Positions 1 through 64,000 of a stretch of DNA of 64,000 bases are shown piece after piece. The stretch comes from Bullera alba (taxonomy: Eukaryota; Basidiomycota; Tremellomycetes; Tremellales; Bulleraceae), in assembly GCA_001600095.1 (NCBI GenBank), contig BCIX01000001.1:7465198-7529197 (forward strand). Direction: 5' to 3'. A program made the translations under genes and the position numbers. The notes under the pieces are model-generated. The model ran no database searches. It saw only the letters and a list, made by a program, of their open reading frames with translations, and was not told the origin of the DNA. The first letter of the stretch is position 1. Every line of letters starts with the position of its first letter.

Positions 1-3000
1 AAGATCAACCGAACCTCAGCACTTCACGGAGGAGACAAGGTACCAACTAATGTCCCTGTCAAACGTATCCCTGGAGCTCGGTTGCCCTCCCGAGACAGTA
101 CCCCTCCGACACGCGATGACGGCAGTGACGGCGCACCGAAATCATCCAGGGGACCCCAGGCCCGACCACCAGTAGTACCAACCACCACTACCACTACAAA
201 AAAAGCCTCGAACTCTCTGCCACCCAAGCCCCTGACTAGTCCCTTGTCCGACGGCCCAAAAATTGGCTCGAAAGACGCTACTCCATCCAGAGAATATCGA
301 TTCACTCCGCTACCCGAACCCACTGCGACCGACGGGGCAAGTGCTGTCGACGATGCGATGTGGGATCTTGCCGATGTGGACCAAGAGACCCTGGCTCGTC
401 AGCTTAGGAAGGAAGCAGGGATTATGATCGTGGATGAGGATACGATCGTTGAAACGAATTCCAAGATACGGAAAACTGCACTGTGGGCAGAGGGGATTTA
501 CGAGAGGCGTATAAAACTAAAGGACAGGAAGCGCATGGCTCGCAGTCGGGCAAATCAAAACAATGGTCTGGCTGAGTCGGACGAGGGGGATCAGAAGGGA
601 GGCTTCGGGGGGCAAGAGATGGAGGAGGAATCAGAGTACGGGGGCGAGACGTTTGGGTCGTCGGCACCGCAGCGGATATCGCGGGATGAGCTGATGGCGC
701 AGGGGATGGAGGGGACGGCACTGGAGCCCCTGAAGGAGGTGACCCGACAGAAGGTGGACAGGGGGGATGCCGAGCGAAGACGGCATTCCAATGCCGATGG
801 GTCGGAAGCACAGGAGCAAAGAAAGACGCCCTCGCCGTCATATAGTGGGACGACGGATGGAGCGGCCTCACTGCCTGGCTCGTCGCGATCAGCGCCCATG
901 GACGACGATGCTGAGGGATCTGCTATATCGTCAACACTCGCGAGAACCCGACAAGGACTCGGCCCTGCGGTACCCACCACGTCGACCGATCGCGACGAGC
1001 TAGCTGGCGCCATGTTCGCCTCGGACAACTCGTACGAGGAAGGCATTGAAGGAGAGTCAGCGGGTTCTCAGGGCGATACACCCAACACCTCCGGCGGCAT
1101 CACCCTTCGACCATACCAACATGCCGCTATCCAAGCTTGTGTAGACGCCTTTGATAGCGGTCTCTCGCGGATCGGCGTGTCTTCGCCGACGGGAAGTGGA
1201 AAGACGACAATGTTCATGAAGCTCATCCCGAAAGTGGTGGAGAAACAGCTCGGGGACAAGGTCGAGCGGAAACAGACTTTGATCATTGTCAACAGCGTCG
1301 AGCTGGCGAGACAGTCGAAGAATGCGGCGGAGAGGTTGTTGCCAGAAGGCTGGACTGTAGAGGTGGAACAGGGATCGAGTATCGCCAGCGGTAGGGCCGA
1401 TGTGTGAGTCGAGCTGAACTTCGGATGTTTTGAAGCAGTGGCTGACCAGTGGACAGCACTATAGCGACATATCAGACGCTCACTAGGTCGGATCGAGTGT
1501 TGAAATTCGATCCAGAGAGGTTTGGCCTTGTTATCGTGGACGAAGCGCACCACGCCGCAGCTCGATCGTAAGTCATGCCTGGCTGACAAGAGAGAAGACA
1601 CTCATTGAGCGGGTCACAGGTATCTCCAGATCCTTCACTACTTCCACGAGGACACGACGTTGCCCTCGGATGTCGTCCCGTACGGCCAGGGGTGAGTACA
1701 CAGCGAGTATCTACGCCGGTGCTGATATCGCTCAGACACTCGCATAATCGCCGAACACCCATAGTTGGCTTCAGCGCGACATTTACCCGACCGGACCAGC
1801 TAGCGCTGAGTGCGGCGTTTGAGAAGATCGTTTACCATGCCGAGATTGCCACGATGCTCAAGGCTGGGTGGTGAGTGGAGCGGGACAGAACCGTTGGCAG
1901 TGTTGACGCTTGACCAGGCTCGCACCTGCGAAATGGACGACGGTCAAGGCGGACTTGGATTTATCCACCGTCGAGGTCAGCTCCACCGGAGACTATTCCA
2001 CCAATTCACTCGCTGCTCATCTCGACACACCCCTGGTGAACCAATTGATTGTCCGGACATACCTCCACCTGGCGTCGGAACGGCGGTCGACACTGGTCTT
2101 TTGTGTGAATTTGACCCATGTCGACAATCTAGTCTCGGAATTCAGGCAAGCTGGGGTAGATGCCCGCTCTGTCTCTTCGACCTCTAAACCCAAGGACCGG
2201 AGGGAGACCTTGGAAAAGTTTATGGAGGGCGGATTCCCGGTATTGGTAAACTGCGAGGTATTGACCGAAGGAACCGATATCCCAGTGATCGACTGTGTCA
2301 TCACCGCAAGGCCGACGCGGAGTATCAACCTCCTGGCGCAGATGGTGGGCCGAGGACTAAGACTGTCCCCTGAGACGGGGAAAACGGATTGTCATGTGAT
2401 TGACATTGCGGACAACTTGTCCCGCGGATTGACAATCACGCCTACGCTCTTGGGGCTGAGTAGTGATGAAGTAGATGAAGTGTCGGTGGACGAAGTATCA
2501 GAGCAGAAAGATCGACCTGGTGAGTCAGAACTGCCTGCAGCTAGAGGGACACAATAGTTGATCACGAGCTGATGATTGCCGGCAGAGACGGATGGAAAGC
2601 CAGACCGCGCGTCAGGGAAGAAAGTTGACGAGGAGACCAACTACCAAGTGACGTTTGTCGACGAGTCGGATCCATTTGGGATCAGTAAGAAACCAGGAGA
2701 AGGTTCCGACTATATCCCAATCCAGAAGATCACCCCGAACGCCTGGGTGGGTTACATGAACTGGTCCCCAAATATACTGATAAATCGATCTAGGTTGCGT
2801 GTGGAGATGGCAAGTATGTCCTCGAAAAGTTCGGTAAGTAGATCTTTGCCTCTATGGGTGGAAGAAGTAGCTGATGGACCCAGACTCCGACTATGTCAAA
2901 GTCTCCCCGAATAAGCACTTGCACAAAACTGCCAAATTCGCCATTACCGATCATACCAAGAACGAAGAGGGGTGGAATTTGGGGCGACACTACTCAAAGG

Positions 3001-3705
3001 TCAAAGTCGTCGGATATGCCGATACCGTGGACAGGGCGTTGCAGACCGGTGATGCCTATGTGACCAATCAGTTGGGAAGGGATATGGCCGTGCAGTGAGT
3101 TAAAGTCCGTCGCTCGTATCGCTCAGAGCCATACTCTCCACACCTGGCGGAGCGGCTGACACAGTAACAGACTGCGACGATCCGCGCAATGGCGACACAG
3201 ACCCGCAACGGAGAGACAAATCGCAATGATCCGTACGGCCAAGGGCGTCACTGAAGTCGCAGACGAGGGCAAGATCCAGACGGTCAAGCTCTTGGGCAAA
3301 GTGGTCGACCTAAAGAAATTGACTGCTGGCGCCGTCGCAGCTTGGATGTGAGTCGAGCTGTACCCACCATACCGCGATTTGCTAATTGACTCTCTGTGTA
3401 GAAGCGCATCGAAACACGGGGCATTTGTGAGTTCTTGATTCATCGAATGTGTATGATATCGGTGGCCAGAGCTGACGAACGACCAGACGGTGAGGAAGAA
3501 GAATGACCGAAAGGCAGCTCAGGAGGAGATCAAGTTGCAAAAGCGGCAGGAGAAGGAACAGGAGAAAGCGGCAAGGGAAGAGGCAAAGATGCAGAAACAG
3601 CAGGACAAGTTCACGGCCAAGGTACAACAGCAAAAGGCGCCAAAGGACCTGCCGTTCCCAGTGTCGTATGAGTATGTCGGGAAGGTGGGGACAGAGGGGG
3701 AATAG
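1..3705 (+). CDS. IRC3: Irc3-like DEAH-box helicase, 5' truncated by window edge
   Basis: Superfamily II ATP-dependent helicase of the Irc3 type, which in yeast acts on branched mitochondrial DNA. The frame is open from base 1 with no ATG, so the true start lies upstream. Eleven exons give about 1051 residues (1-1403, 1457-1567, 1620-1691, 1736-1870, 1918-2519, 2586-2746, 2794-2833, 2884-3094, 3171-3347, 3402-3426, 3487-3705). Visible motifs in order: a disordered acidic N-terminal region, RPYQ, Walker A SPTGSGKTT, DEAH box VDEAHHAA, motif III GFSAT, and motif VI QMVGRGLRL. The C-terminal extension ends in a lysine/glutamate-rich coiled-coil-like tail. The long N-terminal region is unusual for yeast Irc3. 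Mitochondrial location is inferred from the family, because the presequence is outside the window. Confidence 0.85.
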
Positions 3706-3929
3706 GGGGAGTAGATTCATCCGAGTGGGCGGTAGGACGGGGAGAAGGGGTGCAAGCGGCCAAGGTGTATCCGGTGGATTCAAGCACATTACAGCATAGA
3801 ATAGCATGGTCACGATCGGATAGCATCATATAGAGCATAATCATACTAACAACAAGGTTCATCTACATGTAATCATACACATTGCCCTCACTGTAGCTGC
3901 CTTGGAGGCAAGAGTGGTGGTTCTCTGCG

Positions 3930-4677
3930 TCATCGCCGGAACAATCTCGCCATGTAGACCTTCCCTTGCATCCTCAGTCCGGCCCAACATTCTCTCCACC
4001 ACTCTTTAACCCATCTTGCCTGTCGATCACGATTGGCAATCTGCCAATCTGCATAAAATTGATTCAGGACATTCTCCCTCAGCTGCTCGTCCCGCTCGGT
4101 CGGGGGTGTGCTGGCGGGCGGAAGCGCTGCTAGGCGATTAGCCAAGTGTGCGTTGAACTCTGAGTTTATCGACGACTACAGTGGGTCAGTAGTTGGTCGT
4201 CAATGGTGGGTAGCGGGGACTTGCCCAGAATCGATGGTTGGCTACATCCACTCGTTCTCGCCTCAATCGCCATTCCAGCTCTAAATCCTGTAACGACGCG
4301 TCCCCCTCAGAGTACGGAAACTCGCCGGTGGAATAGGGCGACGACTTAGAGGTCGGTCTTGTGGACTTTGAGGCGTAGATCACCGGTCGGATATTGGACA
4401 GTGGGTCGGGCCTAAGCAGAGTTAGCGAAATACTCCATCGGCTGGCTCGATCTTGTCCCTCTCTCGCCGCCACAGATCGACGTGTGGAGTAGAGTTGGAG
4501 ACTGAGCACTTACGGAGCTACGAGATCTACGTCCGAGGTCGCAGGCCTGCCCCTCCTTCTGACTGCAGGTTCAGGCATCTCCGTCGGAGGGGCTGTGGCG
4601 TATCGCCTGGCGAGGGGGTAGAGTCGTGCTGAGGGGAGCGACAGGGCCATCCTGGACGACGAGGCGAATGCGGACAT
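3930..4677 (-). CDS. COA8/APOPT1-like mitochondrial protein
   Basis: Protein of 198 residues in three exons (4677-4514, 4411-4225, 4175-3930; total divisible by three). The middle carries LSNIRPVIYA and RRERVDVANHRFW, and the C-terminus a W-rich stretch (FYADWQIANRDRQARWVKEWW) ending MARLFRR. This matches the COA8 (APOPT1, DUF2315) family, which protects cytochrome c oxidase assembly in mitochondria. The N-terminus is rich in Ser, Arg and Ala without acids, as in a mitochondrial presequence. The second intron has a GC donor (gcaagt); no GT donor fits there. It is divergent from BUD22, with about 265 bp between start codons. Function is inferred from the family. Confidence 0.72.
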
Positions 4678-4942
4678 GGCGGAGTGGGGATGCAGAAGCG
4701 GGTCGATGCGAGGAGAGCAGAGTAGGGATTCAAGATCACAAGAGCAGTGTGACGAGGTCCGACTTTTCCAATCGCAGCCGAGAGTGAAAATCACCGTGGG
4801 AACGCGATGCTGAGCGTTCTGTTTTGGCAGTGAGTTTCAGAATTTTCAGATTGCTCCTGCTCAGAAGTTGTAGTTGCAGCACCAATCAGTCACTCTGTGC
4901 CCTCGTCTTCACACTTTGCACAACGATATCGACATCGGAACG

Positions 4943-6954
4943 ATGGCTGAAGTGGTTCAACCCGAGATTTCGAGCAAGAAGAGGAAGAGGACGGGAAAAC
5001 AGCGGGAAGAGGCGAAACGACTGGCAATAGTGAGTCCCAGCGCCGTCCCCGGCGAGAAGTCCAAGTGGTCGAGCTGATACTGTTTGATCGACAGGCAAGA
5101 GCAAATGGAGACGCGGAAGATGCATCTGTAGCAGTACCCGTGCAGCTCGACGCACAGTCGAGCACCGAGGCAGTCGGTGATGCTGTAGTAGACGAAGCGC
5201 CGGCAGGGGCAGTGCAGGAAGCAGGAGCGGGTGGTGTACAGTTGGATCAGACCACAGCGGCGTCTAAGCCATTGATCGACCTTGTCCAACTGGAGAAACG
5301 AGTCGTAGGTATTCTTTCAGGCGTAACATTGAGACTGACGAATCTCAATCCAGCCGCAAGCGCTCAAGTCCCTGCATACGATATTCAAGCAGGCAAGGGC
5401 ATTTGAAGTACGCAGATTGGTCAAAAAGGTCAAGTTTCTGAGGTGAGCGGTTGCCATAGGGGGTTTTGAGGGCAGTACTGATATCGCGTAGAGGGAAGAA
5501 CCCTTCTTCAGAGGAGATACAGGATTTGGAATCGCAATTATCCATTCTATCAGTAGGTCCCACCCCTTAACCAATCGCAACATCAGCGCTTATGCTTTCC
5601 CCGTAGCACCTACCGCTGGACCCGGTGATCCAATCCCACTTCCTGCTCAAACTCCAGAAACACCCAAAGACCAAATCCCTTCAACTGCCCAATACCATCA
5701 CCGACCTCCTCACCTCAAAGCCCACCACCGGGCAGAGCGATCCGTCGACCTCGACCTCGGCAGCGGTTTTGGCCAAAGTGGAGAACAGGTTGTGTAGCTC
5801 TAAGATCGCTTCTGATGGTGTGAAATCCGTGCTGGCTTGGGCTATCGGAGAGGAAGGCGCGAAATTGTCTACAAAAGTCAAGCCCAAGGAGCCTCAACCA
5901 AAGGCCCAGGTTGCTTCGGGGGGTAGGGGTTTGTTGGAGAGTATACCTCGTCCTCCTGATCTGTCCGACGAGGGCAGCGAAGGCGATGACGAGAGCGAGA
6001 AGGGGTTTAGATTGGGTGCGGCTGAGAGCGATGATGAAGTGGATCCAGAGGATGAGGCGGCGGACGAGGCAGGCTGGGAGTCTGGCTCTGTGGGAGATGA
6101 GCCTACCAGAGGAATCGCTCTAGGATCGGACGACAGTGGGGACGAGTCTGGGGAAAGCGACTCTGACGCCGCGGTTCCGATCAAAAGACAGAAGCCCACA
6201 CCCGAAGTAACGTCGAAGTCTTCCAAACGGGACAAGGAGGTCAAGGTCAAAGAGGAAACGAAAAAGGTCAAAGAGTTAAATGCGAAAAAGGCCAAGGCTC
6301 AAATACCCACTGGACCCATCACGTCGTCTACCTTCCTCCCATCCCTCTCTGTGGGGTATACCCTCGGCGACAGCGATTCCGACCCGGATCTCGACCCTGA
6401 CGTCGATGGCTCCGGGATGATTGGCCGTGCTGGTCCAGAGAGGAAGAACCGTCGTGGGCAGAGGGCTCGTCAAGCGTGAGTAGAAGTGTGCCCCTGTCCC
6501 CCCCATTCAAGATACCATCGGGCAGCATCACAAGTCAGAAACCCCGCTGACCACCCGCAGTATCTGGGAGAAAAAGTATGGTAAAAACGCAAAACACGTC
6601 CAAAAGGCACAACAAGCAGAACAGGCTGAAAAGTCGAAGATGACTCATTCAAAGGTCCGGTGGAATGGCGAGTCGAACAAGATTGGCGGTCAAGACTCTG
6701 GCTGGGCCGAAAAGGGCGGTAATGCCTCTACTGCTCCTCCTGCTGCGAGGCCTGCAGCGGGAGCAGGGGCAAGATTCTCTGGACCGACACCTGTTGGAGC
6801 GAGCAGGGCATCAGGACCAGCAGCCGGCGCGGGAGCTGGATCAGGGGAGAAGATGCACCCGTCTTGGGAGGCAGCGCGCCTGCGTCGACAGAAAGAGATG
6901 GGCGGAGGAGCAGCAGCCTCGGCTGGCAAGCCGACAAAGATCGTCTTTGACTAG
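4943..6954 (+). CDS. BUD22: BUD22 / SRFBP1-like ribosome biogenesis factor
   Basis: Nucleolar protein of the Bud22 family, needed for small-subunit rRNA processing. Six exons (4943-5029, 5095-5304, 5354-5442, 5492-5552, 5607-6475, 6561-6954) give 569 residues. An N-terminal helical region includes KALKSLHTIFKQARAFEVRRL-like sequence (here QALKSLH...), followed by a long acidic Asp/Glu/Ser region with KR patches. The C-terminus is the family hallmark: HPSWEAARLRRQKE close to the end and a terminal KIVFD. The ATG at 4943 opens a lysine-rich segment typical of nucleolar proteins. It converges on PUT2 with about 150 bp between stop codons. Confidence 0.85.
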
Positions 6955-7104
6955 AGGAGGAGTACTCGAGTACGGTAGTCTCGCTTCGACTGGCTTGCAT
7001 GCACTATGCAGTCTTTTTCTAATAATCGTGTGATCTATCGGTGTATTACACTAATCTTACAATGTCACTTCGCAGTGACCCCCCAAACCGATATACCAAA
7101 CACT

Positions 7105-9272
7105 TTAGACAAAGTTGGAAGGGTAGTGGTACTCTGTTGGCGCGACAAAGTTCTCCTTGATCGACCTCATCGACTGCAGAGGAGCAAAATTCAGCCAAGA
7201 ATCTCCAAGCTCGGCAGGGCTGGTACTCACGACGAATCGGGAGAAAATGCTCATACTGCCACTCTTGTCGTTGGTGCCCGAAGCCCTGGCGCCTCCAAAG
7301 GGCTGCTGGCCGACGACGGCACCAGTGCACTTGTCGTTGATGTAAAAGTTTCCGGCGGCGTGCCTCAATTTCGAAGCCATGTGTACGAGAGCAGCTCGCT
7401 CCTGGGCGAAAATGGCACCGGTCAGACCGTACTCGGTAGTCGTGTCGATGAGCTCGAGCGTCTCCTCGTACTTTTCGTCATCGTAGACGTAGACCTGGGC
7501 CAAGTCAGAACTGATCCTATGGGGAAATGGGTTACTCACGGTGATGACGGGACCGAAGATCTCCTGGGTCATGGTGATCGACTTGGGGTCCTTGGTCACG
7601 ATGACCGTAGGTTGGATGAAGTATCCCTTCGAGCTGTCGCCTGAATACACCCATGAGCTGCATTCCGTCTTGCTCGTTCAAGGCTGACTCACTCTGTCCA
7701 CCGACGAGCACCTCTCCGCCCTCCTTCTTGGCCTTCTCGATGATACCGGTGATCTTGTCGAAAGCCGGTTTGCCAATGACTGGTCCGGTGAAGTGCTCCC
7801 AGCTGGTACAGGGGCCAATGGTGATCTTGCCAGCCTCGGCCGCGAGAGTGTCTTTGAAACCGCCCTCCCACAACGACTTGGGGACGTAGCATCGGGCAAG
7901 AGCGGAACATTTCTGGCCTACAATGATCGGTCAGCCACGCGAACGATGTATGGCTAGACACCAAACTCACCACTGTACTCGAAACCAGCTCGGATGGCCT
8001 GGACGACACCGGACTGGATGTCCGCAGATGGGTGGTACATGTGGAAGTTCTTTCCGCCTAGAATACAAGAGACATATCAGCTTGCTGCGTCTGTAAAGGT
8101 AATTACCGGGATGGAGGACTCACCGGTCTCTCCCACGATCCTGGGGTACCCGCCATACTTGTCAAGGTTGTTTCCAATGCTCTTCCACAAACCTCGGAAG
8201 ACCTGGGTGCTTCCGGTAAAGTGGAGACCTCCGAACTTGGGGTGCTCGATGCACTGTCCGACGACCTCGGCTGGGGATCCTGGAACGAACTGAATCACGG
8301 AAGGTGGGACACCGGCCTCGAGGAAGATCTTGTGAATGATGTAGTTGGAGTACGTGGCCATTGGGGATGGCTTCCACACGACGACGTTACCAACGATAGC
8401 TGGGGCAAAGACCAAGTTTCCACCAATGGCAGTCTATGACACGGACCATCAGCGCCTGTTCCAACTCCAATTTCTAGTCTACTCACAAAGTTGAATGGGG
8501 TGACGGCGAGGACAAAGCCCTCGAGTCCTCTGTATTCCGTTCGGCTAGACTCTGATCAGCACACCATTCTCGGCATCTACCACGAGGTGACTCACTTCCA
8601 GACACCGGGCGAGTTGGCTGGTGGTTGCACAGAGTACAGCTCCTCGACGTACTTGACACCGAATCTCAAAAAGTCGCACAGCTCGGCCGCGGCGTCAATC
8701 TCCGCCTGCCAGGCGTTCTTGCCTTGGCCGAGCATGGTAGCGGCCATGATCTCGTATCTGTATTTTCCGGCAATCAGGTCCGCTGCCTTGAGGAAGATGG
8801 CGGCTCTGTCGGCCCATGGTAGTGATTCCCAAGCGTCTTTCGCCTTGAGCGAGGATTCGATCGCTTGCGAGACCATTTCTGGCGTGGCGGCGTGGTAGGT
8901 ACACAGGTTCTTGGCGTGGTCGTGGGGCATGGGCTGGGATTGCAGGTCCCCAGATTTCACCTAAGTCAAGAGTGTCAGTAAAGCTGGGTCTAGGGGGTTA
9001 GGTATCTGGAGGGGCGTGACACTCACTGGTTTACCGTCAATCACACATGGGATCTCGAAAGGCAGCTCGGACTGCATCTTCTCGACAGCAGCCTGGAGGC
9101 CTTTCCTCTCGGCACTGCCAATGGCATAGTTGCGCTATATCACCGTCAGCACAGCGTTCCTATCTACTACTCAGTGGTCCAGGATCCGCCGGGAGGGATA
9201 GGCGGTTTCAACAACACTCACCATTGGCTCATTGTCAATGGCGGGGATCTTGAACGAAGCGAGTTGAGCCAT
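7105..9272 (-). CDS. PUT2: Delta-1-pyrroline-5-carboxylate dehydrogenase
   Basis: NAD-dependent aldehyde dehydrogenase family enzyme that oxidises pyrroline-5-carboxylate/glutamate semialdehyde to glutamate, the second step of proline catabolism. Multi-exon. The first exon begins MAQLASFKIPAIDNEPM and is spliced to an exon starting RNYAIGSAERKG. Visible elements: LPWADRAAIFLKAADL, the VTPFNF substrate/cofactor loop, VVWKPSP, FTGST, the catalytic Glu in VGETGGKNF, the catalytic Cys in YSGQKCSA, EIFGP, and the P5CDH-type C-terminal QQPFGGARASGTNDKSG. The last intron (about 7200-7257) has no stop in frame, so an unspliced reading adds about 20 false residues. No obvious arginine-rich mitochondrial presequence precedes the conserved NEPM, so targeting is uncertain. 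Confidence 0.93.
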
Positions 9273-9742
9273 GTTGTATATGTGGTAGGTACTGAGTGGT
9301 ACTTTTGAAAGCTTGGAGTAGTGATCAGAGGATGTCTGAGGAAGTTTGTGGATGAAGATAAAGGAGAGGGAGTGAGCACTTTTGTACTGTGCTCCCTCTA
9401 GCTCGCGGTGGAACCTGTCCCCCAAACGAGTTCGGATCTTTGCCGAGGCAGCCGAGCTTTTAGCCGAACTAAACACAGAGTCTAACCGAGTTCGTCTTCG
9501 GCCAGCTCCGACGCTCAACAACATCGAGTCGTCGAGTCGTGCATCACTGCATGCAGAGCCTTGAGCACACATGGAAGTCAGGTCAAACCGTCACGTGTAG
9601 AAGCACAAAAGGTGTATATGCATCATCAAATGCTTTTTTACAGGAGTGTATCGAACCCATCAAGGACGGCTCATGAAACGCGCGTAGTCGCTTCCAAGAA
9701 TCTCAAATGCGTATATGTCATTGTCCGTAGCCTGTGCACCCG
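9273..9742. other. Spacer: PUT2 promoter and 3' region of the kelch-like gene
   Basis: About 470 bp holding the 5' leader and promoter of PUT2 and the downstream end of the next minus-strand gene. I see no gene or RNA. Confidence 0.5.
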
Positions 9743-11242
9743 CTACAATACCAAGGCACCGCCGACAACCATCAATCCGGCAGCGAGACCCATCAAGTCC
9801 CATCGACCGAGGCTGAGGGTAGCCGATGCAGCGCCGGTGGGACTGGCGGCAGCACCGGAACTGCTGCTACCACTGGGCCTGGCGCTGGTAGCGCTCGCAC
9901 CGGCAGACCTAGAGGCGGAACCGCTGACCGAGGCGGATCCGCTGGCAGAAGGTCCAGCGGAGGCAGAAGCAGAAGCTGACGATGAGCTGCCGCCCGACAC
10001 ACCAGCGAGGGAGTATCCAAGTTTGGTCCATGACGCACCCGAAGCGATGGTGTAATCGCTGTTGATTGCGGAAGAGACGTAGTAGATGTCACCGTTGCTG
10101 TCGATCTGTGCAAGGGCGTTGTTCGAGGCGGCGTACGAGGCAGAAGCATCCCGGGAGGAAGGAGCGGGCAGTGCTTGCGTGGAGTTGATCAGGTTCTGTG
10201 CGAATGGAGCATCGGAGGTGATGGAGTAGTCGGATGGGTCTGTCCAGTGTGAGACGATGTAGGTGGATGAAAAGTCGTTGGGGATGTAGGCCATTTGTAG
10301 AGGGGCCTAGCGAAGATGTCAGCGGTTGTATATGGAAACGGAGCTACTCACGTTGTTGTCGACCTGGGGAATAGTGATTGCCTGGCCCTCAGCGTCGGGG
10401 AAGGCGGATCCACCATTCAGAGTTGGGTATGCCTGTGCAGCCGGTTGGAACGTAGCGTAGTGTACGACGAAGACGTTGGCCGATCCGGCCGCAGTTCCTG
10501 GAACACCAAAGTAGTGAATGTGATTGGAGGCGTGTGCCGCGACCGGCGAGTAGTTGTCCCTTCCAAAGCTGGGAGCAGTGACAGTCTCCCACGAAAGAGC
10601 AGAACCCGATGCAGCGTTGGTTACCGAGCTCATGTCAAGCTGATACAGCGTAGAGTCGGATCCGCTCGGGAGAGTGAAGAGGACATTTGTGTCGTGATCG
10701 AGGACAGAGGCGGAACGGGAGTTGCCCAAGTTCGGTGGTGCCGAGGAAGTCGATTGCGTAGACCAAGAGTTGCCGGCAAAGTTGTAAATGTAAACGAGCT
10801 AGAGGCGGTCAGTGCTGCTCACCGAAATCGCAGCAAAGGACCTGCTGTCCAGTACTCACCGATGCATCGCTCGAGTCGCCGCCAATCACGTACATTGCAT
10901 TGTTGTATTGCGACAACAAGCATTGCGTGTTGTTACCCGTCCAGGGAGGTCTGCCCGTCGAAGTGAGTGTTTGTGGGTTGGGCGCTATACCCGTGGTCAA
11001 TCACAAGTCCATGTTTGTTGAAGACAAAAGGGGCAAGTGTGAGATCGCAGCTGAAGCCTTCGACAGGAGAACAAAGACGCATAAGCTAGACATCACTCAC
11101 ATCCCCATGAGCTGCTCTGGCCCAAGTTGACATCTTGGCTACCGCCAAAGGCGTACAGATTCCACTGGGCGTCGAATTGAACACAAGGAATGGCCCGAGC
11201 GAGCGGCGCGAGAAGGGTGAGTAGGGCGAGAGTCGGGATCAT
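9743..11242 (-). CDS. Secreted kelch-like protein, probably GPI-anchored
   Basis: The product begins with a hydrophobic signal peptide (MIPTLALLTLLAPLARA) followed by CVQFDAQWNLYAFGG, a kelch-like blade. Later exons repeat blade-like elements: CLLSQYNNAMYVIGGDSS, LVYIYNFAGNSW and SASVLDHDTNVLFTLPSG. The last 80 residues are a Ser/Ala/Gly-rich stalk ending in a hydrophobic tail (LMGLAAGLMVVGGALVL), the usual layout of fungal GPI-anchored cell-wall proteins. At least four exons; intron boundaries near 10296-10348, 10802-10858 and 10985-11100 are approximate. Enzymatic activity, for example galactose-oxidase-like, cannot be claimed because no copper-ligand set was identified. Confidence 0.7.
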
Positions 11243-11673
11243 GGTGGAGTGAATGAGGGTGTGGGTAATGTCGAGATGTAGGATGAATGAGTGGAATGCG
11301 AGAAGAGAGTGAGACTGCGAGTGAGACAACAAGATATAGCAAGTGAGTAAAGTGACAGAGATGTACAGCCTCCAACTCGGTGTGTGCGCACGGGGGTTTC
11401 TTTTTTCAGCGTACCAAGAGATCGACGCGGCACGTATACGCGGGGGTGGCAAAACAACCCCGGATTCTATTTAGTCCGCAGTCGACGCGTTTCAGATCTC
11501 TCAACACACTCACGCCTAACAGTTGGATCGACCCCGCGAGTGTGGCACCGCGTTAGGCCTGTGAACGGAAACCCCCCTTCTCGCAACATGCTTATGCTGG
11601 TTGGCAACAGCAACATCGATAGTTTCAGCTGTTCGCTACTTCTACAACTCAAACCTATAACAACTCCGCAACC
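11243..11673. promoter_or_regulatory. Divergent promoter: kelch-like gene / NTF2
   Basis: About 430 bp between two divergent start codons. It contains a GA/GT-rich stretch near 11270-11345 close to the minus-strand gene, but no recognised binding site. Confidence 0.4.
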
Positions 11674-12354
11674 ATGGCTGACATCAACGGCATCGCCAAG
11701 CAGTTCACCGGTGGGCCAGCTTCTCGACTCCGAGTCGATGGACAGTATAGCTGACATCTCACGCCAGACTTCTACTACAACACTTTCGACTCTGACCGAG
11801 CTCAGCTCGCTGGCGTCTACGTGAGTGTCTTGGCTATATAGCAACTCTAGCGAAACCTCGAATATAATAGGGACACCGGTGTTCAGCTATTGTCTCCCTT
11901 CTTGCATGTATAGACCTCTAGCTGACCCACCTCTCTCCAGCGGGATGTCTCCATGCTAACATGGGAGAACACGCCCATCCAGGGAACACCCGCCATCATG
12001 GAGAAGCTCCAGGTGAGTCTCAGTATCCGGTGTCAGTCGAAGGCTGACTCTTCGTTCAAGGGCCTGCCATTTGCCAAAGTTGTCCACCGGGTTCTCACGC
12101 TCGATGCCCAGCCAGCATCGCAGACGACGCCTTCGATCCTCGTTTTGGTGACCGGTCAGCTCCTCGTCGACGATGGACAGAACGTTCTGCAATACTCCCA
12201 GATGTTCCACGTGAGTCAAGGGCTAGTCGAGGGCAGGTGCTGATGAAAACAGCTCGTGCCCGAGAACGGCGGCTACTTTGTCCAAAACGACGTCTTCCGA
12301 CTGTGAGTAGTTATTGACGACGTTTGCTGATCCCGCGGCAGTGTGTACGGATAG
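11674..12354 (+). CDS. NTF2: Nuclear transport factor 2
   Basis: Carrier that returns Ran-GDP to the nucleus through the pore. Six exons (11674-11710, 11768-11820, 11941-12012, 12061-12210, 12253-12302, 12342-12354) give 124 residues, the normal family length. The protein follows NTF2 along its whole length: MADINGIAKQFTDFYYNTFD, LAGVYRD, SMLTWE, VVHRVLTLDAQPAS, LVLVTGQLLVDD, and the C-terminal FVQNDVFRLVYG. The last exon encodes only the final few residues. Convergent with FAP7. Confidence 0.95.
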
Positions 12355-12524
12355 ACAAGTGTAGAGGAAGCAGCGTCACTCCATCTCTGGCTTCTTCACG
12401 CCCTAATGCATTATACTGTCTTCCATTGCATCGCGCGGCACTAAGGAGAGGCCTGACAAGCTGGTCCCGCAATGCTCGTGCACTACGGCGCTGCAGGTCC
12501 CAGATACTGAAGTTCAGACCGCGG

Positions 12525-13355
12525 CTAATCCTCCTCGTCGTGTTTCCCCGATATCCTGTCCGCTCGCCAGGTATCTATCCACTGTATTATCCTCCCGACA
12601 TTCTCTTCGACCTCGTTATCACCGCCGCTGCCATCGGATTGCAGCTCGACGATGATCTCCTCTGCATAGGACTCTCTCGTCTCCGTGAGGCAGGTCAACA
12701 TGATCTCCGCGGTCATGTTCTCCGTGAGCTTGGCCTCGGGGTATTTTCTGCGTCGTGGTGATCAGCACCTGTTTGGACAGCTTGACCGTCGTACTGCTGG
12801 CGAGATTGCAATGGTGGAGACGGTGCTCACCTCTCTGTCAGTCTCTCGTGCAGCACTTTGTTATCGCAACGCAAGACTACGGCCAGGTCCACCCATCGCT
12901 CGGGAAATAGACTTGGGTCGTGATGATCGAGGATGAATCCTGTAGAGGTTTGATCAGCTCTGTCTCGCTTCCAACCTATTCTTCCCATCTGCACAGCTGA
13001 TCTTGACGTTTGCACGAGGGCATAGCGGAGAGGGATAAACTCACCTGTCTGAGCTGCACCATCCGCTGGATTTATAACCTCTTCTAAGTAATCCAACAAT
13101 CTATCCTCGTCTACAGTGTACGACTGCCACGTCTCGTCGTACCCCTCGTGAAAGCCTTTCGACTTTACGATATCCCCTATGTTCAAGTGCGTCATGGGCA
13201 CCGAAGAGTCGGAGGCTATCAAGGTTGAATGTAATGTCTTTCCTGTCCCGGGCGTCCCTAGTCCGTTTGTCAGTATGCCATCATTCTCCCATCTGTAGTT
13301 GCAACACACCTGTGACGAGGACGACGGGGAACTGGCGCTGATGGTGGGTCGTCAT
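12525..13355 (-). CDS. FAP7: FAP7 / adenylate kinase 6 (CINAP) homologue
   Basis: Atypical nuclear adenylate kinase that helps cleave 20S pre-rRNA during 40S maturation. Four exons (13355-13310, 13257-13045, 12939-12831, 12747-12525) sum to 196 residues, slightly above the family's usual 170-200. The P-loop GTPGTGKT is split by intron 1. Then come LNIGDIVKSKGFHEGYDE, ILDHHDPSLFPERW, the VVLRCD...LHERLTER lid-side segment, and a C-terminal EENVGRIIQWIDTW. The frame is also open upstream of the chosen ATG to about 13410, and an ATG further upstream near 13483 might contribute a first exon, but I found no splice pair keeping the frame. Confidence 0.9.
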
Positions 13356-13982
13356 TGGAGCGTAGAGCTTGAGGTCGTCTTTATGTTCGGGAGCCCACGA
13401 GATATGCTGGCGCGCTGCAATGAACGAGTATGACTAGTAGTTGACTGACTTGACCTTGTGTGACTTGCTTTGCGTTCCGACATGAACATGAATCGCACCA
13501 GCTTGCACCTTAGAACTTTTACCGTGCCTGAATCTGCACTCTGGACTTTTGGCTGGGGTGGCAACGGAATCAAATTGTTTGCCTTTGGAACGGCACAATC
13601 GGCTCACCGCGCACCTCTACTGTCACTAAAAGGCCATCTAGCTCACCCTTGTCCAGGTGTTGACGAGTACCAGACGACACCTTGTGACATTAACATCCTC
13701 CGGCGACGAGGACACAGCGCGTTCTTGTGGGATCAGACACCTGGATCGCAGATTGTACGAAAAATCATCGATTTGCCTTCAAACGCATCCGGGTAACCCC
13801 GCTCGACGCTGTGCAACAAGTACGGTAAACACATTCTCGACTCGCGCGAATATCGTCAGAATTCATCGACACTCTCGATACGACACTGCGACAACGGAGA
13901 AAACTTGGGCCACCTCATGAGGGCCTGACTGGGCCAGTAGCTTTCCGCCGTCGATTCCGCTCGATATAATCACTTTCCAACA
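13356..13982. promoter_or_regulatory. Divergent promoter: FAP7 / KDM4-like gene
   Basis: About 630 bp between divergent start codons. It may hide a non-coding 5' exon of FAP7. No RNA gene or known motif was recognised. Confidence 0.35.
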
Positions 13983-16900
13983 ATGTCGGCCGAATCTTCC
14001 TCCTCAGCGACTCTCGCTCCGCTGGCCCCGACTCAGCCAATCGAGCAGTCTATAGCGCCAATCCAGATGATCCCGGAGGTATCAACTGCACCTTCGGACG
14101 TCTCACAAGCCAGTGCCGGAGCTGCGGGCTTGGGTCACGATGCTTCGACGGGAATATCAGCCGGAAAGGTGCAACCACCCAATCCGCTTGTTCTACCAAC
14201 GAGCACTACGCCAAAACAGCTGCCATCGGCGGAGAGAAATATCTCAACTGGGGCAGCACCGACGTCGCCGATCAGATCAAAGTCCATCGCGGCGAGCAGC
14301 TCGTCTCAAGGCCCGTCGCTTTTGTCACCTAGAACGTCCAGCCGGCTTAAGGGGAAGCAGGATCATAGAGAAGACGGAGAGAGTCTCAAGGAAGCTCGAG
14401 CTGCCGAGCCCCAGACCCTACCTCAACCAGAACCTCAGCCACAGCCGGAACCTCAGCTGCCTACATATTTACAGCCAGCAGAATTGTGAGTGTCTCCTGC
14501 TCAATTGCCTTCACAATCCTCCTCGAGATCTTAGCCAATGTTTTCATTCCGAGTCGCATACCATGATGACAGCGCTGACCCCTATCAGCTTCCCCCTCAG
14601 TAATCACTCGCACGCGACGACGGCGCCTCCACCTCTGCACACCGGTCAGCCAGTCTTGCTCTCCCCTGAGGATGACAAGCTCGCTACAAGAGGGATTCCG
14701 ATATTCCGTCCTACAATGGAGGAGTTCGAGGTGAGTGTGATTCCATCGTACCAGCCTGTCGCTCACCCTGATATTAGGACTTTGAAGGCTACGTGACCAA
14801 GACGGTAGCATGGGGACAGTATTCTGGAATCGTCAAAATTGTCCCTCCTGCCGAATGGAAACAGTCACTACCGCCTATCCCGAGTCGAGCCTTAGCAGAC
14901 GTCCGGATCAAACAGCCCATCCAGCAGAACATGCTCGGTCAAGCCGGTCTTTTCCGCCAAACCAATGTCGAAAAGCAAAAGACGCGTCCGTTGTCGATCG
15001 AGGAATGGTTCAGGAAATCCCAGGACAAGAAGTTTGCGGGACCCGGACCGAAAGACATTGACCGTACAGTGGACAGGGATAGCAAAGAGGCGAAAGAGTT
15101 GAGGATGAGGGAGGCGCAGGAGTTTAAGCGCAAGCGGGAGGAGACGAGATCCAAGCGGGAACAAGCGCTCAACAGGAAAAAGGAGAGACAAGCCGCGGCA
15201 AAGACTGCTCAAGGGGGAGACTCGGCAGACGCCTCTGTGGCCGACGTCACCATGGATGGAGTCGAGGATGAGGACGGGGGCGGCCCTAGTGCATCGCAGA
15301 ACGAGAAAGGCGTGGGAGCGGCTCTGGAGGAACCTGCTGAGGCGGCGGAAGTAGTCGAACGAGTAGAAGAGAACGTACTCGCGGTCCCGCCATTGGACCC
15401 TTCGCACGAGTCACCTCACTCATCACCGGACCCACTGGCAAAGACGCCCGAGTCGAGCGCAGACGACGTGCCCGAGTGGTATGAGAAGTTTGACCCAGCG
15501 AGGGATTGGCTACCCGAAGGCACCGAGCCAACCGACTACACTCCAGAGGCATGTGCCGCTATTGAGAAGAGGTTTTGGAAGACTATGGGCTTTGGAGAGC
15601 CAAGTTGGTATGGCGCAGACCTACTAGGTGAGCAACAAAACGCAAAGACGAGTGTCGTAGCTCATTAGCCGATAGGATCGCTCTTTCCGGACCCGGAGAC
15701 CAAGTGGAATGTGGCCAATCTCCCAAATCTGCTCAACAGGCTAGGAAGGGATCTACCGGGTGTGAACCGACCTTACCTATACTTTGGCATGTGGCGAGCA
15801 GCCTTCGCATGGCATGTCGAGGATGTGAGTCGAACTGCCCGATTGACGGCTGATGACGTTCAGATGGACCTATTCTCGATCAACTACATCCACTTTGGCG
15901 CCCCAAAGTTCTGGTACGCCATTCCCCAGGGCCAGGCCGAGCAATTTGAGCGCACCATCACGAGTGAGTGTGCATGTCCGGTGTCATGACTGACTCGAAG
16001 GCTACTTTCCCCGAGAAGCAAGTCAGTGCGACCAATTCCTCCGTCACAAATCGTACATAATGTCTCCGACCAAACTCGCCAAAGATGGCATCAACGTCAA
16101 TATGCTAGTACACAATCAGGGCGAATTTGTCATCACTTATCCCAGGGGATATCACGCCGGCTTCAACATGGGCTTCAACTGCGCCGAGAGTGTGAATTTC
16201 GCATTGGACAGTTGGCTAGAGCTGGGTCGGAGAGCCAAAGTTTGTCAATGCGTCAATCACAGGTACGTTTGGCTTGATTGATTGGTAGCGGGTGCTGACG
16301 GTGCTGCAGTGTCCGAATTGACGTGGATGAGCTATTGGGCGAACACGAGGAAAGGATGCGGACCGAGCAGGACCTCTTGAGAGTGATCGAGGAGGAACGG
16401 GCGGGGAAGCCGAGGAAGAGGGCTGTCAAGGGCGATGGCGACAGGCCGAGGAAGAAGACAAAACCCGATCCCTCGATCGTCGGCAGTGATGCTGATTTGG
16501 GTCAGACTCACCCTGACCCTTCGGTGTACGGGTTGGAGAAGAAGAAGATTATCCTCAACCTCTCCGACCCGCTTCCCGGCAATGGCAACATCATCCCGAT
16601 CGGCACCGAATCCGAACTTAAAGCGCCGGTGAAGAAACCGAGGAAATCCAATGTCAAACCTGTCAAACCTGTCACACCGACCTACTTCCCCTGTATCCTC
16701 TGCCCGAACACGACAGCCACCGATTTGATGCCAGTCTGGGAGCCGTCCGACCAGGTCAAGGCAATGTGCAAAAGTGAAGATGGGGTGGTGCGCGCGCATC
16801 GCGATTGTGTGAATAGTGTCCCTGAAGTGTGGTCGGATGACAAGGAGATCGATGGGGTGCTTCAAGCAGTGGTACTAGGCGTGGATGGTGTTCCAAAGAG

Positions 16901-18513
16901 CAGGTGGTCACTGGTGAGTCCCATGCTGCCTAGAGGATGTGATACTGATTTCGAGTCAGAAATGCCAGAGCTGCAATGACAAGAAACTCGCGGCTTCCGG
17001 TGCCAAGGTCCAATGCGTCAACGTGAGTATCGCTCCGATGGGGTAAGGAAGGTATTGACGCGCGGGGTAGGGTAAATGCCCCAAGGCTTTCCATGTGACT
17101 TGTGCCCGGGACGACGACCAGGTCGTTCATAGAGTCTGGCACGTGGAGGAATTCGAACAAGTACCTCTACCCGCCGATGCGCCAGCGGGAACCGAGCCTG
17201 AATTCATCAAAGTCTCGCATCTCAAGACGGAAATCCTGTGTCCTGGTCATAATCCAGTACGTCCAGCCTCCAAGCCGCTGAGATGATCACTGACTAGATC
17301 CGTGTAGGAGGTCAAAGAGGCAAAGAAGCGACAACAGGCCGAAGAGCTCAGATCAAAAGTCTTGGCGCTCGTCCCCGGACAGCCAGTGAAGATCAAGACG
17401 GCGCAAGGATCCTATGAGGTCAAATACGTAGGATCACTCGAAGCCGAGCCAAAAGCCGAAGTGAAGCACGATGACGGGTATGTCAAGCGTGACTTTCGAG
17501 AAAGTCTTGGGCGTGTGTTGATGAATCGGACTCAGGTCTTTGTCACTGGTCAAATGGGCGGATATAGACTTCAGGCCAACTCACCCAGCGCAGCCCCTGG
17601 AGAATGAATATGGTGAGTCGCGGCGAGAAACACCTGCTTCGTGGGGATAGGAGCTGACTTTTCAGCTCGCGTTCACACTCACGTAAGGCGTAATGGTGCA
17701 GCGGTGCCAATCCACACTCTGCTCAACACTCAATCAACCGCCGCGACCGCCACGACCACTGGTGAAGGAAGTACTGTCGCTGTTACAGCAGGTAGCGGTG
17801 CCGCTAAGCCCTTGACATCCTCAAGCGCTACTCCGCGTCAAGACCCTAGGCCCTCGCCTGGACCAATGCGACAACCGCAAGGGTATCCGCAACAGCACAA
17901 AGCGGCTCAGCCTCCTCCTCCCCAGCACGTCTACCCTCAAGCAGAGCAGCCATCGCGGCACGTACCCCATCACGGTCCACCACCGCTCATGCAGGACACG
18001 CGATACGCACCTCCTCCTTCACGAGTGTCAGGTCCTGAGGTGATGCCAAAGGTCGCTTACCCCCAGACCTACCATTCGCCCTATCAACCTCCACCGACAC
18101 AGACGGGCTATCTGCCCGTTGGGCAGAATGCGAGCCACATGCTCCCGAATATGTATCCCACCGCCGGGGCCCAAAGGTCATCCCAGATGCCATCGGCTAT
18201 GGGATACGGATATCCATACCCCCAAGGACCGCAGCATATGCCGCCCCCGAGCCAGTGGTACCCCAATCCCGGGTTCCACAACCCTATACCGACATCATCA
18301 TACCGCAATTCGGTACCAACTCCAGGATACAGCCACCCACCGGATCCAGGATACGCGACGTACCCCCCTCTGCAAGGCTGGCCACCTGTGAATAGCCATC
18401 CGCAGCATCAGTACAATGCCCAAAACCATGGTTATCACCGCCAATACGCTCCACCGCCCAATGGCTATGCGCCACCGCCCAATGCCTATGCTCCCCCCTT
18501 CGCTCAGCCATGA
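13983..18513 (+). CDS. KDM4-type JmjC histone lysine demethylase
   Basis: Fe(II)/2-oxoglutarate histone demethylase of the KDM4/JMJD2 (Rph1-like) class, expected to act on methylated H3K9/K36 in chromatin. Twelve exons (13983-14485, 14589-14730, 14778-15627, 15676-15824, 15864-15963, 16001-16262, 16310-16913, 16960-17022, 17071-17256, 17308-17477, 17536-17612, 17666-18513) sum to 1317 residues. JmjN (GIPIFRPTMEEFEDFEGYV) is at about 200-235. JmjC is at about 500-670 with the iron ligands in WHVED and YHAGFNMGFNCAESVNFA. A Cys/His-rich extended PHD is at about 790-950 (ILCPN...CPGHNP). A Tudor-like segment at about 960-1030 appears only after removing the 17478-17535 intron. The tail is rich in Pro, Tyr and Gln. 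Unlike yeast Rph1 it resembles animal KDM4 in domain order. Confidence 0.9.
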
Positions 18514-18716
18514 TCAAAGCTGTCAAGTTGTAAGAGTAGTGCCACTATCGGCGTTTTGACAATATCGCCGACGATATCCCGTCGTAGATAAGATACGGGG
18601 TAGATAGAGATCCATAACCGCCTCTTCTGTAATATGTTGTTGCCTCCATGTATTGGATCAGTGCAATCCGTCGATCGTGACAGGGACTGCCGGCGGGGCA
18701 GCGAAATATATCGTCG

Positions 18717-20258
18717 ATGAGTGCCCATCGGCAGGGGCAACATGACTCGAATGGACCCCCAGTCGGCCATCCTCAGTCAACCTCGTCGAACCGCGCTACA
18801 TCCACCTCGTCGCCCGCCTCACCCGCCTTGAGCAACGACCATGCAGGTCTAGGCAAGATCGACCTGGGTATACAGCGCATGCAATGCCTAATGTCGTTTC
18901 TCCCGCCCTTGCAAACGCCAGCAATCCATCTCGCCGGTACGAATGGCAAGGGCTCAGTGTCGATCATTCTGGAGTCGTGCTTCCGCCAGGCGGGCGTATC
19001 GGTGGGTAGATACAACTCGCCCCACTTGATCGAACCCCGAGACGCGATTGCGATCGACGGATCCCCTCCCTCGGCACAAGCGTACCAGCACGCTATGCAG
19101 ACAGTGCAGTCGATATCAAAGGAACAAGAAATAGAGGCAACGACTTTCGAGATTGCAACAGCGGCAGCGTTCCATCTCATCAATGAGGCCCGAGTCGATG
19201 TGATGGTGATTGAATGTGGAATGGGAGGAGAAACGGATGCCACCAACGTCATCCCCCCACAACTCGTCCTGGCGTCTGGTCTGACGTGTGTGGGATTGGA
19301 CCATACCTCGTTCTTGGGCGACACTGTCGAAGCAATCACGCAAGTCAAAGCTGGCATCTGTGTTCGAGATGGACTCCTGGTTGTCGGGCCTCAAGTCTAC
19401 CCTTCTGTACATTCGGTCGCCAGTCAAGTCGCTCAGCAAAGGGGTGCCAGGTTGGTGACTTGTCACCCCGCTCAATCCGACCTGAGTGATGGAAGGGTCG
19501 AGGTCAACTTGGGCGATTTCCAAAAACCGCCGCCTACCCGCTTCTCCCTGGATACTGCTAGTGGTACCCGGATAGACGGCACTCTCTCCCTTGTCGGCGA
19601 TCACCAACTCGACAATGTCTCAACGGCAATCAACATCCTCACCGAGATAGCGAGAGACCGACGGGCATTGTCCATTCAACCCAAATTGGCCCAAGTGGTC
19701 CAAGACGCCATCACCCGAGGAGTGTCTCTTGCCGAATGGCCCGGTCGATGCTCTTTCGTCTATTACAAACCCCACGGACGGACCGGGCGTGGGTTCCCTG
19801 TACTCGTCGACGGGGCTCATAATGCCGATTCAGCGACCCGACTCCGGGCATACATTGACACTCTCGAGATTACGTCTGATGCCGGGCCCATCGGGAACGT
19901 GACTTGGATTATCGGACTGAGCGACTCGACGAAATCGGGCAAATCGATAGAATCGGTATTGGACCCACTTCTCCGATCCGGGGATCGAGTCTACCCTACG
20001 ATGTTCTCCCCGGTAGAGTCTATGCCCTGGGTTCAGCCGGTGCCAACGGACGGAGAGACGGGGTTAGGTATGGCGGCGGGAAAGATCGTAGGGAGGGATC
20101 AGGTGGTGATGGTTCCGACGAAAACGTCTGGCACAGAGAGCTTGGAGGAGATTCTGGAGAGGATTAGTGATAAGTCATCAGAGGACAGAGGATTGATTGT
20201 GCTCGCGGGCAGTCTGTACCTCGTAGCTGACCTCTACCGCCTTTTGGGGTCCCGCTGA
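18717..20258 (+). CDS. FOL3: Dihydrofolate synthase / folylpolyglutamate synthase-like
   Basis: Mur-ligase-superfamily enzyme that couples glutamate to dihydropteroate in folate synthesis. It is a single-exon gene of 513 residues, unusual among its intron-rich neighbours. Visible motifs: P-loop HLAGTNGKGSVS at about residue 75, YNSPHL, TTFEIATAAAFHLI, ECGMGGETDATNV, GLDHTSFLG, GDHQLDNV, and VLVDGAHNADSA with the conserved His. The protein is longer than yeast Fol3 because of a roughly 50-residue Ser/Thr/Pro-rich N-terminal stretch; an initiation site further inside is possible but no strong alternative is seen. It starts about 200 bp after the KDM4-like stop. Confidence 0.9.
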   Translation: MSAHRQGQHDSNGPPVGHPQSTSSNRATSTSSPASPALSNDHAGLGKIDLGIQRMQCLMSFLPPLQTPAIHLAGTNGKGSVSIILESCFRQAGVSVGRYNSPHLIEPRDAIAIDGSPPSAQAYQHAMQTVQSISKEQEIEATTFEIATAAAFHLINEARVDVMVIECGMGGETDATNVIPPQLVLASGLTCVGLDHTSFLGDTVEAITQVKAGICVRDGLLVVGPQVYPSVHSVASQVAQQRGARLVTCHPAQSDLSDGRVEVNLGDFQKPPPTRFSLDTASGTRIDGTLSLVGDHQLDNVSTAINILTEIARDRRALSIQPKLAQVVQDAITRGVSLAEWPGRCSFVYYKPHGRTGRGFPVLVDGAHNADSATRLRAYIDTLEITSDAGPIGNVTWIIGLSDSTKSGKSIESVLDPLLRSGDRVYPTMFSPVESMPWVQPVPTDGETGLGMAAGKIVGRDQVVMVPTKTSGTESLEEILERISDKSSEDRGLIVLAGSLYLVADLYRLLGSR

Positions 20259-21908
20259 CGAGTAGAGGGAGTGCTTGTCCATGCTGTATCCCTAGTCGCC
20301 TGTTCGTAGTACAGATGTCAATCAATATACGAATTTACTCTTGCAACCCTCTATGCGGTGCCGCGATCTCCTTCCAGATGTAACGCGCCTTGGTTCCTAT
20401 TCTCTCACTACGATACTACGGACTACCGTATGGAACGACCAAGAGCCGCGGGACCGGAGGACCTTTGGTTGAGTCCATTTTGAAGACGAGCAAACGGTGA
20501 AGGATTCGGGTCCGAACTTCTGTGGCTCATCTTGTTGGCTGCGCCGACGGGCGCCGAGGCGACGTCGCAGGTCGTCTGTCGTCGTATACGTCGTCTACAC
20601 AGGTCTACTCCGGTTGCTGAGATGCTAATCTTCCTGCTAGACAAGGTGCTCAAGCACTGAAGGTGCAGCAAGATCGCGAGCAGTCGCGAGCAGTCGCCAG
20701 CTCAGCAGCTGGGCTTGGCAGTATCCGACCCCCCGCGCTTCCCCGCATTCCCGGAATTCCCGGACCCTTAACAAGCCGGCGCTCGGATCCGGGGCCTCGA
20801 GCCGGCTAATGAGCTCGCCGGCACACTGGTCGGCGTCTCACTATGGAATCTCGATCGTTGCAAGTTTCGAGAGGTCTCGAGAGGTGGACGAGAGTGGACG
20901 AGTGTGAGCAAGGGCTTGGCATGGCAAAAGATGTCAAGGGCTTTGTGGTTGTAGAGCCTCCACCACTCGCAAGTATAAGCTTGAACTGGGACACTGGACG
21001 GCAATGACTCGACCGGCAGTCGTGGACCTGTCGTGACGGCGAGAAAGGGTGGCCGTGTCGGCATGGCATAATTGCATCCTCGCAGTCGTTTCATACAAGG
21101 CTTGGGATACGCCTGCCGTCAAGCCCGGCCCTCTTGAGATCACAGAATGTATCATTAGGCTCCGAACGTCAGCAAGTCCCCTGGTTTGATCAACCGAGAC
21201 GACGGTCACTCCGACTTGTCGGACCTCGTCTGGTCCACTTCCCAGGGATTAGGCAAATGTGCAAAAGTATAAACCGCTCATGTGACCGATCAATCATTTT
21301 GAGCTGCGTGTGTCATCCCTTGTCATCCCCTCGCAACCTCGACAAGAACTCTGGAGAGAGGGTCAGAGGAGCAGGGCGTGCGGAGGCCAATGCGGTGTGG
21401 CTTGGGCCAGCTGAGGCGCTTCGCCTGCCGTACGCCAGCGTACGCCAGAACACGTCGCGTCCGTGAGTGCAGAGCCCTGCAGAGCGGTATCGAATGTACT
21501 GAAATGCCAAGACGTTCGAGATCCGATACCGGTTTGTGGAATGCCGATCATGCCACCCAGGGCAGAGACAATTGCGCTCAGCAGAGCTGAGCCAGGCTGG
21601 GCCAGGCTGAGCGAGACCGAGCTGACGCGGTAATCAACATCGAGGCAATACCCATCTGCCTCTGCGGACACTCGAGGTTGCGCATTTCCCGGAGTTTGCA
21701 TAAGAAGGACGAGTGAGGACCCATGGGGCCAACCTCGTCTCCCAGATCCACCCCGGTTCTGTCCCACCTCCCACTCAGTCCCACACTCTAGCTTCAGACG
21801 TTCACCTAGCGAGCAGGCCAGCAGTTGAGCATCACGAGCCACGACCCAGATAGTACCCCCTCCGTCACTATCGAAAGACCCACCCCCAAAGAGTTCCACC
21901 TCGCCGCC
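20259..21908. promoter_or_regulatory. Long spacer upstream of the MFS transporter
   Basis: About 1.65 kb without a convincing gene. It holds short direct repeats: a decamer (cgcgagcagt) repeated near 20675-20700, a gagaggt/tggacgag pair near 20860-20905, and a gctgagccaggct/gggccaggctgag run near 21585-21610. Probably the extended promoter of the transporter at 21909, a common arrangement for regulated nutrient transporters. Confidence 0.4.
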
Positions 21909-23719
21909 ATGTCCCACCTCGCAGAGGAGAAGCCGCATGTCGAGCACGAAGAGTATCGAACGGGGAGCACGCCCGTCGAACACTTTGAAGACCAGAAAGT
22001 CGTCGCTGCGCACTCGTACGATCCAGCATGGGAGAGAAAGACGTTGTGGAAGATCGACCTGAGGCTGCTCGTGATCCGTGAGTACAGCACCAGAGTGAGA
22101 TCGATCACTGAACGTATAATGTGTAGTCGGTCTGTGCTACGCTGTCAGTTTGATGTGAGTCCTGAGCTAGAGTCAGTCAGATACAATAGCTGACCCCGGT
22201 CGTTAGTGACCGAACCATCATCTCGGTGGCCAGATTGGTCGGTATGCTGCAAGCCCTGCAACTCCAGGTCGGGGAGCGATACTCGATCATGTCACTCATG
22301 TTCTTCGTCCCATACATCATCTTTGTGAGTCTCGATGGGCCATGCTTTGGCTATACGGCTGACGCCTGCCAGGAATTGCCCTCGAACATTGTGCTGCGTA
22401 AGATCGGTGCTAGGAACTGGTTGGCGTTCATCGTCACCGGTTTTGGTGTTGTCATGATTGGATCTGCCTTTGTCAAGCGATGGTGGGAGCTCGTCATCTG
22501 CCGAGTCCTGCTTGGTACCCTTGAGAGTGAGTCGTGATCACTGGTTGCACTGGGCTTTGACGGCTGGCTGACCACGGACAGGCGGTTTCTTCCCCGGTTG
22601 CGTCTACCTCGTTTCGTCTTGGTACCCCCGATACGAGACGGCTCGTCGATTGGCCTTCTTCTACCTGACCTCGATGGTCATCTCCGGTTTCTCCAACATC
22701 ATCGGATGGGGAATGAGCCAGCTCGCCGGCAAGGGAGGCCTCGCCGGATGGCAGTGGAGTGAGTGTACCGCCAACAACCCAGGGGCACTTGCTAATCTTG
22801 ACTGCAGTCTTCGTCTTGTTCGGTATCATCACCATCGCCCTCGGTCTACTGGCCGCAGTGTTCATCGTCGACTTCCCTGAGAAGAGCACCTTTTTGACCG
22901 CCGAGCAAAAGGCTTGGGCTATCGAGCGAATCCAGATCGACAGAGGTGATGCCATCCCGGACAAGCTCACCTGGAGGACGGTCGGCAGGGATCTGGCCGA
23001 TTTCAAGGTATGGGCCTTTGCCTACCTCTTCATGTCGGCCACCACTGGATCGTATGCCTGTGAGTCGCCCACAAGTCTCCGCACCCCAAGGCAAAGCTGA
23101 CCATCGTAGTCTCCTTCTTCCTGCCCGTCATTCTTCGAGGTGGAGGATACTCTGTCAAGCTCTCGCTCCTCCTGTCTGCCCCACCATACGTCTTCGCCGC
23201 GATCTACACCTACGTCAGCGCCGTCCTCAGTGACAAGTACAAGAAACGAGCGCCCTTCCTCATTCTCAGCTCCACCGTCGCCATTGTCGGACTGGCCATC
23301 ATCGCATACGCCAAACCCCTCGGCGTGAGGTACTTTGGCGCGTTCTTGTGTATCGCCGGAAGTCAGAACAATGTCCCCGGTGTCCTCGCATACTCCCAGA
23401 ACAACATCCTTCGATCGTCCAAGCGAGCAGTCACGTCCGCTTTGGTCATTGGTTTCGGAGGTGTTGGCGGTATTGTCGCTTCCACAGTGTACAGACAGGC
23501 CGACGCGCCCACCTACGTCCCAGGGTGAGTAGTCCGTTGTCAATGTTGTGAATGGAAGACTGACCACTGCTCAGACTCTGGACCACGCTCGGCCTCAACA
23601 TTGGCGCTATTGGCGTCGTCGTGGCCATGAGTTACTACATGCACGGCGAGAACAAGAAGCTTCTCAACGTCCCCGGACACACCAACGAGGGCAGGACCGA
23701 CTTCAAGTACACCATCTAA
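21909..23719 (+). CDS. MFS anion:cation symporter, allantoate-permease family
   Basis: Plasma-membrane major facilitator of the ACS family (Dal5/Tna1/Seo1-like), which import organic acids, vitamins or allantoate with protons. Spliced from about seven exons with introns near 22080-22126, 22154-22205, 22325-22372, 22527-22581, 22760-22806, 23060-23108 and 23526-23574. Visible: N-terminal WERKTLWKIDLRLL, then ERYSIMSLMFFVPYIIFELPSN, GFGVVMIGSAFVK, RVLLGTLESGFFPGCVYLVSSWYPR (family signature), and several further hydrophobic segments. The cytosolic tail ends GRTDFKYTI. The family's usual first-helix LDR motif reads LIDRT here. The substrate cannot be read from sequence. An in-frame TTG-to-ATG stretch upstream (from 21825) lacks its own ATG, so the ATG at 21909 is chosen. 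Confidence 0.87.
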
Positions 23720-24252
23720 CGAGCTCAACACGTTGTAATAGGATGCGGCGCGCTTGAGGGGTGTGGAGATGATGGAGAAGCAGAATATCAATCGTCGTGT
23801 CTTTTGTATTGGGCTCCGAGTGTCAAGTGACAGTTTTATGCAAGTAGTGTTCACGAAGCAGATCCGATGGATCGCATACATGTCAAGGCATGGGGTCAAT
23901 GGTCGCAGTCGTCCAGTAAGGGGCGGATGTACAGACAAATCGTGAACAAGTGCAGGCAGGTTCTCGAGATAGCTCTTCGGACTGAGCGCGGAGCCTTCAC
24001 AGGGGCCTAGGTGCACTTAAGCGTATCGATACATTGCTATTTGATACAGTGAAGGTACGAGACTACGAAAGTTTGGACTAGTGATACAGCGGATACGGAT
24101 GTTTCTAGTGGAGCGAACGTGCGAGGCTGGCGAGTGGTCATGGTTTGTGGGTCCAGGGTGAGGTTGTGTGGAATTAAGCGCATATTGGTCCGACATGACC
24201 AGTGTTCGACGTCATTTTCTGTCTGAAGCGCCATGGCCCTTGTCGTGGGCGT
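23720..24252. other. Convergent 3' spacer
   Basis: About 530 bp between the 3' ends of the MFS gene and the small orphan. Nothing recognised. Confidence 0.4.
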
Positions 24253-24648
24253 TTAAAGCACCGTTGGGGCCGACGAGTCTGATTTGAGCGTGTGCACGGT
24301 TTCAGTTGATGACGATGATATGAGGGAGTTGCCGTCGATGGGGGACATGGTTGATAGAGATTGACAACGTCTAGGCAAAGCGCAATCAGTAGCCATTCCC
24401 AGGGACATCGCTGTGCGGGGTAGTGTGGCTCACTTTGCCTCGGTCCACATCTTCTGGGTGTACTCGTATATATCCATGCTGTACCGTTTCTGCAAGTTCT
24501 CTTTCAGGTGTTTGGACCTTTTCAGCGACTTGACATGCGACTCGAGGTTTTCATCCGTCAACGAGGGCAGAACTGGGGATGTGGATCGTGGGGAGGGCTC
24601 GGTGTTTAGTGCGAGGTTGCCGAGGGTGGATGTGATAGGGCTTGACAT
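24253..24648 (-). CDS. Small orphan protein, 110 aa, two exons
   Basis: Not recognised. The ATG at 24648 opens a Ser/Thr/Pro-rich N-terminus, then a basic/helical segment (DENLESHVKSLKRSKHLKEN, followed by LQKRYSMDIYEYTQKMW). An unspliced frame stops at 24430, but a strong donor (gtgagc, intron 24433-24371) and a ctag acceptor join it to a Ser/Thr-rich second exon ending at 24253. The spliced total is exactly 111 codons. The helical core with conserved-looking Trp/Tyr suggests a real small protein. No targeting signal was seen. Confidence 0.55.
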
Positions 24649-25270
24649 AGTAGTAGTGGTGGTGTATTGCTGGTGTGGACGGCGTGGATGGGGTTCTTGG
24701 GATGATCGTTGAGTTGGGAAGAAGGAGACCTGCACGAGGATGAGTCGACCTATATACACTTCGTTCGTCCCGGTGGTAATTGATCCCCATGAGTCATGAC
24801 CAATGACCCTCGCGCTAGCAGCTGCAGCCGGAGCGGGTCCGAGCTCGGGAGCAGGCTACCACTTGCTAAAACGCGTCGCGAGAGGTCGCGAGTCCCAGCA
24901 GGTCCTGCCCTGTCGTGGCCCGCCTGACCTAATCAGGTCCAACTAGGTCCATCTGCAGCAGCCTGCAGCTGCGGACATTGTCTGCTGCCGCCTGCTGTGA
25001 CGCTTGATGGATTTAATCGCTCAGCGCTAGCGCTCGCTGCGCTCATTGTCCTCCTCGAGCCTCCTCGGAGCTATGCTGTCCAGTTGCTGAATCAGATAAA
25101 AGATAAGCGTCCGAACTCAGGTCCGGGCTCACACGGACCGTTGGTTTGCCCGGATCTCACGCTTGGTCGGTCCGAAGCGACCAAGGGATTCAGGCAGTGT
25201 GGATTTAACCTGAAACGCGGTGGACAACGTCATGTCGCGTCATGAGTGGCGTGCGTCATCTACGCCACTT

Positions 25271-25330
25271 GCTCTTCTCTGCTCTTCTCTGCTCTTCTGC
25301 AGTCTTCTCTAGTCTTCTGCAGTCTTCTGC
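25271..25330. repeat. 10-bp tandem array, six units
   Basis: Six adjacent decamers: three of the form gctcttctct/gc and three agtcttctct/gc. The array is exactly 60 bp and pyrimidine-rich on the plus strand. Confidence 0.85.
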
Positions 25331-25520
25331 GCCCACGAACGAGATCCTGCAGGGCTCAGGCAATTTCAGGTCCGATAATTTGGGAAGTTGGTTCCTCGGT
25401 GCCATCTGGACTGAGTCCGAGGTTGGTCTCGCTCAGCCTGGCTCTCTCAGGTCTCTCTCGCTGCGACCGGCTGCCTCCGGCTGCTGATCGTCAGTGTGCT
25501 GCCTGAGAGACCTGCTCAAA

Positions 25521-25548
25521 TGTGAGATGTGAGATGTGAGATCTGAGA
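25521..25548. repeat. 7-bp tandem array, four units
   Basis: Three tgtgaga units followed by tctgaga. Confidence 0.85.
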
Positions 25549-25992
25549 CCGCGCAGGAGCTCAGCGTAAGTGCTTCGGGTCTCAGTGGGCCAGAAGGTCC
25601 GCTTCGGCATCCGGGATGGAGACACAGGGAGACACCTGATCTCATTATACCCGTACTGTATGGCGATACTGCGTCATTACACTCCGAGGGCTTGCGTCTC
25701 CTTGCCTCCCGGTAAAAACCTGCTTGCGACCCGAAATGTCCACGTACACTATACTGCCCTCGCTGACCCTCGCTGGCCCTCGCGTGCTCTGGGAGCACTG
25801 TCGGCCCCTTATTGCATAGGCAGCGGAGCCTGATCTGTGAACACGCTGCCATAGTCGAAGGATCCTTCTTCCAATAAACTCAATATCGTCGCTGCGGACC
25901 TGATCGCAATGTGTCAGCTCGCCGCAAAGTGCAGAGAATCGTGCGCCTCGAAATAAATCGCTGGTGGTGACCTGGCGAGAAGAAACTGTCAC

Positions 25993-28900
25993 TCACAGTC
26001 CACCCCCTTCATTCCCTTTCAACCCATCCGACACGTTGTCCATCCCCTCCATTGCCAGATTCTCCCCGACCAACCCACTTCCCGGCTGGGCAAAGTCGAA
26101 CCGAAGGTCCGCGGTGCCGACACCACCGCCGCCCGAATTGCCATAATCTCTGTAGTTGAAGTCTGAGCCGGTACTCCTCGGGCCACTGGCGTTGATATCG
26201 AATTCGTCGGTCATATTCCCGCTGAGGGTGAAATTGCCATTGCCATTTGCACTGACATTGCCGCGCCCCCTCTCTGTCCTCTCCTGTCCTTGCTGTTGGG
26301 CCAACTGATTGGGCAGATTGTTGGAGGCTTGTGCAGGGCTGAGAGCTCCCAAGTCGAAATACTCGTTTGTGTTGAAGAGCGCTTCGAGATCAGGAGGCAG
26401 ATCGCTCGATTTACCCAAGGCATTGAGGGATTGGTTGGCGCCGGGGTTGAGGATCGCGTTGGACATGATATCGCCGCCGGCGAAATCCATCATCGATGAA
26501 GGGCTAGGGCCGTTCGGGGCAGGCGATGCCGAAGCGCGTTTACGAACTGGTCGTAGCCATGCAGGCGATGGTCGTCCCGTGCCGTCTGGCACTCGAGGCG
26601 AGTCGACGGGAATGTTGCATACTATACGATTGTTAGCTGCTGGTGCTCAAGTGGCCATGATCCACTCACTCCTGCAAAACTCGTCGATGATATCGGCGGA
26701 TCGGAGGCCACAGAGGTACCGTCCTGAAAAGCGTCTCAACAGTCCGACGCAAGATCTCAACCCTTCGATGGCGGGGGAGATGATGGGTCTAAAGTCGGCG
26801 TTCCTGCAATTCAGAATCACGGCCACCAGCGTTCGTCCTGCTTGTGCCAGTTGGTGGATCACATGAACGCCATCTACGCGGGATTAGCATCACCAACTTT
26901 GCAATACAGCTTGGACTCACAGTATGTCATCATTCCTCGTTGACTCTACAGTATTGTCAGCGGTACAGCCCCATGCCGAGATTTACTCACGATATGGACG
27001 TGATCCGCGATGATGGTCAGAGCGCACTGCATGGCCTTTCTGCACAAATCCAAATGTCTCGTCCGCTCCTCGGTGTTTGACGCCGGCATCGCAACGAAAC
27101 CAGAGAAGCGATGTCGATAGATGAGCATCTTGACAAGATGTTCCAGCTGTCGTCATCAGCTGCGCACTGGATTGATCACTCACACAGTGAAGACGTTCCG
27201 CTTGGGTGATTCGTATAGGATCCCTAGAATTCGCCGTGTCAGAGTCGTAAGCCCAATTCTTTGGCAGGATCCTCTTCCACTCGTCAAGGAGGTTTTCCTC
27301 GTCGACGAGGGTGTCGTTCTGGAGCTGTCGTTTGGCGATGGTCGCCGAGGCTTGGGCGAGGAACGGTGATGTGGGGAATGCCGACGGCTGCGTAGCTGCA
27401 TCGATGACGCCCTGTATCGACATTAGTGAACTCCATCACATGACGACGTCGTGCTGACCTCGAGAACGACGTGAAGACGGATCGCGGCAACGAATGCGCA
27501 CATCCTGGAGCTATTCTCCTTCCCGCTAGACCCTTCTTTGATACCAGCAGAGGTCAGATCCTCGTCGTCGACAATGGTCGGTTCTGTCACATCGCAATCG
27601 CGCAAGTGGATGATGGGCGGTCTGCCAAATAACGCTAAGATGTCATCAGCCCCGAGATTGGGTTATTGACTCACCCGCTGATTGCTTGTCCCACGAGTAT
27701 ATCGACCAGAAAGTTCGCTAAAGCATTGTCAGCTCGTGCGAATACCACCAAGACTCACCTTGCGCGTCTCCCTCTCCACTGCATCAAAGTGGTCGTACGC
27801 GTCGACACTGCGATGCAGCCCACCATCAAGGCACAGTGTGATACTCTCAGCTTGAAGTGCAAACGCTTTACTCAGATTGCCCAGTCCAAAGGCGTATATC
27901 GCGGCGAGGAAGGCTGCCTGAATCGAATACAGAGTCGGTCTGTCCGCCGAAGGTAGATCTCTGAGCCGCTTGAACAGCTCGAAATAGGCCTTTCCCGCGG
28001 TCGACGGGTCTTGTGGGTTGGCCCGGACTCTTGGGTCGTCGACATGTCGGGAGGATAGGGTGCAGACGGCTACGATGAAGCATGCGAATCCCGGTTCACC
28101 CCATTGAGCAGGGTTGGCATAATCCTGCAAGAACGAGGGCACGTGCAGAAAGGGCCATAGGAGGTGCGAGGTGGACAAGTAGCATCGGACCAGGGTGTCC
28201 ATGAGGTCAGGGGGGATGACGCCTGTGATGACTTTCCAGGATGCTTCCGGGTTGAGCGTTTGGTGAGGTCGGGGCGTGCGATCGGGGAAGAATCGAGATT
28301 TTCGGCCTATAGGCGGTGATCTGGACGCAGTTCGACCAGATGCGCCCATATTGGAGTGGTTTTGACCCATGCCGATGCCCATTGAGACGGATCGGGAGGA
28401 CGATTGACGGCGAGTGGTCAAGTCGGGCGGTGTGTCGATGGTGGATGGGGATGCGAGGGGGTGATCACTGGTTGCGAGTGTTTCCGTTTCCTGTTCGGGG
28501 ACAGCGTTGGCGGCTGTCAAGAGATCCAAAAGGGGGAAACCCGACGTCGCGCCTTGCCATTTCGCCTGACCAATCTCATCTTCGTAAAAGAAGCTCATGC
28601 CCTCCATCCGTTTTGCCATCTCGTTGACTCCAAGATCCGCATTACTCCTCAACTTCTTCTGTCCTTGGTTCATGGCAAAGTAAGCATTCCGATCGGGCGC
28701 CAGTGTCGAGCTAGTAAAGGCGTTGCCGGAAGTAGTATTCTGCCAGGAGTTGGCTCCAGAGCCAGTCATATTGTCCTCCAGGCCGAAATTGGTCAGAAGA
28801 GATAGGTTCCCCCCGCTGAGTGCCTCAAGGGCGACTCCCACACCCTCTCCTTTACCCTCTTTCAGCCCGACGCCCGTACCACTTCCCAGCCTGGCGTCCA

Positions 28901-29546
28901 GCGACGATAAGAAGGCATTGTGGACTTTGGGTGGAACATCTCCGAGCATTGCTTCCAGCGCTGCCAGTCTCGCCTCCAGATTCGACTGTCCATCCGGCCC
29001 GCCTCCAAACGCCCCACCTCGCATGCTATTGAGCAGAGCGGCCGTGTTGGGCGGTATTGGATTCCTAGGCTGACTCGACGCTGGAGAATGCGGTCTCTTG
29101 ATACCGGAAGTGCTGGCGGATCTACCGTCCAATGACGACTTTGGCTTTGTCACGCGGCGGGACGGTGTGTGGAATGTACATTCATTCTTGGTCGCTTGGC
29201 ATGGTCCACATGGCTGTTGAGTATCACATCGGATCTTGCGTTTTCGGCATCGATCACAAGCGTGGGCGAGTCGCAGTCGAGGTCGTTTGGCTCCATCCGC
29301 GCCATGTCCGTCCTCATCTTCCGACTGATTGGGCGATTCATCGTCTGAATGGTGGACATGTTGATTCGTATGTTGTGGCTGGGTTTGTGACTGCGATTGA
29401 GACTGAGACTGACGGTTCTGAGAGTATTGCGATTGATTCGGATATGGTGCGCTCGTGTGACTCGGGTTTGCAGTGTGCGATTGATTATCCGAATTCAGTG
29501 ATGATTTCGACGACGAGGCCTGTGATTGCAGGAGATGCGGGTCCAT
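25993..29546 (-). CDS. Zn2Cys6 fungal transcription factor
   Basis: Nuclear regulator with an N-terminal binuclear zinc cluster at residues about 97-123 ([12 protein letters not shown]...[11 protein letters not shown]), preceded by a Gln/Ser/His-rich disordered stretch. The first exon alone codes about 600 residues. The fungal-specific transcription-factor homology region begins near residue 440 ([49 protein letters not shown]) and continues through several short exons with introns near 27730, 27640, 27420, 27180, 26990 and 26620. The C-terminus is Asn/Gly-rich and includes [21 protein letters not shown], an acidic-hydrophobic stretch typical of activation domains. Target genes are unknown. 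Confidence 0.9.
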
Positions 29547-30014
29547 GGTGAAGGGTTGGGAGAAGAGTGGTCTCGACCGCCTTCAGGCCAGCTGATATGA
29601 GTGCTGAGACTGTACTACGATCGCTAGATAAGTGACAATCAATGAGCTGCTCTCTATTGTGCCGCCCAAGTGCCTCCTCGTGCGGATGTCCGGAGATCGT
29701 CCCGGTCAAATTTGATTCCGTATGAGAGACAGTGACCGTGGGAGAGCTGGGGAGAGCGGTTAGTCGTGACTGTGGGGGAAGTGCGGGGTTGGAGAACAAA
29801 GATAAGAGATTTGGAACCGACCGTGATCGCGTGAGATCTGATAACATCTCCGACAGGTCGGTCATGATCTCAACAAAGTACAGCGGAGTGTAGCTCCATA
29901 TCACAAGGTCGCTAGCCGTCCACAGGAGGTGACCTTCATATTCTACGAAGTCTTCGATCACATTTGTAACTCGGTCCTTCAGTCACGAGGCATATAAGCA
30001 GCCTTACACTCGCA
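29547..30014. promoter_or_regulatory. Divergent promoter: Zn2Cys6 factor / FMP42-like transporter
   Basis: About 470 bp between divergent start codons. The minus strand is open here without an ATG, probably 5' leader of the regulator. Confidence 0.4.
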
Positions 30015-32390
30015 ATGGATCCGACAACGGTCTCGGCAACCAGGCGGATAGCCCAAGTCGGTGCCAGTATCCTCTTCTGGTGAGCCACTGGAAACTCAGA
30101 ATGATCTTCTAATCAGCTCACCTTGATTAGCTTCCTGACCGTCGGCTTGGTCTTCGGTAATTCCCCGTAACCGGATGTGATCGCACAGTCCACTGATGCC
30201 TTTCTGATGGCAGGCTTTGCGGCTCTCAAGCCGATTCTGCTGGATGCAGGCGTGTATCAGCACCTCTGTACCGCAGGCCAGAGTACCTGTAAAGCCCAAG
30301 ACACACGCCTGAACTCGCTGTTCGTTGTTGCTACCAGTGTGAACAATGTGAGCGCCGTCGTATAGGTACTATGCTGACTCGGGTAGGTTGCGGCGCTGCC
30401 CATGGGATCGTTCTTGGACAAAGTCGGTCCTAGAGTCGCTTGTATAACAGGAGCGATAATCTTTGGCCTGGGATGTGTTGTCTTCTCCCTGAACATCGTT
30501 ACGTCGTGTGAGTGGGCAAGAGCGCTATCTCGGCTAATCGTGTATTTTAGATATGGACACATACCTCCTGTGAGCAGGCACGATCTTTAGCTCGGCATAC
30601 TGATCTTGGCTACAGAGGGTTCTCACTGTTGGCTCTCGGCTCGCCAGCAATGTTCCTGGCACAGTTCCATCGTGAGTGACCTTCCTTTGTTGCAGCACCA
30701 TCACTGAGTCACTTGTCACCTTGCAGTGAGCAACGCATTCCCCGCTAGATCAGGTTTGATCCTCGGTGCCATTACTGGTGCTTTCGACGCTTCGTCCTTG
30801 CCTTTGTGTTTCTACAAAGTGGCCTACTTTGCCCTTGGCAAGCCCAGTGTGTGAGCGCTAAAGCCCAGTTTCGTGATTTACCACAGAGCTGACTACGGTA
30901 CATTAAAGTAAGATCTTCTTTCTGACATACACACTTGTGCCACTCTTGTAAGTGGTCGCCCTTCTGTCGAAGACACATATGAATCCCGCCTCCTCCAGGA
31001 TCATCATCCAGCAAATCTCTTTCGGCCCGTCCGAGATCTACACCCGTCCGGCACCGGGTCTACCCTCTCAGTCGGACATACACAGCTTCAGTATCCCCCA
31101 ACCAACACCTTCCCCATTCCCCACCGAGCAATCACCCTTCCTCTCGCCCAACGACTCGAGCTTTACCATCCGCCGGAGAGCGAGTATTGGTCCATCACCC
31201 GCTCTGGGCAATCGCCGCATGTCTTCTGCCTTCTCGAGGATCTCCTACGATATACCCGACACGGCTGACGACGACGAGGTGAAGCTGGCACTTGCCAGCG
31301 GGGAGAAGGGGGATGGAATTGTCGGCGTGATGTTCGGCAAGAGCGTCAAGGCCCAGATCAACAGTACTTGGTGGTGGTAAGTCTTGCGGATAGTGAGACC
31401 GGTGGTGTCTAACCTGGAGTCTAGGGCAATGGAGTTTATGACCGTCGTGCACATGTGAGCAGCGACGAACCAGGGTCGTCGTATCCTAAGCTGATTCGAC
31501 GCAGGACCCGTATCAATTGGTACCTTGCTACTGTCAACTCTCAGTTGATCTACTACACCGGTGAAGCTCAATTGGCGGATCGACTGACAGACGGTGAGTC
31601 AAAATTCCCCACTGTTCGGTTGACTGATTTCCTGCAGCTTTCATCTTCCTACTGCCTATCGGGGGGATCGTCAGTAAGTCCCCAGGACAGCACGCTGGTT
31701 GTAGCGCTGACGTTGGACCAGGTATTCCCTTTGTGGGCTACTTGATTGACACACGGCCCATCCTCGACATCACGCTCATCATGTCACTCATGGGTCTTCT
31801 CTTCGGAGTGCTGACCCTGCTTCCGACTACAATCCCGCAATTGATCGGGATCGCAATGCTGGTCGTCTTCAGACCATTGTACTACACTGCAATCTCGTGA
31901 GTATGCCAATACTTGTGGGAGCGAGCGCTGATGTCCGGATCAAGGGACTACGCCGCCAAGGTATTTGGGTATGTTTCAGCGATATCCCCTAGACGCCAAA
32001 CGTAACTGACACCTGCTAAGATTCGAAACGTTTGGAACGGTTTACGGTGAGTCTTCAACGGCTAGAAAAGTCGCACAAGCTGACAACCGATACAGGCCTC
32101 GCCATGACCATCTCCGGGCTCTTGGGCCTCATCCTTACTCCCCTCGGTGAGCGCCGTCTCCCTGTATTCAAGACTGTGTACTGAAGACACCGACCCCCGC
32201 AGATGTCCTCACGAAAGGGCCTTTGGGAGGATCGTACACTCCCGTCAACACTGTTTTGTTGGTTCTGGGTCTGCTATCCTCACTGGCACTCGCCTACAAG
32301 GTCTGGGCGGCGGGTCGTCCAGGCAAAATCCGGCTCGAGGAGGGTCATCCGGCTCGGACCGATATCATAATCGAGGACGACGAGGACTAG
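30015..32390 (+). CDS. FMP42/SLC43-like MFS transporter
   Basis: Integral membrane major facilitator resembling yeast Fmp42 and animal SLC43 amino-acid transporters. Built from about a dozen very short exons, so no single open frame covers it. Visible in order: a first hydrophobic helix (QVGASILFCFLTVGLVFGFAAL in part), LFVVATSVNNVAALPMGSFLDKVGPR (the MFS loop 2-3 motif), LILGAITGAFDASSLPL, a roughly 100-residue Ser/Pro-rich cytosolic loop (30970-31270), TWWWAMEFMTVVHM, LPIGGIVSIPFVGYLIDTRP, and a C-terminal helix before an acidic tail ending IIEDDED. Substrate and membrane are unknown; the Fmp42 link is by domain layout. Confidence 0.75.
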
Positions 32391-32617
32391 TACTCCATTG
32401 TACTACCTGGGCGGTGTAAAGCTAGGCCACTAGATGCATCATTGCAATATGAAAAGGCTATGTACTGTACTCATCGCAACGAGAAATATAATACAGGGTA
32501 AAGGTACAACGAGCAATGTGCTGAAATTATACTTGAAGAATACGACAGCGTCTCGCTGTTTGTAACGCAGACTGTCTATGGGATCGCCTGGGCGATAGAG
32601 TCACAGCGGTAGGAAGC

Positions 32618-33430
32618 CTATCCGAGCCATGTGTACAGGACGTTTTCTCGATAGACAGGTTCGTCCTCGCCTTGTTGAGTCGTAAGGATATCTCGGATCT
32701 AGCAGTTCAATCAGCGGGTGTCCGGCGACGAAACATGCAGACGACGATGGGGATTTCGATTGAAGCAGTACTCACCTCATCTGGTGGACTGAGACCCCAC
32801 TTCTTCGCTCTCTCCCATCTCTGCAGTCGAGTGATGCCGACCGAAGGTCCATACTTTGAGGTCATGTCAAATGTCCTCAGAATATCTACAATGATGATCA
32901 GCAACGTCCCCTCAAGAGTCATTGCTGCACTCACGATGAATGTCATTGTGGGTATCGGGACCAGCGTGGACTATACCCGAGGGTCAGCACGTCACTCACG
33001 TCATCACGTCTAGGACTTACTGGGAGAGATACCCCCAAGACTGGCTTTATAAGATTTCTTGATCGCATCCCACTCTTTGGCATTCACGTTCAACTGCCTC
33101 CTCTCCCCCTTCTTCAACTTGGCCTCACTGAGGCTTGTCTGGGAGACATCGATCGGGTCGAGCTTGCTCTTGTTGCCCAATCGTTTCTCGACCGCACCTG
33201 GCGCCGAGTGAACCGAAGTCTCTGACTCTGTCTGTCGAAGTGATGTGACCGATGGTGTTCGAGATAGCGCCGCTTTCTTTCCTCCTGGACCCGGTTTACG
33301 AGTTTGGAAACTGAGGGTGGGCTGAGAACTTGGGCGTTAGCGAGGTTGAGTGATAGAGCTCTTGGGATGGACATACCTGGGCAAGGTTGGCAGCCTTCTT
33401 AGTCCCTCTCGTACTGGATTTAGGTGCCAT
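32618..33430 (-). CDS. CDM1: DNA polymerase delta subunit 4 (Cdm1/PolD4)
   Basis: Smallest accessory subunit of replicative DNA polymerase delta. Five exons (33430-33377, 33321-33021, 32970-32935, 32885-32776, 32698-32618) sum to 193 residues. The conserved C-terminal core is clear: ILRTFDMTSKYGPSVGITRL, QRWERAKKWGLSPPDE, IRDIL. A basic N-terminus (MAPKSSTRGTKKAANLAQ) could act as a nuclear or PCNA-binding region. An overlapping minus-strand frame in exon 2 is out of phase and not used. The ORF is short and intron-split, which makes this subunit easy to miss. Confidence 0.88.
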
Positions 33431-33871
33431 GATGGACAGAGGACGATATTAAAGACGCTTCTCTGCTGTAGGAAGGCTTTGGCGCTTTGATGAATCGGTT
33501 GATCGTTGATTGATCGCAGTACTCGATCGGTTTCCGCCAGCGGGATTGAGTATTGAGACGATTCTTCGCAGGGTACTTGGATCTTGAGCGCTTGTTCTAC
33601 CTGACTAGCAGTGTATGAGAAGCTAACGGTGGATGTGGTATATGATGTGGACGAGAGAAGAAGAGCCAGAGTCAGAGATGACTCCAACGGTCAACCTGAA
33701 ACGGCCATTTCCGTCGATCGTTCATTTTTACCCGATCCGGTAAGAATTTGCCCTCCACCCAGGCACGCAAATTAGATCGCAACCTATGACGCAGCCATTT
33801 CGAGCCACTTCGACATTGCATACATCTGGCCTCTACACAACCTCTACAGCTTCTTGCAGTCTTGCACCAAC
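33431..33871. promoter_or_regulatory. Promoter region of PolD4 gene
   Basis: About 440 bp between the PolD4 start and the 3' end of the next gene. One minus-strand open frame here has a hydrophobic start but overlaps PolD4, and I do not accept it. Confidence 0.35.
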
Positions 33872-34711
33872 CTAGTACCTCTTCCATGACTGGTAGACGT
33901 CGGCAAAGTCCCTCTCGCTCAGGTTGTACAGAACGAAACGCTTGCGCTCCTCGCCATCCTCGCCCCATCGCAACGTACCTGGCTGATTGCGAAGCAATCT
34001 AACGTTGTTGTTCTTGACACGAGTCGCACCGCCCTCATCCCACAAATTGGTCTTTCCCTCAACAGGGAACGCTGAGATTGTTTCTCGCAGGAGGTCGTCC
34101 TGGCATCCCGCCAACGTCGCTCGGGCTTTGTCGTACCGAGTCATTGCGGCGCTGTCCAAGAAGTCAGTGACTACACTGGTAGGTTTGCCCTTTTCGACTG
34201 CGAACGCCCCTTCGAGAATGTCGATAAACGACTTCGAGACCGGGTACAAGGTGGCTACCAGAGGAACTTCCGACTCTTGGCCTTGCTGGAGCTCAGCGTA
34301 GGTGGCTCCGAGACTGGGCAGCCAAGAGCCCAGCTTGGCTTCGGATGGGAGCTCGCTCAACTTGCCGACATCGGTTTCCGCGGTGATGAGGGATGTGCCC
34401 CATGCATTCCTGGTCTTCTCCTTGTCGCCCCTGCTCATGGTGATGGTTGCGTTGCGCTCTTCGGATGGTATATTGATATCCCCATGATGGATGCTCCTAC
34501 CCTCGTTCCGGGTGACGACCATGGAATCGAACCCACACGGTCCCGAAGCTTCATATTCTCGGAGCCTGGCCAAAGTCGGCTTGTCCCGAGTCATGGTGTA
34601 TCTGACCTAAGACAGTGGCGAGTCAGTACCACATGACACCAAGATATCAACAATACGACTGACTTTGTCCTCTTCAGACACATCGTCCCAGTTGGATCCC
34701 GAGCCAGACAT
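33872..34711 (-). CDS. Orphan protein, family A copy 1 (about 260 aa)
   Basis: Not recognised. Exon 1 codes MSGSGSNWDDVSEEDK and is joined through a short intron to VRYTMTRDKPT, then one long exon to 33872. It is a clear paralogue of the gene at 35329-36174, roughly half identical by eye. Shared blocks: LREYEAS, FDSM-VTR-EG, LPSE, LGATY-EL-QGQE-EVP-VATL, FIDILE/FVDILE, VITDFL-like, QPGTLRW and KRFVLYN. No signal peptide, membrane segment or known domain was seen; it looks like a soluble cytosolic protein. A tataaa sequence on the minus strand (34826-34831) lies about 115 bp upstream of the start. Confidence 0.7.
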
Positions 34712-35328
34712 CACGTAAACACGCAGTTGATAGAGAGGTGTTGAAAAAGACGGGTAGTTTGAGGATCAGAGGCGTGAGTGTTATAGGTATGCAGCATTCA
34801 CCACAACATCAGCTGGTAAGGGAGGTTTATACGTCTGTGAGCTCTTTCCCCCCATCCTGGCCTAAGCGTGTCCGTCCTTTGTGCTGACCTCCGGCGTAGG
34901 CTTCACCTTTTCGTTTCACCATATGACAATGCTGCATTCGGTCGCTGAGCGGCAATTGGTCATATTGCTATCTTACGTGTGTCAAAATGTGAGTATCCTT
35001 TCGTGGAGAATCGCTTCTCTTCCGACTCTTGCTCGTGAAGATTACTCGTGTTTCAACTACGGATGACCTCGCAGTCGTATCTGACACTGGCTATCCACAC
35101 TCCTGCAGCGTAACTCTGATGTACATACTATCAGCTAATTCATCAGAAGGGCTGGCTCGTGACACGATGACAAGGCGATCCCCCCCCCCGATTGAGGTGC
35201 ACTGACTCGGCAGTCGAAACTGACCTGAAATCGTATGCAGTGACTGCCATACATGCTCTGACTCGCTTGTCCTCACCTCAGAATACGTAAAGCGGAGGAT
35301 GTCATCGCAGTTATCGTATCATTCTTCA
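34712..35328. promoter_or_regulatory. Spacer with promoter copied between family A genes
   Basis: About 620 bp. The part at 34820-34930 resembles the promoter of the second copy at 36265-36390 (shared TATA-side ctgtgag, cgtgtcc-tcct, cgtaggc and cgtttcac words). It also holds a 10-C homopolymer ending at 35189. Confidence 0.45.
34826..34831 (-). promoter_or_regulatory. Putative TATA box of family A copy 1
   Basis: TATAAA on the minus strand, flanked by sequence also present before copy 2. Confidence 0.4.
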
Positions 35329-36174
35329 CTAACGGTAGACGCTGGCAGAGTCACACTCAAAGACATTATACAGGACGAATCGCTTGTGCTCCTCGCCGTT
35401 CTCGGTAGTCCACCTCAACGTACCTGGCTGTTGAGCAACGGTTCTGAACACGTTGTTCTCGACCCGACCTGCGCCTCCGATGGACCAGGACTTGGCGCGT
35501 TCCTCTTCGCCAGCGGGAACTGCCGAAATGGTTTTCAGTAACAGCTCGTCCTGATACTCGGCGCTTTTGGCTTGTCCTCGATGATAGTATACCAAGCTCC
35601 TCTCATCCAAAAAGTCGGTGATCACTTCCGTCGCCTGGCCCTTGTCCCTTCCGAACGCTCTCTCGAGAATATCGACAAACGAGCCCGTGGCCGGATGTAG
35701 GGTCGCGACTGTTGGAACCTCGGCTTCTTGACCTTGTTCCAGCTCCTGGTATGTGGCTCCGAGACCGGACAACCAAGGCTCCAAGACATCCTCGGATGGT
35801 AGGACGCTGGCTTTGTCAACGGTCAACTCGGCACTCACTTGCGATTTACTCCATGCCGGCTTGGTCTTCCTCATGTTACTCTTGGACATGGCGATCGTAG
35901 CATCCTTCTGTTCGCGGTAGGTCCTCTTGGCAGACGGTATGGTGATCTCACCGCGGTGATAAGACTCGCCCTCTTTCCGTGTCACAATCATTGAGTCGAA
36001 CGTATTGGGGTTCGAAGCCTCGTACTCTCGCAGGGTATCCATGGTCGACTTGCCTCGAGTCATCGTATACGTGATCTATGCTGACGTTTCAGAATCACTG
36101 TCATTCCATCGATGCGAGGGCTCAAAATTCACCTTGGCATTGTGCCCACCTGTGTCGGAATCGTAATCAGACAT
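35329..36174 (-). CDS. Orphan protein, family A copy 2 (about 262 aa)
   Basis: Not recognised; paralogue and tandem neighbour of the gene ending at 33872, same orientation. Exon 1 codes MSDYDSDTGGHNAK, and the next exon starts ITYTMTRGKST and runs to 35329. The intron sits at the same place relative to the YTMTR motif in both copies, which supports duplication of an intron-containing gene. This copy has a short insertion (KRTYREQ) after the IPS motif and ends a few residues earlier. No domain, signal peptide or membrane segment was seen. Function unknown. Confidence 0.7.
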
Positions 36175-36733
36175 GGTATGAACTAGAGGTTCGTCGTGAC
36201 TTGTGAGTGATAGAAGTGATACTCTGAGAGAATGAGAAATGTGGATTGGACGGGGAGTGGCGTGGCCTTATATGCCTGTGAGAATCGGCTTGGCCCAAAC
36301 TCCAGACGTGTCCCTCCTCTGTAGTGCATACTGACTCTACCCGTAGGCGTCTTCTTGACGATGATCGTTTCACGGTGAGTGCTACGCGTTTGACTGTAAG
36401 CGTATATTGAGCCGTCCTTTCACCATCGTCATGGCTCGACAAAATGCAGGAGTAGACTGTCACACATCTCGAATCATCTGTCATGGACTGCCACATTCTA
36501 CTACGATCACTCTGACTTATGCCAAACGCGTGTCAAGGCAGACCTATCCTTTGATGAGCCTCGGTCCTCTGACATCTTCTCTGTTCACCTTTTGGTAAAG
36601 TGGGTCTAGTATCTGCGAGGCTAGAAGGCCTCGGCCTACACATACACAGTCCCTACCCGAGTCGAGCCTCGCCACTACCGTCATCCCCAATCACTATCAG
36701 CGCACCACACCACAGGTCTCCCACCTTCCAGAT
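36175..36733. promoter_or_regulatory. Divergent promoter: family A copy 2 / family B copy 1
   Basis: About 560 bp between two divergent orphan genes. It includes the promoter block shared with copy 1 of family A. Confidence 0.4.
36267..36272 (-). promoter_or_regulatory. Putative TATA box of family A copy 2
   Basis: TATAAG on the minus strand about 95 bp before the start codon, in the block shared with copy 1. Confidence 0.4.
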
Positions 36734-37749
36734 ATGTCCACCTTAACCCCAAACCGCAAGTCACACCGTTGTGGCTGTACCCACGTCAACTCCGACGCCG
36801 AGTTCGAGCCGCAGGTGAATAAAGCCCTTTTGCTCAAGCGAGACCTTCATTTGGGCAACTACCTCGCCGACTACCTCTCTTCGCGAACCCAAGTCCAGGC
36901 GTTCGTCAAGTCTCTGATCAAGGATGGGCTGGAGGTGACCGATATCGACGGGACGATCCAGATCTCCACATTGACTGTTGACCCGCGAGAGGCAAAGACT
37001 GATCTCGACAAATTGCGTCACGAACTCCGTACTCTCAATGACATGGTCGATGTTGAGCAAGGTCGCGACACGAGGTCTATCCATATCGAAGACTTCAACG
37101 GAACAGGCAAGCCGTTCACCGTCGATTACGACGATACGTTGAACCACACTTCTCCTGCCCATGCCCTATTTTTTGAGAAAAGATCGGTTTTGAGCGAGTG
37201 AGTCCACCCAGGGCTTGATGTTCGCTGAATAGTGTGGAAGACTGACCTGATCCTAGGGAGGAACTCGAGAGTATGTTCGAGCCCTGGAATGCCGGGACCC
37301 AGGGCCTGAACAACTACTTGGAGTACCTGGAGCCATCTCGAGCAGAGCTCTTCCCTCCCGAGCCGGCGGCGCCGTTCATCCCTGCTCGCACTTTCTGGTC
37401 CGGAGAAAGCTGCATTACCAGCACTCAAGGTGGTGAGACTGTCGTACACCCGGGCAAACACTCTTCTGCTCAGTGGGAGGGATCCAGTCTCGACACCCTC
37501 CAAGGCAAATACCCCGAGGCCGACTTCTCCTCTTTCGGAAAGGGAAGCGATCTGCCGGGGTTGAGATCAGTCACAGTGGACGGAAGGACCGTCTTCAGCG
37601 TGCCGAATACTCATGATGCCGTCCTGGGCACTGATGGATCGTTGTCGTTTGTGGAATCTGATAATGGGGGAGGGAGTATCGTCTACGAGAAGGTATCGGA
37701 CGCCGAGGGGCAGGGCGTTGGGCAAGACCTCGCAAGACTGAGTATCTGA
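36734..37749 (+). CDS. Orphan protein, family B copy 1 (about 320 aa)
   Basis: Not recognised. Two exons joined across an intron at about 37199-37257; the second exon opens EELESMFEPWNAG. The N-terminal part is helical with acidic patches (KALLLKRDLHLGNYLADYL). The C-terminal half contains a FWSGESC motif and several SVTVDGRTVF/VLGTDGSLSF beta-like strands. It aligns loosely with the gene at 38462-39492: LES-F versus LEDLL, NNYLEYL versus NDYFFTL, the FW..(N/E).C block, and SLSFVE versus RISFVDI. No signal peptide. Likely a diverged tandem paralogue pair. Confidence 0.65.
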
Positions 37750-38461
37750 GTCCAGAGACTTCAGAGGGTCATTACACGAGTGACCGCTGATGAGACTGAT
37801 GCATGGATGTAAACCCGGCCGATGTGCAAAAGCTCATTGTCATGCCGAACATCCGCCTGGAGGTCCTCGAGCGCTTAGTACTTAGTGTCGATCTGCATTT
37901 GGTTGTCGAGTGGTACGACAATTCGAATGCCGGAGCCACTCTCTTCTCCCGCGATGATCTCCCTGACTGTCGAGACTATACAGCTGGGAAGGACATGCGG
38001 CGTACCCGTACTGGAGTATTTGGAAACCGAAGGACTAGTCGAGTGTTGTGAGTGGGCGTCCTTTCACCAACCGCGAAGGCAAGCAGATGAGAAACGGGAC
38101 TTCCTAGAGCTTGAGTCAAAGTCGAGTGGTAGGTAAGTGTTCGAGATCTAGAATTACTCGTACTCAGCTAGACCCACGTCCATATGACCGACGGACGACT
38201 ACATCTCGAAGACTTGGAGGACGTCACTCATCAGTCTGCTCTCGCCTTCACGTCTCAATCTCCAAGATGACTCGCCTTCGACAGTTCGACTTGCCAGTAC
38301 ACTGCTACCTGTAGTCAATGTGGGAGTACACCTTGCCGACCACTGTGCTGAGCAGTAGTCGTACTTGACTACTTCGCAGTGGGAAGGCATTGCTATCTGT
38401 CCATTCTGCCCCTCTATCACTCACGAATCCTGGTACATAAAGCCGACCCTCGACTTGAGCC
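37750..38461. other. Spacer between family B genes, possible gene remnant
   Basis: About 710 bp. Around 37803-38136 two plus-strand frames together look protein-like: the first begins MDVNPADVQKLIVMPNIRL, and the second reads ISLTVETIQLGRTCGVPVLE with a winged-helix feel. They do not join by a clear splice. Either a decayed gene or chance. Confidence 0.3.
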
Positions 38462-39492
38462 ATGTGGAACCCTACAAATCATCCACCTACCCCCTTCTAC
38501 CCAACCATGGACTCTCCTCCAGAGGATACCAACACCACTCGTGAGCGAATATCTGCCGATACCGAGCGGTTCATCCATCTGGCCCGCTGGCTATCGGGAA
38601 GTATCGCCTCGCAGGACTGGGTCCTACGGTACGCCATGGCAAGACTGACAGATGGCCCACCTGTCCCTCTTCTCCCTCCTAGCATCTCAGTCACTGATGT
38701 TCAACCGGAACTACCTTCCGAGGACTCTGACACAGCGCAAGACGATCAAGCCTTACGGAACGTTTTAGACACTACGAAGATCAAGGATGATTTACAGACC
38801 TTGTGGAATCGACACATTGTATCCCAGTACGACCACCACCCTCAGATGGATGTGACGATCACCCGGCCGGATCACGAGACGGTATACGTGAATCGAACCA
38901 CCTTGGCAGCGAGGATTGACTGCGCCAAAGCCCTCATCCGCTCCAACATCACCGATAGGTGAGTCACTCAGTCTCCTCTACCGCCCCATCTCCGAACGAG
39001 TCGCTGAATGAATCTCGGGGTAGAGCGTCCCTCGAGGATCTGCTGATCTCCAATGGCTCTACGGACCTATTCAACGACTACTTCTTCACCCTAGATTCGA
39101 TCACCAAACGCCGCCTATACCCCGCTCCTCTTCAGCATTCCCGACCCGAATTCGCATTTTGGTCAATGAACTGCCACAAGACGGCCGAGTACCTCCCCGA
39201 CCGGACGACATTTGCTTCGGACCCAGAATCCGAACAGCCCCTCTTGCCCCACCGAGAGGGAGCGGACGAGGGGGTGATGCAGGAGTTCAATGTTGACAAG
39301 CTGGATGAAACGTCACCGTGGGAATTGGCAGTCTGGGACCCGGTCAACCCTGTTGATCCACAAGAAGGGCAGGGGGACAACGGGGAGTGTGGAGAGAAGG
39401 CTGATACTAGCCAAAGAACGCTGTGTGCGGTGCCGGCGTACTTCAGAGTCGAGTCGGATGGTGTTGACAGGATCTCGTTTGTCGACATCTGA
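38462..39492 (+). CDS. Orphan protein, family B copy 2 (about 315-330 aa)
   Basis: Not recognised. Two exons; the intron at about 38959-39025 joins an Arg codon to ASLEDLLISNG. The ATG at 38462 opens the frame, but the in-frame ATG at 38507 (ACCATGG context, MDSPPEDTN) may be the real start. Helical N-terminus, a central VTITRPDHETVYVNRTTL strand region, and a C-terminal half with FAFWSMNCHKTAEYLPDRT. Its weak match to the previous gene suggests an old duplication. A tacataaag sequence about 75 bp before the second ATG may be the TATA element. Confidence 0.62.
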
Positions 39493-39704
39493 ACGCCTCG
39501 GGCGGCCAGGTTGGACAGAGTGGGTGTTCGGAGTTTCTGGCGTCTGGATTGTCAGAAGTCAGTGATGCGTACGAGGTCAGCAGATGAATCGGGTCAATGG
39601 TCATGATGTATGCAGGGTCATCTTATCTATGTACAACTGGAACTTGGGGCGTACTCTCCGACACCCCGGCCTCGTCTTTGTGGGCTGCATGGGGTGGAAC
39701 ACTC

Positions 39705-41697
39705 TTAGAAGCCCATATCGCCCATATCGCCTCCGACCCTACTTCTCCCGATACTGCCCAATCCAGCGGTCCCCATCGAGCTTGCCTCGAACATGTCCTC
39801 TGGAATCCCAAAGACATCGACTCCTCCACCGGGTCCCTTGCTCCCGCCCCCGCCTTTACCCTTCCCACTGACGATAGTCATGTCGTGCTGCTTTTTCAAC
39901 CATTTCTCGCTTGTGCCCATGTGTCTAGCAGCGCTAGTTAGCTGTTCCTCAAACCAGCTCGCCAGGGCCGTGGCGTGGCGGATCGATTCCACGGCTCGTA
40001 ACGGATCCGGCTCCGGTCCATCAGGTAGGAAAGTGACAATCTGGGTTGGTCCGTCCGTTATACTGGCTTGAATCTCCCCGCTCTGGACCTAAAGTCGATC
40101 AGCAAAAAAGACGCACATGAGTCTTGGGTGCCCACCATGTAATGCAGAACAGCTAGTACTTCGCCCGTGTCTGCGCCGCCAGCGTTGACCTTCCATGCGA
40201 GATCCGCTAGTGATATCCTCTCATACGTCTCCCGCTGTTTCAGAATCTTCCTCCTCAAAATCGATCGGATAATCTGCCTCAACATCCCAACGTTGCAGTC
40301 CTAGATATCGTCAATATCTGCACGGTAAGAGAGAGAATGGCAGACTCACGTCTGCGAAGATCCTCTCGCCCTCGGCGGCCTTGTACACCGCTGGCCAGTC
40401 CTGTCCCTCGAAGGCCTTGGCGAATTGGAGGTACTTCGCCCCTTCTCGCTCGATCACTCTGTTCACAACTCCAGAGGTGTACTTGGGGAAGTGTAGGAGC
40501 TAGTCATGGTTCCGAAGTTAGCTCGCTCAGTAGTGTAGGACATAACTCTCCGCTCACCTTTCCGCTGACCAGAAGCTCGGACAGGATTGCTCGCTTGGCA
40601 CATGCCACTTGAATCTCTGAGACGGCCGACGTTGGCAGTGTGACAGCCTGAAAGAATGTTCAGCGTCTATTCTGTGAAAGATCGGCTATGTGCAGACTCA
40701 CCACGAGGAACAGATTCCTAGCTTCTTCCCAGAGACCATACACGGAAGCGATCAGACCCGCGTGATGGTAGTAGGCGAGGACATCTAGGTACGATGGTGC
40801 GGCCTAGCAGGGTGGGTTGTCAGCCTCGTAATGACACGACGTCCTTCCATTACAATCCCGACTTACGCTCTTGACGTCTAGGTATAGCTCGCCGATAAAG
40901 GGGAAGCCGTAGTCATACATCTTCTCCTGGAGGCATGCCTAAACGTTGCGCAAAGTCAGCTGCCGTAGATCGGAGACAATTCAGCAGACTCACCTCGAGC
41001 AATGCGCCATGCGCCCCACTCAAAACGCCTCGGTTGATCCTACTGACGACCGCATACAGTGGCTCAACGATTCGTCGAGTCTGGCATCAAGAGTCAGTTG
41101 AATGAACCACAAGGACAGAGACGACCTGTACTGACCTGTTTGAACGACTTGGCTAGTCTGAGCATATCCCAGGCGAGGGCCCCAACTGGAATACGAAACT
41201 CGTCAGCTACCTCGACAGAGACCTCTACGGCAGCTCACCTCTGTGACGACTCAAAGCAATATGGTCCTGACCCGCAATTAAGCACAGTCTCATGGCTAGA
41301 TCGAGTGAGGCGGCCGTGTCAAACTGCTTGGAATGTAGCCTCGCAGACCTACCACCATGTCAGCCAAGGTACAACGACACTGAATAGTAAGTGATACTTA
41401 CACGATGTAGATTAGCCCCGAGGCCAATTGCGCTACTTCCCCATCCGACCATGTGCTCAGATCCACATCACGCAGCTGGAGGACTTGCTCCCCAGACTCT
41501 CTTTTCTGCTCTTTGGTCGTTCCCGTCTGGTTCACTCCCTTTTCTATATCATCCAATGCGGGGATGAGGGTGTGGCGCAGCACGACGGGATCGCTGGCGC
41601 TCGATTTGATGAGGTCGTAGAGTTGGCCAGCGGTGTTGGGTATTTCGGCGGCGTGCAGTCGTTTGGGAAAGGCGGCGTGGGCTTGATGGGGCGCCAT
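39705..41697 (-). CDS. CSN3: COP9 signalosome subunit 3
   Basis: Subunit of the CSN complex that removes Nedd8/Rub1 from cullins. About ten short exons. Visible: N-terminal PNTAGQLYDLIKSS and LRDVDLSTWSDGEVAQLASGL, a helical repeat region with YLDVLAYYHHAGLIASVYGL, the family block LLHFPKYTSGVVNRVI (compare the QLPKYTSQIV block of animal CSN3), MLRQIIRSILRRKI, and a PCI/winged-helix part with ERISLADLAWKVN and GEVLAVLHYMVQSGEIQASI. The Gly/Lys-rich tail ends GDMGDMGF. Exon borders are approximate. Identification rests on the order of these blocks, and another PCI subunit is the only realistic alternative. Confidence 0.8.
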
Positions 41698-42126
41698 TTT
41701 TGTCCTTCCTCTGAGATTTCGTTACGGGCGTCACAGGCGATCGACTGGATGACTTGGAGCGAGAGCACTGATCTGGGGTTACCAACAAAAAGAGTGATCA
41801 CTCGAGGAGACAGTTGCAGGCTGCAGCCTGCTGTAGCAGCAGCTCGCTCAGCTTCGAGGGCGGCGGCGACCTCCGCTTGTCACGTGGTCTTTCGGAGCCG
41901 AACCTGCTCCACCGGACATTCCCCTCCACTCCGCCCTAAGCCTTCCGGCAATCTGAGACGCCGGGGTGCATGCGATCCTTGTTTTGTCGCTAAGATGGCA
42001 TCGCACACTTCGATCCTTGGCTCTTGAATACCATCTCTGTTCGATCAGAAGGAGTGTATAGGTCGCATTTCCCATTCCATCTCTGCCATCTGTTCATCTG
42101 TACATATTAACCTCGATCTCGCCAAC
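41698..42126. promoter_or_regulatory. Divergent promoter: CSN3 / nitronate monooxygenase
   Basis: About 430 bp. It holds a gcaggctgcagcctgc inverted-repeat-like element near 41816-41832; otherwise nothing recognised. Confidence 0.4.
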
Positions 42127-43729
42127 ATGTCTGTCATCTCCACGCCAATCACTGAGCTGTGTGAGTGTCCTACCCAGTTTTCCGGTTATTACGGACCCCA
42201 TCTCTCACTGAAGGCTAACTTCGTTTAGTTGGCATCAAGCACCCGATCTTGCTTGCGTGAGTCCCCGCTCAAGCTAGATCCATGGGAGACGTACTGACTG
42301 CTTTGGAAGGGGCATGAATGTTGCCGCTGGTCCGGAACTGGCTGCTGCCGTGTCCAATGCCGGAGGACTTGGTGTCATCGGTGGACTCGGGTACACGTAA
42401 GTCGCGGCAGCCGGGTCTCAAGCAAGTTATGGTATAGTTCAGTACTGATGAGATACTTTGCAGTCCTAAACACCTCCGAGGCGTGATCAAAGAGCTAAAA
42501 GCCTCGCTGACCTCGCCCGACCTTCGTAAGTGGTCTCCAAGCGTGATAGCGGGTAAAGACTGATCGGAGCGGTATAGCCTTCGGTGTCGACCTGCTCATT
42601 CCCTCTTTGGCGGCAACTGCTCGAAAGACCAACTATGACTACACCAAAGGCGGTCTGAATGACCTGATTGATATCATCATTGAGGAAGGTGCAAAGCTGT
42701 TTGTTTGCGCCGTCGGTGTTCCACCAAAAGAGGTCGTCGAGAAGCTTCACAAGCACAACATCCTCTGCATGAACGTGAGTAGTTCCTTGAGCCCAGTTGT
42801 GGTACTGTCTGACATCTTGATAGATGGTAGGAGCGCCTAAGCATGTGAAGAAGGCCCTCGACGTCGGCATGGACATCATCTGTGCTCAAGTGAGTCCGTA
42901 TTCGGAGGTCACTTGCATCACTCTCACTGACTCGAATGCAGGGTGGAGAGGGTGGAGGTCATACCGGCCGAACTCCAACTTCTATCCTGATTCCCGCTTG
43001 TGTTGATATCTGCAAGGGCAAGAAGTCGCCACTGACCGGTGGACCAGTGAGTCCATCTGAACTGTGCGGCGAGCCAGATCCTAATAGTTCGGGCGCAGGT
43101 CCATGTCATCGCCGCTGGAGGTATCTACGACGGCAGAGGTCTTGCTGCTTCCCTCTGCTTTGGCGCTCAGGGTGTCTGGGTCGGCACCCGTTTTGTTGCC
43201 AGTACCGAGGCCGCCGCGCCAAAGAAGCACAAAGAGCTGTCAGTCCCCCTCACCACGCGACGCCGACGCGAAGCTGACAAGACTCCAGTATTGTTAGCGC
43301 TGATCACGGCGACGCCGACACCACCCTCATTTACACCGGTCGACCCCTAAGAGTCAGACAGACCGACTACGTCAAGTCCTGGAAGGACCGGGACGAGGAA
43401 GTGTAAGTATGAGTGTGACCAATGCGCCAAGGTGACCCGCTGATGATGTGATCAGTCGAAAACTCACTGGAGAGGGAAAGATTCCACACGACGTCGAGCT
43501 TCAAAAGCACCCGGAAAAGTCCCTCGAGGGCAAGTCCTGGTTGATGGGCGATGTCAGCGCTCTAATCAACGTGAGTCCCGCGGATGTAATGTACGTTGGG
43601 GTGGTACTGAGAGTGGCGTAGGATATCAAGCCGGCTAAGCAGATCATTGACGATATGGTCAAAGAGGCTAGTCAGTGCTTGCAGCACGGTAACAGCCTTG
43701 TTTCCGGCCCGAGCAGGGCCAAACTGTAA
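42127..43729 (+). CDS. Nitronate monooxygenase (2-nitropropane dioxygenase family)
   Basis: FMN-dependent enzyme that oxidises alkyl nitronates such as propionate-3-nitronate, mostly a detoxification role. About ten short exons beginning MSVISTPITEL. TIM-barrel motifs in order: FGIKHPILLAGMNVAAGPEL, NAGGLGVIGGLGY, FGVDLLIPS, GAKLFVCAVGVPP, the GGEGGGHTG phosphate/flavin loop whose His is the expected catalytic base, HVIAAGGIYDGRGLAASL, FGAQGVWVGTRFVAS. The C-terminal part (DIKPAKQIIDDMVKEA) caps the barrel. Length of about 360 residues fits class I enzymes. Subcellular location is not apparent; no clear PTS1 (ends AKL-stop preceded by SR, that is, SRAKL). The terminal AKL is a canonical peroxisomal PTS1 variant, so peroxisomal targeting is plausible. 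Confidence 0.88.
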
Positions 43730-44255
43730 GAAGGGGGATGATCGGTGGTTGTAGGCTCGTAATGTAGCGAAGTGTGTGAAGATCGTAGTGTTGAAAGAAA
43801 TGGATGAGTGTGCAGTCGTCTACCCCATTCACACCGCAGAGCGGGCGACAATGCTGGACTCTCAGAGGACAAGCGCATCTGTCCAAGGGAGCCTGACGCC
43901 CTACGAACTCTACGCACTCCTGCGGAGCGTATTGGGAGGAGTGGGTAGGATTGAAAGAGGAGCGGGGCAGCCTACCGGGGTCGACCGTCACACGTCGGGA
44001 GTAATCGGCAATTCACATTGGCCCGGTAAAGGACTCGAGCCGAGAAGGCCGATGCTCCTACGCGGGGGCAGGTATCTCCCAGTGTGTACTCTACGCTTGA
44101 TGAGCACGTTTGGTTACATCTCTTCGTTGTTCCACACCTCTCACACTCTCAAGCGTTACCATAGCCAGCTGAACTCTTGCGAATCGATAACATTCTCCGC
44201 CATCGCCCCCATCGAGTTGCTCAACTTGGACTCACAGCTAGAGCCTTAGCCCATC
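43730..44255. promoter_or_regulatory. Spacer and promoter of the next plus-strand gene
   Basis: About 530 bp. A long frame without an ATG covers it and is not supported as coding. Confidence 0.35.
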
Positions 44256-45683
44256 ATGCCTCAGCCGGCGCTCAAAGTCGCAGAATACCTCTCCACCCCG
44301 CTGCCCGCCTTGAGAGAGCAGTATCCCCCCGGAACGGGCGGTACGGGTCCCAGATCAGAGTGGCCCGAGGGTACACTCCGATCAGTCCAAGTGGTAGATG
44401 ACTTTGCGGATCAAGTTAAAACATGTAAGCCCAAGCCCGTGGACGTGACAAAGGAGGCGAGAGGGTGTTGATGGAGTACCGCAGACATCAAGCAGTTTCC
44501 CGAGGATCCGGTCAAGCCACACCCGGCTTACAAGTACCCCAAGTTCATCCAGGCGATCACCAACGTTCCCAGCGTGATCAAGTCCCCCTCGGATCTGCAG
44601 AAGGGTGAGTCGGCCATATTACCTGAAATGATAATATTCTTTTCCAATGGGTCATCCTTCCGAGGGAGTAGAAGCTATGGCTGACAATTGACAGCCCTGT
44701 CCACTCTGCCACTCGCTGCGGTCTCGTCTGTGCTCACAGCCCTGGACGCCGACCCCGCCGACTTGACCCAGCAGCCAGCCAAGGCCCTCGACGCGGCCGG
44801 TCACGAGAGCGTAAGTGATCATAGGTCGTTGTGGTTCGACAAAGTACTCACTTTAGGCAATTAGGACGGAGGAGAAGAGCCAGAGGTACCATCTTCCAAG
44901 CCAGGCAAGACCAAGCCTTGGAGCTTCCGATTCAACAAATCCCCTCTAGGTGCGTTCAACTCTCCTCCTTCCGTGTATTTGAGCACCGATGTTGACGCCG
45001 ATATCAGGCTCTGGCGAGTTCTACCTCCTGCGAGAAGGATCCGAAAAGGTGCATCTGGTGGTGCGGACCATCAACTCCAGCGCGTTCACCGCCCACGATT
45101 GGGACGAGTACGTCGTGTCTGTAAGTGCAAGGCAGCCTGGGTGGAACGAGGCTATCGATCTGACACTTTTAGGGCAAATACAACTACAACACCAAGAGCA
45201 AGGCGTCGTGGTACTGGTCCCGAGCGTGGGGAGCGTCCAAGCGACTCGACTGCCACTACTACATACTCACCGACTGGAAGCGATGGGTCTTTGGCAAATT
45301 CGACCAAGGAAGGGAACATGGCTGGGTATCACCCATCCAAAGCTTTGACACCACCGAGCCGGCCATCTTGCAATCGTTGTTCTTCTGGTCAAAGTGGGTA
45401 GAAAGTCTCTCAAACTTCTCCTTTAGAACGGGTGTTGACTTCTGAACAGATCCGCTATTGGCGGAGACACTGGATTCAAGGCTGAGAAGCAAGACCCGAG
45501 CTCGGCGGAAGATCTGTTCCCAGACAACCCGGCCAGGCGAGTCTCCACCGCGGATCAAAAGTCGAAAGGCGTGTCGGACAACAAGGTCAAAGCGGCCAAC
45601 GAGAGCGACGTGAGTGACCGAGCTCACCTCCTCTAAAAGACCAAGACTGACGATGTTAGATCGAGGAGAGCGATGCTGAGTAG
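44256..45683 (+). CDS. Uncharacterised fungal protein
   Basis: Not assigned to a named family. At least seven exons beginning MPQPALKVAEYLSTPLPAL. The N-terminal half is helical with QFPEDPVKPHPAYKYPKF and ALSTLPLAAVSSVLTAL. The C-terminal half is a compact aromatic-rich domain: SGEFYLLREGSEKVHLVVRT, YNYNTKSKASWYWSRAWG, HYYILTDWKRWVFGKF, HGWVSPIQSFD, LQSLFFWSKS. The WVFG.F......WVSPI pattern resembles a domain common in hypothetical proteins of other basidiomycetes. The tail is acidic and Lys-rich, ending IEESDAE. No signal peptide. Confidence 0.72.
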
Positions 45684-45816
45684 ACACCACCGTCGATCCA
45701 GCCTCTGCCTTGTCGCGTTGTCGAGATAGAACAGGCCTTGAAGTTATGACGAGATGAATGTGTCCTGGTTGTAGAAATACATCGGCGTCAGATCGGGGCG
45801 ACGGATGGGTCTAACT

Positions 45817-48800
45817 CTACACAACTTCCACCTCTAACGGACCATCGCTCCATACTTTGACTTCCCACTTACTCCCCACGGCCATCCCTCTCTCCCAAGT
45901 ACTCGGCACGAGGACGTACACGCCGGCTTTGACTCTTGTCCTATCGACTTTGACGCCCGAGATGGGGTCGGCGTACGGCCCAGAGGTCGCGATCTGGTCC
46001 GCAAGCTGTGCTCCGGGGCCGCGTGTGAAGAGGGTGAGGTTGAGCGGCACGGGCATTGACGGTGCTATTGGCAATACGACTCGAGACCTGAATTCAAAAA
46101 TGGCGTTTAGCGTGTCCAGTAGCTCGGGCCAACAACAAGCTGGACTGAGAGAGGTTTTGTCACTCACATGATGACACAGTCCCTAGGCAAGGTCACCTCG
46201 ATCTTAGGGTTCGTACCGTATTGCCCAGCGCTAGGTCTGCCCCCAGCGTTTTCTTGGGTCCATATACCAGATATGGTCCGACAAAACATCCCAGCTCCTT
46301 CGGCCGGCAGGGGTGATAGGCTGACAGGCAGTGACGACTCTATGTGTATCGTGAACTTGCCCTTCATGAGCGGTTCAAATGACGAGACAGATAGGGTGTA
46401 TGATCCAGCTAAGCCCAATTCAGCTCCTGCCTCCTATCTGCTCTATCTAGAGGGAATGAGCCTACCGTCGACAGTGGTGAGGTTCAAGTGTGCCAGACCA
46501 AAAGAATATGCTCCGGAATCTGCCATGACAGTATCTTCGCCAAAACTACTGCTTGATCAGCAATATCGAAATGGTGGACGCAGAGACTGACTCACTCGAA
46601 GACTTGGGAGCCATTACCCCATAGCAGCTTTGTATTCCAAGGGATCTCCGTCGTACCGCTGACTACCACTCTCAGCTCGCCTTTGGTCATTTGCCCTCCC
46701 CGTCCAGCGGGATTGGTGGAGAGAGTAAGCTTATATTGGGGATTGTCTATCCAGCTCGGCAGACCAGCATGGCCTCCGCTATTCTTTAATGTTAAAGCGC
46801 CTTCGAGTGAAGTTGAGAACGGAAGACTATTGGTGATTCTGTTGAGATTGACGGTGGTATGATCCGGAGCGAATACCTGGATCGTGAAATCTGTTCGGTA
46901 TACACCTCGATCCCTGAGCGGCAGGACGGTCAGAGTAGCTTGTTTCCGTCGAACGGTGTAGCGAGTCTAACGCAGTCGTGAGCGCGGTCACCGCATATGG
47001 GTAGACTCTGCACTCACAAGGACGTGGACAGCGTTGGTGAAAGGACTCTGTGGTGGGTCAGCCAAGATGTCTGCTGGGGAATTCAAGATCTGCGTACCGA
47101 GTTTAATATCATTTGATGGTCTGCTGACCCGTTCGTCCTCTTCGTTGAGGTCCCAGAGTATCTCATCTCATCTGAGACGTGAAGCGCAATGTCATCCAAT
47201 GGTCGGTCCTTGCTCTTCATATGCTGGGACAGTAGGATCTGAATCTCATACGGTTGCTCGGACGCAGAATTGAGATCGAGTTGGTACCGAGCTGAGCCTA
47301 ATATTTGGTCAGATAAAGGTCGGCCAAATTAAATGGTCACAGTACTGACAGTAGGGGTTTGCGGAGGGCGACGTTGTGTCATTCGGTTTCGGCCATGACC
47401 TACAAGGAGTTGGTCGGATCACAGTTTGCTCGACATAGGGCAGAACTCACCAGTGCCGCTTTGCGACTTGAAGCATTGTGTTCGGTGACCAATTCAGGTT
47501 GAGTGTTTCAAACTCGCCGCAGACGGCATCCCAAGTCATTTTGAACAGCCCTAATTATGGTCAGCACCCGTTCATGCAGATAGATATGAGCCAAGCAGGC
47601 TTACCGGTATTTATTGTTGGGGAGTCGTGAGGGTTGTGACCGATCTTCATGTCTGCGAGCGAGTCTTCCAAGGTGCCGGACTCGGTATGAGGTTTGGCTA
47701 TTCCCGGGTCGTACACCTCCAGCATCCTCTCGCCGTCTTCCTCGGTTAGATCTGGAGATCACCATTCAGCTCCGGCATCCCAACGATACGAAAAGACACT
47801 GACCTAAGACGGCGAAAGCATGCAGTGGAATGAGCTCGCGATCGGTACTTGTCCGCTTGGTCTTGCTCCTGGGTCCAGTTCCAAGTGTGACCAGAACCTC
47901 TCCCTTTCTCCAGGCGGTGTATATCCGACTCCATTCTTTTTCACGCTGAAAGTCGTCTCTCAAGTTCAGCCTCTCCGGGATCCAGCCAGTGAGGGAGTAT
48001 ATGTCTGGCGCGGGGTTTGACCCTCGGAGCGAATATCCCCCATGCGCTTTGAAATACCCTTTCAGAATAAGAGGGATCCATGCGGGCCCGACCTCGATGC
48101 CGCTGCTCGGCAAGGGGTATGAAGCTGAAGGTGACGGAGCGGCAAGTGAAGTTGGCAGTCGACGCGTGATGGAGTGCAGAGGCGCACCAGTATCTTCAGC
48201 TTTGGGCAACAGGGAGTCGATGACGACCTGTGAACAAAGGTCAGAGTGTGCCATTTTGCCCTCTGCAGCCCACTCACGCCACGCCAAGCTCCGTTCAGCA
48301 ATAGTTTGACGATGTGTTTGCCGTTTTCGGCGTGCTTTGGTTGTCCAGTGACGGCTTGAGGCCACAAATTGCTGACGGCGAGCTGTAAAGAGCTGTCAAT
48401 CCGGGTCCTGGTCTGGTTAGCGTATACCCACATTCTGACCCCAGCGTCTGTTATACTCCAGACACGCTTCAAAACCCGCAACCACCGAGCAATCCGCCCC
48501 TGGACCTTGCCTGACGAACCACCTCTCATCCTTCTTCATCTCCACCTCCCATGAATGAGGAGACACTTCCTTCCATACTGGCCGCAGGTCTTCCTGCTCT
48601 TTAGCAAGTTCCGGCTGCTCGTCCTCCCGATATTTCTCGCCCGAGAATTGTCTTTCCGGGGGGTTTGACCAAAAGTCCAGCTCCAATCCATTCAAATTGC
48701 CTCCTCTTCGCTTGATCACCTCTTCCTCCCCTTCATCGCTCACGGGGGCTTTGCCCACGTATCCACCGAGCTCTTCTATCCGCTTCCTGACCTTTTCCGC

Positions 48801-49093
48801 TCGTTCAAGCACCAATCGCCATTTCTTCTTCACAGCCGCTCGATCAGGCTCCGGTACCAAGGTCGAGGATACGAGATGGGAGTACGCTTCCGCGGCGGAG
48901 ATGTACAGCGGGAATGCTTTCTGCAGTGTCGGTAACGGGGATACCAGAGGTGAAAGCGACGACACGGACGCTTCGGTCGTCACAGCTTTCGAGGCGAGGT
49001 CCTAGGACAAACTGTGAGTGACGAGCCTTTGTTTTGCACAAGAGCACCTACTGTCGCGTTCTTGATCCCCTCTGCATAGCTCCTATAAGCCAT
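45817..49093 (-). CDS. RIM13: Calpain-like cysteine protease Rim13/PalB
   Basis: Protease of the fungal alkaline-pH (Rim101/PacC) pathway, expected to activate Rim101 on endosomal ESCRT-III. Many exons; the first codes MAYRSYAEGIKNAT. Residues about 15-90 form an MIT-like helical bundle (AFPLYISAAEAYSHLV, KKWRLVLERAEKVRKRIEEL). The protease core follows: QGPGADCSVVAGFEACLE with the catalytic Cys, YFKAHGGYSLRGSNPAPDIYSLTGWIPE, and LHAFAVLDL with the catalytic His. The C-terminal half has two calpain C2-like (domain III) repeats, ending TRVKAGVYVLVPSTWERG and WSDGPLEVEVV. The stretch after the His reads MLEVYDPGI, with Asp where calpains normally have the third triad residue Asn. Confidence 0.85.
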
Positions 49094-49504
49094 GTCGAGC
49101 GTATAGGAGGAGTAGACAGCGACAAGGCAGTGATGTTGAGCTCGGCACCGACGTCTCTACCCCGCACGGCAATGGATTCCGGCGGAACTCTTCCCTTGGG
49201 GTAAACTGCGGATAAACCCCCTGTTGCTTCCTTTGAAACCTTAAAACCCCCGGTGCTCGAGTGACGTCGACGACCGAGAGTCGAGACTTTTATCATCGTT
49301 CCACCTGGCTTGGGTTGATGCAATGTCTTAGCTTTGGGTAGTCATCGTTCAACTCGTCCACTTTGCAACTCGTAACCATATCCAAGACCAGATCAGCCAG
49401 ATAGACCACGTCGACAATCGCAAACAAATCTATACATAGGAGCTGGACAACTATTTGATCTCGATCGTCTCAAGTCGCGACCCACAGATCGCCTCATTTT
49501 CAAC
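49094..49504. promoter_or_regulatory. Divergent promoter: RIM13 / GH5 gene
   Basis: About 410 bp between divergent starts; no site recognised. Confidence 0.4.
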
Positions 49505-52246
49505 ATGGCCCCAGTGCCCAATGTGTCGCCAGCGACAGGCAAGCCGGTCCCAGATCACTATCTCCATTCGTCATCAGCTTTCTTCCAGGACACGAACGGT
49601 CGATCGATATTGCTCAGAGGGGTCAACCTTTCGGGAAGCGCAAAAGCACCTGTGGGACAGCCATCGCACAGCAGTAAAGGATTTTGGGAAGATGCAGAAG
49701 CCGGCAAAGTGGATATCACCAGTCGTCCACTGAATCTTGAAGATGGAAGTGCCGATATACATCTTGCTCGACTCAGAGCGTGGGGTTACAACTTTATTCG
49801 CTTCGTCTTCACCTGGGAGGCACTGGAACACAAAGGACCGGGCAAGTACGATGAGGAGTACATCGAGTACGTGGTAAAAGCATTGTACAAATGCCAAGAG
49901 TGGGGCTTTAGGGTGTTCATGGACCCACATCAGGACGTGGTGAGTTAAAAGCAGGCCAGTCGCAGCACATGGTATGGAAGCCCCCTTGAAGTACAGCTGA
50001 AATCGACACAGTGGTCGCGGTTTACCGGAGGATCAGGCGCACCCCTATGGACACTATATGCCTGTGGAATCGACCCGATGAACATTACCCCGACGTATTC
50101 AGCATTGGTACAATGCGAGTGGCCCAATCGAGAGAATGCCAGACCACAAGATTTCCCCGCGATGATCTGGGCGACAAACTACTCGCGATTAGCGAACCAA
50201 ACGCTCTGGACGCTCTTCTTCGCGGGCAGGGCTTACGCGCCCAAGTGCATCATTGATGGAGTCAACATCCAAGACTACCTTCAAAACCACTTCATCAATG
50301 CTGTTGGCCACTTGGCAGAGCGACTCGCCAAGGAGGATCTCTTTGACAACGTCATCATCGGTTGGGACGGGATCAACGAGCCAGGGGACGGTCTGATCGG
50401 ACGAGAGAACCTGAGTGTTATGCCGGAGGATCAAAAACTCAAAAAGGGCCCTAGTCCAACACCGTTCCAAGGCATGATTCTTGGGATGGGAGGCAAGGTG
50501 GAAGCCGATGACTGGACGTTCACCTCGATGGGACCGAAGAACAATGGCAAGGTCGTGATGGATTCTGCTGGTACCAAGCTCTGGTTGGCGCAGGACCAAG
50601 AGGCTACTCGCGGTGGAGGCAAGTGGGGCTGGAAGAGGAGTCCAGATTGGCAGATGGGCACTTGCAGTGAGTGCGATCAGGCAATGACATGCGCAGGACT
50701 GCTGTTGACAACCTTGACAGTCTGGGCGCAGCATGGGGTTTGGGAGCCTTCGACATCGAGCTTGATCAAACCCGATTACTTCAAATACTCGCCTGAAAGC
50801 GCTACAAAACAAACGGACATGCTGGAGTTTTGGCGAACCCACTATCTCGCCTATGCTACTCTGATCCGAAAACACCACCCGGAGTCGATCCACTTCATCC
50901 AGCCGCCAGTCTTTGCCGTTCCGCCATCTCTGCCCGAGTCGTTCCTCGCAAAACGCGCTTGCACCTCGCCTCACTACTACGACGGCTTGACGTTGATGAC
51001 CAAACACTGGAATTGGTTTAATGCAGATGCCCTTGGTCTATTGCGCGGGAAATACTGGTCCGTCGTGCAGGCTATCAAGATTGGCGAGTCGGCCATCAGG
51101 AGATGTATCCAAGATCAGCTCGGCATCTTGAAACAGGACACTAGGGATATTTACGGCGAGTACCCCACTGTCCTGGGTGAGATCGGTTGTCCATACGACA
51201 TGGTGAGTACTCTCAGTTATACTGCAAGATCGGGCTGACCCGGTGTTTAGGATGACAAAAAGGCCTATGGATTCGTCAACGGCGGCAAGGGCGAGGGCGA
51301 CTATTCTGCTCAACAAAAAGCTTGGGATGCCTCGATGAACGCTTTGGACGGACCAAACTGCTTGAATTACACGCTTTGGACATATGTACCGGACAACTCG
51401 CACCAGTGGGGCGATCTATGGTCAGTGCTTTGATCCGCCGCTTGGGATCTACCTAATATCTCTTTTAGGAACGGCGAGGACTTGTCGATTTGGAGCGCCG
51501 ACGATGCCAAAAAGGCCGACCTGTTTGTGGACAATGGCAATGGCAAATCTGAGAATGGCAAATCCGACGGAGCCACGACTTCGGTCAGATCAGTCAACGG
51601 ATCTCCCAAGACGATCGCACCCTCCCCCTCGACGGCATCGTCCACCACGCTAGTCTCGACTGGCGCCAACCAGGCTCATACCCGGGAGAACATTGAGCAA
51701 GGGGATGGCGTCACTGCGAAATTGATCCTCGAGGGATCTCGGGCCATTGGAGCGGTATGCCGACCATATCCAATAGCCGTGGTCGGCACGCCCGAGCGGA
51801 TCGACTTTGACATTGCTTCTAGCGAGTTCAAGCTGTTGATCAAAGTCCGTGCCAATGACTCGGTCCCTCAAGGCGTCGTCACGGAAGTATACCTCCCTTT
51901 CGTGCACTACGCCCAGTCGCTCGCACCCTACTCCTCCACCAACCTAGACAATGCTTCGACATCCACGTCAAATGCCTCTTCCAGTCTGCGGAAAGACATC
52001 GGTTCATCTGCTGCCACGCCAACGACGTCTGCCGCGCCACTACGACTCGACGTCGACATTGACACATCCATCGGTCAGGTGGAGATCCAGGGTCAGATGC
52101 TGAGATGGACCTACCCAATCCCCCAGTCGGGAGAGCAGTACTACAGCCTCAAGGTCAAGCGGAGAGGAGGCGCAATCAAGCGTGAAGTCGGATACGTCCA
52201 ATCCGGTGGCTGGGCAGACGTATGTGGTTCCTGTGTCATCTGCTAG
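49505..52246 (+). CDS. GH5 (subfamily 12-like) glycolipid beta-glucosidase
   Basis: Resembles the Cryptococcus endoglycoceramidase-related glucosidases EGCrP1/EGCrP2 (Sgl1), which cleave glucosylceramide or ergosteryl glucoside. Five exons with introns 49941-50012, 50669-50728, 51203-51249 and about 51421-51469, the last with a GTCAGT donor. Visible: [57 protein letters not shown], the acid/base Glu in [32 protein letters not shown], the nucleophile Glu in [11 protein letters not shown], and [20 protein letters not shown] Ser/Thr-rich linker leads to a C-terminal beta domain. No signal peptide is seen, consistent with the intracellular family. The last four residues as read are CVIC; see the finding on an alternative 3' end. 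Confidence 0.9.
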
Positions 52247-52535
52247 TCGTTCCTCCAACCCTCCCACCGCCCCGAAAATAGATGGCGTAATGTGTCCTGA
52301 TATCGAATCAAACTTGTAGTTTCTCCAGCTATACCGAAGCATGGGGATGTAGCGACCAACGAACACGACCACGACGCCCCGGCTCGGCCGTGCGACTTCC
52401 TTTGTAGCAATTGGTTCATGCAGCTCCTTCATGACATCTCGTTCAAATCGCGATGTACGCCAGAAGGTATGCGAGGTTGTACAACAATGGACAAGTCAAG
52501 GACGGTACACAAAAGCTCGGGGCCAAGGCGGCAGA

Positions 52536-55500
52536 CTACCGCCAGTCCTCGAGGGCGAAGGACAGCATGCCCCAAACCTCTCTCGTCTCCGCTTCTTCTT
52601 TTGATGGCCCCGCCTCCGAGGCCAAGGCTTCGACCTCGGCCTTGATCGCCAGCACAAGTCGGTCGAATTCCAATTTCAGGCGATCGACCTTCTCCGCCGT
52701 GCTGAGGCTATCCGCCTGCTCTGCGGAGCTGTCCAGCGTCACGTCGTATTCGGCACTCTCTGGCTCTGACTCGTCGGTAGTATCCTCTCCTCGTTTTCGA
52801 GATCGATATCCCTGCCTTCGTTTTGGAGCTTGTCTTTGGCTAGGGATTTGTGCAATTGGCGTGGTACTCCCCTTGGTCCCTATCATGGTTGCGATCTCGA
52901 ATACCCGCACAACGAGCTCTCTCAGACCTGAAGTCTAGAGCGACGTTAGCTTTCTGATCGAAGTAAGGTGTATGCTTACTGACCTTTTCATGGAGAAAGC
53001 AAAAGTCTCGTATATGACGGACACTGCGCGTACAAGGTGGTTAGCGAAAAAAAGAAGTCCCCCGTGTGAAAGTCAAAGCCCGACTTACTGCTTCAGCTCG
53101 AGATTGATCATCGCGGCGAGAGATGTCGTCGAAGTCAGAGCTTCGCGATACAGCCTCGTCTGGACTTCGATCACAGTCTCGTTGGTCCAGACGGATAGAA
53201 CCCTGTGTGCCCGGTCAGCATATCAGCCGCCCGAGTGTAGTCTGTGATGATGACTCGCCTCATGAACCAAAGTGCCCTTTGTCTGAGGTACGCCAATCCC
53301 GATTCCACCTCGCCGGGATCCGACTTCGACCTCGTTGTCGCAGGAGCGAGCGCTACCGAGCGGAGGGCGTACCGGATCAGAGCGAGCCACGCGCATACCT
53401 GACTCCGGATATCCATCGAGGTCGGCGTGAACAACTGGGACAGAGGGAAGGGCACTGTGTACATCCCCCGAAGGCCGCCTATCCTAGAAATTGGGGTACC
53501 ATCCCGACGGTCGGTCTTGGCTCTGCTGAAACTGGTGATTCTGATCGCGGAGGGATTGAGCCAATAAGCGCCTTTCTCCTCGACGACATCGCGGAAGGAG
53601 CTTGTCAAAGTCTGGAAATCCCATCGCTTGGCGAGGTGAACCTATAGTCGCTATCAGCATATCTTCTAATAGCGTACTTTGCCTGCAGGGCGGATTGCTC
53701 ACCTGGTCAAAGACCCATCTGTCCCATTCCTCCATCACGTCAAAGCTCCTCATAAAAGTCAGACCCTCTATCGCATCTAGATGCTCCAGCAGTCCACATT
53801 CGACTTCTAGCACTCTTCGCAGTTGAAAAGTCACAATCTGGCATATTGGCGTGATGACGGATGAGATTTTTTCGCTGATATCGACATCACCGGAGGAATC
53901 GCCCTCGGTATCCGTTGTAAGGGTGGCGAGGAGTGATGGCCACGGTTGCAACTCGGGACCTGGGGTGGAGAGGCTTCTGAGTAAACCTCTTGCTTTGCCA
54001 GCTTCCATTATCATAGCCTGGACACCGGCCCCCTGGAGCCATAAAGGCCATCCATCATGGTGCTCGGAATAGCTCGCTTCCCAGAAATCTTCGTCGGTCC
54101 AGCTGACATCGCGATCGCGTTGCAATATGAACTCTGGATCCATCATCCGTTCATCGTCTATCGTCATCCCAGTAAGGTCTTGCTCGGTCGTCGCGATGAG
54201 GGCAGTTGGGATTGGCATGCCTTGGTGTAGCCAGACTCTCAACATCGACCACATGGGTGCGACTGTCTTCGAAAAAATGTCCAGGAGGAATATCACCATT
54301 GGAGATCGGGGAGAGGTCGCCTTTGTACTCATGTACGCGGTGTAGATTGTATCGAGCAAGATGACCGGTCGATCTGCACTGGCGATGAGAGAGAGCAGCA
54401 TCTGGAATTTAGCCTCGTATTTCTCGTCCAGGGCGCGCCGCAAGGCCAAGGGAGTCGAAGCAGTTTGTCGAAGTTGCTCCATAGTCTCGTTCGTTGAGCA
54501 CCTCGGCGTGGTCGTGAAACAAGCTTCAAGCAGACCTAACCACTGGTCATACTCCTGCATGAAGACGCGGCAGGCCTCTGCAAAGCCCTCTGTCGTCTTC
54601 CACCGCTTTGTCGGCCCTGTCGAGGATGAGGAAGTTGGAGTGAGAGTGTCCTTGACGAATGACCGAATGGCCGAAGCTTGACTGGCCCGATCGGCGAAGA
54701 CTTCGAGTATCCCGGACAATGCCAGGGGGGAGAGGTATCGAACTTGAGGATGATCCTCGCTCTGCGACCAGCCTTGAGCATCTCGATACTGGAATATGCA
54801 GCCTGGTCTGCCGGAGAGGACAAAGATGAGTTCTCGCTGAAGATCTTGCGCTGAGATGACCTGCGAGCGAGTCAGTCGAGATCGTCTGGCGAGATAACTC
54901 ACAAAGGGCGAACATTGAGCACCGTCGGACGATGTTCTGCTGATTGGGAGGGAGCCGACAAAGCCCTCTGAGTGTGTACACTCAGCTTGGTTCTGGTGAT
55001 GATGGTTCATGAGACACTCACTCGTGGTCAGATCTCTCCAGCCATAGAGACCCTCGTTGAATGTGGGCATCGGAACTTGATTCTCCGGATGCCAATAAGC
55101 CTGTCTCCTGAGCGACTCCAATTTCTGCCTAGCCTCCATCAATCTCTCCTCCGCGGTGACCCCTCTCTCCTCAATTGGTTTCTTGTACACAGCTCGCACC
55201 CGGGTGGTAGACGGTGTCAAAACCGCTTGTTCCTCCAGAGAATCCCCTTCACTCTCTCCATCGTATTCGCTATCCGTCCATCCGTCAACTACTTCCTCGT
55301 CATGGCCAGGCCCCCAGTGTTCTCCTTCAAAGGGCTCGGCCATGATCTGGCGGTAGAGCATCTGATCCGGGATTGGGCCGGTAGCTGGCTCTGGGTTCAG
55401 GTACTCGTAGGCATAGTCGTGGGTATGCTGGCTGGGCTGGCTGGACAGGTTTAATAGGAGCTGCATATGCTGGGGGAGGTTGGATGACTGCGATAACTCA

Positions 55501-55910
55501 ATCAGCATCCCTCCTCTCCATCCCGTTCCCCTCATCGAGTCCGTTTTCCTTCTACCCACTTGGACCGGTAGATCACCTTGCCATCCATGACCGGCCGCTC
55601 GAGCTTCGTCGAGAAGTGACACGCATTTATCTATACCATCCGCCAAGTCGCTCTGAACCCTGATCCTAGCCGTGCGGGAGTAGCTACCAGACCATAATCG
55701 CATCAGCCCACATCTCCGTCTACTGAAGGGTGATTTGCTGGCTCACGTGTTGAGAGAGGTGGAGACATCGATCCATTCCCTACGAGTGCCTCCTTTTCGG
55801 TCCGCCTTGATCTCCCTCAGGACATATTGCGCTGCAGACTTGCTGTCCAGCTCTGGAGCGACTGCCCTGACGAGCTGGCTGGCTAGATCCGTATACCGCT
55901 GCTCTGCCAT
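52536..55910 (-). CDS. Gamma-tubulin complex component, GCP5-like
   Basis: Spc97/Spc98-family protein that builds gamma-tubulin rings at spindle pole bodies. The first exon starts MAEQRYTDLASQLV and splices to RRRCGLMRLWSGSY. N-terminal GRIP1-like block: DLQRELIFVLSGRPGCIFQY, YLSPLALSGILEVFADRAS. Middle: FLLDIFSKTVAPMWSMLRVW, WTDEDFWEASYSEHHDGWPLWL and MIMEAGKARGLLRSL, the GCP5/6-type arrangement. C-terminal part: YLRQRALWFMRRVIITDYTRA, then a helical tail ending ALEDWR at 52536. Introns at about 54859-54900 and 54978-55023 keep frame, and further ones lie at 53641-53701 and 52935-53270. The long C-terminal helical region with an acidic patch is larger than a minimal GCP5. GCP6 is a possible alternative. 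Confidence 0.78.
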
Positions 55911-56293
55911 CCTTGTTTCATCGGCAGCGAAGCGCGAAGGCCGAATGCAGGCCGTCGAGTCGGGAGAAGTGAGAGAGAAGTGAAAGCCGAGCGAAAGCAA
56001 ATGAGAGTCTGAAACACGAACACGAAACGCGTCACGTCCATCGTGCCCATACGCGAGAGACCAGCACATGTCCTTGCTTCAACACTCTCAACTGAGTACC
56101 AAGCGCATCCAGGACTGCCGCTACTCTGGCAGGTTACTATGGTGACCAGGGCGAGACCTCTGATGCATGGGTATGATCTAGAGATACCAGCATTACAAGC
56201 ACAATGAGAGATAGACAAACGGGATCGATGGACTGGATCAAGGTGGGGGTATAGACAACTATCGGTAAGGGTTCTGGCTAAGTCGTGGATAAG
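55911..56293. promoter_or_regulatory. Promoter of GCP5-like gene
   Basis: About 380 bp between the GCP5-like start and the stop of the upstream repeat-protein gene (both minus). Nothing else recognised. Confidence 0.4.
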
Positions 56294-58272
56294 TCAAGGT
56301 TGGCACTTATGCAAGCTGGAGAAAGAATCAGCATCGGGCTTGGAGCTGCTGAGTATGAGACCCACTGTTTGACCCAGTCCGCCGGTAAGGCTGTCCAGCC
56401 CGAGGCCATCCAGACCATCAAGTTGTCTCTCCTCGGTAGTCCTCTTCAGTAGGCCGTCGACGACATCACCGCCCAGTAGACCCGACTTGTAGGCAGCTCC
56501 AGGGTGGGCCTTAGCGAATTGATAAGGTCTGGTTCCAGTGACACCGCCAAGACCACCGAGCACTCCGTTGCCAGCACCACCAAGGACACCATTTCCAGCA
56601 CCACCAAGTACGCCGTTGCCGCCGCCGACCAATCCGTTAGCACCGCCGAGCAAGCCATTGCCGCCGCCGAGGAGCCGCTTCTTGAGACCGAGTCGGTCCA
56701 GTCCAAGGTCCAAGTCAAGACCCAGGTCGACGAGGTTGCAAGTGTTTTGTCGGATGTATCCGAATCGTCGGTCGTACCAGCATGGTGTCCCGTCGACCAA
56801 GTTGCCCAGCACGGCTCGCTTGGCGTTGATGGCAATGTGGGCGTCAATGTCCAGGAGAGAGCAAGCCCTGTTCTTCAAGTAGCCAAAGTTGCCGTTTCGC
56901 CAGCATGGGATTCCGTCGTCCCAAACTGGGGCGAAGCGGGATTTCTTCACGATAGAAAGGTCGGCATCGATATCGGCCTGCGGGGCGTCAGTATATGCTC
57001 CAAGTGTTGGGACCAGAACTTGGCCACTTACAAAGATACACCTGGTGTTCTGGAAGTAGCCGAATCGACCAGTCTCATAGCACGGAGTGCCATCGGCAAA
57101 CTTTGTCGCGCCGCCAAGGAGACCACCGCCTCCGAGCAGACCGCCACGGTTGCCTCCCAGAAGAGCACCGTTGCCGAGGAGGCCACCGTTACCACCGAGA
57201 AGACCGCCGTTGCCGAGGATTCGCTTGGCCAGAGTGATGTCCAGGTCCAACTAGTTCCAATGATCAGCACAAAGTCAGAGGATATGGGAGCGGACTTACT
57301 GCGACACAGAGGGCGTCGGCCATGTAGCCGAACTTGTTGTTGAGCCAACAGGGGGTACCGTCGACAAAGTATGGGGTCCTGTAGCCTCGCTTGACTGCGA
57401 CGACGTCGGCGTCGACGTCCACGTCAATGTCGAGCTAAGTCAAAGTGTCAGTGCTCGTTGCATAATCGTGAAGACGGCCTGACGTACCAGGCCACAGTTT
57501 CGGTCCTTGAGGTAGCCGAATCGGGTGTCCTGCCAACAAGGGGTACCGTCCAGGTAGACTGGCTGACCGTACGGGAAGGGCGTGTAGTCTCGCTTAGCGG
57601 GAGTCTCTTCCTCCTCGGACTAGCAGACGGTCAGTCCGTCTCATTGTTGTCGGTGGTGGATCAGACTCACGGCTACGCAGGTGGAGCCTTCGATTCGGCC
57701 AAAGGAATCGTCGTTCCAGCATGGTTCGCCGTCGACAAAGTCGGGGTGCCCGTGTCTCTTGGCGATTCCACCAACGGCAACGTCGAGGTCAACGTCGACC
57801 TAAGCCAAGTCAACACCGTACTCTATATCGTGCGTAAAGGTTGCTCACTAGGCTGCACTGTCGGTTTCGAAGGTATCCGAACCTTCCGCCCTTCCAGCAT
57901 GGAATACCGTCGGTCCAGACGGGTCGGTAGTAGGATCGCTTGGTCTCAAGCACGAGGCCCGTCTCGACGTCCTAACAACGTAAGCTATCAAGCCCTTGAT
58001 ACTTGGTAGCCCGGTACTCACCAGGACACAGCCACTGTCGCCTAGGATACCGGCTTGGCCGTTAAGCCAGCACGGATCACCATGTCGGCCAACAGGGTGG
58101 TGGCTATCGAATCGGGACTCGATGACGTCGCCAAACTGCCACCCAAGGGGATCAGCGCGATCTCACGAGTCACTATCGACGTTGGAGTACTCACCTTGGT
58201 AGCTGGCATGGGGAGTGGGGCCGCCTGAGCGAGGGCGGCCAAGATGGTGAAAGCAGCCAACACGGAGAACAT
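56294..58272 (-). CDS. Secreted repeat protein, candidate Kex2-processed peptide precursor
   Basis: Protein of 537 residues from eight exons, all introns phase 0 (58272-58195, 58135-58022, 57971-57849, 57799-57671, 57619-57488, 57434-57300, 57250-57032, 56977-56294). Exon 1 is a signal peptide (MFSVLAAFTILAALAQA). Exons 2-7 each encode one repeat and exon 8 two, so eight copies of D-G-x-P-C-[WY]-x4-F-G-Y-x5-C; copies 1 and 3 depart at the FGY positions. Each repeat has two cysteines with 13 residues between them. Most repeats are preceded by an acidic/hydrophobic alternating spacer (LDIDVDVDAD type) ending in KR: TKR, AKR, AKR, VKR, AKR, KK, AKR. Exons 7 and 8 add Leu-Gly-Gly-Asn-rich runs. 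This fits fungal Kex2-processed repeat precursors secreted as several related peptides. Alternatively it is a wall protein with repeats. The family is not recognised. Confidence 0.8.
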
Positions 58273-59750
58273 TTTGGCAAAAATCGTAAAGGTGAAAGGC
58301 GAAAGTCAGAGGTAAGTCGAAGAATGAAGTGTGTGCGTTGTAAAAGATGCTCTTTCGAAGAGTGAACAAGTGAGAGCACCAGGCTGAAAGTCAAAGTAAA
58401 AGAGCGAAAGACGAACGAAAGCAGAACAAAGAAGCTGTGAATGTCAGAATGAAGAAGAGGATGGTCAGTAACTCCCCCAAGGGTATTTATGCATCATGCA
58501 CTGTCTGCAGTTGGTATGTAGAGATGGTGTTGTTTGGTCATGCTTGAGCGGGGCGATGGCCGGTATGGAGAGGCCGGTTGTTGGGAGTCGGCTGTAATTA
58601 CAACGTCGACGCGTAAATTGCGTTGTCCTCTTCGTTACGGTGCGTCTCGCGCAACAAGTGTATATGTCGTAGAGGTCTGTCACGGATCAGTAGCGTCATT
58701 GAATTCGCCAGCCCCTGGCCTAGCTGGACTTCAATATCATTCTGCAGTCTTGAGAAGGGATGAAGGGGAAGGGGAGAAAGCGATCAACAGATCCTCTTAG
58801 CGTCAGTGTTGGGTGCTTTGGCGCTTTTGATGGGATCTGGAGAGGACACTCGCGCTGATTACAAGAGGTCAAGCCACGTAACGCCGTCAGTCCTACATTT
58901 GCTGATATCAGTAGCGGCATCGACAGATGGCGATTGACTTGATAGTCGAACGATTCAAAGCCCAGCTCGCTCGTCGACCCGAGTAGTGTGATGTTGGTGT
59001 GATGGACTGAACGAGACGAGAGTGATCAACTCGTATATACAGAATTCATTGACAGGCGACTCAGGGTCTATTGGCTATTGTAATCAGGGTTCGCCATTCC
59101 TGCAAGAATTAGAAATGTTTCTAATGGTCAGTGCGGAATCAAAAAGTGAAGTCCACGCTCTGCTCAAAAGTAAGCTCGGGGATTTTGGCTGGGTCCTGGC
59201 CGGCGCGCGGGGCGCGCCGGTTCACTTATATTCTCTCACGGTTGGCGCGCGTCGGCTGGTAAAAGCATCCGGTAAAAGTACTACTTCCGCTTGCGGCGGC
59301 TTGACGAGGAGAGTACCAGCTTGGTGCTTACTTCTTGCTTACTTTGTGTTTACGCGTGTTGTGAGTCTGTCACGACCGGTTCCATTCTGTGTCCCCACAT
59401 GTGAATCAACCTCAGATCGACCTCACTCTCTTTGCCTTGGCGGACTCCTATTACCGGCAGCAAACAGACCGCTCGGAGTCGCTCACCTTGAAGCGGCCGA
59501 CACGAATTATCGTGCCGTTGCTGGTCACCGAGAACTCGGACACGGAACTGGTGACCGAAGAAACAGTCCACTCGTATCAATAACTGGTCTCGTTGTCGGA
59601 CCCAACCACGGAAATGGACTCGGACTCGGACTCGGAGTACTCAGAAACCGACCCGGAGGCCTCACGGCCGGTCGACCAGGTGTCCTTAGAACAGATCAAA
59701 ACGAGATGGAAGAAAGGCGATCGAGCACGATACTACGCAACCCAATCGCT
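58273..59750. promoter_or_regulatory. Upstream region of the repeat-precursor gene and 1.4-kb spacer
   Basis: No supported gene before 59612. A gcataaatacc sequence on the minus strand near 58485-58495 lies about 215 bp before the precursor start and may be its TATA element. A short acidic frame (MDSDSDSEYSETDPE) starts at 59612 and may belong to the next gene. Confidence 0.4.
59201..59221. repeat. Perfect GC-rich inverted repeat
   Basis: Nine-base arms (ccggcgcgc / gcgcgccgg) around a ggg loop in non-coding sequence. Confidence 0.8.
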
Positions 59751-60087
59751 ATGCCTCCCAAAACTACAAACCCCGCAACCCCGCCCAGAAGAAGATCGAA
59801 AAAGACAGCCTCGGAAGATGAGGCTGCGAAGAGAGAGATTGAGAGGATGGAGGTTACGGAAGTCAAACGGTACGTCCTTGTGCCGTGTCTATAGCTAACC
59901 GATTAGGCTCATGGAACTGTTGAAGGCCAGCCCAAGGTGGGCTGGTAACTTCACCGGTACACACTGCAGGGAGCAATACCCTAGGAAGGGAGATGGAGGC
60001 AACGGATACATATTAGATCTAACCGAGGGCGAGGACGAAGCTGAGCAATTCGTAAGCGATCTTCTTCGAAACAAGTTCACAAGCTGA
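59751..60087 (+). CDS. Small basic orphan protein, 99 aa, uncertain start
   Basis: Not recognised. Exons 59751-59869 and 59907-60087 sum to exactly 100 codons. The first exon opens MPPKTTNPATPPRRRSKKTA, then EDEAAKREIERMEVTEVKR. The second reads LMELLKASPRWAGNFTGTH and ends with an acidic segment, LDLTEGEDEAEQFVSDLLRN. The intron is short (37 nt) with a GTACGT donor. The upstream frame is also open without ATG, and a different frame starting ATG at 59612 overlaps, so the true 5' end may differ. It abuts the broken helicase copy. Could be a remnant of a larger gene. Confidence 0.4.
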
Positions 60088-60121
60088 TCAAGTCAGCAAA
60101 TTGGGATTGCCCTGAAACTCA

Positions 60122-61800
60122 ACAAATGCTACCTCAAGATCAGAACAGGAGGCCCCCCAGCGTGGTCGGCGACAGGAACTCCTGATCTCAACTCTCTTGT
60201 TTGTCTGTCATTGTCGTAGCGTGTTCCTCTTTCCCGCCCTCTCGACCTCCACTCGGGCCCCTTGGACCATGCGACTTGCTTTTCAGCGCGACCGATAAAC
60301 GATATGCCTTTCACGTCGTCGACAATCGAATCTTGATCCCCAAGCCGTACGATTCTCGGGGCGTAGACACCAGCGCTCGGTTTTGGGACACCCTCCATGA
60401 GGCGCTTGCACACTTCGTCGATGGCAGCGTTGGACTGCGCGCACACCAGTAGCTTGTTCTTGGTAGGCTGGACTCCCTTCACAGACCTGCCTTTCCTATT
60501 CCTGGCCAAAAAGCGGCTGACAAGTCGAACGATCGTCTTGGTCTTCCCTGTTCCAGGCGGACTGCGAACAGGATCTTCTTAGCACGAACATCGGACTGCT
60601 GTCCAACTCACCCTTGTATCAGCACGAAGCCTTCCACCGACATGGCTCCGTAGATTGCTCGAGCCTGAGGCTCGTTCACACTCAGAGACCTCTTTGCGCG
60701 TTGCACTTGCATCTAATTCATTTCAGGCATATCTGCCAATCTTGCCTCCAGGATACCTTCAAGAATCTTTGGATGGTAGCCGTTCGCTTGCATTTGGTGC
60801 AGGGCGATGTATTCGTTCAGTGCGGGGGTGAGGCTATAGAAATGGACACCATTAGCCTTGCGTCATGCTCATGTGGAAGGCTCCGACACTGTGAAGATTG
60901 CATGCATCGAGCAGCCAGACACGTACGTAGATGCACTCACTTCATGTACTTGTACAGCCACCTCACACCTGGGAGTCCAGACATGGGCTGATCCACAACG
61001 GCCGATGTCCTCCAAGATTGGGACCCATCCACCACCGCCGATGTTCTCCAAGATAGGAGAGGCGGCATGCCGTCCGACTTCCTGAAGTCTGTTGCTTGAG
61101 CGAATATCGGTTTCGAATCAGGCCCTCTGAGCACCATCAAATCGGCATTGTTCAGGCGTAGACCGGTGATTTTGGGGATCCTCGTCTCGAAGTCACTAAA
61201 GAGGCCCCATGTCGGGGAGAACAGGCTCATGGTTGGGCCCGCAAAGGAAGTTGGATTGTTGCCCTGTTCATAGCTCTTCATCTGCGCCCAGACTTCCTGC
61301 AAGAACAATGGCAACATGACCGCCACATAGTGGTGCACATCCCGAAATGTGGTCGGAACGCTCTCTGTGGGGAGCAGTAAAGCGGCAAGCTCGGGGTGAT
61401 GCGGAGGTGTGTCTCCAGTGTGATCAGGATTCCATGCCAGAATGTGTTGCCAGAATCCTCTCATGTCGCGTCGTTTTGGCGGACGGGATCCATAAAGCCG
61501 ACGGAGGTGAACAGGAGAGTTGACATTATTGCTAAGGCCTGATCTCTGATGATGCGATCCTGCCGAGACAGTGTCATGCCTCTTAAAAGGTCCCACCCAA
61601 CACACCAGCCTCCCATTTCGGTAGCGGTTGACCTCTGACTTGACGTATTGCTGCCATCGCGATCGACCCGTGAAAGCCGATAGCGGGTGGCATAGCTCCC
61701 CACAGAGCCTCGTGGCGGTATGCGATAGTGGTGACGACTTTCTGCGAATGAGTTCGGTGTCAGCAAGGCTTCGTTCGTCTCCATCCTCATCGACGCCGAA
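60122..61800 (-). pseudogene. Truncated, decayed SEN1-like helicase copy
   Basis: Fragments in Sen1 order on the minus strand: MRGFWQHILAWNPDHTGDTP and VPTTFRDVHHYVAVMLPLFL (61480-61270), LTPALNEYIALHQMQANGYH (60830-60770), SVNEPQARAIYGAM and EGFVLIQG (60690-60620), then across an intron the Walker A PPGTGKTKTIVRLVSRF and LLVCAQSNAAIDEVCKRL (60570-60400). Damage: an in-frame TAG at 60713-60715 (only a 33-nt GC-AG intron could remove it), a frame change near 61465-61480, a local direct duplication (SWRTSAVVD twice, 60980-61045), and no helicase motif II or later, since the frame ends near 60129. Minus-strand frames to 62384 may be further N-terminal remnants. Sen1 unwinds RNA in transcription termination; this copy should be inactive. 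Confidence 0.7.
60980..61045. repeat. Imperfect direct duplication of about 33 bp
   Basis: Two adjacent units sharing atccac(a/c)(a/c)cgccgatgt(c/t)ctccaagat inside the helicase remnant. Confidence 0.6.
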
Positions 61801-62384
61801 GCTTACCGGTCATCCACTTTTGGGTACAGCTACAGCTATGCCGGTTGTTCCGTCTACACAGTCCAAGCCGCGGAAGCACCAAAGCAGTAAGTAGAAGTGT
61901 CTTGAGCATCTGAGATCTGAGAAGTAGGCGGCGCGGGAGTCATCGCTGGGGCCGATGCTGGCAGAGGAGGGCTCGATGAAACTCCTGCCAGTACTTTGAT
62001 ATCAGGAACAGGACACCATGCGGGCCTTCGGTGATCCGGTGAGATGCTTGGATGAGTGTGCTCGAGTTCAGAGGCAACGTTAAGGCTCGGACGCTCGTAG
62101 CGCGAGACACACAAGGTGCCTACATCGGAGAATTGGATCTCTCGAGGCTTTCCAGTTCCCTCATTGTTGGCGCTAGTGATGAAGCAGACCGGCTCAAGCT
62201 CTCATACCAGGCCGATTCCAGGCCGAGAGGCCATCACATGCCTCAGCTTGCTTCGACCATCTTCTGACAAATGAGTGTAAGGCAAGTCCAAGGCTTCAAG
62301 CACATTCAAAGCACTTCCCTCCCGTGTTGGACGTTCATCGGACATCGACCACAGACGTCGAATTGGAGATGACCGATGGACCAC

Positions 62385-62684
62385 GGTGTTGCGCGTGTCG
62401 CCACATCGAGTGACGATCGTTTGAGAGTGATGAGAGTGAATACTTCAGGACGACCTCAGCTTTCCACAGCTCGTTGACAGTTTAGAGTGATCGAGGAGGA
62501 CGCGCTTTGCGATCTCGCGAAATTTTGGTTCCGTTCGATCAAGCTGACTGGACCGAGGAGGTTGCAACTTGCAAGCCAATTTCAAGCTGAGACTGTGGGT
62601 GATTGATCTCGATCATTAGCATCACATTTCCGACTTGTTGCAGCGCGACGGACGGGGCGAGCGCTTTCTCGGCCCTCTAGGTAC
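62385..62684. promoter_or_regulatory. SEN1 promoter region
   Basis: About 300 bp upstream of the SEN1 start; no site recognised. Confidence 0.35.
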
Positions 62685-64000
62685 ATGTCGTCCTCGCAGA
62701 CAGCCGGAGCTGCAGCTGCCGAGACGGTCGAGGCGGTCCTGAAGAAAGCCTCGACGGGCAAGGATCGACCGACCGATGCCGACCTTGGGCCATGTTACAG
62801 CTTTCTGATCGACCCCACTGGTTCGGCTGAGTCCTCCTCCGGGCAGAAATGTGCACATTGGTACTGCGACAAGAGCCCGTCAGAGCTTCATACGAGGGTA
62901 GCGACCTATCTCCTCTTTCTGTTCGCATTCCGGCGGGAGGGCACGTCGAAGATATGGGTGGAAACGCTGGAGAATGTGGTGTCGAATTGCGAGGCGTGCG
63001 CTAGGGGATTCGGTATTGCTAGACGTACATTCGGTCGAAGGTGAGCTGACGCGAGTGGATTGATCGCATCAGCTGACAATTGGCTTTCCTTGAACAGCTT
63101 CCTCAACGGATATCCTCAAGCGAATAGAGTCACCTTTTTCAGCGTTATCGATCGCTGGCAATCTGCCTTCATACTGCAGCATGTCAGTCCGACTGATACA
63201 TTGTATAACACGCATAACAGCACCGGCTCCACTTTGGAATCACTTCCAGGACCCATGATCCAGCTCATGTTCGCCGAGCCCTCATTGATCGACGCTGAGG
63301 AATTGGCAAAGCTCGTCGACGCCACTGTGAAGAATGGTCCTGCCACGCCAATGGGCAAAGTTACCTCTGCCGGTATCACCCCTCTGCTCGTCCGGATGCT
63401 GTCGTCGACATTGCCTGAGAGGCGGGAATGGGCTTTGGCGCAGCTTCCAGGGACCAGTCGGAGAAAGTTGACATACCGTCTTTTCATGGATACCGGAGTC
63501 AAAGAAGAGATTGAGGATCTGTACATGGGCAAACGAGGCGTGTCTCCTGGGGATCAATGGACTTTGGTGGAAGCAATCATTGCGAGTGGCGGGCTGAGCG
63601 AAGATGCCATAGAGAGAGGTCTATTGTCGCCCGAGGGTACTTCGGCCAGGAGAGGGATCATGCCGGTCATCAGTGCTTTGTTGGGTACGAGCTCAGATGG
63701 TGAGTCTCAGCTGCGCGACGAGATCACCACTCCAGCTGAACGTACCTCGCAGCCTTTCCCAGTATCATGAACATCTTCGCTCGACTTCTCAGTACGATCC
63801 CGACCAGGTCATTCTGGGCATTTGATCCTTCCCCGGACCTACCTCACACTTTACTTTCCGACATCAAAGGCAATCCGTCTTTTCAGGCCATGCTAGAGAC
63901 AACGTACGCCGAGGAAGTAGGCGGTGTCGTCGACAAAGGCAAGCAGAAGGAGGGTCAACTCGCCGATCCACTTGGGTGGATCACCCCATTCTTGGTGTCG
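62685..64000 (+). CDS. SEN1: SEN1-type RNA/DNA helicase, N-terminal part (3' cut by window end)
   Basis: N-terminal (SEN1_N, Armadillo-like) part of the superfamily I helicase that ends non-coding transcription and resolves R-loops in the nucleus. Exons 62685-63040, 63098-63699 and 63753-end keep one frame. Visible: CYSFLIDPTGS, CAHWYCDKSPSELHTRVATY, a Cys pair in NVVSNCEACARGF, NGYPQANRVTFFSVIDRWQ, DQWTLVEAIIASGGLSEDAI, MNIFARLLSTIPTRSFWAFD, PSPDLPHTLLSDIKGNPSF. The helicase core lies beyond the window. The ATG at 62685 is chosen because it opens an Ala/Thr-rich stretch directly before the conserved part. It stands head to head with the decayed minus-strand copy. Confidence 0.82.

Follow-up and report, generated by a model that had tools for sequence, protein, structure and literature searches.

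A probable secreted repeat precursor from Bullera alba with dibasic sites ahead of two-cysteine modules: a possible new family of fungal peptides

The described systems closest to the gene reported here are the fungal Kex2-processed repeat proteins (KEPs), and published screens for these, as their accounts describe them, detect similar repeats by identity or by motif (PMC6339444, PMC7329392, PMC9769878). The definition used by Umemura 2020, for example, is given as at least three tandem repeats of at least 8 aa between sites, with a repeat score above 0.6, and the same source puts KEPs as scarce in Tremellomycetes, with an average of 1.00 per strain (PMC7329392). Those of yeast-like basidiomycetes are described as tending toward longer peptides (PMC6339444). 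In Coprinopsis, knocking out KEP genes is reported to have caused no phenotype that could be detected, and a function directed at the biotic environment has been proposed; KEPs of this fungus have been expressed in Pichia pastoris (PMC9769878). As to processing itself, two thirds of the tested proteins are reported as cut rapidly at their predicted Kex2 sites, and a conserved KR may stay uncut, the Pry proteins being described as retaining KR and CaRbt4 as uncleaved (PMC2515848).

The window analysed here, a stretch of 64,000 nucleotides from the Bullera alba genome, carries on its minus strand an eight-exon gene for a secreted protein, running from 58272 to 56294. In the sequence-based model the spliced frame is unbroken from an ATG at 58272 to a TGA at 56296-56294 and encodes 537 aa; the seven introns are 49-59 nt long, all have GT-AG ends, and every one lies in phase 0, as a sequence-only reading of this DNA had stated. 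On this model we regard the gene as real. Exon 1 (58195-58272) encodes the signal peptide (58222-58272) and a short leader. The signal peptide, MFSVLAAFTILAALAQA, with an AQA/A site assigned by eye, had been claimed earlier and is supported by inspection and by a hydropathy scan of the whole protein, in which 19-residue windows with a mean above 1.6 are confined to the N-terminus; the scan found no other strongly hydrophobic stretch, and none at the C-terminus.

Eight copies of a two-cysteine module follow. Six of them had been said to stand alone in an exon, and this is borne out: exons 2-7 hold one module apiece, each exon terminating exactly two residues past the second cysteine, and the last two copies share exon 8. 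Copy 1 (core 58022-58084, HGDPCW...C) lies in exon 2 (58022-58135) with no dibasic upstream; copy 2 (core 57849-57911) lies in exon 3 (57849-57971) behind a KR at 57936-57941; and copy 3 (core 57671-57733) lies in exon 4 (57671-57799), behind an acidic spacer and a KR at 57755-57760. Exon 5 (57488-57619) has an SEEEE spacer, a KR at 57590-57595 and copy 4 (core 57488-57550), and exon 6 (57300-57434) has the spacer LDIDVDVDAD, a KR at 57387-57392 and copy 5 (core 57300-57362). The description of the linkers as acidic and alternating is apt for most of them and does not extend to the one before copy 4. In exon 7 (57032-57250) a spacer, a KR at 57221-57226 and a Gly-rich GLLGG block precede copy 6 (core 57032-57094). 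Exon 8 (56294-56977) holds a KK at 56942-56947 and copy 7 (core 56855-56917), continues with a KR at 56816-56821 and copy 8 (core 56732-56794, with an internal RR at 56765-56770), and ends with a KKR (KK at 56678-56683), a Gly-rich tail, a KR at 56441-56446 and the stop codon (56294-56296). The internal RR, the KKR and KR after copy 8, the GNGVLGG-type Gly-rich tail and the C-terminal cysteine had all been missed before. The tandem Gly-rich blocks, GLLGG in exon 7 and GNGVLGG in exon 8, stand directly after KR and KKR respectively.

The fixed gap of 13 residues between the two cysteines holds in all eight modules, which contain 16 of the 17 cysteines. The strict motif proposed earlier, DGxPC[WY]x4FGYx5C, describes six of the eight copies and breaks down in copy 1 (HGDPCWLNGQAGILGDSGC) and in copy 3, which has FGR for FGY; G, P, C, G and C are invariant across copies. 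Identity among the 21-residue cores ranges from 29 to 76 % over the 28 pairs, with a mean of 47 %. AlphaFold2, given copy 5 in nine rows, drew strands at residues 28-31, 34-39 and 42-44, a three-stranded beta meander; block means of pLDDT were 81-90 for the final 25 residues and near 50 for the KR-bearing spacer. Overall confidence in this model is modest (mean pLDDT 69, pTM 0.38), and a helix drawn in the spacer has low confidence. A two-module model was poor (mean pLDDT 46), the three strands being drawn twice nonetheless. The two-residue turns in the modules (NG, GG, NN, DT and others) fit such a predicted meander, whose strand register would place Trp, Phe and Tyr on one face and the two cysteines with the invariant Gly on the opposite face. 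Among solved folds no match to the module was found.

Growth by exon duplication, which had been suggested from the layout, is upheld by the same exon ends and phases across modules, and it appears to be mostly old. Where two cores encode the same residue, 45.7 % of 258 codon comparisons are identical, 47.4 % being expected from the codon usage of the gene, and a z of 2 for intron similarity is passed by 2 of 21 pairs, as chance may give. Since synonymous codons are saturated on average and the introns are without clear similarity, the duplications are old on the whole. Some pairs keep more codons (9 of 10 for copies 4 and 5, 8 of 11 for copies 2 and 8), and limited later exchange between some copies is therefore possible. 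In exon 8, copies 7 and 8 are joined in the common register (CSL, then LDID), as though an intron were missing. Intron 7 (56978-57031, 54 nt) has no in-frame stop; a transcript that retained it would still read through, with 18 extra residues separating copies 6 and 7.

The basic pairs of the protein are placed with some regularity. KR or KK begins 10-16 residues ahead of the core Gly in six of the eight copies (11, 10, 16, 11, 11 and 10 residues for copies 2, 3, 4, 5, 7 and 8), beyond what chance gives, and the earlier statement that such pairs shortly precede most repeats is thereby confirmed. Copy 6 has its KR 45 residues before the core, with the Gly-rich block between; copy 7 follows a KK and not a KR; and copy 1 was correctly said to lack KR, no dibasic of any kind preceding it. 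In shuffles that kept the cores fixed and permuted the remainder, the observed five of eight cores with KR or KK at most 14 residues upstream was reached in none of 20000 (mean 0.40). For dibasics outside modules, ten were observed (KKR counted twice) and shuffling gave a mean of 2.8, at least ten arising in 1 of 20000; the copies being related by descent, the sites are not independent, and the shuffles show a non-random layout, not eight separate gains. Dibasics take up 19 of the 29 Lys and Arg residues outside modules versus 2 of 22 inside, where the RR of copy 8 is the single instance. The signal peptide and the shuffle tests together sustain the view of a secreted precursor with dibasics in near-fixed register before two-cysteine modules.

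We read the product, with a probability of roughly 0.6, as a secreted polyprotein, a degenerate Kex2-processed repeat precursor that would release folded mini-proteins with probably one disulfide each. In the ER the two cysteines of a module would pair into one disulfide; in the Golgi, Kex2 would cleave after KR and, less surely, after KK; a carboxypeptidase would remove the basic tail; and the mini-proteins would be secreted, each core trailed by the next acidic spacer. Copies 2, 3, 4, 5, 7 and 8 would exit as pieces of 36-48 residues, copy 1 would stay with the leader (57 residues) and copy 6 would carry its Gly-rich arm (73 residues). The calculated pI of the six predicted pieces spans 4.1-7.8, and this spread, with the divergence of the cores (29-76 % identity), would make a diversified set likelier than one repeated pheromone; that the targets of the set are other organisms or the cell surface is a weak suggestion, at about one chance in three. 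Against cleavage stand the missing KR of copy 1, the KK of copy 7 and the internal RR of copy 8, which a kexin could cut.

The genome (19.4 Mb, 7 contigs) was searched in six frames without splicing and the best candidates were scored, so that all counts from it are lower bounds. One kexin-type gene was found (locus L034, G000:C1:6521500-6526000), in which two adjacent P-domain pieces were matched and catalytic-type motifs were recognized by eye. By eye it also shows a membrane-spanning stretch and a tail with many acidic residues. Ring closure of the UstA type, put forward as possible in the sequence-only reading, gained no support. A RiPP precursor of the ustiloxin (dikaritin) type, with ring closure, would share with this gene the signal peptide, the repeats flanked by dibasics and the Tyr and Trp within cores, but UstYa (DUF3328) gave nothing above cut-off in the six-frame genome search (best E 0.69), which could miss a split gene as it allowed for no splicing, and none was seen among the 20 of 51 listed window ORFs that were scanned; two-cysteine cores of about 30 residues with a predicted meander fold also argue against it, and we find it barely credible. 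The same 20 of 51 ORFs included no known peptide-tailoring enzyme. The ORFs adjoining the gene match a gamma-tubulin complex component, the Sen1 N-terminus and a GH5 enzyme, and further ones in the window match, among others, a Zn2Cys6 regulator, a piece of a calpain-type protease, BUD22 and a piece of a DEAD helicase. A 256-residue acetyl-CoA synthetase exon has PDB 5ifi as its best match, well ahead of the next sequence (547 versus 401 bits); 5ifi is from Cryptococcus neoformans, as suits a Tremellomycete. Two neighbouring minus-strand ORFs (33875-34606 and 35332-36075) have similar starts (YTMTRxKxTxxxLREYEAS) that suggest tandem paralogues; neither has a Pfam match.

The protein has no family match above cut-off in Pfam, NCBIfam or PDB sequences, protein searches with all or a large part of it returned nothing above cut-off, and motif strings found no paper in the open-licence library searched. 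Pattern and fragment searches of the genome found no paralogue. PCWx4FGY has five matches, all inside this gene; DGxPCW has seven, six of them in this gene and the seventh lacking both FG and the second cysteine; the Gly-rich tail as query returned only this gene (one candidate scored). A module profile search found three proteins among 104 candidates, at E 1.5e-7 to 1.2e-4, namely P0001 (50 aa), P0002 (52 aa) and P0003 (77 aa); P0002 and P0003 lie in one frame and hence in one locus, so that the three relatives represent two loci. A fragment of P0001 run against the genome hit seven places, all inside this gene. All three relatives carry the exact string DGTPCWx4FGx6C, which none of ten chance matches in prokaryote contigs does. 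Their letters suggest that gene calling on unspliced DNA produced frames the size of single exons: P0001 runs on as CDLVR (compare CGLVR in the exon 5 frame here), and P0003 has a Q and then LDVNFNV, resembling the acceptor and spacer here when read from the protein. The earlier idea of a new family without a name holds as far as these searches reach, although three relatives of exon size do exist.

In neither relative locus does a KR precede the module, one module being seen per locus. No basic pair stands ahead of it in P0001, where Arg residues occur only singly, or in P0002, and the two RR of P0003, 40 and 48 residues upstream, are read as probable intron. Judged from these frames, the relatives without KR speak most strongly against cleavage being obligatory, although a KR is also missing before copy 1. 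They favour a different reading, that of an uncleaved or partly cleaved secreted repeat protein in which beta-meander beads on acidic and Gly-rich linkers would coat the cell surface or matrix. The Gly-rich GLLGG and GNGVLGG arms and the divergence of the modules suit such a protein, and Ustilago Rsp3, described as decorating hyphae and predicted not to be Kex2-processed, is a precedent (PMC5923269). The dibasic register and the enrichment of dibasics between modules, however, exceed shuffles, and with no hydrophobic C-terminal stretch there is no sign of a GPI anchor, which Rsp3 is described as lacking too (PMC5923269). We consider a coat protein of this kind unlikely, though far from negligible.

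It is a tentative further step, which we rate well short of even odds, to see here a new fungal family of disulfide mini-proteins produced from a cassette polyprotein, in which one symmetric phase-0 exon would comprise spacer, Kex2 site and folded peptide. If so, duplication, loss or skipping of a cassette would alter the secreted cocktail and leave the frame intact. The exon cassette layout offers a clean test of how repeat precursors grow.

We applied the KEP criteria of the Le Marquer 2019 pipeline (PMC6339444) and the Vogt 2022 screen (PMC9769878) as their accounts give them. For the first, a signal peptide is present (by eye and hydropathy, not SignalP); cuts at KR and RR yield 10 fragments where at least 4 are asked for; and the eight 19-residue cores cover 28 % of the protein by our own count, not the published script, where at least 15 % motif coverage is set. 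The pipeline further asks for at least 3 fragments alike by FIMO; by our own comparison, six of the 10 fragments contain a core, one of them two, and between-fragment BLAST E-values go down to 1e-15. The second screen requires that one fragment share 70 % identity or more with two of the rest, and here the best long pair reaches only 57.5 % (blastp-short); two pairs at 87.5 % involve just 8 residues of the fragment created by the internal RR. The mean core identity of 47 % suggests that the gene would also fall below the repeat threshold of Umemura 2020. The KEP idea thus fits but one published similarity threshold is missed, and we treat the gene as a variant, not as a plain member.

Among other known systems, the bacterial beta-hairpin repeats of WG_beta_rep (PF14903) share a local GrFGYLkd hairpin with the module (hhalign score 14.8, equalled by 1 of 300 column shuffles), but only 11 of 28 columns align, at a probability of 34, both cysteines and the Trp lie outside the alignment, and none of ten aligned modules matches the PF14903 profile at E up to 10. 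Rsp3 of Ustilago maydis, compared by its description, is likewise a repeat protein secreted by a basidiomycete and has a region rich in cysteine; it differs in that its cysteines lie in one region and no Kex2 processing is predicted (PMC5923269). The alpha-pheromone-like KEP of Trichosporon oleaginosus, also a basidiomycete yeast, has two cysteines and a repeated peptide that, as described, ends in GTPCW, recalling DGTPCW here, and a repeated pheromone-like signalling peptide in its style might be envisaged (PMC6339444). That peptide, however, has 14 residues, another cysteine spacing and a terminal PCW, whereas PCW is internal in the modules here and the predicted pieces are about three times longer; repeats in KEPs, alpha pheromones included, are moreover described as identical or near-identical, against a mean of 47 % here, and we think a pheromone highly improbable (PMC6339444). 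With the KEPs of Le Marquer 2019, Umemura 2020 and Vogt 2022 in general, the gene shares a signal peptide, repeats separated by KR or KK and short predicted pieces; unlike them it has degenerate repeats, each with two cysteines and a predicted fold and mostly in its own exon, and its cleavage is a prediction. A precursor with degenerate repeats, whose peptides would fold and carry a disulfide, falls outside at least one of the published screens, so that a hidden class of such precursors may exist beside the KEPs already described.
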